Source: Phyllobacterium chamaecytisi (GTDB lineage Bacteria; Pseudomonadota; Alphaproteobacteria; Rhizobiales; Rhizobiaceae). Taken from it: DNA of 64,000 nucleotides. Position numbers and translations under genes: made by a program. The DNA lies in assembly GCF_020164455.1 (NCBI RefSeq), contig NZ_JAIQWW010000003.1, positions 186,001 to 250,000 of the forward strand, written 5' to 3'. The notes under the pieces were generated by a model, which did not search any database, was not told where the DNA came from, and saw only the letters and a program-made list of their open reading frames with translations. Below are positions 1 to 64,000 of the stretch, one piece after another (the first letter of the stretch is position 1; each line of letters begins with the position of its first letter).

Positions 1-1438
1 CGTCATTTTCGGATTGCTTGTCGGTGTCACGCCCGGTATCGGCGGGAAGCTTTCCATCGCGATGGCCATTCCATTCGTCTACGGCATGGACAAGGTTTCC
101 GGAGCGGTGTTCCTGCTGACGATGCACGCCGTCAACGGCACCAGCGGCCAGATATCCAGCATCATGTTCGGCATACCCGGCGACGGTGACGACGCCGCGA
201 CGACTCTCGACGGATATCCGCTGGCCAAGCAGGGGCAGGCGGCGCGGGCACTCGGTGCCAGCATCACTGCATCCGGCGTCGGCGGCATCATCGGCGCGAT
301 CGTCTTCGCCATCATGATACCCATTCTCGAACCCGTCATCCTGATGTTCAGTCCGGCAGAGTTCTTCCTGATCGCGCTGCTTGGCATCAGCTTCATCGCG
401 TTTCTTTCCAGCGGCAAGAAGATCGTCAAAGGTCTGATCGTCGGCTTTTACGGCTTGATGTTGTCTACGATTGGCATGGACCCGATCACGGGTACGCCGC
501 GTTATGCCGGCGACATGCTGTTCCTGTGGGATGGTGTCAGTCTCGTCACCGCCGTACTCGCACTTTTTGCAGTGCCGGAGATGATTGCGCTCAGCACCAA
601 GGGCGGAGCCATCTCGGCGGTGCCTATGGACAAGGGCTTCAACTATCAGCAATTGCTTTCGGGTGTCATGGAAGTGCCGCGCCATTGGTGGCTCGTCCTG
701 CGGACTTCGGTGATCGGCGCTGTGATCGGCATGATACCGGGCCTTGGCGGTTCGACTGCTGCCTGGCTTTGCTATGGCCATGCGGTGCAAAGCTCGAAGA
801 CACCGGAGCGTTTCGGCAAAGGCGCTATCGAAGGTGTGATCGCGCCTGAGACCGCAAGTAACGGCAAGGAAGGCGGCTCGCTGCTGCCAACCCTCTTCTT
901 CGGTATCCCCGGAAGTTCCGGAATGGCCGTGCTGCTTGGAGCGTTCCTCATTCTCGGCATTCAGCCGGGCGCGACGATGGTCACGCAACACCTCGACCTT
1001 GTCTGGACGTTGATATGGGCATTGGTCGTCGGCAATCTGATTGCGGTTGGCATCCTGCTCGTTGTTTGCCGCTGGGTCGCGGTGCTTACCTTCGTCAATG
1101 GCCGCTATCTGGTGCCGTTCATCCTGGTCTTCGTGTCGCTCGGCTGCTTCGTCAGCGATTATCAGTGGCAAAATCTCATCGTCCTCGTGCTGTTCAGCGC
1201 GATTGGTTACGGCTTCCTTCGGGCAGGGTGGCCACGCTCACCTTTCGTGATCGGTCTCGTTCTCGGAGGCAAAGCCGAAGCGTCACTCAATCAGGCGCTG
1301 CAGCTCTGGGGTTACAGCTTCTTCCTGCGTCCCATCTCGCTTGTCCTGATCGCCATGATCGTTGGACTGATGGTCTATGCGTTCTACCGCAATTTCAGGC
1401 CGCATCGTGCCAATTCGAGCGTTGGAGTGAACCTATGA
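1..1438 (+). CDS. tctA: TTT transporter large permease TctA (5'-truncated)
   Basis: Large, about 12-TM permease subunit of a tripartite tricarboxylate transporter, which works in the inner membrane with TctB and a periplasmic TctC. The frame is open to base 2, and translation already reads through the family's conserved G-V-x-P-G loop. By comparison with the second TctA at 11519, roughly 25 N-terminal residues lie outside the window. Seen: the TctA signatures GxPGD near the start, GMIPGLGGSTAAW and PETASNGKEGG in mid-protein, and FGIPGSSGMAVLLG. The stop overlaps the start of tctB (ATGA), so the two are translationally coupled. The substrate is unknown; TTT systems carry carboxylates such as citrate, tartrate or terephthalate. 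Confidence 0.93.
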   Translation, partial: VIFGLLVGVTPGIGGKLSIAMAIPFVYGMDKVSGAVFLLTMHAVNGTSGQISSIMFGIPGDGDDAATTLDGYPLAKQGQAARALGASITASGVGGIIGAIVFAIMIPILEPVILMFSPAEFFLIALLGISFIAFLSSGKKIVKGLIVGFYGLMLSTIGMDPITGTPRYAGDMLFLWDGVSLVTAVLALFAVPEMIALSTKGGAISAVPMDKGFNYQQLLSGVMEVPRHWWLVLRTSVIGAVIGMIPGLGGSTAAWLCYGHAVQSSKTPERFGKGAIEGVIAPETASNGKEGGSLLPTLFFGIPGSSGMAVLLGAFLILGIQPGATMVTQHLDLVWTLIWALVVGNLIAVGILLVVCRWVAVLTFVNGRYLVPFILVFVSLGCFVSDYQWQNLIVLVLFSAIGYGFLRAGWPRSPFVIGLVLGGKAEASLNQALQLWGYSFFLRPISLVLIAMIVGLMVYAFYRNFRPHRANSSVGVNL

Positions 1439-1971
1439 AACAGCTCAGCTTCAGCACCTGGCTTACCTTCGTCATGCTCGCGATCTTCGGCACGATGGTG
1501 GCAATGGCCACTCAGTTCCCGCCGAACGCACGGTTCATGCCATTCGTAGTTGGCATACCGGGAATCGCGTTGTGCCTGCTGCAACTCGGCATGGATCTGT
1601 TACGCGCACCGGGCAACCAGCTGGCCGAAAGCTTCCAGTCGGCATCGAAGGCGGGCGTGCCGGCCAATCTTGTCCCCGAGGAAGAACCGGAATTCGGTCC
1701 GCACACGGTGTCGGGCGAACTGACGATGTGGGCCTACTTTATCGGTTTCATCGCGGCGGTTCTCGTCTTCGGCTTCTATATCAGCGTGCCGGTGATGTTG
1801 GTGTCGTTCCTCCGCCGGCAGGCGGAGGCGAGCTGGAAGTTCGCACTGTTCCTCGCGGTAGCGGCGACAGTGGTTCTCTATTCAATGTTCGGCGTGCTGC
1901 TACACGTGCAGCTGTTCCACGGCTTCCTGACGCCGATCGTTTTGCGAGCCTTGGGGTTCGAAGTGAGTTAA
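1435..1971 (+). CDS. tctB: TTT transporter small permease TctB
   Basis: Small membrane subunit (178 aa) of the same TTT transporter. Four hydrophobic segments are visible (about residues 8-26, 34-53, 98-124 and 136-158), with a polar loop rich in Glu and Pro (about 60-95) between the second and third, which is the usual TctB layout. The start is the ATG at 1435, overlapping the tctA stop by four bases. A longer open frame upstream in this phase lies entirely inside tctA and is discarded. TctB proteins are poorly conserved, so the call rests on size, topology and position between TctA and TctC. Confidence 0.88.
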   Translation: MKQLSFSTWLTFVMLAIFGTMVAMATQFPPNARFMPFVVGIPGIALCLLQLGMDLLRAPGNQLAESFQSASKAGVPANLVPEEEPEFGPHTVSGELTMWAYFIGFIAAVLVFGFYISVPVMLVSFLRRQAEASWKFALFLAVAATVVLYSMFGVLLHVQLFHGFLTPIVLRALGFEVS

Positions 1972-2042
1972 CCGACTAATTATCTATCCAGAACAGCTAG
2001 CAGTCGCTGCCGCAACAAGGCAGTAAAAAGGGAGGGAATGGA

Positions 2043-3047
2043 ATGATCAGACAATCAATTCGCACGGCAGCTTTTGGTGCCGCCATAGTCGCGGGGCTCG
2101 GGTCCGGGATAGCGCTGGCGGACGATGCTACCGACTTTTACAAGGGTAAAACCGTGACCTATATCGTCGCGACGGCCCCCGGCGGCGGTTACGATACGAA
2201 CGGCCGTCTCATCACGCAGTTCATGCAGAAGCACTTGCCGGGATCAACGTTCGTCGTGCAGAACATGCCGGGAGCGGGCCACCTTATCGGCACGAACTAT
2301 ATCTATGCTTCCGACCCGGACGGCCTGACCTTCGGTACCTTCAACACCGGCCTTATCTACGGGCAGTTGACTGGCGACCCCGGCATCAAGTTCGATCTGA
2401 CAAAAATGTCCTGGATCGGCAAGGTTTCCTCGGATCCGCGGGTCATCGTGGTTTCCAAGGACTCCGGTATCACGAGTTTCGATCAATTGAAAAACCTTAA
2501 GGAGCCGATCAAGTTTGCGGCGGCTGGTGTGGGCAGCGCATCGACGATCGAGACGACAATGCTGGTCAAGACGATCGGTCTGCCAATTCAGGTGATTACC
2601 GGCTACAACGGCAATGAAGATCAGCTGGCGATGCGCCGCGGTGAAGTGCAAGGCATTGTCGGCTCGCGCTCGACGTTCCAGCAATTTGTCGATGACGGGA
2701 ACGGCAAGTTCATCGCGCAGATCGGTGGCTCTGAGACCGATGTTCCGCAGCTTGCCTCGATGGTTACGAACGAGGAAGGCAAGAAGGCTATTGAACTCGT
2801 AGCATCCCAGAGCAACATTTCGCGATTGACCGCCGGCCCTGCAGGCATTCCAGCCGATCGCCTGAAGGTGCTGCGTGATGCCTATGCCGCGGCAACGTCA
2901 GATCCCGAATTTATCGCCAAAGCCAAGACGCTCGGCCTACCGCTTGATCCGCTCATCGGCGATGCCGTGGGCGACTCCGTGAAAACGGCGATGGATCAGA
3001 CACCGGAAATCGTGCAGTTCCTCAAGGACTCGCTGAAGCCGGAATAG
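2043..3047 (+). CDS. tctC: TTT transporter periplasmic substrate-binding protein TctC
   Basis: Periplasmic solute receptor (334 aa) of the Bug/TctC family (PF03401). An N-terminal signal peptide ends near residue 27 (IALA|DD). The mature protein opens with the family signature GKTVTYIVATAPGGGYDTNGR, followed by an NMPGAGHLIGTNYIY segment that forms part of the ligand pocket. An AGGGAG-type ribosome site precedes ATG 2043. It is third in a tctABC order, 71 bp after tctB. Bug proteins bind carboxylates through two bridging waters, which fits uptake of an organic acid, but the sequence does not show which one. Confidence 0.93.
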   Translation: MIRQSIRTAAFGAAIVAGLGSGIALADDATDFYKGKTVTYIVATAPGGGYDTNGRLITQFMQKHLPGSTFVVQNMPGAGHLIGTNYIYASDPDGLTFGTFNTGLIYGQLTGDPGIKFDLTKMSWIGKVSSDPRVIVVSKDSGITSFDQLKNLKEPIKFAAAGVGSASTIETTMLVKTIGLPIQVITGYNGNEDQLAMRRGEVQGIVGSRSTFQQFVDDGNGKFIAQIGGSETDVPQLASMVTNEEGKKAIELVASQSNISRLTAGPAGIPADRLKVLRDAYAAATSDPEFIAKAKTLGLPLDPLIGDAVGDSVKTAMDQTPEIVQFLKDSLKPE

Positions 3048-3067
3048 CAGAACTTTCTGCCGACATG

Positions 3068-3093
3068 GGGCGACCGGACCACTCTGGTCGCCC
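3068..3093 (+). terminator. Stem-loop after tctC, without T-tract
   Basis: GGGCGACC (3068-3075) and GGTCGCCC (3086-3093) form a perfect 8-bp stem with a 10-nt loop, 21 nt after the tctC stop. Only CTAAAATTT follows, so it is a weak terminator at best. Stem-loops after binding-protein genes often protect the upstream mRNA and lower downstream expression, and I read it that way. Confidence 0.5.
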
Positions 3094-3124
3094 TAAAATT
3101 TGATCAACGGGACAGGGATTGAAG

Positions 3125-4903
3125 ATGGATAGCTCGGCGCCAACAGCATCAGTGACGCAGAATGACGGACTTGGGTGGCAATCCGATATTATCGCTGACC
3201 TGATCAAGCAATACGGGTTTCCCTTCATAACGCTCAATCCTGGCGCCAGTTATCGCGGGCTTCATGACTCGCTCGTCAACCACAATGGCGATGAGCCGCC
3301 AATGCTGCTCTGCCAGCACGAAAAGATCGCGGTGCAGATAGCGCATGGCTATGCCAAAGCATCCGGCCAGCCTTTGGCTGTCATAGTACACAATGTCGTT
3401 GGTCTCCTGCACGCCACCATGGGCATTTACTACGCTTATACGGATCGTGCCCCAGTCTTCGTTATCGGCGCCACCGGACCGATGGATGAGGGCAAGCGGC
3501 GGCCCCGGGTCGATTGGGCTCATACGGCGAACGTCCAGGGGACACAGATCCGTGACTATGTGAAATGGGATTATCAGCCGGGCGGCATGGGCGGTGTTGT
3601 GGACAGTTTTGCCCGCGCCTATTCGATCATGATGACCGAGCCGCAAGGCCCGATATATATGTGCTATGACGCCGCCTTGCAGGAGGGACCGCTTTCCGAG
3701 TCGATTGCGCTACCATCGCTGAAATCCACAAAAACACCGAGCCGGATCGCTCCCGATCCTGCCGCACTTGAAGAGGCTGCAGACCGCTTGATCGCAGCGG
3801 ATTGGCCTGTGCTGGTGCCGCAATTCGTCGGTCGCGACAAGAACGGCTATTCGGACATGGTTGCCCTTGCGCAAACGCTAGGCGCCCCCGTCGCCGACAC
3901 ACAATGGCGGCTGAATTTTCCGACCGAGCATCCACTCGATATGCGGATGAACCGGGACGTATTCAAACAAGCCGACCTGATTACCCTGCTCGACTGCCGG
4001 GATTGGGAGCGGCCAACGCACGAAAACGATCGTATTAATCGTACGTTGAAGCCGCTTTTCCCCGAGCATTGCGAATGGCTGGATATCGGCTTTGCCGACA
4101 TCGAGATTTCGAAATGGGCAACCGACTATCAGCGGTTTCCCGAATGTGCCCAGCGTATGCTCGCCGATACGGCGCTCGCCCTGCCTGCACTGACATCGAT
4201 CATTGGCAAGCGTGCCAAGGATGATGCGAAACTTGCCCGGAAGATTACGGAACGCGGGCAGGCTGTTGCCGAAATGCATGACGCACAGCGTGCGAAATGG
4301 CGCGAACAGGCAAAGGTCGACTGGGATGCAAGCCCGATCACTTTGCCCCGGCTCGCCACCGAGGTGTGGGACAAGATCCAGCATGAGGATTGGGTTCTCA
4401 CAACCAACGCATTCGAGGACTGGGCGTTGAAGCTCTGGGATTTCGACCGGCCCTACCGTTGGCCCGGCAAGGCGCTCGGAACAGGAACACAGATCGGCAT
4501 GGCGACAGGCGTGGCGCTTGCGCATCGCGGCACCGGACGGCTCGTCGTCGATTGCCAGACCGATGGCGATCTATTGTTTGATGTCGGCGCTCTTTGGTTT
4601 GCGGCAAAACACAAAGTGCCGTTCCTTTGCGTCATGCACAATAACCGCGCCTATTACAACGATTGGGAGCACCAGATCACCGTGGCGCGCCAGCGCGGAA
4701 CGCCCGTCGAACGCGCCTATATCGGCATGGACATCATGGATCCGGCCCCGGACTTTTCCACGATAGCCCGCGGATTTGGCTGGTACGCCGAAGGTCCGAT
4801 CGAAGATGCCAAGGATATCGCCAGTGCGCTTGACAGGGCGATAGTGCAGGTCAAGAGCGGCGTTCCCGCGCTTATCGACATCATCACTCAACATGCCGGG
4901 TGA
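3125..4903 (+). CDS. Thiamine-diphosphate-dependent enzyme (acetolactate synthase/benzoylformate decarboxylase-like)
   Basis: A 592-aa ThDP enzyme with the three-domain layout of the acetohydroxyacid synthase/oxalyl-CoA decarboxylase superfamily. The PYR domain carries the catalytic glutamate E66 in CQHEKIAVQIAHGYA. A central domain spans about 205-345. The PP domain has the Mg-ThDP motif TDGD (479-482) closed by NN (506-507). The start is ATG 3125; a TTG two codons upstream is less likely. The reaction cannot be assigned: relatives decarboxylate, ligate or hydrolyse 2-oxo acids. The next gene is a beta-hydroxyacid dehydrogenase, so a 2-oxo acid or semialdehyde intermediate is plausible. A true AHAS is unlikely because no small regulatory subunit is nearby. 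Confidence 0.85.
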   Translation: MDSSAPTASVTQNDGLGWQSDIIADLIKQYGFPFITLNPGASYRGLHDSLVNHNGDEPPMLLCQHEKIAVQIAHGYAKASGQPLAVIVHNVVGLLHATMGIYYAYTDRAPVFVIGATGPMDEGKRRPRVDWAHTANVQGTQIRDYVKWDYQPGGMGGVVDSFARAYSIMMTEPQGPIYMCYDAALQEGPLSESIALPSLKSTKTPSRIAPDPAALEEAADRLIAADWPVLVPQFVGRDKNGYSDMVALAQTLGAPVADTQWRLNFPTEHPLDMRMNRDVFKQADLITLLDCRDWERPTHENDRINRTLKPLFPEHCEWLDIGFADIEISKWATDYQRFPECAQRMLADTALALPALTSIIGKRAKDDAKLARKITERGQAVAEMHDAQRAKWREQAKVDWDASPITLPRLATEVWDKIQHEDWVLTTNAFEDWALKLWDFDRPYRWPGKALGTGTQIGMATGVALAHRGTGRLVVDCQTDGDLLFDVGALWFAAKHKVPFLCVMHNNRAYYNDWEHQITVARQRGTPVERAYIGMDIMDPAPDFSTIARGFGWYAEGPIEDAKDIASALDRAIVQVKSGVPALIDIITQHAG

Positions 4904-4936
4904 AGCGATGGAATATCGACTTATGTGGAGGCAGAC

Positions 4937-5797
4937 ATGAAGGTTGGAGTCGTGGGAGTTGGAGAGATGGGGCTGGCGATGGCCGGCCACATACTCGACC
5001 ATGACATCGAAGTTGCTGTCTTCGACGTCAACCAGGAAAAGCTCGGAAAGGCTCGCGAGCGCGGCCTCGCAACGAAGCAAAGCCTCGCCCAACTGGCCGA
5101 TGTGGCGGATGTGTTCATTCTTGTTGTGGCAACGGATCAACAGGTGGTCGACGTTTCGCAGGAGCTGGGCGAAAAAGCCGCCGACGGAGCTATCATCGTC
5201 GTTGCCGCCACCATAAGCCCCGAGACGATGCTCCAGCTCGGACCGCAGATAGAAGCCAGGGGCAAGCGGCTCGTTGACGCGCCTGTCGTCTACGGAGCTT
5301 CAGGCGCCCGCGAGGGTACCCTGCTTTCGCTGTGCGGTGGTTCTGAAGAAGATATCGAGCGCATCCGGCCAGTATTGATGAGCTACAGCCGCGACCTCAT
5401 TCACGTTGGGCCACGCGGAGCCGGCCAGATTGCCAAATCCTGCAATAATCTTCTGCATTGGGTGCATTGTGTCGCCAACTTCGAGACGTTGCTGATCGCC
5501 AAGCGTTACGGGATCGATGCACAGCGAATGCGCGAAGTCCTCCTGCAATGCCCAGGAACCAACGGCACACTCAGCCGGTGGGACAGCACGCGCTTCACCT
5601 GGCAGGAAAAGGATATGGACGTGACGCTGGACCTTGCCCAGAAGGGCGGCCTGATGCTGCCGCTTTCCGGACAAGTCGATCAGATCATCAAGACGTTGCG
5701 CGCCGATGACGTCAAAGCTCTGCTGTATGGGCCGGAGGCAAGCTATCTCGGCAGGGTGGTTCGGCCGTTGTCCTCGTCTGAAGGCGGGGTTGGCTAA
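4937..5797 (+). CDS. NAD(P)-dependent beta-hydroxyacid dehydrogenase
   Basis: A 286-aa member of the 3-hydroxyisobutyrate dehydrogenase family (oxidises or reduces a 3-hydroxy acid with NAD(P)). The Rossmann motif GVGEMG is at 7-12. The substrate-binding segment DAPVVYGASGAREG is near 114-127, where the family usually has DAPVSGG, so the substrate loop is slightly unusual. The catalytic lysine is K167 in GAGQIAKSCNN. GGAGG at 4927-4931 fixes the start at ATG 4937 rather than the GTG at 4925. It lies 33 bp after the ThDP enzyme, probably in the same operon. The natural substrate is not determined. Confidence 0.88.
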   Translation: MKVGVVGVGEMGLAMAGHILDHDIEVAVFDVNQEKLGKARERGLATKQSLAQLADVADVFILVVATDQQVVDVSQELGEKAADGAIIVVAATISPETMLQLGPQIEARGKRLVDAPVVYGASGAREGTLLSLCGGSEEDIERIRPVLMSYSRDLIHVGPRGAGQIAKSCNNLLHWVHCVANFETLLIAKRYGIDAQRMREVLLQCPGTNGTLSRWDSTRFTWQEKDMDVTLDLAQKGGLMLPLSGQVDQIIKTLRADDVKALLYGPEASYLGRVVRPLSSSEGGVG

Positions 5798-5889
5798 CGA
5801 AAAGATGGTTTTTCCGAAATGGCGATACCCAGGGCCAGAAACGGATACTTCCCAATCAGGAATAGAAACGTAAATCGAGAGTGAGTTCT

Positions 5890-7119
5890 ATGGCGACCAG
5901 TGCTGAAAAAGCGACGACCCTTGGCTCCGAACCCGTTGCGGTTCAGGATCCGAACAATTCGAAATTTCTCGTTGATCCTTACAAGGATTGGTCGACGGGT
6001 GAGGGAATCCCTATCCATTTTGATTTCGGCCATGATCTGCTCGAACTTGAGACAGGACCTTGGGATCGCTACGATGCACGCGGTTGTTTTGCGCACACTG
6101 TAGGTATGGGCGACTTCATGGCCAACCATGTCATCGAGGTTCTGCCCGGTCGCAAGACCAGTCCCGTCAAGCACCTCTATGAAGCATTCTTCTTCGTGCT
6201 TGCTGGATACGGTTCGACGACGGTCTGGCTGCCCAACGGCGAAGTCCGGACCTTCGAATGGGGACCAAAGGCGCTGTTTGCCATACCGCTGAACTGCACT
6301 TACCAGATACACAACGGATCGGGGCGCGAACCCGTACGGCTGTCCTGCACCAATGATGCTCCGCTGAGCATCAACCTTTATCACAATCTGGATTTCATCT
6401 TCAAAAACGACTTTGCCTTTCCCGAAAGAACCGGGCAATCGAAACACTTCGAAGGCGAGGGGGTGCTTTATTCCTACGGCACCGAGTCAGCCCGCAAGAT
6501 CCAGAACGTCTGGGAAACCAACTTCGTCCACGACCTCACCAGCTTCAAGCTTTACGAGTTCGAAGGACGAGGCAAGGGATCGCTCAACGTCAACTTTGTG
6601 CTTGCCGATGGCACCATGCACGCGCACGTGTCGCAGATGCCCGTGGGCCGCTACAAGAAGGCGCACCGCCACGCGGCGGGTACGCATGTTCATGCGGTCG
6701 ACGGCACGGGCTACTCGCTGCTCTGGTACGAGGGCGAGTCGGAGTTCAAGGAATTCCCGTGGAAGCACGGGTTCATGTATACGCCGCCGTTCTGGATGTA
6801 TCATCAGCACTTCAACACGGGGCCTGAACCAGCGCGCTATGTCGCGTGCAGCTTGGGGAGCCGACGCTACCCCTTCATATCACTCCGGCGTAAAAGTGCG
6901 GAGGGCAAGGGCGCAACGTCTGTGAAGGACGGTGGCCGCCAGATCGAGTACGAGGATCAGGATCCGCGCGTACATCGCAAATTCCTGGAGGCGCTCAAGG
7001 AGACGGGCGTGCCTTCTGCCATGGGCGACACCTTCGACGAAGCCGCAGTATTGGCGCTGCCCAAGGAATCGCTGACAGGTGTCATCCAGACGCCCGTTCT
7101 GGCGGGACCGGCTATCTAG
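5890..7119 (+). CDS. Bicupin-domain protein
   Basis: A 409-aa protein with two cupin folds. The first (about 85-150) has HLYEAFFFVLAGYGSTTVW and a PLNCTYQIHN segment. The second (about 245-320) has a metal-site-like pattern, KKAHRHAAGTHVHAV followed by YTPPFWMYHQHFN, whose histidines could bind Fe or Mn. It lacks a signal peptide and should be cytosolic. Bicupins include gentisate-type dioxygenases, isomerases and binding proteins, so no reaction is assigned. It sits directly before an EutA-like gene and may act with it. The GTG three codons upstream (5881) is an alternative start. Confidence 0.75.
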   Translation: MATSAEKATTLGSEPVAVQDPNNSKFLVDPYKDWSTGEGIPIHFDFGHDLLELETGPWDRYDARGCFAHTVGMGDFMANHVIEVLPGRKTSPVKHLYEAFFFVLAGYGSTTVWLPNGEVRTFEWGPKALFAIPLNCTYQIHNGSGREPVRLSCTNDAPLSINLYHNLDFIFKNDFAFPERTGQSKHFEGEGVLYSYGTESARKIQNVWETNFVHDLTSFKLYEFEGRGKGSLNVNFVLADGTMHAHVSQMPVGRYKKAHRHAAGTHVHAVDGTGYSLLWYEGESEFKEFPWKHGFMYTPPFWMYHQHFNTGPEPARYVACSLGSRRYPFISLRRKSAEGKGATSVKDGGRQIEYEDQDPRVHRKFLEALKETGVPSAMGDTFDEAAVLALPKESLTGVIQTPVLAGPAI

Positions 7120-7130
7120 TTCTTCGTCGA

Positions 7131-7158
7131 GGAAGTCGCGCTGACCGGCGCGACTTCC
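7131..7158 (+). terminator. Strong intergenic stem-loop between cupin and eutA-like genes
   Basis: GGAAGTCGCGC (7131-7141) and GCGCGACTTCC (7148-7158) form a perfect 11-bp stem with a 6-nt loop. No T-tract follows on either strand. It is 11 nt after the cupin stop and 28 nt before the next start, so it may be an mRNA-stability or processing element rather than a terminator. Confidence 0.5.
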
Positions 7159-7186
7159 ATGGCAATTCGTATAGCAGGAGAAATGT

Positions 7187-8692
7187 GTGCACGATTTTGA
7201 TCTGGACCATGAGCACGAGGATTTGTCGGAATCCGATCAGCTGGCGATTTCGCGGTCGATCTGGGAACAGGAAAACCTCGAGCTTCTCACTGTTGGTATC
7301 GATATCGGCAGCTCCACTTCGCACCTGCTGTTTGCCCGTATCGTTCTGCAGCGGGAGAAAGATGATCTGTCGAGCCGGTTTGTGGTTGTCGAACGCACTG
7401 TTCTGTGGCGCTCGCCCATTCTCCTCACGCCCTTCCTGCCGGACGGTACGATCGACGCCCATGAGCTTCGCCATTTCTTCCACCATTGCTATCACGATGC
7501 CGGCTACAAGCGGGCCGATGTCGATTCAGGCGCGGTCATTCTCACAGGCGAGGCCATAAAACGAACGAACGCCCGCGCGATCGACGAAATATTCGCGAAT
7601 GAATCAGGCAAATTCGTTTGCGCAACCGCTGGCCACAAACTTGAATCCATCCTGGCTGCACACGGCTCCGGGGCGACAGCCCTTTCGAGAAAACGCGATG
7701 CTTGCGGGCTTCACGTTGATATCGGAGGCGGCACGACCAAACTTGCGCTTATCGACAAGGGGGAAATCCTCAGTGTTGCCGCTTTTGCGGTCGGCGGACG
7801 TTTGCTGGCGAGGGATCAGCATGGAAAATGGTCTCGCATCGACGAGTCGGCAAGGATCGTCGCGCAATCGCTCGGTATCGAAATTTCCGGTGACGAATTG
7901 CCCGACGAAGCGTCCCGCCAAGCCATCACAAAGCGGCTCGCTGCGCTCGCGGTCGATCAGATTTTGGGACGTCCGCTTGATGATCTCGGCGAGAAATTGC
8001 TGCTGACCGACGCCTTGGAGAGAGCTGTCGCGCCGACGTACATCACGTTCTCGGGCGGGGTTTCCGAATATATCTTTGGCTATGAAACCGAGGATCACGG
8101 AGACATCGCCCGAGCTCTGGCACAGGAGATCGTGGCGCAGCTAGGTCCGCGCATCGACGTACCGGTTATCGATGCAGGACAACGCATCAGGGCAACGGTC
8201 ATTGGAGCATCGCAGTTTACCGTTCAGGTCAGCGGCAAGACGCTCTATATGAGCGGCATCAAGGCATTGCCTGCTCATAATATTCCCGTCGTTCACCTCG
8301 GGACCAGTTTGCCCGAAGTCATCGATGCCGATGAGATTGCACGGATTTTCAAGGCAAGTGCAGAACGTCAGGACCGGGATCTGTCACTACCGTTGGCTCT
8401 GGCATTCTCGTGGAGCGGATTGCCGGACTATCCGCGGCTTCTGGCAATGGCCACAGCCATCAAGTCGGTAGCGGCGCCGGCAGGACAGCGCCAGGAACTG
8501 CTGGTGCTGGTGATCGACGGCGATGTCGGGCAAACGATCGGCCGCATTCTCGAGAAAGAACTCGACCTTGGATCAAATCTGGTGTCCATCGACGGCGTGC
8601 AGCTCAAGGATCTGGATTTCGTTGATCTCGGCGAATTCATCGACCCGCCAGGTGTGATTCCGGTCGTCATCAAGTCGCTGCTCTTCTCATGA
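7187..8692 (+). CDS. eutA: EutA-like ASKHA protein (ethanolamine ammonia-lyase reactivase family)
   Basis: A 501-aa protein resembling EutA over its length. EutA is the ATP-dependent chaperone that swaps damaged cobalamin out of ethanolamine ammonia-lyase. ASKHA nucleotide motifs are visible: VGIDIGSSTSH (36-46, phosphate 1), LHVDIGGGTTK (175-185, phosphate 2), and a TFSGGVSEY adenosine-type motif later. An acidic extension of about 30 residues precedes the first motif. The GTG start at 7187 is set by AGGAG at 7176-7180. EutB and EutC are absent from the window, so its client is unknown. Assignment to the family is strong; the biochemical role here is open. Confidence 0.82.
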   Translation: MHDFDLDHEHEDLSESDQLAISRSIWEQENLELLTVGIDIGSSTSHLLFARIVLQREKDDLSSRFVVVERTVLWRSPILLTPFLPDGTIDAHELRHFFHHCYHDAGYKRADVDSGAVILTGEAIKRTNARAIDEIFANESGKFVCATAGHKLESILAAHGSGATALSRKRDACGLHVDIGGGTTKLALIDKGEILSVAAFAVGGRLLARDQHGKWSRIDESARIVAQSLGIEISGDELPDEASRQAITKRLAALAVDQILGRPLDDLGEKLLLTDALERAVAPTYITFSGGVSEYIFGYETEDHGDIARALAQEIVAQLGPRIDVPVIDAGQRIRATVIGASQFTVQVSGKTLYMSGIKALPAHNIPVVHLGTSLPEVIDADEIARIFKASAERQDRDLSLPLALAFSWSGLPDYPRLLAMATAIKSVAAPAGQRQELLVLVIDGDVGQTIGRILEKELDLGSNLVSIDGVQLKDLDFVDLGEFIDPPGVIPVVIKSLLFS

Positions 8693-8712
8693 CCTGCTGC
8701 GGTTGACAGGTA

Positions 8713-9708
8713 ATGGCAAAAGCCCAGGAACCGAGCCAGTCTGCTGGTGCCGCCCGGTCAAGTTTCGATGGGCTGGACCTCAATGACATCGTTATATTCA
8801 CACGTGTCGTCCAGTATGGCAGCTTTACCGAAGCGGCAAAGATCTTCACAAAGTCGCCGTCCTATATGAGCAAACATGTCACTCAGCTCGAAAACTCTCT
8901 GGCCCTGACATTGCTGCACCGCTCGACGCACAAGGTGTTTCTCACCGATGCCGGCAGTGTGCTGTTCGAACATTGCGTCCGGATACTCGCGGAACTCGAT
9001 GCGGCCAAGGCGGATGCCAGCGGGCTCAGCAGTGAATTGATCGGAAATCTCAGGATACACACCACACCGGGGGTAGGGCAGGGGTTGGTCGTCCCGGCCA
9101 TCATCGATTTCAATACGGAATACCCGGCCGTGAAAGTGGAACTTACCGTCAGCGTGAATTCGGTGAGCCTCATGGAGCGAGGGGTGGACGTCGTCGTCGG
9201 CAGTCGTCATTTTGAAGATGATGAGTCTTTTCACAGCGGCCTCTTCGAACGCAAACTCGGCCCGGCCCCCTATGCCATTTGTGCGGCGCCGGGTTATTTT
9301 GCTCGCCATGGAATGCCGAATCGCCCACACGACCTTCAAAACCACAATTGCCTTGTCCATATGACGCAGAAACGAGATCCCAAGATCTGGCAAATCAGAT
9401 CCGATGGCGAGGATGTTGCCGTTCCCGTCGATGGAACGTTTCATTCCAACCTTGAGGGCGCGATATTGCTCTCAGCGGTTGAAGGGGCCGGCATCGTGCG
9501 CCTGCCGCTTTATAGCGTTGCTGCTGAAATCCAGACGGGGCAACTCGTTCCGATTTTTGACGGAGACGTCATTTCTGATCGTGTGATCAAGGCATTCTAT
9601 CCGAAGAGCCGGTTCGTACCAAAGAAGGTGCGCGCATTTCTGGCCATCCTGGAAACCAGGTTGAAGACGCGTATGCAGGACTATGAGAAATCGAGCGTCG
9701 CGAGTTAG
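8713..9708 (+). CDS. LysR-family transcriptional regulator
   Basis: A 331-aa LysR regulator. A winged HTH (about 25-84) contains FTEAAKIFTKSPSYMSKHV and a TxaGxxLFEH wing, and is followed by a periplasmic-binding-like effector domain (about 110-320). It lies 20 bp after the eutA-like gene in the same direction, so it is probably co-transcribed with the genes it may control, which is less common than the divergent LysR arrangement. No clear T-N11-A site was identified. It likely senses a catabolite of the TTT/ThDP locus (inference from position). Confidence 0.9.
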   Translation: MAKAQEPSQSAGAARSSFDGLDLNDIVIFTRVVQYGSFTEAAKIFTKSPSYMSKHVTQLENSLALTLLHRSTHKVFLTDAGSVLFEHCVRILAELDAAKADASGLSSELIGNLRIHTTPGVGQGLVVPAIIDFNTEYPAVKVELTVSVNSVSLMERGVDVVVGSRHFEDDESFHSGLFERKLGPAPYAICAAPGYFARHGMPNRPHDLQNHNCLVHMTQKRDPKIWQIRSDGEDVAVPVDGTFHSNLEGAILLSAVEGAGIVRLPLYSVAAEIQTGQLVPIFDGDVISDRVIKAFYPKSRFVPKKVRAFLAILETRLKTRMQDYEKSSVAS

Positions 9709-9779
9709 GCCTATATCAGGCGGGCAATTCCCCAGACTGTGATGCGTTTCACCCACAACTAAAGCGAGACTACTCAACG

Positions 9780-10418
9780 ATGCCGTTCCATTTAGATCAA
9801 GCCACCATTACCGCTTATTTCGAAGTGATTATGATCAACGTGCTTCTGTCAGGAGACAATGTGATCGTCATCGCCATGGCGGCGGCAGGTCTCGCCAACG
9901 ATCTGCGTGGCAAGGCCATTGCCGCTGGCATTGCGGCGGCTGCGGTCATCCGGATCGTTTTCGCGGTAACGGCGGTCAAGCTCCTTGCAATCACCGGCAT
10001 CACGTTCGCCGGCGGCCTTTTGCTTCTGTGGATCTGCTGGACGATGTTGCAGGAGCTGCGCGCGTCCGGGGCGGACGATGAGGGTCACCTTGCAGCAACT
10101 GATGGCGGTGCGCTTGCCATCAAACCCAAGATGTTCCGCCAGGCCATCTTTCAGATCATTCTTGCCGATGTGTCCATGTCCCTCGACAATGTGCTGGCTG
10201 TCGCCGGGGCGGCCAAGGAAAATATGCACGCACTGATATTCGGGTTGATCCTGTCCGTTCTGCTGATGGGGCTGGCATCGTCGTTCGTTGCGAAGCTCCT
10301 CAACAGGTACAAGTGGATTGGCTGGATAGGCTTGGCGATCATCGTCTACGTCGCCCTCGACATGGTCTGGCAAGGTGGCAATGAGCTCGCGACACTCTAC
10401 GGAATTCACATCGCCTGA
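9780..10418 (+). CDS. TerC/YjbE-family integral membrane protein
   Basis: A 212-aa polytopic membrane protein of the TerC family, with about 6-7 TM helices. The family's two acidic membrane motifs are present: LLSGDNVIVIAMA near residues 22-34, and LADVSMSLDNVLAVAG near 125-140. TerC-type proteins export Mn or other metals, or act with tellurium-resistance proteins; the YjbE branch is linked to manganese. The relation to the catabolic locus is unclear and it may be an independent unit. The ribosome site before ATG 9780 is weak. Confidence 0.85.
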   Translation: MPFHLDQATITAYFEVIMINVLLSGDNVIVIAMAAAGLANDLRGKAIAAGIAAAAVIRIVFAVTAVKLLAITGITFAGGLLLLWICWTMLQELRASGADDEGHLAATDGGALAIKPKMFRQAIFQIILADVSMSLDNVLAVAGAAKENMHALIFGLILSVLLMGLASSFVAKLLNRYKWIGWIGLAIIVYVALDMVWQGGNELATLYGIHIA

Positions 10419-10533
10419 TCGAACCAATCGAAGCTTGCCAGCTAATTTCCATGGGGCAGATAGCTAAAATTTGTTCTTGTCACCGCTAGGTCTCGATGTG
10501 ACGTTCCCGGCGGAGGACATGGAGGAGAGATTA

Positions 10534-11493
10534 ATGAACAAGTTGCTCGCAGCACTCATCACCTGCGCTGGCATGGTGACTGCCCCTGTGGCGATGGCTG
10601 CGGATTTTCCGGCCAAGAACATCCAATTCGTCATACCCGTCAGCCCGGGCGGCGGCTTCGATACCTATGTGCGGGCGGTCGCACCAATCATTGAGCGTCA
10701 CCTGCCGCAATCCGTCAATATCGTCCCGACAAACATTCCGGCCGCGGGCGGGGCGCGGGGCGCCGCGCAGGTCTATCGCGCAAAACCCGATGGCTACACG
10801 ATCGGCATCTTCAACATACCGGGCATGCTGGTTCCACAGATCAGAGGCGACAGCGATCTCCAGTACGATCTGAAAAAGATGACTTGGCTCGGCAGTTTCG
10901 GACAGGATGGTTACGGCGTCGGCGTGCCTACAGCGTCGCCTTATAAAACGGTTGCGGATTTGAAGGCACTTGATCGTCCGGTCAAATTCACCGCGTCGGG
11001 ACCCTCATCAACCGCCTATTCGGCGACGATGATCGCCACCGACATGCTTGGTATCAAGCGCGAAATCATCTCGGGCTACAAGGGCAGCAATGATTATGTG
11101 CTCGCGGTCATTCGCGGCGACGGAGACGCGGTGATCGGTCCTCTTCCGGTCATGGAGAAATTCGTCGAATCCGGAGAATTGCGGATCATCGGAACCTTCG
11201 AGGAAAAATCGTCTGTACCGGGCGCTCAAAACGCGGTCGAAATGGGCCAGCCCGATCTTTCCAAACTGTCGGTCGGGCGTCTTGTGGCCGGTCCTCCAGA
11301 TCTTCCGCCAGAGGTGGCCAAGACCCTTTCCGAGAGTCTTATGGCGGCAATGCAGGACCCGGCTATGGCGACATGGTCGAAGGAGAGCGGCATTGCGGTC
11401 GAACCTGGCGATGCAGCATCCGCCAAGGGAATTCTCGAAGGCCAATTCAACTTCTACGAGCGCTACAGCAAGTATCTCGGCCCTGCAAACTAG
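10534..11493 (+). CDS. tctC: TTT transporter periplasmic substrate-binding protein (second system)
   Basis: Second TctC/Bug receptor (319 aa), paralogous to the one at 2043. The signal peptide ends near residue 23 (AMA|ADF). The mature start reads AKNIQFVIPVSPGGGFDTYVR, and a PTNIPAAGGARGAAQVY pocket segment follows. GGAGGAGA immediately before ATG 10534 fixes the start; an in-phase extension to 10471 has no ribosome site. It leads a tctC-tctA-tctB operon, the reverse gene order of the first system. The two receptors are clearly divergent, so they probably bind different though related acids. Confidence 0.93.
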   Translation: MNKLLAALITCAGMVTAPVAMAADFPAKNIQFVIPVSPGGGFDTYVRAVAPIIERHLPQSVNIVPTNIPAAGGARGAAQVYRAKPDGYTIGIFNIPGMLVPQIRGDSDLQYDLKKMTWLGSFGQDGYGVGVPTASPYKTVADLKALDRPVKFTASGPSSTAYSATMIATDMLGIKREIISGYKGSNDYVLAVIRGDGDAVIGPLPVMEKFVESGELRIIGTFEEKSSVPGAQNAVEMGQPDLSKLSVGRLVAGPPDLPPEVAKTLSESLMAAMQDPAMATWSKESGIAVEPGDAASAKGILEGQFNFYERYSKYLGPAN

Positions 11494-11518
11494 GCTGTAA
11501 TCTATTCGAGGAATATCC

Positions 11519-13021
11519 ATGCTTGATGTCGCGCTAACCGCTGCTGGCAACGTATTTACATTACAGTCGCTGCTTTTCCTGACCATCGGAATGTTGATTG
11601 GGCTTGTCGTCGGTGTCGTTCCCGGTATGGGCGGCACCACTGCGCTTGCCGTATTCGGACCGATGACGGTCGGTCTTGATCCGTATTCAGCACTCTCGCT
11701 CGCCGGCGGGCTCATGGGCGCCGTATCCTTCGGTGGGTCGGTCACGTCGATCCTTATCAACCTGCCGGGTGGCGCTCCAAATGCAGCAACCTGTCTCGAT
11801 GGCTATCCGCTCGCACAACAAGGCAAGGCAGGACTGGCGCTTGGTGCTTCCGCCAGCGCCTCGTCGGTGGGCGGGGTCATCGGCGTGTTCACGTTGTTGC
11901 TGGTTATTCCCATATCCAAGAAGATCGTGCTTGCCTTTGGTCCATCGGAATTCTTCCTGCTGGCAACCCTTGGCCTTGTGACGATCGCAGCCTGCGCACC
12001 AGGGCGCATGCTTCGCGCCATGATCGTCGGCGGCATCGGGCTGCTATTCGCGTTTATCGGCTTCGACAATGTCAATGGCGGGACGAGGTTCACATTTGGC
12101 ATAGAGCATTTGTGGGAAGGCATCCCGCTCGCACCGGCGATGATCGGCCTGTTCGCTTTTCCGGAAATGATCGAGCTTTCTGCCAAGGGCGGCTCGATCG
12201 CCAAGGACAAGGGGCAGGTCGGCCTGACGGGAACACTCGATGGCGTCTGGGCTTCGTTCAAATATTGGAAGACCCTTCTGCGCGGTTCGCTGATCGGAAC
12301 GCTGGTGGGGGCCATACCCGGCGTCGGCGGCACCGTTGCTGCGTTCCTCGCTTATTTCAGTACGGTTCAGGCATCCAAAAATCCGGAAAGCTTCGGCAAG
12401 GGCAACATCGAAGGCGTGATCGCACCGGAGGCCGCCAATAACGCCAAGGATGGCGGCAACCTCATCCCGACGCTCGCATTCGGCATTCCCGGTACAGCCG
12501 AAATGGCGGTGCTGCTCGGTGTTCTCGTGCTGCACGGGATGGAACCCGGACCAACGATGATCCTGCACCATGAGGCGGAGATCTACGGTCTTATTCTCAC
12601 CCTTACGCTGTCGTCGATTCTCGCATCGGTGATCGGATTGATGATGGTCCGGCCTCTCGCGATGATTACGCGGCTCGATGCGCATATCCTGGTTCCGTCG
12701 GTCATTGCGATCTCGTTCGTCGGTGCCTACGCCAACAACTCGCTGCCCGGCGACATCGTGCTTGCCTTTGTCTTCGGCGTGATCGGTTATCTGCTGATCC
12801 GTTTCGATTATCCGCGGTTGCCGCTGGTCATCGCATTGGTGCTCGGCGAGCTTGCTGAACGCAGTTTCGCGCAGGCGATGATGATCTCGGGTGGTAGCTG
12901 GTCGATCTTCGTGACACGGCCGATTTCCGCGCTGCTGTTTGCCCTGATCGTCATGGCTTTGACCTATCCAATGATACGCACGCTCTTGCAGCGGCGCCAT
13001 TCAGTCGAGGAAGTATCATGA
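11519..13021 (+). CDS. tctA: TTT transporter large permease TctA (second system)
   Basis: Complete 500-aa TctA with about 12 hydrophobic segments. Conserved features seen: VGVVPGMGGTTALA near residue 35, INLPGGAPNAATCLDGYPLAQQG near 80-102, GAIPGVGGTVAAF near 262 and PEAANNAKDGG near 305. It follows tctC by 25 bp and overlaps tctB by four bases (ATGA at 13018). It moves the receptor-bound acid across the inner membrane, coupled to an ion gradient in this family. Confidence 0.94.
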   Translation: MLDVALTAAGNVFTLQSLLFLTIGMLIGLVVGVVPGMGGTTALAVFGPMTVGLDPYSALSLAGGLMGAVSFGGSVTSILINLPGGAPNAATCLDGYPLAQQGKAGLALGASASASSVGGVIGVFTLLLVIPISKKIVLAFGPSEFFLLATLGLVTIAACAPGRMLRAMIVGGIGLLFAFIGFDNVNGGTRFTFGIEHLWEGIPLAPAMIGLFAFPEMIELSAKGGSIAKDKGQVGLTGTLDGVWASFKYWKTLLRGSLIGTLVGAIPGVGGTVAAFLAYFSTVQASKNPESFGKGNIEGVIAPEAANNAKDGGNLIPTLAFGIPGTAEMAVLLGVLVLHGMEPGPTMILHHEAEIYGLILTLTLSSILASVIGLMMVRPLAMITRLDAHILVPSVIAISFVGAYANNSLPGDIVLAFVFGVIGYLLIRFDYPRLPLVIALVLGELAERSFAQAMMISGGSWSIFVTRPISALLFALIVMALTYPMIRTLLQRRHSVEEVS

Positions 13022-13536
13022 GCGCTCCACGAAAGAGCTTTTCGGCGCTTGCCGAGAATTTTGGCCCGCCGCTGGTGTTTCTTGCGGTTACGCTGATATT
13101 CATTGTCGCGGCCTATGGCTATCCTCCGACTTCGCGTGAGGTCCCGCTTCTCATCGGTTATGTCCTGATCGTCTTGATTGCGCTGGATATACTTTCGCGG
13201 ACCTCGACCTCGACCGGAGAATTGGTCCGGCGCTATCTCAACCCGGCAAGCGGGTTGCCGGGCGTTCCGAAGTCGGCAGGCGATGAAGGCGAAGAACATC
13301 CTTCAGGGCAAAAGGAACTATTGGCCGTCGGTTGGGTCGCCGCATTTACAGCCGCCGTCATGATAGTCGGCATTCTCCCTGCAGTGCCGGCCTATGTCGC
13401 ATCCTACATGATCGTCGAGGGCCGCAAGAGCGTCAAGTTCAGTATCCTGATCGCAGCTTCGATCGCACTGTTTCTTTGGCTCAGCTTCGAGATGATCCTT
13501 TCCATCCCCCTCTACCGCGGCATGCTCTTCGAATGA
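13018..13536 (+). CDS. tctB: TTT transporter small permease TctB (second system)
   Basis: A 172-aa small subunit. Hydrophobic segments lie at about 16-37, 42-61, 100-125 and 135-160, with a charged loop (about 62-98) rich in Gly, Ser and Glu. Start and stop signals overlap with tctA upstream, indicating coupling. The sequence is diverged from the TctB at 1435, as is normal for this family. A class II aldolase gene starts 32 bp downstream, so the aldolase is probably in this transporter's operon. Confidence 0.88.
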   Translation: MSAPRKSFSALAENFGPPLVFLAVTLIFIVAAYGYPPTSREVPLLIGYVLIVLIALDILSRTSTSTGELVRRYLNPASGLPGVPKSAGDEGEEHPSGQKELLAVGWVAAFTAAVMIVGILPAVPAYVASYMIVEGRKSVKFSILIAASIALFLWLSFEMILSIPLYRGMLFE

Positions 13537-13567
13537 TGCGCATGAAATCTATGCTCAGGAGCTACAA

Positions 13568-14326
13568 ATGACCATTAATCAGCCACCCCCGTCTGGAAGC
13601 GTTGAGCAGAAATTGCGCGAGGAGGTCGCCGCATGCACGCTTATCCTCAACAGTCTCGACATCCTAGGCTATAGTGGCCATGTCAGCGCCCGCATGCCGG
13701 ATGGTAAGCATCTGTTGATCCAGTCGTTCGATCAAAGCCGTGCTTCGCTGCGGCCCGACGACCTATTGATCTGTGATCTCGATGGTGTCGTAGTGGCCGG
13801 TCCGGAAGGTATTCGCGCCCCGGCTGAAGTTTACCTCCACACTGAGATACTTCGCGCCCGGCCGGACGTTCAGGCCGTTGCGCATTTCCACGATGATCTC
13901 GCAACGATGTTCACGATTGTTAAGAACCGGCCGCTTTTGCCTGTCAAAAACCATGCAATCCGCTGGGCGAGCGGTGTTCCCGTTCACCCGGATCCAAGTC
14001 ACGTGAGCGATGCCACTCTTGGCAGGGCGCTCGCGAAGACGCTGGGGCAAAAGCAGGCGCTGCAGATCAGGGCCCATGGTCAGGTGATTGTCGCCGAATC
14101 GGTCAAGCATCTCTTGATCGATTCGATCCACTTCGTTGAGAACGCCAAGGCATTGTACGACGCCCACATGCTGGGAGAGGTTGAGCCGCTTACGGCGGGC
14201 GAACTGGAAGACTTTGGACGTACGTTCAATCGCGACAGACATGTCCACAAGCTTTGGAAATATTACGCGGGAAGAGCGATCGATTCAGGTATTGTTCCCG
14301 CTGACTGGTCTTACGCAGCACCCTGA
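13568..14326 (+). CDS. Class II aldolase/adducin-domain protein
   Basis: A 252-aa cytosolic protein of the class II aldolase/adducin family (zinc-dependent aldolases, epimerases and decarboxylases). The metal site is visible: AHFHDD gives two His ligands, RAHGQVIVAES gives a third, and EVYLHTEI carries the likely catalytic glutamate. AGGAGC before ATG 13568 supports the start. Members of this branch often sit with TTT or carboxylate transporters. The substrate is unknown. It is a different subgroup from the tetronate-phosphate decarboxylase at 18878 and should not be merged with it. Confidence 0.85.
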   Translation: MTINQPPPSGSVEQKLREEVAACTLILNSLDILGYSGHVSARMPDGKHLLIQSFDQSRASLRPDDLLICDLDGVVVAGPEGIRAPAEVYLHTEILRARPDVQAVAHFHDDLATMFTIVKNRPLLPVKNHAIRWASGVPVHPDPSHVSDATLGRALAKTLGQKQALQIRAHGQVIVAESVKHLLIDSIHFVENAKALYDAHMLGEVEPLTAGELEDFGRTFNRDRHVHKLWKYYAGRAIDSGIVPADWSYAAP

Positions 14327-14341
14327 TCGTAGTGATCAGTC

Positions 14342-14626
14342 CTAACTGACGATGTTGAAACCGTCAGCCGGCTGGTCGCCATCGACGGCTTCGCTGGTGA
14401 CGCTCGAAACCGAAGCTGCTTGCGGTCCTTCTTTGAAGCGTTGCAGCATCGTGGATACAGCTTGTTCCGGCCCGGCGATGCGGGCGGTGACCGAGCCGTC
14501 ACTGCCATTGCGCACCCAGCCGCTCAGGCCGAGCTTTTTTGCCTCCGACTGCGTCCAGTAGCGAAAACCTACGCCCTGCACCCTTCCGCGGATGTGAACC
14601 ATCAATGCTTTGGGTTCGGTCGTCAT
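14342..14626 (-). CDS. acyP: Acylphosphatase
   Basis: A 94-aa acylphosphatase, which hydrolyses the carboxyl-phosphate bond of acyl phosphates such as 1,3-bisphosphoglycerate. The signature [15 protein letters not shown] holds the phosphate-loop Arg, and [13 protein letters not shown] follows with the catalytic Asn. GGAGG five bases before ATG 14626 fixes the start; an ATG at 14638 would add four residues. It lies 33 bp after otnK in the same direction, so it may be transcribed with the tetronate operon, but the enzyme is a common stand-alone gene and the link is weak. Confidence 0.92.
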
Positions 14627-14659
14627 CGCCGCCTCCATCAACTGCCCGCGCTATTGTCT

Positions 14660-15940
14660 TTAACGCATCATGGTCAGAGCGGTTGCAAAGAAGTCCTTGC
14701 CTCCAAAGTTTCCCGATTTGAGAGCCATGAGCATATCTCCCTGCGCACTCCCCACTGTGCGCAGGACTGGCACGCCCGGTGCAATTTCGGGCCCGATCAG
14801 GAATGCCGGAATGGCAAGCCGATCCACCACTGCGCCTGAGGTTTCGCCGCCTGCGACCACCAGACGCCGTACGCCCCTTGCCACGAGTTCGGCTGCGATA
14901 GTCGACGTTGCGGTCTCGATCGCATGGCCCGATGCCTCACGTCCGTATCGCGACTGGAGCCAGGAAACCCTTTCGGGTGACGCACTTGCCGCGATAGCGA
15001 CGGGACCAGCTGAAATGCGCTCGCCAGCCCAGCTAAGAGCCGCGGCTATTTCGTCTGAACCTGCAATCAGCTTTTCGCTGTCGAGCTTCAGAACGGGCAT
15101 GGACCGCTCGGCAACTTCCAGCTGCTCGAGCGTCGCCCGGGAGCAGCTGCCGGCAACAATGGCGGCCAGTCCACCGACGGGACGCATGGCACCATCTGTC
15201 GTTCCCGTCTGCAATGGCACCTGACCGGATTTTACAAGAGCGCGGGCAAGTCCAAGCCCCAGACCGGATGCTCCGGTTGAGATCCCCATTTCGACCGCGA
15301 CATCACCGAGTGTTTCGAGATCGCGTTCAACGATTGCGTCGGCGATTGCTGTGGTGAAGCCCTGCATGCGTAAGCTGTCGAGACGCGCCTTCACAGCCGC
15401 CGGCCCGCCTGCGACCGTCGTCAGATCGACGAGGCCCACGGTCCCCTGCGACTGCCTTGCCATGACGCGTACCAGATTGGCATCGTGCATCGGATTGAGA
15501 GGATGGTCTTTCAGGGGGCTTTCGTTCAGCGGTTGTCCGTTAACGAAGAGATGGCCGAAATAGACCGTGCGCCCCGTCTCCGGAAAGGCCGACGTTACAA
15601 GAACTATGCCCTCTCCTGCAGTATCGCTAAGTGCTTCAGTGACCGGACCGATATTGCCGGCATCGGTGGAGTCGAATGTCGAGCAGATCTTGTAAAGGAC
15701 GTGCTTTGCGCCTCTCCTTTGCAGCCATTGATAGGCCGCTGATGCAGATGACACGGCGTCCGCAGCGGCCACCGAGCGGATCTTCAGCGCGACCACGACT
15801 GCATCGACGTCGGGCAGGTCCAACGCGGCGGCCGGTATGCCCACGGTCTGGATCGTACGCAGGCCATTTTTCGTAAGCGTATTGGCGAGATCGGACGCCC
15901 CTGTGTAATCATCGGCTATTGATCCAAGCAAGATGGCCAT
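14660..15940 (-). CDS. otnK: 3-oxo-tetronate 4-kinase (four-carbon acid sugar kinase)
   Basis: A 426-aa four-carbon acid sugar kinase (DUF1537/OtnK family). It phosphorylates 3-oxo-tetronate at O4 with ATP. Seen: the N-terminal GSIADDYTGASDLANTL motif for substrate binding, a TSAFPETGRTVYFGHLFVNG segment, and a C-terminal nucleotide part with VVAGGETSGAV. Ribosome site GGAGG overlaps the otnI stop, and ATG 15940 lies four bases beyond it, so otnI-otnK are coupled. Together with ltnD, otnI and otnC in the divergent unit it completes a tetronate-to-DHAP route (established for this gene set in other Proteobacteria). Confidence 0.92.
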   Translation of the reverse strand: MAILLGSIADDYTGASDLANTLTKNGLRTIQTVGIPAAALDLPDVDAVVVALKIRSVAAADAVSSASAAYQWLQRRGAKHVLYKICSTFDSTDAGNIGPVTEALSDTAGEGIVLVTSAFPETGRTVYFGHLFVNGQPLNESPLKDHPLNPMHDANLVRVMARQSQGTVGLVDLTTVAGGPAAVKARLDSLRMQGFTTAIADAIVERDLETLGDVAVEMGISTGASGLGLGLARALVKSGQVPLQTGTTDGAMRPVGGLAAIVAGSCSRATLEQLEVAERSMPVLKLDSEKLIAGSDEIAAALSWAGERISAGPVAIAASASPERVSWLQSRYGREASGHAIETATSTIAAELVARGVRRLVVAGGETSGAVVDRLAIPAFLIGPEIAPGVPVLRTVGSAQGDMLMALKSGNFGGKDFFATALTMMR

Positions 15941-15943
15941 CGT

Positions 15944-16720
15944 CTACCTCCGTCTAAAGGCTTCGAACCAGTTCAAGCCATCCAGGGTTTTGGCTCTCGG
16001 GATGTATTCGCACCCGATGAACCCGCTATAGCCAAGCCGGTCGATCTCACCGAACAGATAGGGATAGTTCAGCTCTTCACCATCTGGCTCGTGGCGCGAG
16101 GGGACGCTGGCAATCTGGATATGTCCGACGATCGGCATGAGGCGGCGCAAGGCCATGGTCACATCGCCGTGCATGATCTGACGATGATAGATATCGAACT
16201 GCAGTTTCAGGTTCGGCAGGCCGAGTTCTGTAATGAGCTCTTCGGCTGTGCTGAAATCATTGAGGTAATATCCTGGCATGTTTCGCCCGTTGATCGGCTC
16301 GAGCAACAGGTCGATGCCAGCTTCGGCAAACCGGCCGGCTGTGTAGGTGACCGAGCTCCGGTAACAGGATGCAGCCGTCTCGTCACGGGAATCCGCAATG
16401 CCGGCCATCAGGTGCAGCCGCTTTACGCCGGTCGCCGATGCGTATTCGAGCGCCCGTTTCACATCCGACTTCAAGGCATCGAACCGTCCGGGCAGCGCGG
16501 CTATCCCGCGCTCACCCGCGGCCCAGTCACCCGGAGGGAGGTTGAACAGTGCTTGCTGAAGATTGTTGCGGACGAGCCTCTCGGAGATCGCTTCTGGCGG
16601 AAACTCATAGGGAAAGAGATATTCGACTGCGGTAAAACCGGCATCGGCAGCAGCGGCGAAGCGATCGAGGAACGGCCACTCGTTAAACATCATCGACAGG
16701 TTGGCGGCAAATACCGGCAT
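15944..16720 (-). CDS. otnI: 2-oxo-tetronate isomerase (hydroxypyruvate isomerase family)
   Basis: A 258-aa TIM-barrel isomerase of the hydroxypyruvate isomerase/AP-endonuclease-2 fold. In the tetronate pathway it interconverts 2-oxo- and 3-oxo-tetronate. Family landmarks: NLSMMFNEWPFLDRFAAA at the N-terminus, LLLEPINGRN (catalytic Glu), LQFDIYHRQIMHGD (metal Asp and His), and FIGCEYIPR (second catalytic Glu). The start is ATG 16720 with AAGGA seven bases upstream. The ltnD stop lies within 18 bp, indicating one operon. A hydroxypyruvate isomerase activity cannot be excluded by sequence, but the neighbourhood favours OtnI. Confidence 0.9.
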   Translation of the reverse strand: MPVFAANLSMMFNEWPFLDRFAAAADAGFTAVEYLFPYEFPPEAISERLVRNNLQQALFNLPPGDWAAGERGIAALPGRFDALKSDVKRALEYASATGVKRLHLMAGIADSRDETAASCYRSSVTYTAGRFAEAGIDLLLEPINGRNMPGYYLNDFSTAEELITELGLPNLKLQFDIYHRQIMHGDVTMALRRLMPIVGHIQIASVPSRHEPDGEELNYPYLFGEIDRLGYSGFIGCEYIPRAKTLDGLNWFEAFRRR

Positions 16721-16734
16721 CAACGCTTTCCTTC

Positions 16735-17670
16735 TCAACCCTTGGGTTTCGCATCCGGCAGCCTTGCACCGGACAGGCTGGCATATATCCGTGCAAGAGA
16801 CGCGTCATCATCGTGACCCATGCCGGCACCGGAGGCAGCCAGATACATCTGCAAAGCCGCAGCTACGAGCGGCACCGGATAACGCTCTGCCCGTGCCATA
16901 TCCTGGACGATGCCAAGATCCTTGACGAAAATCTCGACCGTGCTGAGGGGTGTATAGTCTCCCGCCAGCACGTGCGGTACCCGGTTTTCGAACATCCAGG
17001 AGTTGCCGGCGGAAGCGGTAATTACCTCATATACCTTGTCGAGATCGAGCCCCTGTTTGGCAGCGAAGGTTATTGCCTCGCAGGCGGCGGCGATGTGGAC
17101 GCCGGCTAGCAGCTGGTTGACCATCTTGAAGGCCGCACCGGCTCCGGCTGCATCGCCGAGTTCGTAGACCTTGCCTGCCATGGCATCAAGAGCCGTACGG
17201 GCAAGCTCGAAGGCCTGTCTGGAGCCTGACGCCATGATCGTCAGTTCGCCGCTCGCCGCCTTTGCCGCGCCTCCGGATATCGGGGCGTCCAGATAATGAA
17301 GGCCGAGAGCCTCGACTCGTTGCGCAAGATCCCGTGCGACAGCAGGATCCATCGTTGCGGACGAGATGAACACAGCGCCGGGTTTCATTGTAGCGGCGAT
17401 GCCGTCTGGCCCGAACAGTATGGCCTCGGTTTGCGCACCGTTTACGACCACGGACACAACGATATCGGCACCTGTGGCGGCGCCGGCGGCTGTGGTCGCG
17501 CCACGCCCGCCATCCGCTATGAACCGATCGACGGCCGCGGGTGCAATGTCACAGCCGATCACGTGAATACCGGCACGGTGCATGGATTTGGCCATCCCCA
17601 TCCCCATTGAACCAAGTCCGATTACCGCCGCCACAACGGCATTTTGGCGGACCGCATTGGGCTCTGACAT
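16735..17670 (-). CDS. ltnD: L-threonate/D-erythronate-type 2-dehydrogenase
   Basis: A 311-aa beta-hydroxyacid dehydrogenase, first gene of the minus-strand tetronate operon. It oxidises the C2 hydroxyl of L-threonate (or a related tetronate) with NAD. Rossmann motif GLGSMG is at 18-23, the substrate loop DAPISGG at 128-134, and the catalytic lysine is K182 in FKMVNQ. GGAGG with an 8-base gap favours ATG 17670; an ATG two codons upstream is too close to it. It is expressed toward the left from the operator pair at 17751-17787. L-threonate versus D-erythronate cannot be separated by reading. Confidence 0.88.
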   Translation of the reverse strand: MSEPNAVRQNAVVAAVIGLGSMGMGMAKSMHRAGIHVIGCDIAPAAVDRFIADGGRGATTAAGAATGADIVVSVVVNGAQTEAILFGPDGIAATMKPGAVFISSATMDPAVARDLAQRVEALGLHYLDAPISGGAAKAASGELTIMASGSRQAFELARTALDAMAGKVYELGDAAGAGAAFKMVNQLLAGVHIAAACEAITFAAKQGLDLDKVYEVITASAGNSWMFENRVPHVLAGDYTPLSTVEIFVKDLGIVQDMARAERYPVPLVAAALQMYLAASGAGMGHDDDASLARIYASLSGARLPDAKPKG

Positions 17671-17750
17671 AAACATATCCTCCGGTCTGGGGTTATCCGA
17701 GTGGCGCACCACGGGATCCAACGAACGCTCCTGAAGTGATAAACCACGGA

Positions 17751-17764
17751 TGGCAGCGCTGCCA
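17751..17764. promoter_or_regulatory. LacI-family operator 1 (perfect 14-bp palindrome)
   Basis: TGGCAGCGCTGCCA is a perfect palindrome with the central CG step typical of LacI-family operators. It lies 81 bp upstream of ltnD in the divergent intergenic region, and the adjacent gene encodes a LacI-family regulator, its probable ligand. Confidence 0.8.
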
Positions 17765-17773
17765 ACCATAAAA

Positions 17774-17787
17774 TGGTAGCGCTGCCA
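17774..17787. promoter_or_regulatory. LacI-family operator 2
   Basis: TGGTAGCGCTGCCA matches operator 1 except for one base. The two centres are 23 bp apart, near two helical turns, so two repressor dimers could bind on the same face and control both divergent promoters. It lies 73 bp upstream of the regulator start. Confidence 0.8.
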
Positions 17788-17860
17788 AAAAAACTTTACT
17801 AGGGAAGTAGTTGAGGCAAATGCTGTCTGTCGACCGCGCGTTGGAAAGAATAGAAGAGGG

Positions 17861-18862
17861 ATGGGTACCTCCAGAAATCAGACGGCAGTAACGCTTGCGC
17901 AGGTCGCGGAGGCGGCCGGCGTTGGAGAAAGCACGGTTTCGCGCGTCTTAAGAAACCATGGCTCTTATTCCGGCAAGACAAGGGATCGTGTCATGACAGC
18001 CGTTGAGCGGCTCGGTTATGTGCCGAACCGCATCGCCGGTACGCTGGCCTCGACCGGGTCTCGCCTCGTCGCCTTTGTCATACCGTCACTGTCCAATATC
18101 GTTTTTGCCGATGTTTTGAGAGGCGCGGGCGCAACGCTTGAGGAACATCAATTTCAGGCGGTTTTTGCTGTCACTGATTATGATCCCGCAAGGGAGGAGG
18201 CGCTGGTTGCTTCTATGCTCGCCTGGCGGCCTGCGGCCGTGATGCTGGCAGGCTACGAACATACCGAGCGCACGTTCAAAATGCTGCGCGCCGCCAATTG
18301 CCGGGTGGTGGAAATGCTCGATGTGGATGGCACCGCGCTGGATCTTGCCGTTGGCTTCTCGAACCGCGCCGCCGGCCGTGCGAGCGCCGAGTTCCTGTTG
18401 AAGCGCGGTTATCGCCGGATAGGCTATGTCGGCCATGATCTCGACCGCGATACCCGTGCCGGCAAACGCTATTCGAGCTTCTGCGAGACATTGAGTGCGA
18501 ATGGCGTGCCGCTTGCAGATCGGGAAATTTATCGGGAGGCTTCGTCAGTCGAAAGAGGGCGTTTGGGTCTCGATCTTCTGCTGGCCAGAACCCCTGACCT
18601 CGACGCCGTCTACTTTTCCAATGATGATATGGCGCTCGGTGGCTATTTCCACTGTTTGGCGCTAGGAATTGTGATCCCGTCCCAACTGGCGATTTTTGGC
18701 TATAATGGCCTTGATCTCGGCCAGGTTATGCCGCAAGCCCTGTCGACGATACGCACGCCGCGCGTCGCCACCGGGCAGTTGGCGGCAAAGCTCATCGCGG
18801 ACAACGCACCATCACAGGTTATCGATCTCGGTTTTGAGTTGATCGAAGGTGCAACTGCCTGA
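17861..18862 (+). CDS. LacI/GntR-type transcriptional regulator of the tetronate genes
   Basis: A 333-aa LacI-family regulator. The N-terminal HTH TLAQVAEAAGVGESTVSRVL (11-30) is followed by a YVPNRIAGTLA hinge helix (about 53-63) and a periplasmic-binding-like sensor domain with the usual SNIVFADVLRG and YFSNDDMALG segments. It is divergent from ltnD-otnI-otnK and 15 bp upstream of otnC, and the two palindromes before it fit its HTH class. The likely effector is a tetronate or pathway intermediate (inference). Confidence 0.92.
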   Translation: MGTSRNQTAVTLAQVAEAAGVGESTVSRVLRNHGSYSGKTRDRVMTAVERLGYVPNRIAGTLASTGSRLVAFVIPSLSNIVFADVLRGAGATLEEHQFQAVFAVTDYDPAREEALVASMLAWRPAAVMLAGYEHTERTFKMLRAANCRVVEMLDVDGTALDLAVGFSNRAAGRASAEFLLKRGYRRIGYVGHDLDRDTRAGKRYSSFCETLSANGVPLADREIYREASSVERGRLGLDLLLARTPDLDAVYFSNDDMALGGYFHCLALGIVIPSQLAIFGYNGLDLGQVMPQALSTIRTPRVATGQLAAKLIADNAPSQVIDLGFELIEGATA

Positions 18863-18877
18863 CACCGGAGGATTCGA

Positions 18878-19546
18878 ATGTCTGATGCACGCCTGCGTGA
18901 GGAAATCTGCCGATACGGGCGTTCGCTGTTCGAGCGGGGGCTGACACCCGGTTCGTCGGGCAATATATCGTTGCGGCTTGATGATGGCGGCTGGCTGGTG
19001 ACACCGACGAATGCCTCGCTCGGCTTTCTGGACCCGGCCCGGCTTTCTCGTCTCGATGCTGCAGGAGCCTTGGTTTCAGGCGATAAGCCGACCAAGGAAA
19101 TTCCGCTGCACAGCGCCCTTTACGAGACTCGCGGAAGTGCGCGCGCGGTCGTCCATCTTCACTCGACGCACGCCGTTGCCCTGACAATGCTGCCGGAGAT
19201 CGATCCACGCGCCGCACTGCCGCCAATGACACCCTATTATCTCATGCGCGCCGGCCAGACCGCCCTCGTGCCCTATTACCGGCCCGGCGATCCTGCAGTT
19301 GCCGACGCGATCCGTGGGCTTGCGGGCAAATTTTCCTCCGTGCTTCTGGCCAATCATGGCCCCGTTGTGGCTGGCGACAGTCTGGAAGCCGCCGTTTTTG
19401 CCACCGAAGAGCTGGAAGAGACAGCGAAGCTTTATCTCCTCCTGCGCAACCTCAATCCACGTTACCTCAGTCCTGCCCAGGTCGCCGATCTGGTCACGAC
19501 TTTCGGCCTTGATCTCCCCGTTCATGACGAGCACGATCACAAGTGA
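18878..19546 (+). CDS. otnC: 3-oxo-tetronate 4-phosphate decarboxylase (class II aldolase family)
   Basis: A 222-aa class II aldolase/adducin family protein. In this pathway it decarboxylates 3-oxo-tetronate 4-phosphate to dihydroxyacetone phosphate. Zinc-site residues are seen in VVHLHSTHA (two His) and LLANHGPVVAG (third His), and the catalytic Glu in KEIPLHSALYE. The conserved GNIS element is near residue 28. GGAGG precedes ATG 18878, 15 bp after the regulator, so the two are co-transcribed. Assignment to OtnC rather than a fuculose-phosphate aldolase rests on the adjacent ltnD, otnI and otnK. Confidence 0.9.
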   Translation: MSDARLREEICRYGRSLFERGLTPGSSGNISLRLDDGGWLVTPTNASLGFLDPARLSRLDAAGALVSGDKPTKEIPLHSALYETRGSARAVVHLHSTHAVALTMLPEIDPRAALPPMTPYYLMRAGQTALVPYYRPGDPAVADAIRGLAGKFSSVLLANHGPVVAGDSLEAAVFATEELEETAKLYLLLRNLNPRYLSPAQVADLVTTFGLDLPVHDEHDHK

Positions 19547-19626
19547 GTGCGACATCCGGCTGGAACTTCGGGTAAGCCGCCGCGTTCCTGTCACGATCAT
19601 CGTAGAAATTTGTGCAAGGGGCAGGC

Positions 19627-20697
19627 ATGACGAAACACCAGGACAACTTGAAACAGGATAATCCTGTGCCAGTTGCGCACGGCGCCCCTTCATTGCCGTC
19701 GGTAACGGTCGACGGCTACAATTTGAAGCTGCGCGACAAGGACGGTTTCATTGGCGACAAGGCCAGTAAATCGGCATTCCAGCAGAAACTAGACGATTGG
19801 CGCAAACGTATCCGAAACGGCGGCGATGATCCGCTTGGGAATACGCCGACAAAGGATCTGTCGAAGAAGCAGATCGATGCGTTGGTGCAGGGTAAGGACA
19901 AGGAAGCGGCCGCCCTCATTCTCGGCGCTGTCGACGATTTCGCCGGTGAGCTCGCCCAGGTGCTTGCCCGTTTCCTCAAGGAAAAGAGCTGGAAGGGCAC
20001 TGAACGCGTCGTCGTCGGCGGGGGCATGAGAGAAAGCGCTTTCGGGGAACTGGCCATTGCCCGGGCGATGGTGCTCTTGAAATCAGATGGCTTGAAAATC
20101 GAGCTTTTGCCGATCGCGCATCATCCGGATGAAGCCGGACTTATCGGTGCAGTACAACTCATGCCCGCCTGGATGCTTGAGGGTCACGATTCGCTGATCG
20201 CCGTTGACATCGGCGGCACTAACATTCGCGCTGGTGTTGTCGAAACACGCCGCAAGGACAAAGCCGATCTATCGAAAGCCAGAGTTTGGAAATCGGAACT
20301 TTGGCGCCACGCCGATGATGAGCCCAACCGCACCACAACCGTAGAGCACATCGTAAGCGTGCTGGAACGCCTCGTCGCCAAAGCGCAAAAGGCGGGTCTT
20401 ATGCCGGCGCCGGTCATTGGAATTGCTTGTCCAGGTACGATCCTGCCGGACGGTTCCATCGCGAATGGCGGGCAAAATCTTCCCGGCGGGAATTGGGAGA
20501 GCAAGAATTTCAATCTTCCGGCGGCTCTCGTTGAAGCCATTCCGAAAATCGGCGACCATCCCACCTTTGTCATCATGCACAATGATGCGGTGGTGCAGGG
20601 GCTCTCACAGGTTCCGTTCATGCGAGACGTTGAGCGTTGGGGCGTCGTGACCATAGGCACAGGCCTCGGAAATGCCCGTTTTACCAACAAGGAGTGA
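19627..20697 (+). CDS. ROK-family sugar kinase-like protein with permuted motif order
   Basis: A 356-aa ROK/glucokinase-like protein whose motifs are in an unusual order. Residues 92-175 read like the C-terminal end of a normal ROK protein: a helix (about 94-117), adenosine motif VVVGGGM (128-134) and terminal AGLIGA (170-175). Only then comes the usual N-terminal ATP motif DIGGTNIRAG (194-203), followed by GIACPG (265-270), the catalytic pair N319-D320, and GTGLGN (344-349), after which the protein stops. The ROK zinc motif CxCGxxGCxE is missing. I infer circular permutation. ATG 19627 follows AGGGG; it lies 80 bp after otnC and may be co-transcribed. Confidence 0.75.
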   Translation: MTKHQDNLKQDNPVPVAHGAPSLPSVTVDGYNLKLRDKDGFIGDKASKSAFQQKLDDWRKRIRNGGDDPLGNTPTKDLSKKQIDALVQGKDKEAAALILGAVDDFAGELAQVLARFLKEKSWKGTERVVVGGGMRESAFGELAIARAMVLLKSDGLKIELLPIAHHPDEAGLIGAVQLMPAWMLEGHDSLIAVDIGGTNIRAGVVETRRKDKADLSKARVWKSELWRHADDEPNRTTTVEHIVSVLERLVAKAQKAGLMPAPVIGIACPGTILPDGSIANGGQNLPGGNWESKNFNLPAALVEAIPKIGDHPTFVIMHNDAVVQGLSQVPFMRDVERWGVVTIGTGLGNARFTNKE

Positions 20698-20701
20698 CCA
20701 G

Positions 20702-20779
20702 ATGAGCACAGTGGGATGCGAATTGTGGAACAGCAAATCCGACCAGCACAATGCCTTCAAAATGTCCCAATGGCGCTGA
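20702..20779 (+). CDS. Possible 25-residue peptide downstream of the ROK gene
   Basis: An ATG at 20702, four bases after the ROK stop and preceded by AAGGAG at the ideal distance, opens a 25-codon frame ending TGA at 20779. The peptide starts MSTVGCELWNSKSDQ and has no recognisable domain. The good ribosome site makes it more than random, but such a short frame has no statistical weight. It could be a coupled leader, a remnant or chance. Confidence 0.25.
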   Translation: MSTVGCELWNSKSDQHNAFKMSQWR

Positions 20780-20896
20780 ACTGTGCGGGCTGTCTGCTAC
20801 TGCGCCCTCACACATCCATTGACCTATACAGCTTGCTGAATTTGTCGGCTGAACGACCGATTGCGGTGCACCGGTCATACTAAAAAGGAGAAAATC

Positions 20897-21415
20897 ATGA
20901 AAAAGACTCTTGCGATGGCACTTACGGCAGCGTCGCTGACTCTTGCCGGCACGATGGCTGCCAATGCGGCAGACACCATCCGGACCTATCAGGAACCGGA
21001 TCTGCACAGTGGTGTGAAGATCGGGTACCTCGATTGCACTATTGGCGGCGGCATTGGTTATGTGCTTGGCTCGGCCAAGGAGATTGAGTGCGATTTCCGC
21101 TCGAGCCTCAGCGGCGAACGTTCGGACCACTACAGCGGCGCAATCAAGAAGCTCGGCGTTGACGTTGGCTTCACCACACGCAGCCGGCTTATCTGGGCCG
21201 TGTTCGCACCGACAGCCGGCTACCATCATGGCTCGCTCGGCGGCATCTATCGCGGCGCTACGGCGGAAGCGACAGTTGGCGCTGGTATCGGCACCAATGT
21301 GCTGTTTGGCGGCACGGCAGGCTCGATCCATCTTCAGGCCATCAGTGTGACGGGTCAGATCGGTCTTAATCTTGCTGCCACCGGCACGTCGATGACACTC
21401 GCCTCGGCGAACTGA
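20897..21415 (+). CDS. DUF992 secreted protein
   Basis: A 172-aa protein of the DUF992 family, common in Rhizobiales and of unknown function. A signal peptide ends near residue 24 (ANA|AD). The mature chain has the conserved start VKIGYLDCTIGGGIGYVLGSAKEIECDF with two cysteines likely forming a disulfide, and glycine-rich beta-type repeats. AAGGAG before ATG 20897 sets the start. It is probably periplasmic. It stands alone, with about 118 bp separating it from the ROK region and a hairpin following it. Confidence 0.85.
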   Translation: MKKTLAMALTAASLTLAGTMAANAADTIRTYQEPDLHSGVKIGYLDCTIGGGIGYVLGSAKEIECDFRSSLSGERSDHYSGAIKKLGVDVGFTTRSRLIWAVFAPTAGYHHGSLGGIYRGATAEATVGAGIGTNVLFGGTAGSIHLQAISVTGQIGLNLAATGTSMTLASAN

Positions 21416-21431
21416 CGGCATTGTTTTTATA

Positions 21432-21459
21432 GCTCCCTTTCGCCCCGGCGGAAGGGAGC
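21432..21459. terminator. Stem-loop downstream of the DUF992 gene
   Basis: GCTCCCTT (21432-21439) pairs with AAGGGAGC (21452-21459) around a GC-rich loop, 17 nt after the DUF992 stop. The T-rich stretch lies before the stem on the plus strand rather than after it, so it is not a textbook intrinsic terminator. It still marks the likely 3' end of the transcript. Confidence 0.4.
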
Positions 21460-21533
21460 AAGTCTCTAGGCGCGCGGAACGCCGATAGGTGAAGGCGTCA
21501 TGTTCACGATTTTGATAATCCGGGGGGATTCTG

Positions 21534-22133
21534 GTGAAAACAGTCGTCCAACTTTCGTTGCTGGCTGCCTGTTGCGCCTTGTTACCCGAAATTGCACATG
21601 CCGAGTGGCAAGCAGTCGAAAAAGTAGAGAGCTACGCGGTTTCAGGAAAATCCGGCGCTGAGCTTTACGCATCGATCGGGGAGAGGGGGCCAAGAGCCGG
21701 TGACAACGGGAGCGCCATCGCGCATACGAATTTCCGCCTGACATGGTCGAGGAAATACGAGAACCAGGGCAATGCCTGCACGCTCGTCTCCGCAAAGCCC
21801 AAACTTGTAATCACCTACACTATACCGAAGCCGGCGGGAAAGCTGCCGGACGCTGTCGCCAGCAACTGGGAGACCTTTATCGCCGGGATCCGCCGTCATG
21901 AAGCCGTGCACGGCGATATGATCCGCGACATGGTAAAATCAATCGAGACTGCAACGGTCGGCTTGTCCGTGCCCGATGATCCCAAATGTACCAAGATCAG
22001 AGCGGAGATGACGAAGCGCCTTTCCGAACTGTCTCAAACCCAGCGGCAGCGCAGCCGTGATTTTGATCGAACTGAACTCAGGGAAGGCGGAAATATCCAC
22101 CAGCTCATCCTCGCATTGGTGAACGGGACGTAG
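21534..22133 (+). CDS. DUF922-family secreted zinc-protease-like protein
   Basis: A 199-aa protein of the DUF922 family. A signal peptide ends near residue 23 (AHA|EW). The mature protein carries the zinc-metalloprotease motif HExxH as HEAVH at 122-126, and two cysteines (82 and about 152). DUF922 proteins are predicted periplasmic Zn proteases of unknown substrate. The start is GTG 21534 after a G-rich stretch; an ATG start is not available nearby. The last 30 residues are charged and helical. Confidence 0.8.
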   Translation: MKTVVQLSLLAACCALLPEIAHAEWQAVEKVESYAVSGKSGAELYASIGERGPRAGDNGSAIAHTNFRLTWSRKYENQGNACTLVSAKPKLVITYTIPKPAGKLPDAVASNWETFIAGIRRHEAVHGDMIRDMVKSIETATVGLSVPDDPKCTKIRAEMTKRLSELSQTQRQRSRDFDRTELREGGNIHQLILALVNGT

Positions 22134-22193
22134 ACAGATGCTTGTGTACCGTCACGCGGCACCGGACGTGTATTTTTTGAAGGATGAAAGCTG

Positions 22194-23390
22194 ATGAACC
22201 TGAAACTTCTGGCTCCGATCATTGCGACTGCATTCGTTTCTATCACAGCAGCAAGCTCTGTTGGCGCAGCGGAGAATCAACGGGATGACGTCGAAGTCTG
22301 GGTAAATGACGCCGTGCAGCCGGTCATGAGCCAGTACGCTATTCCAGGCATGGCTGTCGGGGTCGTTCTTGATGAGAAATCTTATATTTTCAACTATGGG
22401 AGAATGGCGAAGGAAGGCAGCAAGCCGATAACGGACAAAACGCTGTTCGAGGTCGGTTCAATCAGCAAGACGTTCACCGCCACGCTGGCTACCTACGCAC
22501 AAGCCAACGGAGATCTCGCCTTGACCGAGCCGGCAGGCAAGTACGTTCCAGCCCTGCAAGGCAGCCCCTTTGGCGATGTGGAAATTCTGCATCTGGCGAC
22601 GCACACGCCGGGAGGCTTTCCGCTGCAAGTACCGGACAACGTCACGAACGAACGGCGGATGCTGAAATATTTCAAGGAATGGCAGCCGGCTTACCTGCCC
22701 GGCACCCACCGGACCTATGCCAATCCCAGTATTGGCATGCTCGGCTACATAACGGCGCACAGCATGAAGGGGGATTTCCCTACACTGGTCGAACAGAAGC
22801 TGTTTCGACCGATGGGCATGGCCAACAGCTATATCAACGTCCCGAGCGACAGGATGGCGGACTATGCGCAAGGGTACACGAAAGCGGGCAAGCCCGTGCG
22901 CATGAGCAATGCAGTCCTGTCATCGGAGGCTTACGGTGTGCGAACGACGGCCGCTGATCTGGTTCAGTTCCTCAAGGCAAATATGAACCTCGTGTCTCTG
23001 GATGAGAAGCTGGCGCGCGCAGTAAGGGATACGCATGCCGGTTATTTCAGGGTCGGCGAGATGACCCAGGACCTCGTATGGGAACAATATAGCTATCCGG
23101 CCGCGCTTCCCGCATTGCTCGAAGGCAATTCCCAGAGAACGTCAAGGCCGGCGCTTCCCGTTGAGCGGATAAATCCTCCGATGTCACCGCGTCAGGACGT
23201 CCTCATCAACAAGACAGGATCGACGAACGGATTCGGCGCCTATGTCGCTTTCGTACCGGAGAAGCGGATGGGCCTCGTGATCCTGGCCAACAGGTTCTAC
23301 CCCAACGAAGACCGGGTGAAGATCGTTCACCAGCTTTTCGCCCGCTTCGACAGTGACGGTGCGGGTCATGAGCCAGCTCCCGTCGAATAA
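22194..23390 (+). CDS. Class C (AmpC-type) serine beta-lactamase
   Basis: A 398-aa serine beta-lactamase with a signal peptide (about 1-25). The three active-site elements of class C are intact: SISK with nucleophile S89, Y175-A-N177, and K340-T-G. The mature size fits AmpC, and the overall sequence resembles the chromosomal OCH enzymes of Ochrobactrum as I recall them. It would hydrolyse cephalosporins in the periplasm. No ampR-type LysR gene is adjacent, so inducible control is not evident. A peptidase or esterase of the same fold is less likely because all AmpC motifs are present. Confidence 0.88.
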   Translation: MNLKLLAPIIATAFVSITAASSVGAAENQRDDVEVWVNDAVQPVMSQYAIPGMAVGVVLDEKSYIFNYGRMAKEGSKPITDKTLFEVGSISKTFTATLATYAQANGDLALTEPAGKYVPALQGSPFGDVEILHLATHTPGGFPLQVPDNVTNERRMLKYFKEWQPAYLPGTHRTYANPSIGMLGYITAHSMKGDFPTLVEQKLFRPMGMANSYINVPSDRMADYAQGYTKAGKPVRMSNAVLSSEAYGVRTTAADLVQFLKANMNLVSLDEKLARAVRDTHAGYFRVGEMTQDLVWEQYSYPAALPALLEGNSQRTSRPALPVERINPPMSPRQDVLINKTGSTNGFGAYVAFVPEKRMGLVILANRFYPNEDRVKIVHQLFARFDSDGAGHEPAPVE

Positions 23391-23515
23391 GACGTCCTCT
23401 CTGCGCATCATTTTGGGGCGGCTAATGCGGTCCACAGCGGTGCAATCGAACCAAACAGCAACGCCCCAGGGCCGTTCCCGGAGGCGTTGTCCAGATGGGG
23501 AGGAAGCCGGTGTAT

Positions 23516-23875
23516 CTAGTTTAGATGGTCCCACCGATAATACGGTTCGCCGAATAACTGACCATTCACCTTCTCGATTTTCCCCATCAATGGCCGATAC
23601 TCTCCCATCGGGATCACACCATCCCTGTTGACGGCGATTGCGTCTTTACGGATCGAAGACAGTTCGGCCTTGAGACCATGGGCCTCGGCGGGTGTCATCA
23701 ACCTTTGGCTGCGTTCTTGAGAAATCCGCGTGTCCGCATTGTTAACGTCGGTAAGAATGGAATTGAGCTGGCCACTTGGTATATACCGGGTAGGGCCGGG
23801 CGCCGCGAAGGCCATTGTAAGGGGAGCGGAGGTGAGAAGTGCGGCAAGAGCCGCTTTCAGAATAGTTGAGCGCAT
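23516..23875 (-). CDS. Hypothetical secreted protein
   Basis: A 119-aa protein, convergent with the beta-lactamase gene. A clear signal peptide (about 1-24, AFA|AP) precedes a mature chain of about 95 residues that is mostly helical and polar, with the segment NNADTRISQERSQRLMTPAEA and no cysteines. I recognise no family. It is probably periplasmic. Small signal-bearing proteins with a TPAEA helix are common in Rhizobiaceae, but no function is known to me. Confidence 0.65.
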   Translation of the reverse strand: MRSTILKAALAALLTSAPLTMAFAAPGPTRYIPSGQLNSILTDVNNADTRISQERSQRLMTPAEAHGLKAELSSIRKDAIAVNRDGVIPMGEYRPLMGKIEKVNGQLFGEPYYRWDHLN

Positions 23876-24292
23876 TTTGCGTCTCCGGTTTTCATGGAGC
23901 GACAGGTCGCTCCATCGTCAGCCGCCCGTCTCGATCCGTCGGGTCGCGATGTGATCATCGCCGGCGGTTCCCGGGTAGCTGGCCAAGGGTAGATCTTGCA
24001 GGGGCCGGAAAAAACTAGCCATAGGTATTGACGGAGGCAAACTTGAGTATGACAGCGTTGCATAGCCGATACTATCCGTCTTGGTAGAGTTGTATGCCTG
24101 CTGCATTTTCGGCATAGGAATGCTTTGATACATGCGAATCTCACCCTGCCGATTCTCACACAAGAAATCCCGAATCCGGGATGAAAATATCAACCCCAAG
24201 AGGAAATTTAGTTGCGCAAGGTTGATATTCTACTCCATCAGTGTGGCCTAATGTAGCATTGCACAATATTCGTGCATGCGCAAAAATAAGGC
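23876..24292. other. 417-bp intergenic region upstream of nasT
   Basis: No credible gene here. It separates the hypothetical protein (minus) from nasT (plus). It holds a small hairpin ATCCCG-AATC-CGGGAT (24167-24182), a perfect 10-bp inverted repeat AATATCAACC/GGTTGATATT (24186-24195 and 24220-24229) with TTGCGCAA just inside its right arm, and an NtrC-like dyad at 24260-24276. A GG-N10-GC pair at 24202-24215 has sigma-54 spacing but poor flanking match. Confidence 0.6.
24260..24276. promoter_or_regulatory. NtrC-like dyad immediately upstream of nasT
   Basis: TGCAC-N7-GTGCA, the arrangement of the NtrC consensus, with both half-sites perfect. It ends 16 bases before the nasT start, an unusual place for an activator site and more consistent with repression or with a distal binding role. 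Confidence 0.5.
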
Positions 24293-24880
24293 ATGAATGC
24301 AGCCCTGTCGATCATGATTTTCGACGAGAACCGTATCCGCGCCGCTATTATCGAAGAGGGCTTGCGGGAGGCGGGGCATACGCACGTGGTGGTGCTGCAC
24401 GATATTGTCGGACTGGCGCGGCAGATAGAAATTATCGGTCCGGATGTCATTGTTATCGATATCGAAACGCCCAACCGCGATATGCTTGAGCATTTGTTTC
24501 AGCTAACGCGCTCTGTACGCAAACCTATTGCGATGTTTGTGGATCGCTCGGATAGTTTATCTATTGAAGCGGCTGTTGAAGCTGGTGTTTCGGCCTATGT
24601 GGTCGATGGTTTGAGGAAAGAACGTGTGAAGCCCATCCTTGATATGGCCGTCAGCCGTTTCAAGGCGTTCAGCCGGTTGCAGCAGGAACTGGCCGACGCC
24701 AAGAGTGCCCTTGAGGAGCGCAAGATCATCGACCGGGCCAAAGGAATCCTGATGAAATCGCGCAAATTATCCGAAGATGAGGCCTATGCGCTTTTGCGTC
24801 AGACAGCCATGAACGAAAAGAAGAAACTTGCCGATATTGCCCAAAGCGTCGTCATGGCGGCGGCAATTCTGGGAAGTTAG
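24293..24880 (+). CDS. nasT: NasT, ANTAR-domain antiterminator of nitrate assimilation
   Basis: A 195-aa response-regulator-like protein. Residues 1-120 form a receiver-like domain (DIVIVIDIE-type strand near 51-58) that lacks a convincing acidic pocket for phosphorylation, as in other NasT. Residues 131-190 are the RNA-binding ANTAR domain, with the ERKIIDRAKGILM and AYALLRQTAM helices. NasT binds two-hairpin leader RNAs and prevents termination, and NasS sequesters it without nitrate (established for this pair). The matching leader lies upstream of nrtA at 26364-26487. It is 11 bp upstream of nasS, one operon. Confidence 0.95.
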   Translation: MNAALSIMIFDENRIRAAIIEEGLREAGHTHVVVLHDIVGLARQIEIIGPDVIVIDIETPNRDMLEHLFQLTRSVRKPIAMFVDRSDSLSIEAAVEAGVSAYVVDGLRKERVKPILDMAVSRFKAFSRLQQELADAKSALEERKIIDRAKGILMKSRKLSEDEAYALLRQTAMNEKKKLADIAQSVVMAAAILGS

Positions 24881-24891
24881 GAAGAACTAGA

Positions 24892-26178
24892 ATGAGTTTC
24901 ATCCCGACCGGAATTGATCAGCACAAGAGCGGGCTAACAGCTCCTGCCACGATCCGCACGGAAAGTGCCAAGCTGGTTCGCGCCGGGTTCATCCCGCTCG
25001 TCGATGCCGCTGTTCTCATTGCCGCTTCGGAATTCGGATTTGCCGCTCGCGAAGGTATCCAGATAGATCTGGTCAAGGACGTTTCATGGGCCAATATCCG
25101 CGACCGGCTGGCGTTCCGCCAGTTCGACATCGCGCATATGCTAGCTCCGATGCCGGTCGCCGCGGCGCTAGGCCTCGGGTCCAATCCTTCTCCGGCAATT
25201 GCTCCTTTCATGCTCGGGCGTGGCGGTAACGCCATCACGCTTTCCGTAGAGCTCTATCGTCGTATGCAGGAAAAGGCAGGTCTTGCTGGACATGAAGATG
25301 CCCTGACCAATGCCAAAGCGCTCAAACTGGTAATCGAGGAAATGCGGGCAAAGGGCGAGGCTTTGCCGGTCTTGGGGATGACCTATCCCTTCTCCTCACA
25401 TAATTATGAATTGCGCTATTGGCTGTCAGCTGGCGGTCTTCATCCGGAAGAGGATGTAAAACTGGTCGTGGTGCCACCACCGATGACATCCGACGCCCTA
25501 TCCGCGGGAGCGATCGACGGGTTCTGCGTAGGGGCACCGTGGAATATGGTAGCTGTGTCGCGCGAAGTTGGGCGCATCGTTGCGGTCAAGGAAGATATCT
25601 GGCCTTCCAGTCCGGAAAAGGTCATCGGCGCCAGACCGGAATGGGCAGAGCAGAATCCCGAAACACTCTCACGGTTGATTGTGGCACTCGATCGCGCGGC
25701 AGCATGGTGCGATGTTTCGGACAACCGGCGTGAACTGGCGCAGATCTTGGCGGAACCCCGTTATCTCGACGTGCCATTCGACATTCTCCACCGGGTGCTC
25801 GTGGGACAATTCACTACTGATCCGAATGGGACCGAGCGGACTGTTCCAGAATATTTTACCTTCCATCGCCAGGGGGCAAATTTCCCGTGGATCAGTCAGG
25901 CCCAATGGATATTCAGCCAGATGGTGCGATGGGGGCAGGTCGCCTATTCGCTGGAAGCCCATCGGCAGGTTGCTTCAGCCTTCCGGCCGGATCTCTATCG
26001 CAACGCGCTTGGAAGCCGCGCCGATATCCCCGTGACGGATGTGCGCATAGAGGGAAACGCTGAGGATGACGTGTTCATCGATGGCGCCACGTTCGATCCA
26101 GAAGATATTCGTGGCTATGTTGCAAGTTTCCCAATTCGGAATACCGGCTCCGGAACCACGAACCAGAGTGACGTTTAG
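24892..26178 (+). CDS. nasS: NasS, cytosolic nitrate sensor
   Basis: A 428-aa protein of the NrtA/CmpA nitrate-binding family without a signal peptide, which separates the sensor NasS from the transport receptor NrtA. Shared landmarks: HMLAPMPVAAALG, MTYPFSSHNYELRYWL and FCVGAPWNMVA, the pocket regions that recur in the NrtA at 26534. It should hold NasT inactive in the cytoplasm until nitrate or nitrite binds. Position next to nasT and lack of export signal make the call firm. Confidence 0.93.
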   Translation: MSFIPTGIDQHKSGLTAPATIRTESAKLVRAGFIPLVDAAVLIAASEFGFAAREGIQIDLVKDVSWANIRDRLAFRQFDIAHMLAPMPVAAALGLGSNPSPAIAPFMLGRGGNAITLSVELYRRMQEKAGLAGHEDALTNAKALKLVIEEMRAKGEALPVLGMTYPFSSHNYELRYWLSAGGLHPEEDVKLVVVPPPMTSDALSAGAIDGFCVGAPWNMVAVSREVGRIVAVKEDIWPSSPEKVIGARPEWAEQNPETLSRLIVALDRAAAWCDVSDNRRELAQILAEPRYLDVPFDILHRVLVGQFTTDPNGTERTVPEYFTFHRQGANFPWISQAQWIFSQMVRWGQVAYSLEAHRQVASAFRPDLYRNALGSRADIPVTDVRIEGNAEDDVFIDGATFDPEDIRGYVASFPIRNTGSGTTNQSDV

Positions 26179-26199
26179 GACCGCACATGTTTTGTGCTG

Positions 26200-26216
26200 T
26201 GCACAATAAATTCGCA
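26200..26216. promoter_or_regulatory. NtrC-like site, distal
   Basis: TGCAC-N7-TCGCA: one perfect and one 3/5 half-site with NtrC spacing, centred about 155 bp upstream of the predicted sigma-54 start. It is paired with a second site 33 bp downstream. Confidence 0.5.
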
Positions 26217-26232
26217 CTCGACTGACGTTATC

Positions 26233-26249
26233 TGCACAAATCTGTTGCT
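26233..26249. promoter_or_regulatory. NtrC-like site, proximal
   Basis: TGCAC-N7-TTGCT: one perfect and one 3/5 half-site, centred about 122 bp upstream of the predicted start. The 33-bp centre distance to the distal site equals about three helical turns, as in the classical glnA enhancer (established arrangement). Confidence 0.5.
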
Positions 26250-26335
26250 TTGATTATTCGTAGGCCCCTCGCTTCTTGCAAGGCTAAACTAAAAAATATG
26301 TAATTTTTTCAGCTAGTTGCTGTTTTTATTAAGAG

Positions 26336-26353
26336 TTGGCACGCCGTTTGCAT
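26336..26353 (+). promoter_or_regulatory. Sigma-54 promoter of the nitrate assimilation operon
   Basis: TTGGCACG-N4-TTGCAT matches the RpoN consensus TTGGCACR-N4-TTGCW at every defined position, with GG and GC exactly 12 bases apart. The predicted transcript start, about 12 bases past the GC, is near 26363, directly before the first leader hairpin. Confidence 0.88.
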
Positions 26354-26363
26354 TGATAATTTT

Positions 26364-26487
26364 GTTCCGTCAATGACGACAGGAACCGCAGGCACCGGCA
26401 TCGGGTGCTTTCAAAGACACAGACGTCGCTCGGCGAGTTCATTCTGCAGGTATGCCTGGAATGCACTCCATCCAGCGGCGTTTTTTT
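26364..26487 (+). promoter_or_regulatory. ANTAR (NasT) antitermination leader RNA
   Basis: Hairpin P1 has stem GTTCC-GTC/GAC-(A)-GGAAC (26364-26386) around the hexaloop AATGAC. Hairpin P2 has stem GAC/GTC (26416-26427) around the hexaloop ACAGAC. Both loops carry A at position 1 and G at position 4, the ANTAR recognition pattern. The P2 3' strand overlaps the terminator 5' strand, so P2 bound by NasT and the terminator are mutually exclusive. Confidence 0.82.
26424..26487 (+). terminator. Intrinsic terminator within the nitrate leader
   Basis: The outer stem CGTCGCT (26424-26430)/AGCGGCG (26474-26480) is continued by GG/CC, GAGT/ACTC, ATTC/GAAT and CAGG/CCTG segments around a TATG loop, followed directly by seven T (26481-26487). 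It ends 46 bases before the nrtA start, and readthrough requires an antiterminator. Confidence 0.85.
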
Positions 26488-26533
26488 ATGGCTCAACCGG
26501 CTGCAAAGGCCGACGCATTTCAGGGGAAATACT

Positions 26534-27832
26534 ATGAAAGACATTCTGTCGACTGGCATGCATAGACGAAAGCTTCTGAAAGCGGGCGGAGCGCTGGCAC
26601 TGTTTGCTGCCGCCAAATCTGCTTTTCCTGGTGGCGCTTTTGCGGCAGCTGCCGGTCCCGAGACCACAAAGGCAACGCTTGGCTTCATTGCGCTCACCGA
26701 CTCCGCACCATTGATCGTCGCCAAGGAAAAAGGTCTGTTCGCAAAATATGGCATGCCGGATGTCGAGGTAGTCAAGCAGGCCTCCTGGGGCACAACACGC
26801 GACAATCTCGTATTGGGTTCGGCCGGTAACGGTATCGACGGCGCACATATCCTCACTCCGATGCCGTACCTTATCAGTACCGGCAAGGTGACCCAGAACA
26901 ATCAGCCTCTACCGATGGTCATTCTCGCGCGGCTCAATCTCGACGCGCAGGGGATCTCCGTTGGTGCCGCCTATGCGGATATCAAAGTCGGCGCGGATTC
27001 TGGTTTGCTGAAAGAGGCTTTTGCCAAGAAGAAGGCAGAGGGCAGCCCAGCCAAGGCCGCAATGACATTCCCGGGCGGTACACATGATCTCTGGATTCGT
27101 TACTGGCTCGCAGCCGGTGGAATCGACCCCGACAAGGATGTCGAAACCATCGTGGTTCCGCCGCCGCAGATGGTTGCCAACATGAAAGTCGGCACGATGG
27201 ACTGTTTCTGTGTGGGTGAGCCGTGGAATGCGCAGCTTGTCAACCAGGGCATCGGTTACACAGCAATCAACACGGCGGAAATCTGGGCCAAGCATCCGGA
27301 AAAATCTTTTGCCATGCGCGCCGATTGGGTCGAGAAAAATCCCATTGCGACCAAGGCACTGCTAATGGCCGTCCTCGAAGCCCAGCAATGGGCTGACGAC
27401 ATGGCGAACAAGGACGAACTGGCTGCAATCGTCGGCAAGCGTGCTTGGTTCAATGTACCCGCTACCGATATCGCCGGACGGTTGAAGGGCGATTATGACT
27501 ATGGCTCCGGGCGTATCGAGCCGGCCAGTCCGCATTTGATGAAATTCTGGCGCGATCACGCATCTTATCCGTTTCAGAGCCATGAAAAATGGTTCCTGAC
27601 CGAGAATATCCGATGGGGCAAATTTGCGCCGGATACGGACATCAACGCATTGGTTGGCAAGGTCAATCGGGAGGATCTCTGGCGCGAGGCGGCATCGGCC
27701 CTTGGCGTTGCCGCAACGGATGTCCCCGCTTCGACATCGCGAGGTGCCGAGACCTTTTTCGATGGCAAAGTCTTCGACCCGGACAACCCGCAGACCTATC
27801 TCGCCAGCCTCGACATCAAACGTTTTGCGTGA
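26534..27832 (+). CDS. nrtA: Nitrate ABC transporter substrate-binding protein
   Basis: A 432-aa periplasmic nitrate/nitrite receptor of the NrtA/CmpA family. The N-terminus has a twin-arginine-type signal, MHRRKLLKAGGALALFAAA, so it is probably exported folded by Tat. Pocket segments GFIALTDSAPLIVAKEKGLF, MTFPGGTHDLWIRYWL and CFCVGEPWNAQLV align with NasS. The start is ATG 26534 after AGGGG; the frame upstream runs into the leader RNA and is not coding. First gene of nrtABC-nirBD-nasA. Confidence 0.95.
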   Translation: MKDILSTGMHRRKLLKAGGALALFAAAKSAFPGGAFAAAAGPETTKATLGFIALTDSAPLIVAKEKGLFAKYGMPDVEVVKQASWGTTRDNLVLGSAGNGIDGAHILTPMPYLISTGKVTQNNQPLPMVILARLNLDAQGISVGAAYADIKVGADSGLLKEAFAKKKAEGSPAKAAMTFPGGTHDLWIRYWLAAGGIDPDKDVETIVVPPPQMVANMKVGTMDCFCVGEPWNAQLVNQGIGYTAINTAEIWAKHPEKSFAMRADWVEKNPIATKALLMAVLEAQQWADDMANKDELAAIVGKRAWFNVPATDIAGRLKGDYDYGSGRIEPASPHLMKFWRDHASYPFQSHEKWFLTENIRWGKFAPDTDINALVGKVNREDLWREAASALGVAATDVPASTSRGAETFFDGKVFDPDNPQTYLASLDIKRFA

Positions 27833-27842
27833 AGGAACCGGT

Positions 27843-28736
27843 ATGATTGCCAGCCCCGTACGGATGAATCCACAAAAACAGCCACACACCCAAGCAAAGG
27901 TCGTGACTTTGAGCACTCCGAGATCATCTGTTGCTCGGCGGCCCTTCCCGCAGTGGCTCTCCGCCCTTGCAGGACATATACTGCCGCCGCTGGTAACGCT
28001 GGCGTTTCTGCTGGTTCTTTGGGAAGTCATTTGCTCCTCGCCAACGGCGAGTGTTCCCTCTCCGTCACGCGTTGTATCCGAAACCTGGGAATTGATTGTC
28101 CATCCATTCTATGTCGGACAAGGCGTCGACCAAGGTTTGTTCTGGCACATCCTCGCCAGTCTCAAGCGTGTAGCCCTCGGCTATTGCCTTGCAGCAATCG
28201 CAGGGATCGCTCTCGGTGCGCTGGTAGGTCAGAGCGACTGGGCGATGCGCGGTCTTGATCCGATCTTTCAGGTCTTGCGCACCGTTCCACCGCTGGCCTG
28301 GCTGCCGCTGTCATTGGCAGCTTTCAAGGACGGCAACCCCTCGGCAATCTTCGTGATCTTCATTACGGCCATCTGGCCGATCATCATCAATACGGCGGTT
28401 GGTATCCGCAATATTCCGCAGGATTACCGGAATGTTGCAAGGGTGCTGCGTCTCAATCAGTTCGAGTATTTCACCAAGATCATGATCCCGGCCGCCGCAC
28501 CGTACATCTTCACGGGTTTGCGCATCGGCATCGGTCTGTCCTGGCTCGCCATTGTTGCTGCTGAAATGCTCATTGGTGGTGTCGGCATAGGCTTTTTCAT
28601 CTGGGACGCATGGAACTCCTCGCGCATGAGCGACATCATTCTCGCGCTCATCTATGTCGGCATGGTTGGCTATCTCCTCGATCGTGCCATTGCGTCCATT
28701 GCCAAAGTCGTCACCCGCAACACGCTCAGCGCCTGA
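27843..28736 (+). CDS. nrtB: Nitrate ABC transporter permease
   Basis: A 297-aa inner-membrane permease (BPD_transp_1). A polar N-terminal stretch of about 40 residues precedes six hydrophobic segments. The cytoplasmic coupling motif (EAA loop) is seen as NVARVLRLNQFEYFTKIMIPAAAPYIFTGLRIG. The start is ATG 27843, 10 bp after nrtA, with AAGGA upstream. It forms the channel for nitrate together with nrtC. Confidence 0.94.
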   Translation: MIASPVRMNPQKQPHTQAKVVTLSTPRSSVARRPFPQWLSALAGHILPPLVTLAFLLVLWEVICSSPTASVPSPSRVVSETWELIVHPFYVGQGVDQGLFWHILASLKRVALGYCLAAIAGIALGALVGQSDWAMRGLDPIFQVLRTVPPLAWLPLSLAAFKDGNPSAIFVIFITAIWPIIINTAVGIRNIPQDYRNVARVLRLNQFEYFTKIMIPAAAPYIFTGLRIGIGLSWLAIVAAEMLIGGVGIGFFIWDAWNSSRMSDIILALIYVGMVGYLLDRAIASIAKVVTRNTLSA

Positions 28737-28747
28737 AGGAAATAATC

Positions 28748-29545
28748 ATGTCAAAACCCTATCTCTCGCTCGAACAGATCGACATGGTGTTCAGTCGCGG
28801 TGGCGCGAGCACACAAGTTTTGAACCAGGTCTCCCTCGACGTCGACAAAGGTGAGTTCATATCGATTATCGGCCATTCCGGCTGCGGGAAATCGACGCTG
28901 CTCAACATTGTCGCCGGCCTGACAGAGGCAACGCGCGGCGTGGTGCTTCTTGAGGGCGTTGTCGTCGATGCACCGGGACCAGACCGGGCGGTGGTGTTTC
29001 AGAACCATTCTCTGCTTCCGTGGCTGACAGTTTATGAGAACGTCAAACTGGCCGTGGACAAGGTTTTCTCGGGCACGAAAAGCCGGGTCGAGCGGCATGA
29101 GTGGACCATGCGCAACCTCGAACTGGTTCAGATGGTTCATGCCAAGGACAAGCGCCCGTCGGAAGTATCGGGCGGCATGAAGCAGCGTGTCGGCATTGCT
29201 CGGGCATTGGCGATGGAGCCAAAAGTCCTGCTTCTCGACGAACCGTTTGGGGCTCTTGACGCACTGACGCGTGCACACCTCCAGGATCAGGTGATGCAGA
29301 TTCATGCCGAACTTGCCAATACAGTACTGATGATCACTCACGACGTGGATGAAGCGGTGCTTCTTTCTGATCGCATTGTCATGATGACAAACGGACCATC
29401 GGCCAAGATCGGAGAAGTCCTGGACGTACCGCTTGTTCGTCCGCGCCGCCGCATCGAACTCGCGTCGGATGCTACCTATATTCGCTGCCGCTCGGCAGTG
29501 CTGAAGTTCCTCTACGAACGTCATCGGCTTGTGGAGGCTGCGTGA
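28748..29545 (+). CDS. nrtC: Nitrate ABC transporter ATP-binding protein
   Basis: A 265-aa ATPase of the NrtC/NrtD/SsuB group. Walker A is GHSGCGKST near residue 42, the signature is VSGGMKQRVGIARAL, and Walker B is VLLLDEPFGALD. There is a single nucleotide-binding domain without the receptor-like fusion seen in cyanobacterial NrtC, so a homodimer is expected (NrtD-like). AAGGA precedes ATG 28748. Confidence 0.94.
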   Translation: MSKPYLSLEQIDMVFSRGGASTQVLNQVSLDVDKGEFISIIGHSGCGKSTLLNIVAGLTEATRGVVLLEGVVVDAPGPDRAVVFQNHSLLPWLTVYENVKLAVDKVFSGTKSRVERHEWTMRNLELVQMVHAKDKRPSEVSGGMKQRVGIARALAMEPKVLLLDEPFGALDALTRAHLQDQVMQIHAELANTVLMITHDVDEAVLLSDRIVMMTNGPSAKIGEVLDVPLVRPRRRIELASDATYIRCRSAVLKFLYERHRLVEAA

Positions 29546-29546
29546 G

Positions 29547-32012
29547 ATGGAAGCACCTGAGAAAATGCAGAAGCTGGTTATCATTGGCAACGGCATGGCA
29601 CCGGGCCGCGCGCTGGAACATTTGTTCGAACTGGCGCCAGACGCTTATGACGTGACGATTTTCAATGCCGAACCGCGTGTCAATTATGATCGGATCATGT
29701 TGTCGCCGGTGCTTTCCGGCGAAAAGGAATTCGAGGAAATCATTATCCATGGCGATGGCTGGTACATCAAGCATGGGATCATGCTGTATAAGGGCCACAA
29801 GGTGGTCAATATCGACCGCGTTGCCAAAACGGTTACATCCGATGCGGGAACGACCGAACCCTACGACAAGCTTCTGATCGCCACCGGGTCTTTACCTTTT
29901 ATCCTGCCGGTGCCTGGCAATAACCTTCCAGGTGTTTTGACCTATCGCGACCTCGATGACGTCAGGGCAATGCTGCTGGCGGCGCAATCGCGGGCAAAGG
30001 CCATTGTCATCGGCGGCGGATTGCTGGGTCTCGAAGCGGCAGCTGGTCTCAAATCCCGCGATATGGACGTGACCGTCCTGCACGTCATGCCGACATTGAT
30101 GGAGCGGCAGCTCGATCCTGCAGCGGGCTATCTCCTCGAGAAGGCGGTTGAAGCACGCGGCATCAAGGTCCTCACCAAAGCCAGCACCAAGGAGATTATC
30201 GGGGAAAAGAAAGTCGAGGGTGTCCTGCTTGCCGACGGGACGGTGCTCCCCGCCGATCTTGTGGTGATGGCTGTGGGCATCCGGCCAAGTGGTTCGCTCG
30301 CCAAGGAGGCGGGGCTTGAATGCAATCGCGGCATTGTCACGGATGCCGGAATGCGTACATCCGATCCGGACATTTTTGCCATTGGCGAATGCGCGGAAGT
30401 CGGCGGCCAGTGCTACGGACTTGTCGCACCGCTCTACGAGATGGCGCGGGTGGTTGCGGCCCAGCTTGCAGGCAATAGCGAGGCAGCCTTTGTCCATAGC
30501 GAAACGCCGACCAAGCTGAAGGTCACCGGTATTAACTTGTTTTCGGTCGGCGATCTGGGAGAGGGGGACGACCGGCAGGAAATCGTGTTGCGCGATGCCT
30601 CTGCGGGCGTTTACAAGCGCCTCGTTCTCAAGGATGACCGCATCATCGGGACCGTTCTATATGGCGAAACCTCCGATGGTGCCTGGTTCCACGATCTCAC
30701 CAAAAAGCGCACCGACATTTCGGAGATGCGCGAGACCCTGATTTTCGGCCAGTCCTATCAGGGAGGGTCCCCGCTGGACCCTATGGCGGCCGTTGCAGCC
30801 TTGCCAGATGATGCGGAAATCTGCGGTTGCAACGGCATTTGTAAGGGAAAGATCACCGGCGCCATTACGGGCAAAGGACTGACATCGCTTGACGATGTGC
30901 GTGCACATACCAAGGCTTCCGCCTCCTGCGGAAGCTGCACCGGACTTGTCGAGCAGCTTTTGTCGCTGACATTGGGAGATAGCTATAACCCTTCCGCAGT
31001 CACGCCCATGTGCAGCTGTACCGATCTCGGCCATGACGATGTGCGCCGCCTGATCAAGGCAAAGAGTCTGAAATCCATTCCTGCTGTGATGCAGGAGCTT
31101 GAGTGGAAGACCTCCTGCGGCTGCGCCAAATGCCGCCCGGCGTTGAACTATTATCTCGTCTCGGATTGGCCGGATGAATATGCCGACGATTACCAGTCAC
31201 GTTTCATCAATGAGCGCGTCCACGCCAATATCCAGAAAGACGGGACCTATTCGGTCGTTCCGCGCATGTGGGGTGGCATGACCAGCTCGAAGGAACTGCG
31301 TGCCATCGCCGATGTCGTCGATAAGTTCGAGATACCGGCGGTGAAGGTCACCGGTGGTCAGCGCATCGACATGCTCGGCATCAAGAAAGAAGATTTGCCC
31401 GCTGTCTGGGCCGATCTTGGCAAGGCTGGCTTCGTCTCAGGCCAGGCCTATGCCAAGGGTCTGCGCACCGTGAAGACCTGCGTCGGGACGGACTGGTGCC
31501 GGTTCGGTACGCAGGATTCCACTGGACTGGGCATCCGCATCGAGAAGTTCATGTGGGGATCGTGGACGCCAGCCAAACTGAAAATGGCGGTATCCGGCTG
31601 CCCACGCAATTGCGCCGAGGCGACCTGCAAGGACATCGGAATTATCTGCGTCGATTCAGGCTTCGAGATTCATTTTGCCGGTGCAGCCGGGCTCGATATC
31701 AAAGGAACGGAAGTCCTTGGCCTGGTCCATACTGAGGATGAGGCGCTGGAGCACGTGGTGGCACTGGCTCAGATGTACCGCGAGCAGGGCCGGTATCTGG
31801 AGCGCATCTATAAATGGGCCAAGCGTGTCGGCCTCGATGAAATCCGCCGGCAGATCATGGGCGATGCGGATAAGCGCAAGGGGTATTTCGACCGCTTCGT
31901 CTTCAGCCAGAAATTTGCGCAGGTCGATCCCTGGTCCGAGCGAGTGTCCGGCGTGGACAAGCACGAGTTCCAGCCCATGGCGACCATAGCTTACCAGCAA
32001 GCAGCGGAGTGA
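29547..32012 (+). CDS. nirB: Assimilatory nitrite reductase large subunit
   Basis: An 821-aa NAD(P)H-dependent nitrite reductase, reducing nitrite to ammonium in the cytosol. An N-terminal FAD/NAD domain (about 1-390) has GNGMAPGRALEHL and VIGGGLLGLEAA. Two BFD-like [2Fe-2S] segments follow (ICGCNGICKG...CGSC and MCSC...CGCAKC, about 425-540). The C-terminal sulfite/nitrite reductase domains have the siroheme-4Fe4S ligands CVGTDWC and SGCPRNC. ATG 29547 follows GGAGG and the nrtC stop by one base. Siroheme synthase is not in the window. Confidence 0.96.
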   Translation: MEAPEKMQKLVIIGNGMAPGRALEHLFELAPDAYDVTIFNAEPRVNYDRIMLSPVLSGEKEFEEIIIHGDGWYIKHGIMLYKGHKVVNIDRVAKTVTSDAGTTEPYDKLLIATGSLPFILPVPGNNLPGVLTYRDLDDVRAMLLAAQSRAKAIVIGGGLLGLEAAAGLKSRDMDVTVLHVMPTLMERQLDPAAGYLLEKAVEARGIKVLTKASTKEIIGEKKVEGVLLADGTVLPADLVVMAVGIRPSGSLAKEAGLECNRGIVTDAGMRTSDPDIFAIGECAEVGGQCYGLVAPLYEMARVVAAQLAGNSEAAFVHSETPTKLKVTGINLFSVGDLGEGDDRQEIVLRDASAGVYKRLVLKDDRIIGTVLYGETSDGAWFHDLTKKRTDISEMRETLIFGQSYQGGSPLDPMAAVAALPDDAEICGCNGICKGKITGAITGKGLTSLDDVRAHTKASASCGSCTGLVEQLLSLTLGDSYNPSAVTPMCSCTDLGHDDVRRLIKAKSLKSIPAVMQELEWKTSCGCAKCRPALNYYLVSDWPDEYADDYQSRFINERVHANIQKDGTYSVVPRMWGGMTSSKELRAIADVVDKFEIPAVKVTGGQRIDMLGIKKEDLPAVWADLGKAGFVSGQAYAKGLRTVKTCVGTDWCRFGTQDSTGLGIRIEKFMWGSWTPAKLKMAVSGCPRNCAEATCKDIGIICVDSGFEIHFAGAAGLDIKGTEVLGLVHTEDEALEHVVALAQMYREQGRYLERIYKWAKRVGLDEIRRQIMGDADKRKGYFDRFVFSQKFAQVDPWSERVSGVDKHEFQPMATIAYQQAAE

Positions 32013-32016
32013 GGGC

Positions 32017-32349
32017 ATGAACGACTGGATTGAAATCGGTGCGCTCAACGATATTCCTCGGCGTGGCGCGCGCTGTGTGATGACACCGCAAGGCAAGATC
32101 GCCGTATTCCGCACGATGGAGGATCAGGTCTTCGCCATTGACGATCATTGTCCGCACAAAGGCGGGCCGTTGAGCCAAGGGATTGTCCATGGTGCTTCGG
32201 TGACTTGCCCGCTGCACAATTGGGTGATTTCGTTCGAAACCGGCAAGGCGCTTGGAGCCGATGAGGGCAGCGTCAAAACCATTGCGATAAAGCGCGATGG
32301 CGAGCGGATATTTGCCCTGCTTGAGCGCACTGCCGTGGCGGCGGAATAG
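32017..32349 (+). CDS. nirD: Nitrite reductase small subunit (Rieske-type)
   Basis: A 110-aa NirD partner of NirB. Unlike many NirD proteins that lost their cluster, it keeps the full Rieske motif: CPHKGG near residues 43-48 and CPLHNW about 20 residues later, giving two Cys and two His ligands for a [2Fe-2S] centre. It starts four bases after nirB, so translation is coupled. It probably shuttles electrons to or within the nitrite reductase. Confidence 0.95.
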   Translation: MNDWIEIGALNDIPRRGARCVMTPQGKIAVFRTMEDQVFAIDDHCPHKGGPLSQGIVHGASVTCPLHNWVISFETGKALGADEGSVKTIAIKRDGERIFALLERTAVAAE

Positions 32350-32350
32350 A

Positions 32351-35014
32351 ATGCTTGAATTCCCCACTACCGTTCGCACCACCTGCGCTTATTGCGGAGT
32401 GGGCTGCGGCGTTCTCGCCACAAGGGAGGAGAGCGGAGCGGTTCGCATCAAGGGTGATCCCCTGCACCCTGCCAATTTCGGGCGTCTTTGCTCGAAAGGC
32501 TCCGCTCTTGGCGAGACGCTCGATCTGGAGGGGCGGCTGCTCGAACCGCAGATAGGGGGCCAGCCCGCAAGCTGGGATACAGCGCTCGATCTCGTGGCAA
32601 GCCGCTTTACTGAAACCATAAGCGAACATGGCCCTGACAGCGTAGCCTTCTATGTCTCCGGCCAATTGCTGACCGAAGATTATTATGTCGCCAACAAGCT
32701 GATGAAGGGCTTTATCGGTTCGGCCAATATCGACACCAATTCGCGGCTGTGCATGTCGTCTTCGGTGGCGGGACACAGGCGCGCTTTCGGGTCGGATACG
32801 GTTCCCGGAACCTATGAGGATCTGGATCTCGCCGATCTCATCGTCCTGACGGGCTCCAATCTTGCCTGGTGCCATCCTGTGCTCTATCAGCGCATCGCCG
32901 CTGCAAAGGTCAGGCGTCCGGAGATGCGCGTCGTGCTTATCGATCCGCGCCGCACCGTGACCGCCGATATTGCCGACATGCATCTCAAAATAAAACCGGA
33001 TGGCGATACGGCATTGTTCGTCGGTCTGCTCGGGTTTCTCGCAGCGCAGGGCGCGGTCGAGCGGCATTATGTCGAGCGATACACGTCGGGGTTCGAGGCG
33101 GCATTGGCTATCGCCAACAGTCACGATCTGCGCAGCATTGCCGCACGGACCGGGATCTCTCCCGAAGAACTTCGTGCGTTTTTTGAACTGTTCACGCGAA
33201 CCGAGCGAAGCGTGACGGTTTACAGCCAGGGTGTGAACCAATCGGCCAGCGGCACCAACAAGGTCAATGCCATTATCAACTGCCATCTGGCAACGGGTCG
33301 CATCGGTCGTCCGGGTATGGGGCCGTTTTCGATCACCGGTCAGCCCAATGCCATGGGCGGCCGCGAGGTTGGCGGATTGGCGAACATGCTGGCGGGCCAT
33401 ATGCATCTGGAAAATGCCGGGCACCGCCAGCTCGTGCAGGCGTTCTGGGACGCTCCGACCATTGCGTCGAAGCCGGGACTGAAGGCTGTCGATCTTTTTG
33501 ATGCGGCGCGGGCAGGGAAGATCAAGGCGCTATGGATCATGGCGACCAATCCGGTGGATTCTATGCCGGAGGCGGATCTTGTCATCGAAGCCTTGAAAAC
33601 CTGTCCTTTCGTCGTTGTTTCCGACATCAATGCGATGACAGATACGACATGCTATGCCGATGTGCTTTTGCCGGCGGCCGGTTGGGGCGAGAAAGATGGC
33701 ACCGTCACAAACTCCGAGCGGTGCATTAGCCGGCAGCGTGCGTTCCTGCCGCTGCCGGGCGAGGCGAAGCCGGACTGGTGGATTGTTACACAGGTGGCCC
33801 GGCGCATGGGATTTGCCCCTGGTTTTCCATATGAAAGCGCAGCGCAGATTTTTGCCGAACATGCGGCGCTTTCGGGCCACGGAAATCACGGCACACGCGA
33901 CTTCGACATCAGCGCGCACTCCGCCATAGTAGACACGGACTACGATGCACTTTCGCCATTTCAATGGCCCCAGGGCAGGGATGAGCCCGCGACCGAAAAG
34001 CGCTTCTTCGGGCAAGGCGAGTTCTATACCGACGACCGCCGCGCCCGCTTCGTGGCGGTGCGACCGGCGAATGAGGAAGCAATCGATCCGCGCTTCGCCT
34101 TCACGCTGAATACCGGCCGTGTCCGCGATCATTGGCATACCATGACCCGCACAGGAAAAAGCGCGCGTCTTTCCGCCCACTTTGCCGAACCCTTTGCCGA
34201 GATCAATCCGCTCGATGCCGCAGAGCAGGGCATTGCCGACGCCAGTCTGGTCAAACTCGGTAACGATCATGGTAAGATCGTCGTCCGGGCATTGCTGACG
34301 GACCGGCAGGAGAGGGGCAATATCTTCGTGCCCATGCACTGGAACGGGCAATTTGCCGGCAATGCGCGGGTGGACAGGCTGGTTACCGCCAATGTCGATC
34401 CGGTTTCCGGGCAACCCGCTTTGAAGATGGCACGCGTCGCGGTCAAACCGTTCGCTGCCCGCTGGTATGGCTTTGCCGTATTGCATCATAAGCCTCTGCC
34501 CGATGCGGAATATTGGGCCTTGGCCAGGACGGACGGAGGCTACCGGCTCGAACTTGCCGGTCATAGCGTGCCTGGGGACTGGAGCGCCTTCGCGCGGAAC
34601 CTATTTCAGGCAGAGAGGGATATCGAATTGCTTGCCTATCACGATGCACACCAGGATCAGCATCGTATCGCGGCATTCGATGATGAGAGGCTGCTCGGCG
34701 CACTTTACGTGGCGCGCGAACCGGTGACTGTTTCGCGCAGCTGGGCCAGCGAACAACTGACACGGCAATTCACAGATGCGCGACAACGCTTCCAGCTTCT
34801 GGCGGGGCGACCGGGCAAGGATGTGCCGGACAAGGGTGCAATTGTCTGCGCCTGTTTCTCGGTCGGCTGTAACGAGATTGCCTCTGCCGCCCATGAGGGT
34901 TGCACGACTGTGGAAGCAATCGGCGAACGCCTGAAGGCCGGAACCAATTGCGGCTCCTGCCGCGCCGAAATCCGCGGAGTTATCGACGCATGCAAAATCG
35001 TTGCGGCGGAATGA
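32351..35014 (+). CDS. nasA: Assimilatory nitrate reductase catalytic subunit
   Basis: An 887-aa molybdopterin oxidoreductase reducing nitrate to nitrite in the cytosol. N-terminal [4Fe-4S] ligands are C12, C15, C19 and a fourth Cys in RLCSKG near residue 47. Mo-bisMGD domains follow, with STRLCMSSSVAGH-type NSRLCMSS and QPNAMGGREVGG segments and a C-terminal molydopterin-dinucleotide domain. The last 60 residues are a BFD-like [2Fe-2S] domain (VCACFSVGC...NCGSC) that receives electrons. No Tat signal, as expected for the assimilatory enzyme. ATG 32351 is one base after nirD. Confidence 0.95.
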   Translation: MLEFPTTVRTTCAYCGVGCGVLATREESGAVRIKGDPLHPANFGRLCSKGSALGETLDLEGRLLEPQIGGQPASWDTALDLVASRFTETISEHGPDSVAFYVSGQLLTEDYYVANKLMKGFIGSANIDTNSRLCMSSSVAGHRRAFGSDTVPGTYEDLDLADLIVLTGSNLAWCHPVLYQRIAAAKVRRPEMRVVLIDPRRTVTADIADMHLKIKPDGDTALFVGLLGFLAAQGAVERHYVERYTSGFEAALAIANSHDLRSIAARTGISPEELRAFFELFTRTERSVTVYSQGVNQSASGTNKVNAIINCHLATGRIGRPGMGPFSITGQPNAMGGREVGGLANMLAGHMHLENAGHRQLVQAFWDAPTIASKPGLKAVDLFDAARAGKIKALWIMATNPVDSMPEADLVIEALKTCPFVVVSDINAMTDTTCYADVLLPAAGWGEKDGTVTNSERCISRQRAFLPLPGEAKPDWWIVTQVARRMGFAPGFPYESAAQIFAEHAALSGHGNHGTRDFDISAHSAIVDTDYDALSPFQWPQGRDEPATEKRFFGQGEFYTDDRRARFVAVRPANEEAIDPRFAFTLNTGRVRDHWHTMTRTGKSARLSAHFAEPFAEINPLDAAEQGIADASLVKLGNDHGKIVVRALLTDRQERGNIFVPMHWNGQFAGNARVDRLVTANVDPVSGQPALKMARVAVKPFAARWYGFAVLHHKPLPDAEYWALARTDGGYRLELAGHSVPGDWSAFARNLFQAERDIELLAYHDAHQDQHRIAAFDDERLLGALYVAREPVTVSRSWASEQLTRQFTDARQRFQLLAGRPGKDVPDKGAIVCACFSVGCNEIASAAHEGCTTVEAIGERLKAGTNCGSCRAEIRGVIDACKIVAAE

Positions 35015-35059
35015 CGTCTGCCAACGGGTGTCCTGGCTGTTCGCGGCAACACTCTGCCG

Positions 35060-35494
35060 TTATCCGCAAGCAAAGAAAGTCGAATAAGCTCCGTACACAG
35101 AAACTCCGGCGTATCGCATGTTGGGCCGAAGCATGTTCGTGTTGTGACCTGCGGAATTCCTCCATCCAGAAAAAAGAGCCTGTGCACTTCTATATCTAAC
35201 ACCGACGTTTTCCGTACACACTCCACTCAGTCCGGCTGCTTTTGCTTGGGCTGATCTCTGGCGGAAGCCATCATGGCCGATAGTTCCCCGGGCCGCTTGC
35301 TCCCGGCTATGTTGCCGTGCCAGGGCTTTCAGCGTGCCATTGGCGGCCAGCGGCGATAGGCCATGGCTCGTCCTGTAGGAATTGATAAGCGTTAGCGTCT
35401 GGGGGCCAAAATCGCCCGCCATTGCGATGGGCTGTGTCGTACCTGCACATCCAGAAACCAGAACCGCAACTGCCATCGTGTGTAAGATTTTCAT
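35060..35494 (-). CDS. CAP-domain (SCP/PR1-like) lipoprotein
   Basis: A 144-aa exported protein with a lipobox LVSGCAG near residues 11-17, so probably a membrane-anchored lipoprotein. The remainder is a CAP domain: LINSYRTSHGLSPL at the start, ALARQHSREQA, IGHDGFRQRSAQA with the CAP His, and HNTNMLRPNMRYAGVSVYG at the end with the second His. Bacterial CAP proteins have no firmly known role. Start ATG 35494 is downstream of GGGGGAAA. It converges with nasA, 45 bp from its stop. Confidence 0.88.
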   Translation of the reverse strand: MKILHTMAVAVLVSGCAGTTQPIAMAGDFGPQTLTLINSYRTSHGLSPLAANGTLKALARQHSREQAARGTIGHDGFRQRSAQAKAAGLSGVCTENVGVRYRSAQALFSGWRNSAGHNTNMLRPNMRYAGVSVYGAYSTFFACG

Positions 35495-35760
35495 TCTCGG
35501 ATTTCCCCCTGTGTCGTTTACTACGGCTTGAGACACTGTTGCGGCAGGGCCGCAATCAAACTTGAACCCACCCTTTTACATGTGTCTGAGGCATAAGAAT
35601 GGTTATGGAACTACGGTTCTCGCTAGAAGCATAGACCGGCAATCCCAGCGAGCTCCCGAAAGAAGACGGCATTTGAAGCCCTGTAGTCATCGATAAGATA
35701 TCCAAGCATGGTTGATTGTCACACAAAAGGATGGATAGTCACCAGGATGGAGAGCCGAAA

Positions 35761-36102
35761 ATGAAGCCCAACGATGACGACGAACACCTGATAGAAACGC
35801 TTTTCCGCAATGGCACGATTACCGTCGTGGGTGTGGTGCTTTCATTTTCCCTGGGCTTTCTTACGCAGTGGGCCAGCAATCCAATACCGTGGAGACTTAC
35901 CGACCTGCCGACGCTGGTGGTCATAGCTATAGGTATCGTCTTTCAACTGCGTTCCCTCGCTTTACTTTTGCAAACGTCGTCACTGAAAAAAGTCGTCTAC
36001 GACAAGGCAAGTCGGCTGTTTCTGAATGGCGTGATCATCACCGGGGCCGGCGTTTTTCTGGCGATCCTCATCGACACGTTCCGGTTGCTGATGGAGCGTT
36101 AA
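35761..36102 (+). CDS. Hypothetical small membrane protein
   Basis: A 113-aa protein beginning with an acidic N-terminus (KPNDDDEHLIE), then three hydrophobic stretches at about 20-38, 50-72 and 90-108. There is no recognised domain. GGAGAG before ATG 35761 favours this start; the upstream in-phase ATG 35731 has its A/G-rich stretch too close to act as a ribosome site. The preceding 266 bp (35495-35760) hold no other gene that I can support. Confidence 0.6.
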   Translation: MKPNDDDEHLIETLFRNGTITVVGVVLSFSLGFLTQWASNPIPWRLTDLPTLVVIAIGIVFQLRSLALLLQTSSLKKVVYDKASRLFLNGVIITGAGVFLAILIDTFRLLMER

Positions 36103-36185
36103 CCGACACTTGCGATTGAGCGGTTCCGCCTCTTGATTTGCAACCAGCTGCCTGTTGTGTTGCCGGTCACTAAGGAGACCCTTCA

Positions 36186-36461
36186 ATGCGATTAGAGACT
36201 GACTTTCCCGATCACCGCAACGGCCGATTTTCACGCGAACCTGTGCCATCCCATTGGCCCCGGAACGTAAGGCAACTATCGCTGAAAGGCAGTGCTTTGT
36301 TCGGCATCAATGAAGAGACCGGCAATCTCTATTGGGATGGCAAGTTGATCCAGACCTCCAATCGGCTCGGCAATTTTGAGCGGGGCCTCGGTATTGTCCT
36401 GACCACAGCGATTGTTGTGATGGCCATACTTGATGCTGCAGGGTTCTTTTTCGGCCATTAG
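36186..36461 (+). CDS. Hypothetical single-pass membrane protein
   Basis: A 91-aa protein. The first 60 residues are soluble and charged, with NEETGNLYWDGKLI in the middle; residues about 66-88 form one TM helix ending FFFGH. AAGGAG seven bases before ATG 36186 is a strong ribosome site. I recognise no family by name. The Y-W-D-G-K-x-I pattern looks like a small conserved domain of rhizobial membrane proteins, but that is only an impression. Confidence 0.6.
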   Translation: MRLETDFPDHRNGRFSREPVPSHWPRNVRQLSLKGSALFGINEETGNLYWDGKLIQTSNRLGNFERGLGIVLTTAIVVMAILDAAGFFFGH

Positions 36462-36573
36462 TTGCCTTCGGACAAGGACGGGACCCCGTTTTCATTCTTT
36501 GTTTCGAATAGAACGGTCACTCTCGGTGTTATTGGCACACACCCCTCGTGAAGTGTTGTTAGCGGAGGATAGT

Positions 36574-36963
36574 ATGGAAGGTTTTCAGGCCCCCGTCGCG
36601 CTACTGGCCAGGCTGTTTCTTGCTTATATCTTTGTCATGGAAGGCTGGGGCAAGATTGCCGACTATGCCGGTACTGCCGCGTATATGGAGACCAACGGTG
36701 TTTCAGCCAAGCTGTTGCCGCTCGTCATCCTAACCGAACTCGGTGGTGGGGTTCTCGTCGCTGCCGGTTTCATGACCCGCTATGCTGCTGTCGCGCTTGC
36801 CGGGTTCTGTCTGTTAACGGCTCTTTTGTTTCACACAGACTTTGGAAATCTCGAACAATTGATCAATTTTAACAAGAACATCGCCATTGCTGGCGGGTTT
36901 TTAGCTTTGTTGGCTTTTGGTCCGGGTGCGTGGTCAGTCGATGCATGGCGGAAACGAGGCTAA
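36574..36963 (+). CDS. DoxX-family membrane protein
   Basis: A 129-aa DoxX/YqjF-type protein with four TM segments (about 8-24, 46-66, 72-92 and 103-121). The DoxX pattern is seen in [18 protein letters not shown] and [25 protein letters not shown] before ATG 36574 sets the start; the in-phase extension upstream has no support. The function of the family is loosely tied to thiosulfate:quinone oxidation and redox stress. Its stop overlaps the convergent amino acid ABC ATPase stop by four bases. Confidence 0.85.
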
Positions 36964-37736
36964 CGCTCCCCGAAACTCGATGTTTTGAGAAATTCGGAAA
37001 GCCGTTCGCTCTTCGGCTTGTGAAACATTTCGCGCGGGTTCCCCTCTTCACCGATCCGCCCCTGGTTCATGAAGATGACGCGGTTGGAGACCTCGTAAGC
37101 AAACCGCATCTCGTGGGTGACGAGCAGCATGCTCATGCCGTCCTGAGCCAGCGACTTGATGACCTGCAAGACCTCGTTCACAAGCTCGGGATCGAGCGCT
37201 GATGTCACTTCGTCGAAGAGCATCAATCTGGGGTTCATGGCGATGGCACGCGCGATCGCCACGCGCTGCTGCTGGCCGCCAGAAAGCTGGCCGGGGAAAT
37301 GATCTGCGCGGGCCAGGAGACCGACACGATCGAGCCATTTCTCGGCAATAGATCGTGCTTCGTCTTTGCTCAACTTCTTTACCTTCATCAGCCCGAGCAT
37401 AACGTTGCGGGCAGCGCTCATATGCGGGAAAAGGTTGAATTGCTGAAAGGCCATACCGGTCAATGCCCGCTGGCGCGCGATCTCCTTTTCCTTCTTACGG
37501 CGGCGCTGTCCACCTAGCGTCTCATAGCCGATCTCCTCGCCGTCGATGCTGATTGTGCCGCCCTGGAATTCCTCCAGCATGTTGATACACCGCAGCATGG
37601 TCGTCTTGCCGGAGCCACTCGATCCGATGATGCTGATGACGTCGCCTTGCGCCATGGTGCAATCAACGCCTTTTAGTACTTCGACATCGCCGTAGCTTTT
37701 GTGCAGGTCGCGGATTTCCAGAAGATGGTTTGGCAT
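36960..37736 (-). CDS. Polar amino acid ABC transporter ATP-binding protein
   Basis: A 258-aa ATPase of the HisP/GlnQ group. Walker A is GSSGSGKTT near 37-45, the signature is [14 protein letters not shown], Walker B is [14 protein letters not shown], followed by the H-loop LVTHEM. The family's extended Q-loop region ([19 protein letters not shown]) is present. ATG 37736 is 10 bases from the upstream permease stop at 37747. Last gene of a four-gene receptor-permease-permease-ATPase operon. Confidence 0.94.
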
Positions 37737-37746
37737 CGTTATCGCC

Positions 37747-38409
37747 TCAGGACGGAATAGCGGTCTTGCGTTCGACATACCGGCCGAAACGCTCGATGGC
37801 ATAATTGATGATGAAATAGAGAAAGCCGGCGAAGAAATAGAACTCGAGGCTGAGAAACGATCGCGAGATAATTTCTTGCGTACGCAGAAGCAACTCGGCA
37901 ACGCCGATGATGGAGAGCAATGTCGATGCCTTGACCATTTCTGCGGCCGTATTCACCCAGGCAGGCAGAACCTGGCGCAGCGCTTGCGGCCCGAGCACAT
38001 AGGCAAAGGTTTGCGGGAACGTCAGGCCGATCGCCTTGGCGGCTTCCGTCTGGCCCTTTGGGATGGCTTGCAGCGCTCCTCGGACTATCTCTCCGACATG
38101 GGAACTGCAGAACACAGCGAGAGCCAATACGCCGGCCTGAAACGGGCTGAGATCAAGGCCAATGGTACTGAGCACATAGTAACTTGCCAGCACGAGAACC
38201 AGAACCGGCGTACCGCGAATGAAATCCGTATAGCCGCGCACGATCCAGCGCAGCGGCCGAACGCCATAGGTCAGAGCAAGACCGACAAATATTCCAAGCA
38301 ACGTGCCGAAGCAAATTGCCAACAGGGAAATCGAAATGGTGAAACCGAGACCCTTGAGGATCGGTATGCGGGCCAGCCAGAGAATATCGAGGAAATGAGC
38401 AATGTCCAT
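37747..38409 (-). CDS. Polar amino acid ABC transporter permease (second)
   Basis: A 220-aa HisM/GlnP-type permease with about five TM helices. The coupling motif is [27 protein letters not shown], and the family's [10 protein letters not shown] follows the second TM. Tandem ATG codons at 38412 and 38409 overlap the stop region of the preceding permease; GAGG spacing favours the second. It probably forms a heterodimer with the permease at 38414. Confidence 0.93.
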
Positions 38410-38413
38410 CATC

Positions 38414-39076
38414 TCACCTCGGCACTGACAGGCGACGCTCGAGAGCACGCATCAACGCGGCGAGGATCGAACAGGTTATAACGTACAGGCAGCTGGCGAC
38501 GATCCAGGTCTCAATGACACGGAAGGTCTCGACATTGATCTTGCGTGCCTCGAAAGTCAGCTCCGGAACGGCGATCGCCGCCGCGAGTGACGTATCCTTG
38601 AACAGCGAGATGATTGTACTGCTCAGCGACGGCAAGACATTGCGGAACATCAGCGGCGCGATGATCGAGGTCTGAATCTGGATTTCCGTAAGGCCGATGG
38701 CGAGCCCCGCTTCTCGCAGCCCAACAGGAATTGACAACAGACCTGCGCGGAAAACCTCTGCAAGATACGCGCCGGAATAAAGTGCGAGCGTGAAAACGAA
38801 ACTCTCGATCTTGCCTAGCCGGAAGCCCAGCTGTGGCAGCGCGAAATAGGTGAAGAGAACAAGCACGAGGATCGGCGTGTTGCGGATGATCGTCACGTAA
38901 ATTCCGGCTGGACGCCGCGCAAAGCCGTTCTTCGATATCAGACAGAATGCCGTGAACAGGCCAATCGCTGCACCAATCAGGATTGCACCAAAGGCCAGGG
39001 CGAGGCTGAGCGCCAGCCCTTCGAGCAGAAGATCGAAGCTTCGCCACACTGCAGCAAAATTCAGCGTATAACCCAT
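38414..39076 (-). CDS. Polar amino acid ABC transporter permease (first)
   Basis: A 220-aa permease of the same family. Seen: IIRNTPILVLVLFTYFALP after TM2, and coupling motif GLREAGLAIGLTEIQIQTSIIAPLMFRNVLP. The pair of different permeases suggests a GltJK- or HisQM-type transporter. It lies 68 bp after the receptor gene, with a hairpin between. Confidence 0.93.
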   Translation of the reverse strand: MGYTLNFAAVWRSFDLLLEGLALSLALAFGAILIGAAIGLFTAFCLISKNGFARRPAGIYVTIIRNTPILVLVLFTYFALPQLGFRLGKIESFVFTLALYSGAYLAEVFRAGLLSIPVGLREAGLAIGLTEIQIQTSIIAPLMFRNVLPSLSSTIISLFKDTSLAAAIAVPELTFEARKINVETFRVIETWIVASCLYVITCSILAALMRALERRLSVPR

Positions 39077-39107
39077 GATGTTCCTGTTATCCGGAACGAG
39101 AAGGAAA

Positions 39108-39131
39108 CGGCTCCGGAAATTTCCGAAGCCG
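39108..39131 (-). terminator. Intra-operon hairpin after the amino acid receptor gene
   Basis: CGGCTCCGGAAA (39108-39119) and TTTCCGAAGCCG (39120-39131) are complementary apart from one position that becomes a G-U wobble in the minus-strand RNA. No T-tract follows. It is 14 nt after the receptor stop, a place where stem-loops typically raise receptor over permease expression. Confidence 0.5.
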
Positions 39132-39144
39132 CAGCGTGATCGCG

Positions 39145-39990
39145 TTACTTGTATTCGACCGGGAAGCCGATTTGCGGGGGCGTCAGATCCTTGCCGAACC
39201 AGGTTTTGAACGATTTCGCATAGAAGTCGAACTCAACACCGGTCATTGCTTCGTGTAGCGCAGTGTTGACGAAGTTCAGCCAATCCTGATCGCCACGCTT
39301 GACGCCGCAGGCATAGGTCTGCGGATTCCAGCCATAGCCGGCATCCTTGTAGCGGCCCTGGTTCTGGGTCATGTACCACGCAAGCGACGACTGATCTGTC
39401 GCCGCCGCGTCTGCCCGACCGGACTCAAGAGCCTGATAGATAAGGTCGACGGATTCGTATTGGTCGACCTTGGCTTCCGGCAGAGCTGCATGAACCATGC
39501 TTTCAGCATAGACATTCTGTAGAACGGAGATCGTGACCGCCGAGCCGGCAGCTTTCAGCGCGGCATAATCGGCATATTTGCTGTCGGCCTTGAGCATGAG
39601 ACCAACACCTTCCCGGTAGTAAGGAATGGTGAAAGCGATCTGCTGTGCCCGTTCGCCTGTCACCGTCATGAACTGGCAGGTGATGTCGACTTTGTCCGTT
39701 GTGATATTCGGAATGCGCGCGTCGGAAGATTGATTGACGAATTCGATCTTCTCCGGGTCATTAAACAGAGCTTTGGCGATGATATGACCCATGTCGACGT
39801 CAAAACCCTGAAGCTTGTCGTCTACGCTCTTGAAATGCCATGGCGCATTGGTGCTGCCGGTGCCGAGGACCAGATGACCCCGGGCCAGAACCTCATCCAG
39901 TTTGCTTTTGGTTTCCTGTGCGAACGCCGTAAGTGAAGGCAGCATCGCGAATGCGGCTACAGCGGCCGCTACACGCAGTCGGTTGGTCAT
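39145..39990 (-). CDS. Polar amino acid ABC transporter substrate-binding protein
   Basis: A 281-aa periplasmic receptor (SBP_bac_3). The signal peptide ends near residue 24 (AFA|QE). Family landmarks: GHLVLGTGSTNAPWHF, GFDVDMGHIIAKAL, and DAAATDQSSLAWYM near the pocket. The KVDITCQFMTVTGERAQQIAFT segment holds the usual amino-acid-binding Arg in the form of GERA. The ligand cannot be read out; the relatives bind glutamate, aspartate or cystine. First gene of the operon. Confidence 0.92.
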   Translation of the reverse strand: MTNRLRVAAAVAAFAMLPSLTAFAQETKSKLDEVLARGHLVLGTGSTNAPWHFKSVDDKLQGFDVDMGHIIAKALFNDPEKIEFVNQSSDARIPNITTDKVDITCQFMTVTGERAQQIAFTIPYYREGVGLMLKADSKYADYAALKAAGSAVTISVLQNVYAESMVHAALPEAKVDQYESVDLIYQALESGRADAAATDQSSLAWYMTQNQGRYKDAGYGWNPQTYACGVKRGDQDWLNFVNTALHEAMTGVEFDFYAKSFKTWFGKDLTPPQIGFPVEYK

Positions 39991-40028
39991 CTTCGTTCCC
40001 CTATTCGTCTAGCGAATGTTTTCATTAT

Positions 40029-40066
40029 GATCCATTATTATGGAATATAGTACCTAATAATGGATC
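40029..40066. promoter_or_regulatory. Inverted repeat upstream of the amino acid ABC operon
   Basis: GATCCATTATTA (40029-40040) and TAATAATGGATC (40055-40066) are perfect 12-bp inverted repeats with a 14-nt spacer, 39 bp upstream of the receptor start. The left arm also starts an internal near-palindrome with the ATGGA that follows. Likely a dimeric regulator operator, regulator unknown. Confidence 0.6.
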
Positions 40067-40159
40067 GCCAATAGAATGACAGCGGCTTCGACTTGTCAAG
40101 GGTCCTTGAACGATGATGAACTCGACTGTTTTATTTACATGCTGTGGGCGATAAAACAG

Positions 40160-40191
40160 AAAGCCCGCATCAGCGGCTGATGCGGGCTTTT
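40160..40191. terminator. Strong bidirectional-looking terminator
   Basis: AAAGCCCGCATCAG (40160-40173) and CTGATGCGGGCTTT (40177-40190) form a perfect 14-bp stem with loop CGG, flanked by A and T runs. It follows the DUF892 stop on the minus strand by 17 nt and insulates it from the amino acid operon promoter. Confidence 0.85.
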
Positions 40192-40207
40192 GCAGAATGG
40201 CACTAAA

Positions 40208-40711
40208 TCAGGCCGCTGCGGCGTTGACCCGGCTTTCAGCCATAGCTGTCAATGCCTTGTCCGTATTCATTTCTTCCTGGAGATTCTGCTGGAGCAGCGC
40301 CGCACAGTCGTTACGCCCGAGCTGTTTTGCCCAAGCGACAAGGGTACCATAGCGCGTGATCTCGTAATGTTCGACCGCCTGCCCGGCGGCGATGAGCGCA
40401 GCATCCAGAACCTGATCGTCATCGACCTCGCCCGAGACATCATCGGCTTCCTCGAGAATGCCATCGATCGCTGGGCAATTGACGCCAGCAATGTCTACTC
40501 CATGTAATTTGAACACTTGTTCCAGACGATCGATCTGCATCTCGGTCTCCTGAAGGTGTTTCTCGAAACCGTTCTTCAACTCCTGATCGGAAGCCTTGTC
40601 GATCATTTCGGGCAGAGCCTTCACGATCTGGTTTTCCGCATAGTAGATGTCACGCAGCGTATGGACGAAGAGATCGTCCATCGTCTTGATATCTTTGGAA
40701 AAAAATCCCAT
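40208..40711 (-). CDS. DUF892 (YciE-type) ferritin-like protein
   Basis: A 167-aa four-helix protein of the DUF892/YciE family. Helices carry IYYAENQIVKALPEM, KNGFEKHLQETEMQIDRLEQVF, AAGQAVEHYEITRYGTL and NLQEEMNTDKALTA, with the Glu/His residues of a ferritin-like di-metal site. Family members respond to osmotic or oxidative stress. GGAGGA before ATG 40711 excludes the upstream TTG. Monocistronic with its own terminator. Confidence 0.92.
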   Translation of the reverse strand: MGFFSKDIKTMDDLFVHTLRDIYYAENQIVKALPEMIDKASDQELKNGFEKHLQETEMQIDRLEQVFKLHGVDIAGVNCPAIDGILEEADDVSGEVDDDQVLDAALIAAGQAVEHYEITRYGTLVAWAKQLGRNDCAALLQQNLQEEMNTDKALTAMAESRVNAAAA

Positions 40712-40836
40712 GTCGTCCTCCTGGTTGGCCACAGCTACCCCTTCGACAGCTTTGCAGCTTCCGCAAAAAGTAGCTCGCTCACTTGGTTTACAGGGAAGTA
40801 ACGATGGGTCGGACGAATGGTTCCTTGCCCGATAAA

Positions 40837-41718
40837 CTACAGTCGCACGGGCGGATCGAACCGGCCTTTGCCGGCAACTTCCACCAGATACGTCTTTCCC
40901 GCATCGGGATCGCTCTGGTGCATGGCGTCACTCATTTCGTGGTAAGCCGTTGTCACAATGAGGTTGGCACTGTCTTCACTGATAAATGCCGGGCAGGATG
41001 GCTGGCAGACCGGTATTTCGATCGAACGGAGCCGCTTTCCCGCCGGCGAAAAGACATTAATGCAGGAGCCTCCCCAGCAAGCATTCCACAAACTTCCTTC
41101 GGCATCGACCACGGACCCATCGACGCCGCCCTTCTCCTTATGCTGGTAGAACAACACGGGTTCACCGATAGGAAGGCCTGTCTTCGGATCGGTGTCGACG
41201 CGCCAAATGATGTTCTTGCCGGTGTCAGCAAAATAGGAAATACGGCCATCCGGCGAAAAACAGATCGAGTTGGGAATCGATATATCGCTGAATAATTTGC
41301 GCAATTTGCCTTGGCGATACCAATAGATCGAGCCGGCTCCCTTCTGTGTCTTTCCCATTGTGCTGACCCAAAACGCTCCAGCGGGATGAACGCGCGCGTC
41401 GTTGGACCGGGTGGCAGGATTGTCAGCCTCGATCGGCTGATGCATCGTTGTATGCCCGGTCTGTCGGTCGCGGATGAAGAGCCCGGTTTCGGTAGCAATC
41501 AGTTGCCGCTTCTCATCGATGACAGCAAGGGCGCTCGCCATTTGCCCAAGAGCATGAACTTTGGCCGTACCGCCAGCCAAAGGCTTCTCGAACAGACGGC
41601 CGGTGACAATATCGAACCACCACGCGGTCTTCGTCAGCGGATCATAGCCGGGCCCTTCGCCGAGCTGGACGGGCTCATCGTGGAACAGACTGATCTTCGG
41701 TTGCTGCACAATCACCAC
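40837..41718 (-). CDS. SMP-30/gluconolactonase-family lactonase
   Basis: A 293-aa six-bladed beta-propeller of the SMP-30 family, hydrolysing sugar-acid lactones. Metal-site residues: Glu in LGEGPGYD (about 21), Asn in RSNDARVHP (about 105), Asn in SIPNSICFSPDG (about 150) and Asp in GVDGSVVDAEG (about 200). It starts at GTG 41718, overlapping the dgoA stop by seven bases. In this operon it would open the lactone made by the SDR dehydrogenase. It is the last gene of the operon; the exact lactone is inferred from neighbours. Confidence 0.9.
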   Translation of the reverse strand: MVIVQQPKISLFHDEPVQLGEGPGYDPLTKTAWWFDIVTGRLFEKPLAGGTAKVHALGQMASALAVIDEKRQLIATETGLFIRDRQTGHTTMHQPIEADNPATRSNDARVHPAGAFWVSTMGKTQKGAGSIYWYRQGKLRKLFSDISIPNSICFSPDGRISYFADTGKNIIWRVDTDPKTGLPIGEPVLFYQHKEKGGVDGSVVDAEGSLWNACWGGSCINVFSPAGKRLRSIEIPVCQPSCPAFISEDSANLIVTTAYHEMSDAMHQSDPDAGKTYLVEVAGKGRFDPPVRL

Positions 41719-42353
41719 CCGGCAAAGAGGCGATCATAGGCCTCGACCGTCGCCTTCGCGCGTTCTCGGACGAACGACGAAGTGGCACCGACCTTGTAAA
41801 GGCTCGAGCCCAAACCAAACGTGCGAACACCGACCTTTTTATAGGCAGCAAACGTTGTCTCATCGACACCGCCGACGGCGCCGATCACCGTCCCCTTCGG
41901 CAAAATGGCGCTGATCGCCTTGATCCCGTCAGGTCCGAGTGCGCTCGCAGGGAAGAACTTGAGACCGGATGCGCCGGCCTTCAATGCAGCCAAAGCTTCA
42001 GTTGGCGTGAAGACGCCGGGCATCGTCACCATGCCCGCTTTGGCTGCAGCCGCCAGTACTTCGGCATCGACATTCGGACTGATCATCAGCCGCCCGCCAG
42101 CCGCATCGAGCCGCGCGATATCGGCAGGATCAAGCACGGTACCGGCTCCGATCAACACATGCGCGGGCATGTTTTTCGCAAGCAATTCAATGGATTGAAA
42201 CGGCTCCGGTGAGTTCAGCGGTACTTCGATAACATCGATGCCGGCTTCGACCAGTTCCTCGCCAATGGCCAGAACCTCGTCCGGTTTGACGCCGCGCAGG
42301 ATGGCGATGAGATCGCGCTTGAGCTTCGGCCACGGAGCGGAGACTTGAGACAT
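41712..42353 (-). CDS. dgoA: 2-dehydro-3-deoxy-6-phosphogalactonate aldolase
   Basis: A 213-aa class I aldolase of the KDPG/KDPGal family, splitting KDPGal to pyruvate and glyceraldehyde 3-phosphate. The Schiff-base lysine is in SGLKFFPAS (about 121), the catalytic Glu in VIEVPLNSPEP (about 40), and the GAGTVL motif near 66. The NSPEP loop fits DgoA better than Eda. The start is ATG 42353 with AAAGGA; dgoK's stop lies five bases upstream. Confidence 0.92.
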   Translation of the reverse strand: MSQVSAPWPKLKRDLIAILRGVKPDEVLAIGEELVEAGIDVIEVPLNSPEPFQSIELLAKNMPAHVLIGAGTVLDPADIARLDAAGGRLMISPNVDAEVLAAAAKAGMVTMPGVFTPTEALAALKAGASGLKFFPASALGPDGIKAISAILPKGTVIGAVGGVDETTFAAYKKVGVRTFGLGSSLYKVGATSSFVRERAKATVEAYDRLFAGW

Positions 42354-42358
42354 AGAAA

Positions 42359-43276
42359 CTATCCTTTGGCTGGCCAAATGCTGAAAGCGGCTACGAAAAG
42401 GCCTTTGCGCACGGCTTCGTCGGCGTCGACAAGGTCGAAATCGAGACCGGCGATATGAAGTGCCTTGCCGTAAAGGGCCGCCATCGCACCGGAAGCCACG
42501 AGTGTTACCCTGCTTTCAGATTTTGCTTTTGCGCCGGCAATTTCCGCGCCGATGAGCAGACCCGACAGACGCGATGCCGCGCCCTCCGGGGATAAATTAT
42601 CGAGGAGCATGGCGGCGCGAATCCCGAAGAGTTCGCCAAGCATACGCTCCCCGGACAGCATGAGTTCGACGGCAGCCTTGAATTGTGGATGGTCCGGCGA
42701 AGCGTGTGTCGCGGCATCGCCAATGGAATGGCGCAAGATCGATTGCGAGGCGAGCAGCGCGTAAAGTTCGCCCGTAAGGTAGGTGGAAAAGCTCCTCGCC
42801 TTCCCCTCTTCCAATGCGACCCACTTGGAGTGCGTCCCCGGCATCGCAATGATTCCATTGGATAAATCACGATCGAGGATCGCGCCGAGCAGTTGCGTTT
42901 CCTCACCGCGCATGACATTCGGAGAACTCCCGGATTGCGACAGTCCGGGAATGATGCGCACATCGCGAGTGATGCCTTCGATCTTCACTGCACCGGAAAG
43001 GATGGCCTTAAGATCGGCCGGGACCGGGACGTAATTGGCTTCGACCCAACCCTGGCGCGATCCGGCCATTCCGCAGATGATAACCGGAAGATCGGCTGGC
43101 GCACCAAGCGCTGACAAATGGCCTTCCAGCGTCTCCGTAAAACCACGAGCACGGGATGTATCGAGGCCGTCGTCGGAGCGTTTCTCAGCTAGAACATGCC
43201 CGTTTCCGTCGACAAGCCAAAGGCGAAAACGGCTTGTTCCCCAATCGCTTAGCGCATAACAGGCCGCGTTGCTCAC
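42359..43276 (-). CDS. dgoK: 2-dehydro-3-deoxygalactonokinase
   Basis: A 305-aa DgoK-family kinase that phosphorylates 2-dehydro-3-deoxy-D-galactonate at O6. Landmarks: the N-terminal ALSDWGTSRFRLWLVD phosphate loop, VIICGMAGSRQGWVEA, MRGEETQLLGA, and MPGTHSKWVALEEG. GTG 43276 overlaps the SDR stop in a GTGA arrangement, which sets the start; an in-phase extension into the SDR gene is discarded. It sits directly upstream of dgoA. Confidence 0.92.
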   Translation of the reverse strand: MSNAACYALSDWGTSRFRLWLVDGNGHVLAEKRSDDGLDTSRARGFTETLEGHLSALGAPADLPVIICGMAGSRQGWVEANYVPVPADLKAILSGAVKIEGITRDVRIIPGLSQSGSSPNVMRGEETQLLGAILDRDLSNGIIAMPGTHSKWVALEEGKARSFSTYLTGELYALLASQSILRHSIGDAATHASPDHPQFKAAVELMLSGERMLGELFGIRAAMLLDNLSPEGAASRLSGLLIGAEIAGAKAKSESRVTLVASGAMAALYGKALHIAGLDFDLVDADEAVRKGLFVAAFSIWPAKG

Positions 43277-44040
43277 AGGTAACCGCCGTCGACAATCAAC
43301 GTCTGGGCGCTGAGCATGCGGGCAGCGTCGGAGGCAAGGAAAAGGCACGGTCCAACCATGTCGCCAGGCAGGATTTCCTCGCGCAGAACCTGCTTGTTGA
43401 GATGGACCCGGAGGCCTTCCTCCGTGACCCAGTGAGAGCGCTGGCGATCAGTCATCACCCAGCCCGGTGCGATGGCATTGACGCGAATTTTTTCCGGTCC
43501 AAGCCGCCCCGCCAATCCCTTGGTAAGACCGATGATTCCGGCCTTTGCCGCCGTGTAGGCGGGCAGATTGCCCTGGTTGATCATGAAGGAGGTCGAGGTA
43601 AAATTGATGATCGAACCGCCACCCGATTGACGCATGCCGGGCACGACAGCCTGCGCCGCAAAAAACTGCGGACGCAGATTAATCGACTGGTTCTTGTCCC
43701 AATATTCGACGGTCACATCGTCGATATCGTGCCGGTCATCCCAAGCCGCGTTATTGACGAGAACTGTAATTGGTCCATTGTTATCAATGGCTTGCGCAAT
43801 CGCGTTCCGCAGGGCTTCGATGTTGGAAAGGTCCGCTTTGAGGTAAAGGGGCCGGTTGCCGTACTGCTCGTCCAGGGAGTCTACGAGGGCCTGTGAGGCC
43901 GCCTCGGCGATGTCGATAAAGGCAACACGCGAACCTTGGGCGACAAAGCCTTCGGTGAGCGCGGCACCGATGCCCGACCCTCCCCCGGTAATGAGTACGG
44001 AACGATCTTTCAGATCCGGAAATATGGCAGAGGGCATCAT
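43273..44040 (-). CDS. SDR-family sugar dehydrogenase
   Basis: A 255-aa classical short-chain dehydrogenase. Cofactor motif TGGGSGIG at about 19-26, NNAA near 94-97, active-site Ser in STSFM and Y-x-x-x-K as YTAAK near 160. It is first in the operon SDR-dgoK-dgoA-lactonase, so it likely oxidises an aldose such as D-galactose or L-arabinose-type sugar to its lactone. Two ATG codons at the start (44040, 44037) and no good ribosome site. A galactonate dehydratase, needed between lactonase and DgoK, is not present in the window. Confidence 0.87.
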   Translation of the reverse strand: MMPSAIFPDLKDRSVLITGGGSGIGAALTEGFVAQGSRVAFIDIAEAASQALVDSLDEQYGNRPLYLKADLSNIEALRNAIAQAIDNNGPITVLVNNAAWDDRHDIDDVTVEYWDKNQSINLRPQFFAAQAVVPGMRQSGGGSIINFTSTSFMINQGNLPAYTAAKAGIIGLTKGLAGRLGPEKIRVNAIAPGWVMTDRQRSHWVTEEGLRVHLNKQVLREEILPGDMVGPCLFLASDAARMLSAQTLIVDGGYL

Positions 44041-44061
44041 AGCAGGAAACTCACACGGAAA

Positions 44062-44077
44062 GTTCCACTATTGGAAC
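44062..44077. promoter_or_regulatory. Dyad near the SDR start
   Basis: GTTCCA-CTAT-TGGAAC is a perfect 16-bp dyad 21 bp upstream of the SDR start on its coding strand, probably overlapping the promoter or leader. It resembles IclR-type operator symmetry, but the regulator is unknown and not adjacent. Confidence 0.5.
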
Positions 44078-44172
44078 GGTATTGGCGGAGCAGGATTGTC
44101 ATCTTGCAAGGGTGAAAGTCAAGGGAGTGAAAATGCCACCAGGCGCAACCAAATTTCCCGTATTGATTGAAA

Positions 44173-44231
44173 ATTCTGCACCAGAATCGCACATTCTTGC
44201 ACCAGTTTCGGGACTTCTTGTACAGGAATCG
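44173..44231. promoter_or_regulatory. Three phased repeats upstream of the SDR-dgo operon
   Basis: Three related elements: ATTCTGCACCAGAATCG (44173-44189), ATTCTTGCACCAGTTTCG (44193-44210) and CTTCTTGTACAGGAATCG (44214-44231). Their starts are 20 and 21 bp apart, two helical turns. The first contains a perfect 6-3-6 palindrome. They lie 133-191 bp upstream of the SDR start and after the frcK stop, so they are best read as an operator array for the dgo operon. Confidence 0.55.
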
Positions 44232-44281
44232 TCGAAGTTCGTGCGCAAAAATGTTTTGGTTTTCGCGCTCTATCCTAAAAA

Positions 44282-44908
44282 TCAGTTTTTGACGGTATAA
44301 TCCGCCGCTCTCGACTCCTCCAACACCAGTTCGGCATTGGGCATATCGTTGGAGAGGGCGCGCGCCTGAGCCGAGCCGACATTATGGCCGTGGGAGAGCC
44401 AGCGCTGCACCAGCCGGTTTTCGAGTTCGAGCCGGTCGACGTCGAGGAAGATCGTCACGTCGAAGAGTGGCGCCAGCCGATTCCATGGCGGCTGATCGAG
44501 CAACAGGTAGTTGCCTTCGACAAGAAGGATGCGCTGATCCGCCTTGACGATGCTGGCCCCTGCCCTCGCCAGATCGAGCTTGCGATCGAACAGCGGTATG
44601 ACGACATCCTCGCGTGTCTCGCGCAGCCGCCGCAACAGCTCCTCGAAACCGGCAACGTCGAAGGTCGGCGGTGAGCCTTTGCGCTTGCGCAGGTCCAACG
44701 CGTCGAGAATGGCATTGTCGAGATGAAACCCGTCCATCGGCACGACAATCGCCGCGTCTGCTTCCTGCAGGTTGATGGCCGCACAAAGCGAGGCGGACGC
44801 GGTGGATTTGCCGGATCCGGGAGGACCGGCAATCGCCACGATCAAGCGAGGAGTACCTGCCGCCTTGGCAAGTATCTCCGGAACCAGATCTTCGAGGGTA
44901 GTCAGCAT
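44282..44908 (-). CDS. frcK: FrcK-type nucleoside/sugar kinase
   Basis: A 208-aa P-loop kinase of the uridine-kinase-like family found at the end of rhizobial frc operons. Walker A is GPPGSGKST near 29-37, and MDGFHLDNAILDALDLRKRKGSPPTFD carries the lid/substrate loop typical of the group. It is separated from the isomerase gene by the repeat element at 44939-45120. Its role in fructose catabolism is not settled in the family; a phosphorylation step is implied only by fold. Confidence 0.88.
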   Translation of the reverse strand: MLTTLEDLVPEILAKAAGTPRLIVAIAGPPGSGKSTASASLCAAINLQEADAAIVVPMDGFHLDNAILDALDLRKRKGSPPTFDVAGFEELLRRLRETREDVVIPLFDRKLDLARAGASIVKADQRILLVEGNYLLLDQPPWNRLAPLFDVTIFLDVDRLELENRLVQRWLSHGHNVGSAQARALSNDMPNAELVLEESRAADYTVKN

Positions 44909-44938
44909 GGTTGTGTGCTCATTGGAAGGTATGCCGGT

Positions 44939-45120
44939 TATCTCTCCCCTTGTGGGAGAGAAAGTGATTTCAGCATCTTAGCGTAAGCTAAGTGCCAGAA
45001 ATCACAAGAGAGGGGATTTCGTAAGGTACGTTCCAAAATCCCCCCTCTTGGGTTTTCCAAGGATTTAGCGAAGAGGCTAAATCCAGGAAAACCCATTCTC
45101 CCCCACAAGGGGGAGTAAGG
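44939..45120. repeat. Mosaic palindromic intergenic element, copy A
   Basis: A 182-bp chain of five hairpins between the isomerase and frcK genes: CTCTCCCCTTGTGGGAGAG; GTGATTTC...GAAATCAC enclosing CTTAGC/GCTAAG; AAGAGAGGGGATTT paired with AAAATCCCCCCTCTT; GGGTTTTCC-GGATTTAGC paired with GGCTAAATCC-GGAAAACCC; and CTCCCCC-ACAA-GGGGGAG. It has the same order of parts as copy B at 47853. It resembles the RIME/ABC-type mosaic elements of rhizobia (established class). Confidence 0.85.
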
Positions 45121-45127
45121 TCAGGGC

Positions 45128-45817
45128 TCACGCCAGCCATTTGTCGTAGTCTGAAACCAGCAAATGCAGCGGTGCCTCATCCTCGTCGATAGAGGAAAAA
45201 CGGCCGATCGGTTCGCGGAAGATATTGTCGGTGAGATCGTCATTGACGGTGGAGACTTCGCCGATAAGCACGTCGCCACCCTCGCCCCAGAATGCATGCC
45301 AGTTGCCCGGCAGAAGCGTGACGCTCTCGCCCGGCTGCAGCTTGAGCAGCCCACCCGCCTTCTGGCGCACGATGCGCCCGTCGGTGGCCACTTCCACGTC
45401 GGCCTTCTCATCGACGCTGCCGTCGGGATCGGAGTTGAAGAGTTCGAGCACAAGTGTGCCGCCGCCGCGGTTGATGATGTCTTCCGCCTTGACGATGTGG
45501 CGGTGCATCGGCGACAGCTGCTTCTCGCGGCTGATCATGATTTTTTCGGCGTAGAGCATGCCCCCGCCCTTTTTCAGGTCTTCCTGATTGCCATTGCGGG
45601 TGGTGAAGAGGAAGAGCCCAAGCTCATCAAATTTTCCCTGGCCGTAATCGGTGATATCCCAGCCAAGACGCGCCTGCAGGATGGCCTTCGAATCGGTCGC
45701 GGTACGGGTCTTCAGCTCTTCCGGCGACCAATAGGCGAAGGGCGGCATGACATAGCCGAACGAACGGATGAACTTGTCGCTTTCGCGGATGATCTCATTG
45801 ACTTCAGAACGCTTCAT
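45128..45817 (-). CDS. D-lyxose/D-mannose-family sugar isomerase
   Basis: A 229-aa cupin-fold isomerase of the D-lyxose ketol-isomerase family. Metal ligands are visible in LSPMHRHIVKAEDI (two His and a Glu) and LPGNWHAFWGEG (His). It interconverts aldose and ketose, for example D-lyxose/D-xylulose or D-mannose/D-fructose. It sits between frcA and frcK and would feed the ketose to a kinase. The gaps on both sides carry repeat elements. Confidence 0.9.
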   Translation of the reverse strand: MKRSEVNEIIRESDKFIRSFGYVMPPFAYWSPEELKTRTATDSKAILQARLGWDITDYGQGKFDELGLFLFTTRNGNQEDLKKGGGMLYAEKIMISREKQLSPMHRHIVKAEDIINRGGGTLVLELFNSDPDGSVDEKADVEVATDGRIVRQKAGGLLKLQPGESVTLLPGNWHAFWGEGGDVLIGEVSTVNDDLTDNIFREPIGRFSSIDEDEAPLHLLVSDYDKWLA

Positions 45818-45863
45818 TTCTCAAAAAAATCCTTTAACTGTAGTCGCTTGAGTGGCGCCGGAC

Positions 45864-45887
45864 TATCTCTCCCACAAGGGAGAGATA
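45864..45887. repeat. Solo palindrome related to the mosaic elements
   Basis: TATCTCTCCC-ACAA-GGGAGAGATA, a perfect 10-bp-arm palindrome between the isomerase and frcA genes. It equals the terminal hairpin of copies A and B, so it looks like a reduced or single-module copy. Confidence 0.75.
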
Positions 45888-45923
45888 ACCAGCGCCATCG
45901 TTTCCATCCAAATTCGTCTCGTT

Positions 45924-46694
45924 CTAGCTGGGCGGCGGTGCCTTGGCGCCCGTCATGAAGGCGACGGCATCCGACATCGTATAATCCGTCGGGTTGATGA
46001 CGGTAAGACGCTTGCCGAGACGATGGATGTGGATGCGGTCGGCCACTTCGAAAACGTGTGGCATATTGTGCGAGATGAGCACAATCGGCAATCCGCGTTT
46101 TTTGACGTCCTGGATGAGTTCGAGGACCCGGCGGGATTCCTTGACGCCGAGCGCCGCCGTCGGCTCGTCCATGATGACGACCTTGGAGCCGAAGGCGGCG
46201 GCGCGCGCCACTGCCACACCCTGCCGCTGACCGCCGGAGAGTGTCTCGACGGCCTGGCTGATGTTCTGGATGGTCATCAGGCCCAGCTCGGTAAGCTTGT
46301 CCCGCGCCTTCTTTTCCATCGCCTTGCGGTCGAGCATGCGGAACCAGCTGCCCATGACACCCGGCTTGCGGATTTCGCGGCCAAGAAACATGTTGTCGGC
46401 AATCGACAGTGCCGGCGAGAGTGCCAGGTTCTGATAGACGGTTTCGATCCCGGCATCGCGTGCTTCCATGGGCGAGCGAAAATGGATCGTCTTGCCTTCC
46501 AGCGTCATCTCGCCCTCATCCGGACGTACTGCGCCGGAAATCGCCTTGATCAGTGATGATTTTCCGGCGCCGTTATCGCCGATCACGGCCAGCACTTCGC
46601 CCGGGTAGAGGTCGAAATCCGCGTGATCGAGTGCTGTGACGCGGCCGTAGCGCTTGACCAGTCCGCGTGCTGTAAGAATGGGTTCTCTTGACAT
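45924..46694 (-). CDS. frcA: Sugar ABC transporter ATP-binding protein (FrcA type)
   Basis: A 256-aa single-domain ATPase of the CUT2 group. Walker A is GDNGAGKSS near 38-46, the signature is LSGGQRQGVAVARA, and Walker B is KVVIMDEPTAAL. Most CUT2 ATPases are two-domain (about 500 aa); the single-domain form is characteristic of the frc/xyl branch. Its ATG overlaps the frcC stop as TGATG, so the two are coupled. Confidence 0.92.
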   Translation of the reverse strand: MSREPILTARGLVKRYGRVTALDHADFDLYPGEVLAVIGDNGAGKSSLIKAISGAVRPDEGEMTLEGKTIHFRSPMEARDAGIETVYQNLALSPALSIADNMFLGREIRKPGVMGSWFRMLDRKAMEKKARDKLTELGLMTIQNISQAVETLSGGQRQGVAVARAAAFGSKVVIMDEPTAALGVKESRRVLELIQDVKKRGLPIVLISHNMPHVFEVADRIHIHRLGKRLTVINPTDYTMSDAVAFMTGAKAPPPS

Positions 46695-47773
46695 CAGCCT
46701 GCTACCTTTCTGATCCACTGGTCGATAGCCACAGCCAGGATAATCAATACACCGATGATGAGGTACGTCCATTGAACGTCGGTACCGTACATGCGCATCC
46801 CGAATGAGAAGACGCCGACGATCAACGCGCCGAAGAGCATGCCCATGATGGAGCCGCGGCCGCCGAAGAGCGACATGCCGCCGATCACCACAGCGGTGAT
46901 GGATTCGATATTGGCGAACTGGCCGATCTGCGGGGAAACCGAGCCGTTGCGTCCGATCGAAACCCAGCCTGCCAGCGCACAGATGAGACCGGCGAGCACG
47001 TAGACAGCAATGAGCACGCGCTTGGTGCTGACGCCGGAGAGCTTTGCCGCCTCGGGATCATCGCCGATGGCATAGACATGGCGACCCCAGGCGGTGTGGT
47101 TGAGCACGTACCAGAGTACGGCAATCAGCAGGATCATGATGAAGACGCCATAGGTAAAGGTTGCGCCGCCTATGGGTACCTTCTCGCCAAAGAACTGCAG
47201 GAGCTTGGCGTTCGCCTCGATATCCTGGGCGCGGATCGTCTCGTTCGCTGAATAGATGTAGGTCGTGGCCAGGTAGATCTGCCAGGTACCGAGCGTGACG
47301 ATGAAGGGTGGCAGCTTGAGGTAGGCGATGAGGACGCCATTGATGAAGCCGCACAGGGCACCCAGCGCGATCCCGCACAGGATGGCCAGCTCGACCGGCA
47401 TGCCATAGCGGAAGGTGAACTGGCCCATGATGACCGACGTCAGCACCATGATGGCGCCGACTGAAAGGTCGATACCTGCGGTCAGCACAACGAGGGTTTG
47501 CGCAGCGCCGACAATGCCGACGATCGCCACCTGCTGCAGGATAAGCGACAGCGCAAAGGGGGTGAAAAAGCGCGAGCCGACAATGACCGCAAAGATCACC
47601 AGCGACAGCACCAGAACGATGAGGGGAACGGAAGCCGGGCTGGAATGAAGGAAATGCCGGATCCTTTCGAGAAGACTTTTCTCATGGGTGTCGAAGCTGG
47701 CAACAGCGGTTTCCCGTGCCACCGCGCTTTCGAATTCTTGAGGCGTTCGAGGCGTTTGCGGTGTGTCTGTCAT
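46694..47773 (-). CDS. frcC: Sugar ABC transporter permease (FrcC type)
   Basis: A 359-aa CUT2 permease (BPD_transp_2/RbsC family). A polar N-terminus of about 50 residues precedes 8-10 TM segments. Family motifs: LTAGIDLSVGAIM, FINGVLIAYLKLPPFIVTLGT, YAIGDDPEAAKLSGV and GGMSLFGGRGS. AGGAGG before ATG 47773 gives the start. It forms the sugar channel with FrcA. Confidence 0.93.
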   Translation of the reverse strand: MTDTPQTPRTPQEFESAVARETAVASFDTHEKSLLERIRHFLHSSPASVPLIVLVLSLVIFAVIVGSRFFTPFALSLILQQVAIVGIVGAAQTLVVLTAGIDLSVGAIMVLTSVIMGQFTFRYGMPVELAILCGIALGALCGFINGVLIAYLKLPPFIVTLGTWQIYLATTYIYSANETIRAQDIEANAKLLQFFGEKVPIGGATFTYGVFIMILLIAVLWYVLNHTAWGRHVYAIGDDPEAAKLSGVSTKRVLIAVYVLAGLICALAGWVSIGRNGSVSPQIGQFANIESITAVVIGGMSLFGGRGSIMGMLFGALIVGVFSFGMRMYGTDVQWTYLIIGVLIILAVAIDQWIRKVAG

Positions 47774-47852
47774 AATGTGACCTCCTGTCAATATTCATAG
47801 CAGTCCGACAAGGACATTTATACGGTGGAGTTCTTATGCGCGAGGATGCCGA

Positions 47853-48031
47853 CTATCTCCCCCCTCGCGGGAGAGAAAGCGATTTCAACATCTTGGCCTT
47901 GGCTAAGTGCCGGAAATCGCAAGCGAGGGGATAGTGCTGGTGTACTGCAAATTCCCTCGCCTGGATTTTCTTGGAATTTGGCAAAGAGGCTAAATTCAAG
48001 AAAATCCCTTCTCTCCCACAAGGGGAGAAAC
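47853..48031. repeat. Mosaic palindromic intergenic element, copy B
   Basis: A 179-bp chain of five hairpins between frcB and frcC, collinear with copy A: CTCCCCCCTCGCGGGAG; GCGATTTC...GAAATCGC; AAGCGAGGG paired with CCCTCGC; GGATTTTCTTG... paired with CAAGAAAATCC around an AAATTTAGCC-like core; and TCTCCC-ACAA-GGGGAGA. Base changes from copy A are compensated across stems (for example GTG/CAC to GCG/CGC). Confidence 0.85.
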
Positions 48032-48042
48032 AAGGCGCTAAA

Positions 48043-49077
48043 TCAGCCCCAGCACTTGCTGGTGCCAGTCTTGACGTCGATGGATTCGAGACCCTGAACA
48101 GGCTTGTCGGTGACAAGGGAAACGCCTGTGTCGAAGAAGTTCTTGCCTTCGGTCGGCTTCGGCTTTTCGCCGCTGTCGGCAAACTTCTTGATCGCTTCAA
48201 TGCCGAGCGATGCCATCAGCAGCGGATACTGCTGCGATGTTGCGCCGATCACACCGGCCTCGACGTTCTTCACGCCTGGGCAGCCGCCATCGACGGAAAC
48301 GATGAGGACGTCTTTTTCCTTGCCGAAGGCCTTCAGCGCTTCGTAGGCGCCGGCGGCTGCAGGCTCGTTGATCGTATGGACGACATTGATGCCCGGATCC
48401 TTCTGCAGAAGGTTTTCCATGGCCTTGCGGCCACCTTCCTCATTGCCGTTGGTCACGTCATGGCCGACGATGCGCGGATCTTTTTCATCACCGATCTTGT
48501 TGATATCGACGACATCGATGCCGAAGCCCTTCATGAAGCCCTGGTCACGCAGAACGTCGACGGTCGGCTGCGACGGGGTCAGGTCAAGAAAGGCGATCTT
48601 GGCGTCCTTGGCCTTGTCGCCGAGGGTTCCAGCAGCCCATTTGCCGATCAGCTCGCCGGCGAGGAGATTGTCTGTGGCGAAGGTGGCATCGGCTGCATCG
48701 GCCGGATCAAGCGGCGTATCGAGGGCGATGACGAGGAGGCCCGCATCGCGTGCCTGCTTGACCGAGGAAACGATACCGGCCGTATCGGATGCTGTGATCA
48801 GGATACCCTTGGCGCCATCGGCGATGCAGGTTTCGATGGCGGCTACCTGGCTTTCGCTGTCGCCGTCGATCTTGCCGGCATAGGTCTTCAGATCAACACC
48901 GAGTTCCTTCGACTTGGCGAGCGCGCCCTCTTTCATCTTGACGAAGAACGGGTTGGTATCGGTCTTGGTGATGAGGCATGCGCCCACACCGGCGGCTTGG
49001 GCCGGAGCGGCAAAGGCAGCAATGGCCACAGCGGCGGCGCTAAAGATTGTCGATTTCAGATAAATGCTTCTACGCAT
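48043..49077 (-). CDS. frcB: Sugar ABC transporter substrate-binding protein (FrcB type)
   Basis: A 344-aa periplasmic receptor (Peripla_BP_4). The signal peptide ends near residue 29 (AQA|AG). Mature landmarks: [49 protein letters not shown] and [22 protein letters not shown] precedes ATG 49077. Family resemblance points to fructose, ribose or mannose as ligand. First gene of the operon, transcribed from the divergent region at 49206. Confidence 0.92.
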
Positions 49078-49205
49078 GTCACTTCCTCCCAAAAATCGCG
49101 CGGCAGCGCGACGGGCCGACACTAGTCGCGCCCTGTTCCTCGAAAACACTTCAGACAGTCCTCCGGCCAAGTGTTGACGCGTAGCAAATACCACTCATCG
49201 CGACG

Positions 49206-49243
49206 TGTCAACATTAATAAATCACTCTGATTTAATATTGACA
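49206..49243. promoter_or_regulatory. Divergent frcB/regulator promoter dyad
   Basis: TGTCAACATTAATAAATC (49206-49223) and GATTTAATATTGACA (49229-49243) form an imperfect inverted repeat. Each arm ends in TTGACA on its own strand, so the two divergent -35 boxes appear to be built into one operator. The -10 regions are less clear. A ROK repressor is encoded adjacent. Confidence 0.6.
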
Positions 49244-49294
49244 GCATTGCCCAATATCTCCATTGTCCGCCATATTCATGGGAGGATCAGGTCC

Positions 49295-50521
49295 TTGAGT
49301 ATTCGAGTATCGGAGCGTTCCGGCACGGGAGGATCCAGGCTGACGCTTCATCACGGTACCAATCAAAGCGGCATGCGCGATCACAATGAGCGTGTGGTGC
49401 TTTCGCTTCTGCGCCAGCATGGCAGCCTGGCAAAGACGGCTATCGCCCGGATGACCGGACTTTCGGCGCAGACGAGCTCGATCATCATGCGCATGCTTGA
49501 AGCCGACGAGCTCCTGTCGCGAGAGGAGCCCCTGCGCGGACGCATCGGCCAACCATTGATCCCGATGTCGCTCAACCCGGAAGGCGCATTTTTCTTCGGA
49601 CTGAAGATCGGACGCCGCAGTGCCGACCTGGTGCTGATCGATTTTATCGGCCGCATTCGTTCCATGCTGCATATGCCTTACGATTATCCAACGCCGGAAC
49701 CGATCTTCAGCTTCGCGGCCACGGGCATGACGCAGATGATGGAGGCGCTGACGCCAAAGCAGCGCGAACGGGTCGCGGGAATTGGCATCGCCGCGCCATT
49801 CGAACTGTGGAAATGGGCCGATACGGTGGGCGCACCGCAGGCGGTCATGGACGAATGGCGTGACTGCGATATTCGCGCAAAGGTTGCGGCGCTTTGTTCC
49901 TTCCCCGTTTATCTGCAGAACGACATGACCGCTGCCTGCGGGGCTGAACTTGTGTTCGGTCAGACCAAGGACATCAATGATTTCGTCTATTTCTACATCG
50001 GCTCCTTTATCGGTGGCGGCATCGTTATCAACGGCGGCCTTTATGCGGGCCGCAGTGGCAATGCCGGTGCGCTGGGCTCGATGCCGGTGCCGGGACCGGA
50101 CGGTACTGCGCGGCAGCTGATCGACATCGCGTCGATCACTGCGCTGGAACGCGATGTTACCGAGCTTGGCCGGGATCCCTCGCCGCTCTGGGCTTCTCCT
50201 GAAGACTGGGGCGAGATGGGCGTAGAGCTTGACGCATGGATCGAGCGCGCCGGCAAAGCGATCGCGCAGGCGGTTATCGCGTCGTCCTCGGTGGTGGACT
50301 TCGAGGCGGCCATCATCGATGGCTGGATGCCGTCAAGCGTACGGGCGCGGATTGTCGACGCGGTGCGCAGACATGTTGAGACATTCGATCTGGAAGGCAT
50401 TCAATTGCCGGCGATCTTCGAGGGAACGGTCGGCATTCACGCGAGAGCACTTGGCGCCGCCAGCCTGCCGCTGTCGGATCGGTATCTTCTGGGACAGAAG
50501 CTTTTCAGGAAGGGTAGTTAA
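49295..50521 (+). CDS. ROK-family transcriptional repressor of the sugar operon
   Basis: A 408-aa ROK repressor. The N-terminal winged HTH (about 27-85: NERVVLSLLRQHGSLAKTAIARMTGLSAQTSSIIMRML) is followed by a ROK sugar-sensing domain with GIGIAAPFELW, NDMTAACGAE and GSFIGGGIVINGGLYAGRSGNAGALGSMPV. The start is probably TTG 49295, with GGAGG nine bases upstream; no ATG has comparable support. It is divergent from frcB and likely represses both arms through the 49206-49243 dyad. Confidence 0.88.
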   Translation: MSIRVSERSGTGGSRLTLHHGTNQSGMRDHNERVVLSLLRQHGSLAKTAIARMTGLSAQTSSIIMRMLEADELLSREEPLRGRIGQPLIPMSLNPEGAFFFGLKIGRRSADLVLIDFIGRIRSMLHMPYDYPTPEPIFSFAATGMTQMMEALTPKQRERVAGIGIAAPFELWKWADTVGAPQAVMDEWRDCDIRAKVAALCSFPVYLQNDMTAACGAELVFGQTKDINDFVYFYIGSFIGGGIVINGGLYAGRSGNAGALGSMPVPGPDGTARQLIDIASITALERDVTELGRDPSPLWASPEDWGEMGVELDAWIERAGKAIAQAVIASSSVVDFEAAIIDGWMPSSVRARIVDAVRRHVETFDLEGIQLPAIFEGTVGIHARALGAASLPLSDRYLLGQKLFRKGS

Positions 50522-50962
50522 GTGCTGATCGGCATTCCGCCCATGCTAGGCCCTGAGCTTCTGGCGACACTGCGGGCCATGGGTCACGGCGACGAGGTCG
50601 CGCTTGTCGACGGCAATTATCCGGCACTTGAGCATGCGCGGCGGCTGATCCGCGCCGATGGCCTGCCGCTGATCCCGTTGCTCGATGCCATATTGCAGGT
50701 GCTGCCGGTTGACGACTTCGTGCCGCAAGCGCTGTTTCGTGCCTCGGTGAAGGGCACTGCTCCGCTGGCCGATCCAGTCCACGATGAAATGGAAGCGGTG
50801 TGCGCCCGGCGTGTACCGGGCTTTGCGCTGGTTGCGCTCGATGGTGATACGTTTTATGCGCGTGTGAAAAACGCCCACACCATCATTGCGACGGGCGAGC
50901 CTCGGCTTTATGCCAATATCATCATCCGCAAGGGTGTCATTTATCCAGGAAAAGAGATTTAG
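50522..50962 (+). CDS. RbsD/FucU-family sugar mutarotase
   Basis: A 146-aa mutarotase that interconverts anomers of a sugar such as fucose or ribose. The N-terminal catalytic His is in AMGHGDEVALVDGNYP (H22), and the C-terminal ATGEPRLYANIIIRKG holds the family's Tyr-Asn pocket. FucU-like rather than RbsD by the GEPRLYAN pattern. GTG 50522 follows the regulator stop directly, so the two genes are coupled. Confidence 0.92.
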   Translation: MLIGIPPMLGPELLATLRAMGHGDEVALVDGNYPALEHARRLIRADGLPLIPLLDAILQVLPVDDFVPQALFRASVKGTAPLADPVHDEMEAVCARRVPGFALVALDGDTFYARVKNAHTIIATGEPRLYANIIIRKGVIYPGKEI

Positions 50963-50964
50963 AC

Positions 50965-51900
50965 ATGATTTTGTGTTGCGGAGAAGCGCTGATCGACATG
51001 CTGCAGCGGAAGAGCGATGCCGGAGAACCCGCCTTTGCACCCTATGTCGGCGGCGCCGTGTTCAATACGGCAATCGCGCTGGGGCGGCTTGGGGTGCCGA
51101 CCGAATTCTTCTCGGGAATTTCCTCGGACTTCTTTGGCCAGATGCTGCTGGACAGCCTGACCGCCAATCATGTCGGTACACATTATGCGCATATCTCGCA
51201 GCAGCCCACCACGCTTGCCTTCGTGCGCCTGACCGATGGCCAGGCGAGCTATATGTTCTATGACGAGAACAGTGCGGGGCGCTCGCTCGCGATCGAACAT
51301 CTGCCAGCGCTCGACGACAATGTGACTGCCCTGCAGTTCGGCGCAATCAGCCTGATCCCGGAGCCGAGCGGCTCGACCTATGAGGCGCTGATGGCGCGCG
51401 AGCATGAAAAGCGCGTGATCATTCTCGATCCGAACATTCGTCCGGGGTTCATTCCCGACAAGGAGAAGCACCTCGCCCGCATGCGCCGCATGATTGCCAT
51501 GACCGACATCGTCAAGATTTCAGATGAAGACATGCGCTGGTTCGGCGAGAGCGGTACGATGGACGAGATTGCCCGGCGCTGGATCGTCCCGGCAGATCAG
51601 CAGGGACCGAAACTCATCCTCGTCACCCATGGGGCGGACGGCGTGACCGGCTATACCGCCGATCTCACGGTGCACGTCGCGGCGCAGCGCGTACCGGTCG
51701 TCGATACGGTTGGCGCCGGGGATACATTTACCGCGGGCGTTTTGACCTCGCTGCAAGAGGCCGGAGTGCTGGTGAAATCCGCCCTGACTACCCTGACCGA
51801 AGCCCAGATCCGCGATGCATTGACCTTGGGTGTCAAGGCGGCGGCAGTGACGGTTTCGCGCGCCGGTGCCAATCCACCATGGCGCAACGAGCTCGGATAG
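50965..51900 (+). CDS. PfkB-family carbohydrate kinase (fructokinase-like)
   Basis: A 311-aa ribokinase/PfkB kinase. N-terminal glycine motif YVGGAVFNTAIALGRLG (27-43) and C-terminal ATP motif DTVGAGDTFTAG with the catalytic base D253. It starts two bases after the mutarotase stop, in a regulator-mutarotase-kinase operon. With the divergent ABC importer and the isomerase it gives uptake, anomer and aldose-ketose conversion, and phosphorylation. Fructose is the simplest substrate, but not proven. Confidence 0.92.
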   Translation: MILCCGEALIDMLQRKSDAGEPAFAPYVGGAVFNTAIALGRLGVPTEFFSGISSDFFGQMLLDSLTANHVGTHYAHISQQPTTLAFVRLTDGQASYMFYDENSAGRSLAIEHLPALDDNVTALQFGAISLIPEPSGSTYEALMAREHEKRVIILDPNIRPGFIPDKEKHLARMRRMIAMTDIVKISDEDMRWFGESGTMDEIARRWIVPADQQGPKLILVTHGADGVTGYTADLTVHVAAQRVPVVDTVGAGDTFTAGVLTSLQEAGVLVKSALTTLTEAQIRDALTLGVKAAAVTVSRAGANPPWRNELG

Positions 51901-51901
51901 A

Positions 51902-52300
51902 TCAGGCGATCTCTATGTCGGTGTAGGGAAAATCGTTGCCTTTGCACAATAGCCGCAGGTCATGCGCCTTGGCACAGGCATAGGCGAAGCAATCGCCCAT
52001 GTTGAGAGCGGCCTTGTGCCGCCCGCGTCCAAAGGTGTTGAACGCCTGGACAGCATTCCCGCCGATCTCGGCGGTGATATCGAGGGTTTGAGCGTCGGTC
52101 TGATCGATGAAGATATCGATTGCTCGTTCAGCGACCTCGATCGTACAAGCCCTTTTGCGCGCAAGACCGGTTATGGATTCGTAAACGACCATGGGTGAGA
52201 TATAGACAGACGAATCGTCCGCCAGGCGGGCAGCAAGCGAAACCGCGTCGTCTTCGCCATCGACGATGGCGATCAGGGCCGATGCATCAACAAAGATCAT
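51902..52300 (-). CDS. vapC: VapC-type PIN-domain toxin
   Basis: A 132-aa PIN-domain endoribonuclease. The acidic active site is visible: Asp in FVDASALIAIVDGE (D5), Glu in VVYESITGLA (about 40), and Asp in NMGDCFAYACAKAH (about 102). ATG overlaps the VapB stop by four bases, typical of toxin-antitoxin pairs. It cleaves RNA (tRNA or rRNA in studied VapC) when VapB is degraded. Convergent with the PfkB gene, one base from its stop. Confidence 0.92.
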   Translation of the reverse strand: MIFVDASALIAIVDGEDDAVSLAARLADDSSVYISPMVVYESITGLARKRACTIEVAERAIDIFIDQTDAQTLDITAEIGGNAVQAFNTFGRGRHKAALNMGDCFAYACAKAHDLRLLCKGNDFPYTDIEIA

Positions 52301-52536
52301 TCATTACCCGAAAGGTCGTCAAAGAAAGCCTTATCCGCTTCGAGGCCGGTCTTTGGGTACTTCCGATACTCTTCAAAAATCTTCGACAGCTTTTCTTGCA
52401 GCGGAGTTTCTTTCTTGGCACGATCATACTCGTGCACGACGGCTTCGCGGATGGCCTCCGTCAGGCTGGTATTCTTCAGTTTTGCCAAGCGCCTGACGGC
52501 TTCGTCCGTCGCCTTGTCTTTTATGGAAAACGCCAT
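52297..52536 (-). CDS. vapB: VapB-type antitoxin
   Basis: A 79-aa antitoxin. Residues 1-33 form a ribbon-helix-helix DNA-binding part (MAFSIKDKATDEAVRRLAKL...SLTEAIREAV); residues 45-79 are the toxin-wrapping tail (EKLSKIFEEYRKYPKTGLEADKAFFDDLSG). First gene of the vapBC operon. A perfect palindrome 13 bp upstream of the start is the expected autoregulatory operator. The RHH type matches the VapB/Rv0623-like family. Confidence 0.9.
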   Translation of the reverse strand: MAFSIKDKATDEAVRRLAKLKNTSLTEAIREAVVHEYDRAKKETPLQEKLSKIFEEYRKYPKTGLEADKAFFDDLSGNE

Positions 52537-52548
52537 TCTATATCTCCG

Positions 52549-52566
52549 CGTCTATACGTATAGACG
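52549..52566. promoter_or_regulatory. vapBC autoregulatory operator
   Basis: CGTCTATACGTATAGACG is a perfect 18-bp palindrome, 13 bp upstream of the vapB start, with an extra half-site GTCTATA at 52572-52578. Ribbon-helix-helix antitoxins bind such pairs of half-sites. Confidence 0.8.
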
Positions 52567-52613
52567 AAACTGTCTATAAAATGGGCGTTTCCCCTGTCAA
52601 ATGCAAGACCCCA

Positions 52614-54215
<1,602 letters not shown>

Positions 54216-54216
54216 C

Positions 54217-55356
54217 TCAGCGGTCCTTCGGGTCGAGTGCATCGCGCAAGCCGTCGCCGATGAAGTTCAGCGAGAACAGCGTGACGACGAAGAAGATGGC
54301 GGGGAAAATCAGATACCACGGCGAAGACTGCATCTTGTCGGCACCCGCCGAGATCAGCGCACCCCAACTGGTAAGCGGCTCCTGGACGCCGAGCCCGAGG
54401 AAGGAGAGGAAGCTTTCGAGCAGGATCACTTTCGGTACCACTACCGTGACGAAGATAACGACCGGTCCAATCGTATTCGGGATTATGTGGCGGCGGATGA
54501 TCTGCCAGTCCGTCAAGCCGAGGGCCTGCGCCGCGCCGATAAATTCACGTCGCTTCAAGGCAAGTGTCTGGCCCCGGACGATGCGGGCCATGTCCAGCCA
54601 TTCGACGGCGCCGATCACCAGAAAGATCAGGATGAAACTCCGGCCGAAAAACACCACCAGAACGACAACGAGGAAAACGAATGGCAGCGAATAGAGGATT
54701 TCTATGAGGCGCATCATAACGTTATCTACCCGGCCGCCCAGATAGCCGGATATGGCACCATAGATGACGCCAATGAACAGCGATACAAGACTGGCGAGAC
54801 AGCCGATCGTTAGCGAGATTTGTCCACCGAGCATGACACGGGCCATCAGGTCACGGCCATTTTGATCGGTACCAAAAAGGAAATATTCGCGCTTGACGTC
54901 ACCAGTCAGCTTAAGGGTCTTGCCGTCCTCTTCGGTGGCGGTGACCTGTGTATTGTCGAATTCGTTGGCGCGGTCGAAATAGCGCGTCGAGCGCGGATCG
55001 ATGGCCTTGTCCGCGTGGATCGTCGCGGTAAACGTATTGCCGTCCACGGCAAACTCACGCAGCTCGACGCGGGCTCTATCCGCCACGCCCTTCATGACGT
55101 CGCCGAGAGTATCGGCCTTGGGCAAGGGTTCCAGGCTTGGCGGGACGTTGACGTAGGAAGGGAAAACCTCGTCATATTTATGACTGATGACGTAGGGTCC
55201 GAAGAACGAGAACAGGGTAATCAGCAACAGCACCACGCAGCCGGCCATCGCTGCATAATTGCGGCGGAAGCGGATAACCGCGAGCTGAAACAGACTTCGC
55301 CCTTTGGACTCTTCGGGCGGGATGATGGTGGTGGGGATACCGCTCAGATCAGTCAT
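54217..55356 (-). CDS. Peptide ABC transporter permease, OppC type
   Basis: A 379-aa permease. An N-terminal tail and TM1 (about 38-58) are followed by a large periplasmic insert (about 60-175), longer than in standard OppC (about 300 aa), and then five TM helices. The coupling motif is GAAQALGLTDWQIIRRHIIPNTIGPVVIF. The start ATG 55356 overlaps the oppB stop by eight bases. The long insert with the FAVDGNTFTATIHADK segment fits the YejE-like or DppC-extended subgroup. Confidence 0.9.
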   Translation of the reverse strand: MTDLSGIPTTIIPPEESKGRSLFQLAVIRFRRNYAAMAGCVVLLLITLFSFFGPYVISHKYDEVFPSYVNVPPSLEPLPKADTLGDVMKGVADRARVELREFAVDGNTFTATIHADKAIDPRSTRYFDRANEFDNTQVTATEEDGKTLKLTGDVKREYFLFGTDQNGRDLMARVMLGGQISLTIGCLASLVSLFIGVIYGAISGYLGGRVDNVMMRLIEILYSLPFVFLVVVLVVFFGRSFILIFLVIGAVEWLDMARIVRGQTLALKRREFIGAAQALGLTDWQIIRRHIIPNTIGPVVIFVTVVVPKVILLESFLSFLGLGVQEPLTSWGALISAGADKMQSSPWYLIFPAIFFVVTLFSLNFIGDGLRDALDPKDR

Positions 55357-56272
55357 GGCGAACCCTCGGGTCAAGAAGGCCGTAGAGAATATCGACCAGA
55401 AGATTGAAGACGATGACGAAGATCGCGACGAGAACGACAGTTCCCATGACAAGCGTGTAATCGCGATTGATGGCGCCGAGGACGAAATATCGACCGACGC
55501 CGGGAATGGTGAAAATCGATTCAACGACGGCAGAACCCGTCAACAGCGCCGCTGCGCATGGGGCAAGATACGATACCACCGGAAGCAGCGCACCCCGCAT
55601 GGCGTGGGTGATGACGACCACGCGTGGTGGTAGTCCATAGGCGCGTGCGGTGCGGATGTGATCCGTGTGCAGCCCCTCGATCATCGAGCCACGCGTCAGC
55701 CGTGCAAAGACGGCGAGCTGCGGCAGGGCCAGTGCAATCATCGGCAGGATGAGGAAGCGCCAGGAGCCGTCGCCCCAGCCGCCTGCGGGCAGCAGCGACA
55801 GCAGCACAGCGAAAACCAATGTCAGTACCGGACCGACAACGAAGTTCGGCACCGTAACGCCGACCGTTGCAATGGACATGATGAGGAAATCGAGAAAGCT
55901 GTTTTGCCGGAGGGCGGCAATCGTGCCGATAATCACGCCACCAAAAAGCGCCAGCAACAACGCATAGGAGCCGAGCGTGATCGAGTAGGGCAAACCCTTG
56001 CCGATCAGTTCAGCGATCGTGTTGTCCTTGTAGATGTAGCTTGGACCGAAATCGCCGGTGACCGCATTCTTCAGATATTGCAAATACTGGTTCCACAGCG
56101 GCTGATCGAGATGGTAGGCCTTCATCAGGTTTTCCATCGTCGCCGGCGGCAGCGGTCGTTCCAGATTGAAGGGTCCTCCTGGCGCAAAACGCATGAGGAA
56201 GAAGGATAGTGTGACGACAATGAACAGTGTCGGCACTGCACTCGCCAAACGGCGGAGGACAAAATGGAACAT
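55349..56272 (-). CDS. Peptide ABC transporter permease, OppB type
   Basis: A 307-aa permease with six TM helices. Landmarks: LRRLASAVPTLFIVVTLSFFLMRFAPGGPF at the N-terminus (TM1 and the PGGPF turn), YGLPPRVVVITHAMRGALLPVVSYL (coupling motif) and a SAVVESIFTIPGVGRYF end segment typical of OppB/DppB. It is 224 bp downstream of oppA on the minus strand. Confidence 0.93.
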   Translation of the reverse strand: MFHFVLRRLASAVPTLFIVVTLSFFLMRFAPGGPFNLERPLPPATMENLMKAYHLDQPLWNQYLQYLKNAVTGDFGPSYIYKDNTIAELIGKGLPYSITLGSYALLLALFGGVIIGTIAALRQNSFLDFLIMSIATVGVTVPNFVVGPVLTLVFAVLLSLLPAGGWGDGSWRFLILPMIALALPQLAVFARLTRGSMIEGLHTDHIRTARAYGLPPRVVVITHAMRGALLPVVSYLAPCAAALLTGSAVVESIFTIPGVGRYFVLGAINRDYTLVMGTVVLVAIFVIVFNLLVDILYGLLDPRVRHD

Positions 56273-56457
56273 CGAGTTTAACTCTTCCTGTTGACGTGCC
56301 CGTCAGGCACGCTCACACGATAATCCCCAGAGAACTGCGTTCCGTTGCAAAGTTCAAGAACTTCCATTCGCCCGTCTCATCACGAGAGGCGGCGGGAGCA
56401 AATTCCTGATCTGATTTGTCTGGCGGAACGCGAAAACATGGGGCCTGAGCATGCGAA

Positions 56458-56488
56458 ATGCGCAACCCGGATAATCCGGATTGCGCAT
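56458..56488 (-). terminator. Hairpin after the peptide-binding protein gene
   Basis: ATGCGCAA-(C)-CCGG and CCGG-AT-TTGCGCAT-type arms (56458-56488) form a strong hairpin 8 nt after the oppA stop on the minus strand. No clear T-tract, and the permease genes follow, so attenuation or 3'-end protection is more likely than full termination. A smaller CGTGCC/GGCACG hairpin lies at 56295-56311. Confidence 0.5.
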
Positions 56489-56496
56489 ATTCAGTC

Positions 56497-58095
56497 TTAT
56501 TCCTTGATGCTCAGGTACTTGCTCAGATGTTCATTGTTGCCGTTGTCGCCCCAGCCCTGAACTTTGTCAGCAACGAGCCAGAAATTGGCGTCGTTGACCA
56601 GCGGAGCAATCGGCTGGTCGCGCATGATCAAAGCTTCAGCTTCATGCAGGATCTTCGAGCGGGCCGCCGGATCGCGTTCCTCATAAGACTTCTTCATCAG
56701 CGCATCGAATTCCGGATTTTCATAATGTCCGTAATTGAAGGTCTTGTTGCTACTGACGTTGAGGTTGAGGAAGTTTTCGGCATCGGCATAGTCGGCAGTC
56801 CAGCCGGCACGCGCGACATTGAATTTTCCACCTTCCTGCAGGTAGGCATAGTGGGCGCTGATATCGAGATTCATCAACGTTACATTGGCACCGAAAGTCT
56901 TCTTCCACATGTCGGCAACGGCGGTCGCTGCCTTCTGGTGGTTCGGATTGGTGTTATAGCGGATCTCGATATTCAAAGGCTTGCCGCCTTCGCCATATCC
57001 GGCTTCCTTCATCAGCTCCACGGCTTTGTCTTCACGATCAAGCTGGGACATGCTGGCAAAATCGGCCTTCGAGGGTTCGCCATAGTTTTCGAGACCCGGA
57101 GGAACGAGCGAATAAATCGGCATTTTCGAGTCGTTGAAAATATCATGCGAGAGGAAATCACGATCGACCGACATGGAAAGTGCCTGACGAACCCGCACAT
57201 CGTTGAACGGCTCGGTGCGTGTGTCGAAGGGGTAGTAGTATGTGGCGAAGGCAGGCGTCACGTGAACCTGCTTTGCATTTGCCTTGCGTAAGCGATCGAT
57301 CTGATCGGTGGAGAAGTTATAGACGAGATCGAGTTCGCCGGCTTCATAGCGGCGGACGGCGGCGGCCTGATCTTCCTGCGGATAGAAGATGACCTTGTCG
57401 AGCTTGACGTTGGCGGCATCCCAGTAGTTTTCGTTCTTGACCACGGTCAGGTGATCGTTCGGCACATGTTCGGTGAGCTTGAATGCACCATTGCCGACAA
57501 GCTTGCCTGGCTTGACGAAGTCAGCGCCGTTCTTTTCGAAGCTTGCCTTGTTGATCGGGAGCGCTGTCTGGTGCGACAGGAGTTCGATGAAGAAGGGGGT
57601 CGGGCGCTCCAGGGTGATTTCGAGCGTCTTGTCGTTGATTGCCTTCATGCCAAGCTGATCGACGGGAACGGTCCCCTTGTTGATCGGTTCGGCATTTTTG
57701 ATGGGATAGAGAATGTTCGCATAGCCAGCTGCGGTCTTCGGATCTTCGACGCGACGCATCGAGAAGATGAAGTCTTCGGCAACCACTGGCGATCCATCGG
57801 ACCATTTGGCATTGTCGCGGATCTTGAACGTGTAGACCGTGCCATCATCCGAAACGGTCCAGCTCTCGGCCGCGCCCGGCACTATCTTGCCGTTCGCATC
57901 ATAGACGGTCAGGCCCTCATAAAGGTCCTTGACGATGAAAGCTTCGATATCGATGGAAGTCTGCGACTGGTCGAGGGTCTGCGGCTCGCCGCTATTGCCA
58001 CGATGGAGCACCATTTCGGCCAAGGCGGGGCTTGCGCCCAGCATCAGCGATCCGAGCAGCAATGCCGCACGGAGATTCAGTTTCATTAAGGTCAT
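56497..58095 (-). CDS. oppA: Peptide ABC transporter substrate-binding protein, OppA type
   Basis: A 532-aa periplasmic receptor (SBP_bac_5). The signal peptide ends near residue 26 (ALA|EM). Seen: HRGNSGEPQTLDQSQTSID, the family signature region VYTFKIRDNAKWSDGSPVVAEDFIFSMRR, and DVRVRQALSMSVDRDFL. The size and EPQTLDP-like start fit OppA/MppA for oligopeptides. AAGGA precedes ATG 58095; an in-phase ATG 58086 is possible. Confidence 0.92.
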   Translation of the reverse strand: MTLMKLNLRAALLLGSLMLGASPALAEMVLHRGNSGEPQTLDQSQTSIDIEAFIVKDLYEGLTVYDANGKIVPGAAESWTVSDDGTVYTFKIRDNAKWSDGSPVVAEDFIFSMRRVEDPKTAAGYANILYPIKNAEPINKGTVPVDQLGMKAINDKTLEITLERPTPFFIELLSHQTALPINKASFEKNGADFVKPGKLVGNGAFKLTEHVPNDHLTVVKNENYWDAANVKLDKVIFYPQEDQAAAVRRYEAGELDLVYNFSTDQIDRLRKANAKQVHVTPAFATYYYPFDTRTEPFNDVRVRQALSMSVDRDFLSHDIFNDSKMPIYSLVPPGLENYGEPSKADFASMSQLDREDKAVELMKEAGYGEGGKPLNIEIRYNTNPNHQKAATAVADMWKKTFGANVTLMNLDISAHYAYLQEGGKFNVARAGWTADYADAENFLNLNVSSNKTFNYGHYENPEFDALMKKSYEERDPAARSKILHEAEALIMRDQPIAPLVNDANFWLVADKVQGWGDNGNNEHLSKYLSIKE

Positions 58096-58332
58096 TTTTC
58101 TGTTCCTTCCCCTCTAAGAGAATTGCGAAGGCATGAACAAAGGCCAAAAAATGGCCAAACGCAAGCAGGGGCTAATGCTTTCGTAGTAATATTTTTTCAA
58201 GGAGGGGGTTACGGGAACGTCAACGAATTGTTGCACCATATGGACCAAGGCGCCTTTTTCCGGCGTTTTTCGAGGAAATGCGGCATAGCGTGGTGTGGAC
58301 GGCAAATTCTCCGGATTATGTGGAAAACCGGG

Positions 58333-59781
58333 CTACCGGGTCTTTTCGAACGCCGCCAGGGCCTGCTTTCGGGCGCGCTGATGGTCGACAATGGGCTCTG
58401 GATAGGTTTTGCCGAGGTCGACCTTTGCCTTTTTAAGGGTGTCTTCGGGCGCAGTCCAAGGCTGGTGAAGGTACTTGTCCGGCAGTGCGGCGAGCTCCGG
58501 CACGAATTCGCGCACGTAGTCGCCCTTCGGGTCGAATTTTTCGCCCTGCACAACAGGATTGAAAATGCGGAAATAAGGTGCCGCGTCCGCGCCGGAACCA
58601 GCTACCCATTGCCAGCCCGCAGCGTTGTTCGCCGCGTCCGCATCGACGAGCGTATCCCAAAACCACCCTTCCCCGCTCCGCCAATCGATGAGCAGATGCT
58701 TGATCAGGAACGAGGCAACGATCATGCGCACGCGGTTATGCATCCAGCCGGTCTGCCACAGCTGCCGCATGCCGGCGTCGACAATCGGATAACCGGTCAT
58801 GCCGCGTTTCCAGTCACTGAGATGGTCCGGCCTGTTTTCCCAGGGAAAAGCATCAAAAGCGGTGTTATAGTTTTCCGAGCCCAGTTTCGGTTTGTTACAC
58901 AGGAGATGATAAGAAAACTCGCGCCAGCCAATTTCCTGACGGAACTTCTCGGCACCCGCGCGCGCTCCATCGTGCATCGGGATTTTCGTCGCATGCCAGA
59001 TCTGGAACGGCGTAATTTCACCATGGGCAAGGTGCGGCGACAAGCGTGACGTCGCTTCTATATCCGGCCTGTCGCGATCCTCAGGATAGTCCCCGATCTT
59101 GTCATCGAGGAAAGTGTGAAGCCGATCGAGGGCGCCGTGCTCGCCAGGGGTCCAAACCTCGGCAAATCCCTTGCTCCAGTCCGGGTGCTTTGGCAGCAGG
59201 ACCCAATCGTCCAGCTTGTCGGAAGGCGGCCCGTAGGGCCAACGCTTCAGCGCGCGCGGCGGCGGCAACGGGTCTCGCGGATCGGGCATGGAATTCAGCG
59301 CGCGCCAGAAGGGGGTGTAGACACGATACGGCCCGTCGGATTTTGTCTTGAATGCAAACGGTTCGTGCAGGATGTGGCCCTCGAAGCTCTTGGTTGCGAT
59401 GGCTTGGTGTGAGAGTTGCGCCTGCAGCGCCTCATCAATTTTGGCGCCGGGCGGGTCGTAGCGGCGGTTCCATACAACCATATCCGCGCCCGTCTCCTTG
59501 ATCAGCGTGCCGATGACCTCCTCGGTCCGGCCGCGTTTGAGCACGAGCGGAGCACCGAGCGCCTGCAGTGAAAAGTCCAGCGCGGTCAGCGAATGGTGCA
59601 GCCACCAGCGGCGGGCACCGCCGTTGGGACGGCTGTCGCCGCTAACCCTCTCGTCAAGCAAAAACACCGGAATGACCGGTTTTCCGCTCTGGGACGCAGC
59701 AGAAAGCGCACGATTGTCACCGAGCCGCATATCGTGACGGAACAGGACAATGACGGGCTTCTCGACGTCGGAACCGCTCAT
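58333..59781 (-). CDS. phrB: Deoxyribodipyrimidine photolyase (class I)
   Basis: A 482-aa cryptochrome/photolyase. The N-terminal antenna-binding domain begins VIVLFRHDMRLGDNRAL, and the C-terminal FAD domain has WREFSYHLL, HNRVRMIVASFLIKHLLIDWRSGEGWFWDTLVDADAANNAAGWQWVAG, the conserved lesion and FAD contact segment. It repairs cyclobutane pyrimidine dimers with blue light. The start is taken as ATG 59781, although the ribosome site is poor. It lies downstream of the ligase in the same direction. Confidence 0.93.
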   Translation of the reverse strand: MSGSDVEKPVIVLFRHDMRLGDNRALSAASQSGKPVIPVFLLDERVSGDSRPNGGARRWWLHHSLTALDFSLQALGAPLVLKRGRTEEVIGTLIKETGADMVVWNRRYDPPGAKIDEALQAQLSHQAIATKSFEGHILHEPFAFKTKSDGPYRVYTPFWRALNSMPDPRDPLPPPRALKRWPYGPPSDKLDDWVLLPKHPDWSKGFAEVWTPGEHGALDRLHTFLDDKIGDYPEDRDRPDIEATSRLSPHLAHGEITPFQIWHATKIPMHDGARAGAEKFRQEIGWREFSYHLLCNKPKLGSENYNTAFDAFPWENRPDHLSDWKRGMTGYPIVDAGMRQLWQTGWMHNRVRMIVASFLIKHLLIDWRSGEGWFWDTLVDADAANNAAGWQWVAGSGADAAPYFRIFNPVVQGEKFDPKGDYVREFVPELAALPDKYLHQPWTAPEDTLKKAKVDLGKTYPEPIVDHQRARKQALAAFEKTR

Positions 59782-59894
59782 CTGACAGCTGCATACCCCT
59801 GCAGAATGACCATCACACCTCAACCCTTATCGCGTTCTCGGCATGTTGACCATCGGCAACGCGCGGGCACGGCGACATGTTCCACATGCGGATT

Positions 59895-61520
59895 TCAACC
59901 CATGGTTTCAGAATCACGCAGGAGGGCTTCAAGCGTTTCTAGCCGGTCGGCTTCGATGGGCGGCTTGTCCCAACGCAGACGCGAAATGCGTGGGAACCGC
60001 ATCGCAACCCCGGATTTGTGGCGCTTTGAGCGATTGAGGCCTTCGAATGCCACCTCAAGTACAAGGCCATGTTCGGGTTCGGCCCGCACCGAGCGCACGG
60101 GGCCGAAACGCTCGGTGGTGTTGTTGCGCACGAAGGCGTCGAGCTGTTTCAGCTCTTCATCGGTAAATCCGAAATAGGCCTTGCCGACCGGCACCAGATG
60201 CGGCTCGCTTTCCGGTCCTGTCCAGACGGCAAAGGTATAATCCGAATAATAGCTCGAACGCTTGCCATGGCCGCGCTGCGCATAAACCAGCACGGCATCG
60301 ATGATGAATGGATCGCGCTTCCATTTGAACCACGGCCCTTTTGGCCGGCCCGGCACATAGGCCGACGAGCGCTGCTTCAGCATGAGCCCTTCGATGATCG
60401 GATGCGGTGGTTCCTTGCGCAGTTCGATGAGGTCGTCGAAGCTCTCGAAAGGAACCAGTGGTGAAAGATCGAAGCGCGTTGGTTCCAGGTGTTTGACGAA
60501 GGCTTCGAGGCGGGTGCGCCGTTCCGCAAATGGAAATGCGCGGATGTCCTCCTTGCCGTCAAAAAGCAGATCGTAGAGCCGGACAAAGGCTGGATGGCTT
60601 TCAAGCTGCTTGGCCGAGACGATCTTGCGGTTAAGACGCTGCTGGAGGTCGCCGAAAGCGCCGATCTCGATAGCGGTATCGACGCTGCGCGCGACGAGCA
60701 ATTCACCGTCGAGCGTGCCTTCGAAACTCATGAAATCGGCAATGTCGGGAAAGGCATGGGAGATGTCGTCGCCGGTGCGCGAATAGATACGCCGCGCTCC
60801 GCCTTCCGCCGTCAACTGCACGCGAATGCCGTCCCACTTCCATTCGGCGACGTAATCATCCGCATTGATTCTGGCATAGTCCGGCTCTTCGAGGGGCGTC
60901 GACAGCATGACCGGGCGGAACGGCGCAGCGGCAAGGCTTTCCGGCTTATCGGCAGTCTTCTCCAGCCAGGCGAACAGCGGTTGGTAGGGCGGCTTCAGCC
61001 CATGCCACAGTTCTTCGATCTCCGTGACATCGACTTCGCCGAATTGCGCCAGCGCCTGCTTGGCAAGCCTAGCCGAAACCCCGATGCGCATGCCGCCGGT
61101 GACAAGCTTCAGCAGCGCATAGCGGGCGGAGGCGTCGAGCTGATCCAGCCATTTCTCGACAAGCCTTAACGCGTCGCTGCGCGAGGCATGTTCCAGAGAA
61201 GTGACGACATCGCCGAGCGTCGGCACGGCATTGGCGCGGACGGGTTCGTCCGTTGACCAGACCAGCGAAATGGTTTCGGCGAGATCGCCGACGTAGTCAT
61301 AGGAATAGGCAAAAAGCTGCTCGTCCATGCGCTCGGCAATCAAGGTGCGGATCATCGCAGGCTTGACATTGGCGATGTTGAGATCGCCGGTGATGGCGGC
61401 AAGCGCGAGGCCACGATCCGGATCAGGCGTATCGCGGAAATAGTCGACAAGCAGCGTCAGCTTGCCGTTGCGCGCGGGGGTGAGGACCAGCCGATCAAGG
61501 AGTTGGGCGAATTCCTCCAT
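59895..61520 (-). CDS. ATP-dependent DNA ligase of the exonuclease/helicase-linked family
   Basis: A 541-aa ATP-dependent ligase. An N-terminal alpha domain (about 1-200) is followed by the nucleotidyltransferase motif K-x-D-G with adenylated lysine K228 (EWKWDGIRV), the EGTLDGELL motif (III/IIIa), EGLMLKQRSSAY (IV) and an OB domain with WFKWKRDP (motif V) to the end. This is the subclass encoded beside a metallo-beta-lactamase exonuclease and an Lhr-like helicase in many alphaproteobacteria and linked to DNA damage response. ATG 61520 directly abuts the exonuclease stop. Confidence 0.92.
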   Translation of the reverse strand: MEEFAQLLDRLVLTPARNGKLTLLVDYFRDTPDPDRGLALAAITGDLNIANVKPAMIRTLIAERMDEQLFAYSYDYVGDLAETISLVWSTDEPVRANAVPTLGDVVTSLEHASRSDALRLVEKWLDQLDASARYALLKLVTGGMRIGVSARLAKQALAQFGEVDVTEIEELWHGLKPPYQPLFAWLEKTADKPESLAAAPFRPVMLSTPLEEPDYARINADDYVAEWKWDGIRVQLTAEGGARRIYSRTGDDISHAFPDIADFMSFEGTLDGELLVARSVDTAIEIGAFGDLQQRLNRKIVSAKQLESHPAFVRLYDLLFDGKEDIRAFPFAERRTRLEAFVKHLEPTRFDLSPLVPFESFDDLIELRKEPPHPIIEGLMLKQRSSAYVPGRPKGPWFKWKRDPFIIDAVLVYAQRGHGKRSSYYSDYTFAVWTGPESEPHLVPVGKAYFGFTDEELKQLDAFVRNNTTERFGPVRSVRAEPEHGLVLEVAFEGLNRSKRHKSGVAMRFPRISRLRWDKPPIEADRLETLEALLRDSETMG

Positions 61521-62537
61521 TCAATCGCCCTCGTCTTCGTAGCCAACGAGGTGCAAGGGCCGCGCGGCGAAATCGTTCAGCTCGCACCAGCGCACCAACG
61601 CTTCCTCGCGTCCGTGGGTGACCCAGACCTCGCGCGGTCCAAGCTCGGTGATCGTGCCGGTCAGCTCGTCCCAGTCGCAATGGTCGGAAAGAATGATCGG
61701 CAGTTCGACACCGCCCTGGCGCGCCCGCTGGCGAATTCGCATCCAGCCCGAGGCAAAGCACGAGACCGGATCGGGAAAACGCCGCGCCCAGCGATCGAGA
61801 AAGGCCGAGGGCGGCCCGATGACAATGGCGCCGGCGAAATCCTGCACGCTGCCCTTCTCGGTGGTCGCCGGTGCCAAAGGTCCAAGATCGATGCCCTGCG
61901 ACTGGTAGTAGTCGCAGAGCTTCTCAAGGGCACCATGGATATAGATCGTTCGGTCATAACCTGCATCGCGCAGCATGCGGATGACCCGCTGCGCCTTGCC
62001 AAGCGCATAGGCGCCGACGAGATGGGAGCGCTCTGGGAACTGCTCGACGGATTTGAGCAGCTTGGAGATTTCGTCGCGGCTGTCGGGATGGCGGAAGACC
62101 GGCAGTGCGAAGGTCGCCTCTGTGATGAAGACATCGCAGGCGACGGGCTCGAAACCGAGGCAGGTCGGATCGGCACGGCGCTTGTAATCGCCGGAGGCGA
62201 CGATGCGCATGCCATCTTTTTCGACGGCGATCTGCGCCGAACCGAGCACATGGCCGGCCGGGTGAAAACTCACGCTGACACCATTGACCTCGATGGATTT
62301 GCCAAGTTCTGCAGCCTGTGTTTCGCCGGCGAAATTTGCGCCGTAGCGCAAGCCCATGATGTCGAGCGTCTGCTGCGTTGCCATCACCTTGTGGTGGCCT
62401 GAGCGGGCGTGATCGGAATGGCCATGGGTGATCAATGCCCGCTCGACGGGACGAACCGGATCGATATGGAAATCACCGGCCGGGGAATAGAGGCCGGCAG
62501 GCGTCGAACACAGCAGAGCTTCGGGGCGTTTCAGCAA
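61521..62537 (-). CDS. Ligase-associated metallo-beta-lactamase-fold exonuclease
   Basis: A 338-aa MBL-fold nuclease of the SNM1/Artemis-like group found with the ligase. Zinc ligands are in ALITHGHSDHARSGHH (HxHxDH) with further His and Asp at HPAGHVLGS and ASGDYKRRADP; a C-terminal LSDHCDW and WVTHGREE complete the site. TTG 62537 has GAGG six bases upstream; GTG 62558 would add seven residues with a poorer site. It probably trims DNA ends for the ligase. Confidence 0.9.
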   Translation of the reverse strand: MLKRPEALLCSTPAGLYSPAGDFHIDPVRPVERALITHGHSDHARSGHHKVMATQQTLDIMGLRYGANFAGETQAAELGKSIEVNGVSVSFHPAGHVLGSAQIAVEKDGMRIVASGDYKRRADPTCLGFEPVACDVFITEATFALPVFRHPDSRDEISKLLKSVEQFPERSHLVGAYALGKAQRVIRMLRDAGYDRTIYIHGALEKLCDYYQSQGIDLGPLAPATTEKGSVQDFAGAIVIGPPSAFLDRWARRFPDPVSCFASGWMRIRQRARQGGVELPIILSDHCDWDELTGTITELGPREVWVTHGREEALVRWCELNDFAARPLHLVGYEDEGD

Positions 62538-62645
62538 GACATTCCTCGGTTTTAACACCTAACGAACATAGGCCGCATTTGGCTCCGTGCAATCCTGACA
62601 AACAATGTCTTGGCGCTTTGAGGCCGCACAACTACATTCGCTCCA

Positions 62646-64000
62646 GTGAGCACCAGCAAATCACCCCTGGCCGATGTCGGCACCCCTCTTCTGCCACCGT
62701 CCTTCTTGAACTGGTTTCAGTCGAAGGGCTGGTCACCGCGCGCCCATCAACTTGCCTTGGTGCAGGAATCACAAGATGGGAATTCGACGCTCCTGATTGC
62801 ACCGACAGGCGCGGGCAAGACGCTGGCCGGATTTCTGCCGGCGCTGGTCGACCTGGCGCAGCGCGGCAAGAGCAATGCGTCGAGCCGCGGCATCCATACG
62901 CTGTATATCTCGCCGCTGAAGGCGCTTGCTGTCGATATCCATCGCAACCTGGAAAAACCCATCTCGGAGATGGGCCTCGATATCTCGCTCGAGACGCGCA
63001 CCGGCGATACGCCGGCCCACAAACGGCAGCGGCAGAAACTGGCGCCGCCGGACATATTGCTGACGACGCCCGAGCAGCTGGCACTTCTGATCGCGGCCAA
63101 GGATGCCGGGCGCTTCTTCGAGGATCTGCGCTATGTGATCTTCGATGAGTTGCATTCCCTCGTTACGTCCAAACGGGGCCACCTCTTGTCGCTCGGGCTG
63201 GCGCGGCTGCGGCGCTTGCAACCCGGCGTGCAAACGATAGGACTTTCCGCCACGGTCGCCGACCCGGATGGGTTGCGGCGCTGGCTTCTGCCGCAAACTG
63301 GCGGTGCACCAATGGCCAGTCTTGTCACCGTGGAGGGCGGCGCAAGACCGCACATCACCATTCTCGAATCGGACGATCATGTGCCATGGGCCGGGCATTC
63401 GGCGGTGTATGCGCTGCCGGGCATCTACGATGCGATCAAGCGGCATGGCACGACGCTGATCTTCGTCAACACCCGCAGCCAGGCAGAGCGTTTGTTCCAT
63501 GATCTGTGGATGGCGAACGACGACAATATGCCGATTGCGCTGCATCACGGCTCGCTCGATGTTGGCAAGCGGCGCAAGGTGGAGCAGGCCATGGCAGCCA
63601 ATGCCTTGCGGGCGGTGGTCGCGACATCGACGCTCGATCTCGGCATCGACTGGGGCGATGTCGATCTCGTCATTCATGTCGGGGCACCCAAGGGCGCAAG
63701 CCGCCTCGCGCAGCGCATCGGCCGTTCGAACCATCGCATGGACGAACCCTCGCGCGCGATCCTCGTTCCGGCCAATCGCTTCGAGGTGATGGAATGTCAG
63801 GCGGCGCTGGACGCCAATTATATCGGTGCGCAGGATACCCCACCGCTGGGTGACGGTTCGCTCGATGTACTGGCGCAGCACGTGCTCGGCATGGCCTGCG
63901 CCGAGCCGTTCCGGGCAGACGATCTCTACGCTGAAGTCACCACCGCCCTGCCCTACGCGGCGCTGCCTCGTGAAACCTTCGATCGCATCGTCGATTTCGT
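62646..64000 (+). CDS. Ligase-associated Lhr-type DEXH helicase (3'-truncated)
   Basis: The frame is open from GTG 62646 to the window end (451 codons) with no stop. Helicase motifs: Walker A APTGAGKT (52-59), TxxxxLP-type segments, DEXH box as DELH (167-170), SATVAD (motif III), STLDLGIDWGDVDLVIHVG (motif V) and RIGRSNHR (motif VI). It is divergent from the exonuclease and ligase, sharing an 108-bp intergenic region. The full family protein is about 800-850 aa, so the second half is outside. A smaller PdeM phosphoesterase often follows it. Confidence 0.93.
   Translation, partial: MSTSKSPLADVGTPLLPPSFLNWFQSKGWSPRAHQLALVQESQDGNSTLLIAPTGAGKTLAGFLPALVDLAQRGKSNASSRGIHTLYISPLKALAVDIHRNLEKPISEMGLDISLETRTGDTPAHKRQRQKLAPPDILLTTPEQLALLIAAKDAGRFFEDLRYVIFDELHSLVTSKRGHLLSLGLARLRRLQPGVQTIGLSATVADPDGLRRWLLPQTGGAPMASLVTVEGGARPHITILESDDHVPWAGHSAVYALPGIYDAIKRHGTTLIFVNTRSQAERLFHDLWMANDDNMPIALHHGSLDVGKRRKVEQAMAANALRAVVATSTLDLGIDWGDVDLVIHVGAPKGASRLAQRIGRSNHRMDEPSRAILVPANRFEVMECQAALDANYIGAQDTPPLGDGSLDVLAQHVLGMACAEPFRADDLYAEVTTALPYAALPRETFDRIVDF

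Follow-up and report, generated by a model that had tools for sequence, protein, structure and literature searches.

Does a gene in the 64,000-nucleotide stretch of Phyllobacterium chamaecytisi DNA analysed here (the window) encode a sugar kinase of the ROK family whose two halves have changed places, and, if so, what would such an enzyme do? The frame at 19627-20697 (+) is open throughout and encodes 356 residues. A mechanically called ORF starts at a GTG 15 bases 5' of ATG 19627; the ATG is a plausible start codon because AAGGGG lies immediately 5' of it. Pfam ROK (PF00480) matches the protein at 38.3 bits (curated cut-off 22.9; E 1.4e-9), with profile positions 2-141 aligned to residues 191-354, and Pfam shows no DNA-binding domain in it. 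Rhizobial copies are annotated as 'ROK family protein' or 'hypothetical protein'. The gene and its segments are as follows.

19627-20697 (+): coding sequence (356 codons and a stop) of the permuted ROK-type kinase, with the Pfam ROK match
19627-19677 (+): N-terminal tail, residues 1-17; pLDDT below 50 over residues 1-13
19678-20184 (+): residues 18-186, corresponding to ROK residue ~144 to the C-terminus (rotation tests, fragment model)
19744-19758 (+): GFIGD, residues 40-44, near-invariant, with D44 in 50 of 51 sequences
20008-20028 (+): VVVGGGM, residues 128-134, its GGG invariant in 51 of 51
20134-20151 (+): AGLIGA, residues 170-175, the canonical C-terminal ROK signature, here mid-chain
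20185-20694 (+): residues 187-356, corresponding to ROK residues 1 to ~145 (Pfam, NCBIfam, hhalign, structural match)
20206-20220 (+): DIGGT, residues 194-198, phosphate/metal motif (51-sequence family alignment)
20476-20499 (+): NLPGGNWE, residues 284-291, small-domain family signature, conserved in the family alignment
20581-20586 (+): N319-D320, with D320 the putative catalytic base; HND in 51 of 51, role by homology to NagK D105
20656-20673 (+): GTGLGN, residues 344-349, second phosphate motif, invariant in the family alignment

A sequence-only reading had proposed that the part that is C-terminal in normal ROK proteins comes first here, and the motifs that it cited (VVVGGGM, AGLIGA, DIGGTNIRAG at 194-203, N319-D320 and GTGLGN) were all found at the residues it gave. 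Already with existing models, the part that ends a ROK protein matches ahead of the part that begins it: NCBIfam NanK NF047821 aligns residues 108-178 at profile positions 216-285 of 288, and PRK05082 aligns residues 191-349 at positions 4-135 of 291, each at E ~3e-5 and far below its curated cut-off. For a quantitative comparison, a 51-row family alignment was scored by hhalign against a profile built from 36 canonical ROKs, of which 6 come from the same genome and 30 from fetched loci, the circle being opened at every sixth residue. The natural order scored 63.9 and covered canonical columns 4-138. The score peaked at 94.7-94.9 when the chain was started at residue 183-189; rotation at residue 189 gave 94.9, with 287 positions aligned and canonical columns 4-300 of 301 covered. 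When columns 15-186 were shuffled (50 trials), the rotated score averaged 63.5 (sd 1.1, max 66.2), compared with 94.5 unshuffled, and reversing the same columns also gave 63.5. Taken alone, block 15-186 matched canonical columns 203-300 through its residues 76-180 (P 4.8e-7). Block 15-100 alone gave no match to the canonical profile (probability 1%), so residues 15-75 are placed by structure only, and sequence alone supports the permutation from residue 76 upward. Rotation brought no gain in a HMMER search of the PDB: the best E was 3.5e-5 in the natural order, with part of that match on an expression tag; the rotated order reached 0.0017, with a shallower alignment (7 vs 51 sequences). The Pfam ROK score rose on rotation only from 38.3 to 40.3 bits, with one half still aligned.

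AlphaFold2 modelled the whole chain with pLDDT 89.2 and pTM 0.88. In VIA-align, the second half of this model superposes on the first part of ROK proteins: residues 186-355 on 2yhw (Z 13.1, rmsd 1.9, 147 residues), 188-355 on residues 0-145 of 3r8e, an entry titled only 'putative sugar kinase' (Z 10.2), and 188-356 on residues 1-145 of 6q26 (Z 10.0). A structural model in which residues 92-175 fail to fill the C-terminal ROK positions had been named beforehand as a result that would refute the permutation. The model of residues 19-187 alone (pLDDT 82.4, the last ~20 residues below 50) matches the C-terminal part of ROK-type kinases: residues 24-175 (model residues 6-157) fall on 3r8e 144-295 (Z 8.8, rmsd 3.6, 140 residues), the fragment falls on 6q26 144-283 (Z 7.8, rmsd 3.7, 125 residues), and the 11 best VIA rows are all ROK-type proteins. 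The Z of 8.8 is moderate, barely above the tool's warning level, and a Foldseek search with the fragment model gave nothing at E 0.001, the best match being 3vov, a ROK hexokinase, at E 0.03. CoaX, actin, Hsp70 and MreB were considered as closer kin and rejected; we take their sequential alignments over both lobes to reflect ASKHA pseudo-symmetry.

In the models, the two halves tile the ROK fold and meet at ROK residue 144-145. Strands 337-343 and 347-354 precede the new C-terminus, which lies one strand (347-354) past GTGLGN, and strand 26-31 follows the new N-terminus; this order puts the break within the large domain, after the GTGxG strands and ahead of the stretch where canonical members have ExGH and the zinc loop. 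The displaced C-terminal part had been put at residues 92-175, with a helix at about 94-117. The model has the helix at 92-118, and residues 92-175 do fill ROK positions, but the segment proved larger, starting at residue ~18: strand 26-31 and helices 48-65 and 80-88 fill ROK positions as well, and residues 18-186 cover the remaining large domain and the terminal helix. Residues 1-13, at least, are taken as disordered from their low model confidence. Judged by sequence and model together, the permutation is complete and real, the circular order proposed for this ROK kinase being confirmed by profile rotation and by two structural models.

An assembly artefact or a one-off event is excluded by the 56 loci of the gene family in genome contigs and by 206 matching plasmid records, mainly from Rhizobium (111) and Sinorhizobium (79). 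Counting the window's own genome, and considering only the best-scoring candidates per genome (5 in the set of 398, 6 in that of 297 and 10 in that of 200), the family is present in 15 of 149 near relatives, in 26 of 297 genomes of the window's own taxonomic family and in 22 of 398 Pseudomonadota genomes. The weakest of these 22 phylum matches has an E of 4.9e-119 over nearly the full profile, and 5 of the 22 come from other classes; since the family thus occurs in at least two proteobacterial classes, the permutation is probably ancient. The gene family is conserved in root-nodule and soil bacteria. Pfam ROK matches all 51 members at E 0.001 or better. The 51 aligned proteins span 346-381 residues, and no homologue with an additional normal ROK C-terminus, which had been named as evidence that would speak against a permutation, was seen. 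When 200 genomes were searched with a profile rotated to the ROK-like order (7 sequences, threshold E 1e-10), 18 half-matches were obtained in 9 genomes; the second profile half always lay upstream of the first, with the halves abutting, and no unpermuted protein was found at E 1e-10 among the best 10 candidates per genome. The halves are thus swapped in 9 of 9 positive genomes, and the suggested subfamily with the same order is a conserved one, found in Rhizobiales and other Pseudomonadota. A phage or viral origin was rejected: there was no phage match at E 0.01, and viral contigs yielded 15 pattern matches and no confirmed relative. A Bradyrhizobium barranii plasmid (L076:6001-6394) has a partial match only, to residues 217-352 in two pieces at 37% identity, and this is perhaps a decayed copy.

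All 51 family members are identical at D194, G196, G197, N284, W290, E291, H318, N319, D320 and T345, at P286 and G288 of NLPGGNWE, and at GGG 131-133, which we take to be the adenosine-site motif; residue 198 is T in 47 of them and S in 4. Four signatures are given for ROK proteins in the available part of PMC5458393: DxGxT, a catalytic aspartate, the ExGH sugar contact and the zinc motif CxCGxxGCx(E/D). The first is present as DIGGT, mid-chain instead of N-terminal, and the strictly conserved catalytic Asp signature is present as D320 in HND (51 of 51). ExGH is not found in the 356-aa protein and is present in 33 of the 36 canonical ROKs; a looser [EH]xGH occurs in a single member of the 51, at residue 291 of the L067 protein, an unrelated place. 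The Cys zinc motif, already reported missing by the sequence-only reading, is indeed absent from the protein and from every family member (0/51 vs 29/36 canonical ROKs). Seven of the 36 canonical ROKs have no zinc motif, and three of these (L104, L107 and L108, canonical-order ROKs of the same genome) have no ExGH either, so motif loss is not peculiar to the permuted family; the missing zinc motif is a feature separate from the permutation. L108 lies within the window itself, as a canonical-order ROK match of 74 bits at 49598-50467 (+).

In place of the lost motifs, hhalign aligns D44 of GFIGD with the acidic position of GCx(E/D) and brings HGA (residues 18-20) close to ExGH; whether D44 and HGA would pair in this way at the sugar site is uncertain, and we put the assignment forward with low confidence. 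In Plesiomonas NagK, D6, T10, T132, N104 and D105 are needed for activity or binding (PMC10031466, text available in part), and we pair these by motif with D194, T198, T345, N319 and D320, respectively. The likeliest reading of this residue pattern is that the protein would be active as a kinase, its sugar site having changed.

We analyzed the surroundings of the gene for signs of its role. In the window and in close Phyllobacterium relatives, the gene follows an otn-type operon; its surroundings in the window comprise:

14660-15940 (-): OtnK-like (domains; named after the annotated P. zundukense neighbourhood)
15944-16738 (-): OtnI-like (domains; named after the same neighbourhood)
16735-17769 (-): L-threonate dehydrogenase-like (domains; named after the same neighbourhood)
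17861-18862 (+): LacI regulator (domains; named after the same neighbourhood)
18878-19546 (+): class II aldolase (domains), which we assume to be OtnC-like
19562-19586 (+): GGAAC-N16-CGTT, an EcfG/RpoE2-type promoter motif lying 65 bp 5' of the ATG
20861-22133 (+): DUF992 and DUF922 genes

A role in the otn (threonate-type) operon was considered and rejected: a promoter motif of its own precedes the gene, and in locus L020 no otn marker was found in the 6-kb flanks. The DUF992 and DUF922 genes lie downstream of the gene in four Phyllobacterium loci (L017-L020), and in L020 they stay with it though otn markers were not found; in a fifth Phyllobacterium locus (L057) they are not beside the gene. 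Farther away in the window, a 501-aa ORF at 7187-8692 (+) has two glycine-rich D-I-G-type motifs and presumably resembles EutA.

Lying between otnC and the permuted gene, the promoter motif gives the latter its own candidate promoter. It agrees with the consensus for R. etli sigma EcfG1 described in the accessible portion of PMC3892343. In the window alone, two strict matches against 0.44 expected are not significant; the second is at 40800-40824 (-). Across the family, the strict motif (15-19 spacer) was found in 50 of 65 upstream regions, compared with a mean of 0.36 and a maximum of 3 in 200 shuffled sets. In 45 of 56 loci it lies upstream at a distance of 100 bp or less, with spacers of 16 (25 loci) and 17 (20 loci) only, and its density is 0.80 per 100 bases upstream vs 0.0021 elsewhere in the same loci. 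The 15 upstream regions without the strict motif comprise all 10 Shinella loci, L011 and L013-L016. Among the 20 loci L140-L159, five of which come from other classes, three have it (L140, L142 and L152). The loci are related, so these promoter counts and the neighbour counts below are inflated and do not represent independent events. By its upstream sequence, the gene appears to be stress-induced, a candidate member of the general stress (EcfG/RpoE2) regulon. In the portions available of the RpoE2/EcfG regulon papers, we found no ROK gene traceable to the permuted gene.

A second recurrent neighbour is otsB, whose adjacency was scored by marker search with a half-length match required. It is divergent from the gene in 37 of 56 loci, its match ending 107-323 bp from the aligned gene start, and lies 1.8-1.9 kb away in 2; at half length it was not found beside the gene in the other 17, one of which (L026) has an otsB match cut off at the far edge of the locus. 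Three otsB copies tested are Pfam Trehalose_PPase; in L028 the ORF adjoining otsB belongs to Glyco_transf_20, as does OtsA. The gene also stands next to otsB in annotated records of R. johnstonii pRL10, R. acidisoli and Shinella. The S. meliloti gene has beside it an M42 peptidase whose name refers to the osmoprotectant system NAGGN, and in the window's genome otsB is on another contig. Since L140, from the window's own family, is the only one of loci L140-L159 with otsB, the trehalose link is suggestive and lineage-bound. In a Beijerinckiaceae MAG (locus L067), the ORF downstream of the gene has an alpha-amylase domain, and we assume that it resembles treY. As to otsB regulation, the parts of the literature accessible to us describe Ensifer aridi otsBA as RpoE2-mediated (PMC8877191) and R. 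etli otsB as induced by (p)ppGpp (PMC3188799).

Taken as a whole, these data are best explained, with good probability, by a permuted ROK-fold kinase that is active, has an altered sugar site and is linked to stress; its activity, substrate and stress role we infer from the computed order, residues, conservation and promoter motif. A natural, complete circular permutation would have joined the old N- and C-termini via a short linker at ~177-188 and opened new termini in a large-domain loop, between the GTGxG strands and the ExGH-bearing segment of normal ROKs; homology would put this opening near the sugar site. The permuted chain is still expected to form the two-lobed ROK shell, in which D194 and T198 would serve the metal and phosphates, T345 the phosphates and GGG the adenosine, with D320 as the base. 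As fold and active-site residues are retained, the reaction is most likely phosphate transfer from ATP to a sugar. The family-specific segments HGAxxLP (18-24), GFIGD (40-44) and NLPGGNWE (284-291) would replace ExGH and the zinc site, so the substrate is probably unlike those of known ROK kinases. In Rhizobiales that have the EcfG-type motif, the protein is probably produced as one component of the general stress response; our best guess at present is a function involving trehalose or another osmoprotectant. A more elaborate scenario, which we hold to be doubtful, is that an ancient, fixed permutation gave rise to a stress-induced sugar kinase family whose former ExGH region now forms a free N-terminus close to the active site, so that the disordered tail can gate or specify a substrate different from those of all known ROK kinases, possibly a sugar of the trehalose pathway or an osmoprotectant sugar, in partnership with OtsB.

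The permuted ROK fold could instead bind sugar and ATP as a stress sensor or as a regulator of trehalose enzymes, like a pseudokinase. Loss of the sugar-contacting ExGH, as in 3 of 36 canonical-order ROKs, would suit such a protein, as would the finding that no shared operon was seen in the more distant loci and the otsB gene that adjoins in 37 of 56. We nonetheless consider this unlikely: metal, phosphate and catalytic-base residues that are invariant in 51 sequences would be unusual for a dead kinase, and the absence of a DNA-binding domain in the Pfam search also argues against a regulator. It is considerably less probable still that the fold is completed by halves from two chains in a domain-swapped dimer; ROK kinases dimerise via the large domain (PMC5458393 and PMC10031466, as far as their text was available), and that domain is here built from both chain ends, but the single-chain model is confident (pTM 0.88). 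Finally, the protein might consist of only the N-terminal half of a ROK kinase, preceded by a helical domain of other origin in which the C-terminal motifs resemble those of ROK by chance. This would account for the best Pfam stretch being 191-354 on PF00480 while the other half scores weakly, but the explanation, already disfavoured, has next to no probability left given the match of block 15-186 alone to canonical ROK 203-300 (P 4.8e-7), the gain of 31 score units over the null when the blocks are joined in rotated order, and the fact that the fragment model has ROK-type proteins in all of its 11 top VIA rows.

With two of the four ROK signatures present (DxGxT and the catalytic Asp), and ExGH, the zinc motif and the canonical order all absent, the protein, which is homologous to ROK and would work like a ROK kinase, is better classed as a sister family in permuted order than as an ordinary member. 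That selection has kept a natural permutant across many genera suggests that a ROK chain tolerates new termini close to its sugar site with the catalytic core retained, and the permutant provides a natural test of the effect of the termini on lobe closure and specificity. The promoter motif makes the biological question testable as well, the gene being a stress-regulon candidate with a trehalose phosphatase gene as neighbour.

Searches of the open-licence PubMed Central literature turned up no report of a circularly permuted ROK or ASKHA kinase. In the accessible text of PMC1976428, 'circular permutation' and 'ROK family' occur unconnected, as do 'ROK family' and 'permuted' in that of PMC6200981 and PMC7701253. 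CIRPIN describes two RNase H-like domains related by circular permutation, and the words 'kinase' and 'ROK' were not found in the portion available (PMC12667903). The best single-sequence PDB match is the polyphosphate/ATP-glucomannokinase 1woq, at a weak E of 0.016; its structural match has Z 10.9 over 146 residues, but it has the canonical order, and the alignments cover only residues 187-356 of the permuted protein. The N-acetylmannosamine kinases (NanK) of Fusobacterium nucleatum (5nck) and Staphylococcus aureus (6q26/6q27) are among the structural and profile matches of both halves and differ in having the canonical order. The published structure of F. nucleatum NanK has no zinc motif and retains the other three ROK signatures, ExGH included (PMC5458393, in the part available). 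ROK kinases in general (PF00480: NanK, NagK, ROK glucokinase) share with the permuted family the two-lobed fold, according to the model, and the DxGGT, catalytic N-D, GTGxG, GGG and terminal AGLIGA signatures. In contrast, their halves stand in canonical order and ExGH and the Cys zinc motif are usual in them, whereas the permuted family is without these motifs and has NLPGGNWES, HGAxxLP and GFIGD as segments of its own.
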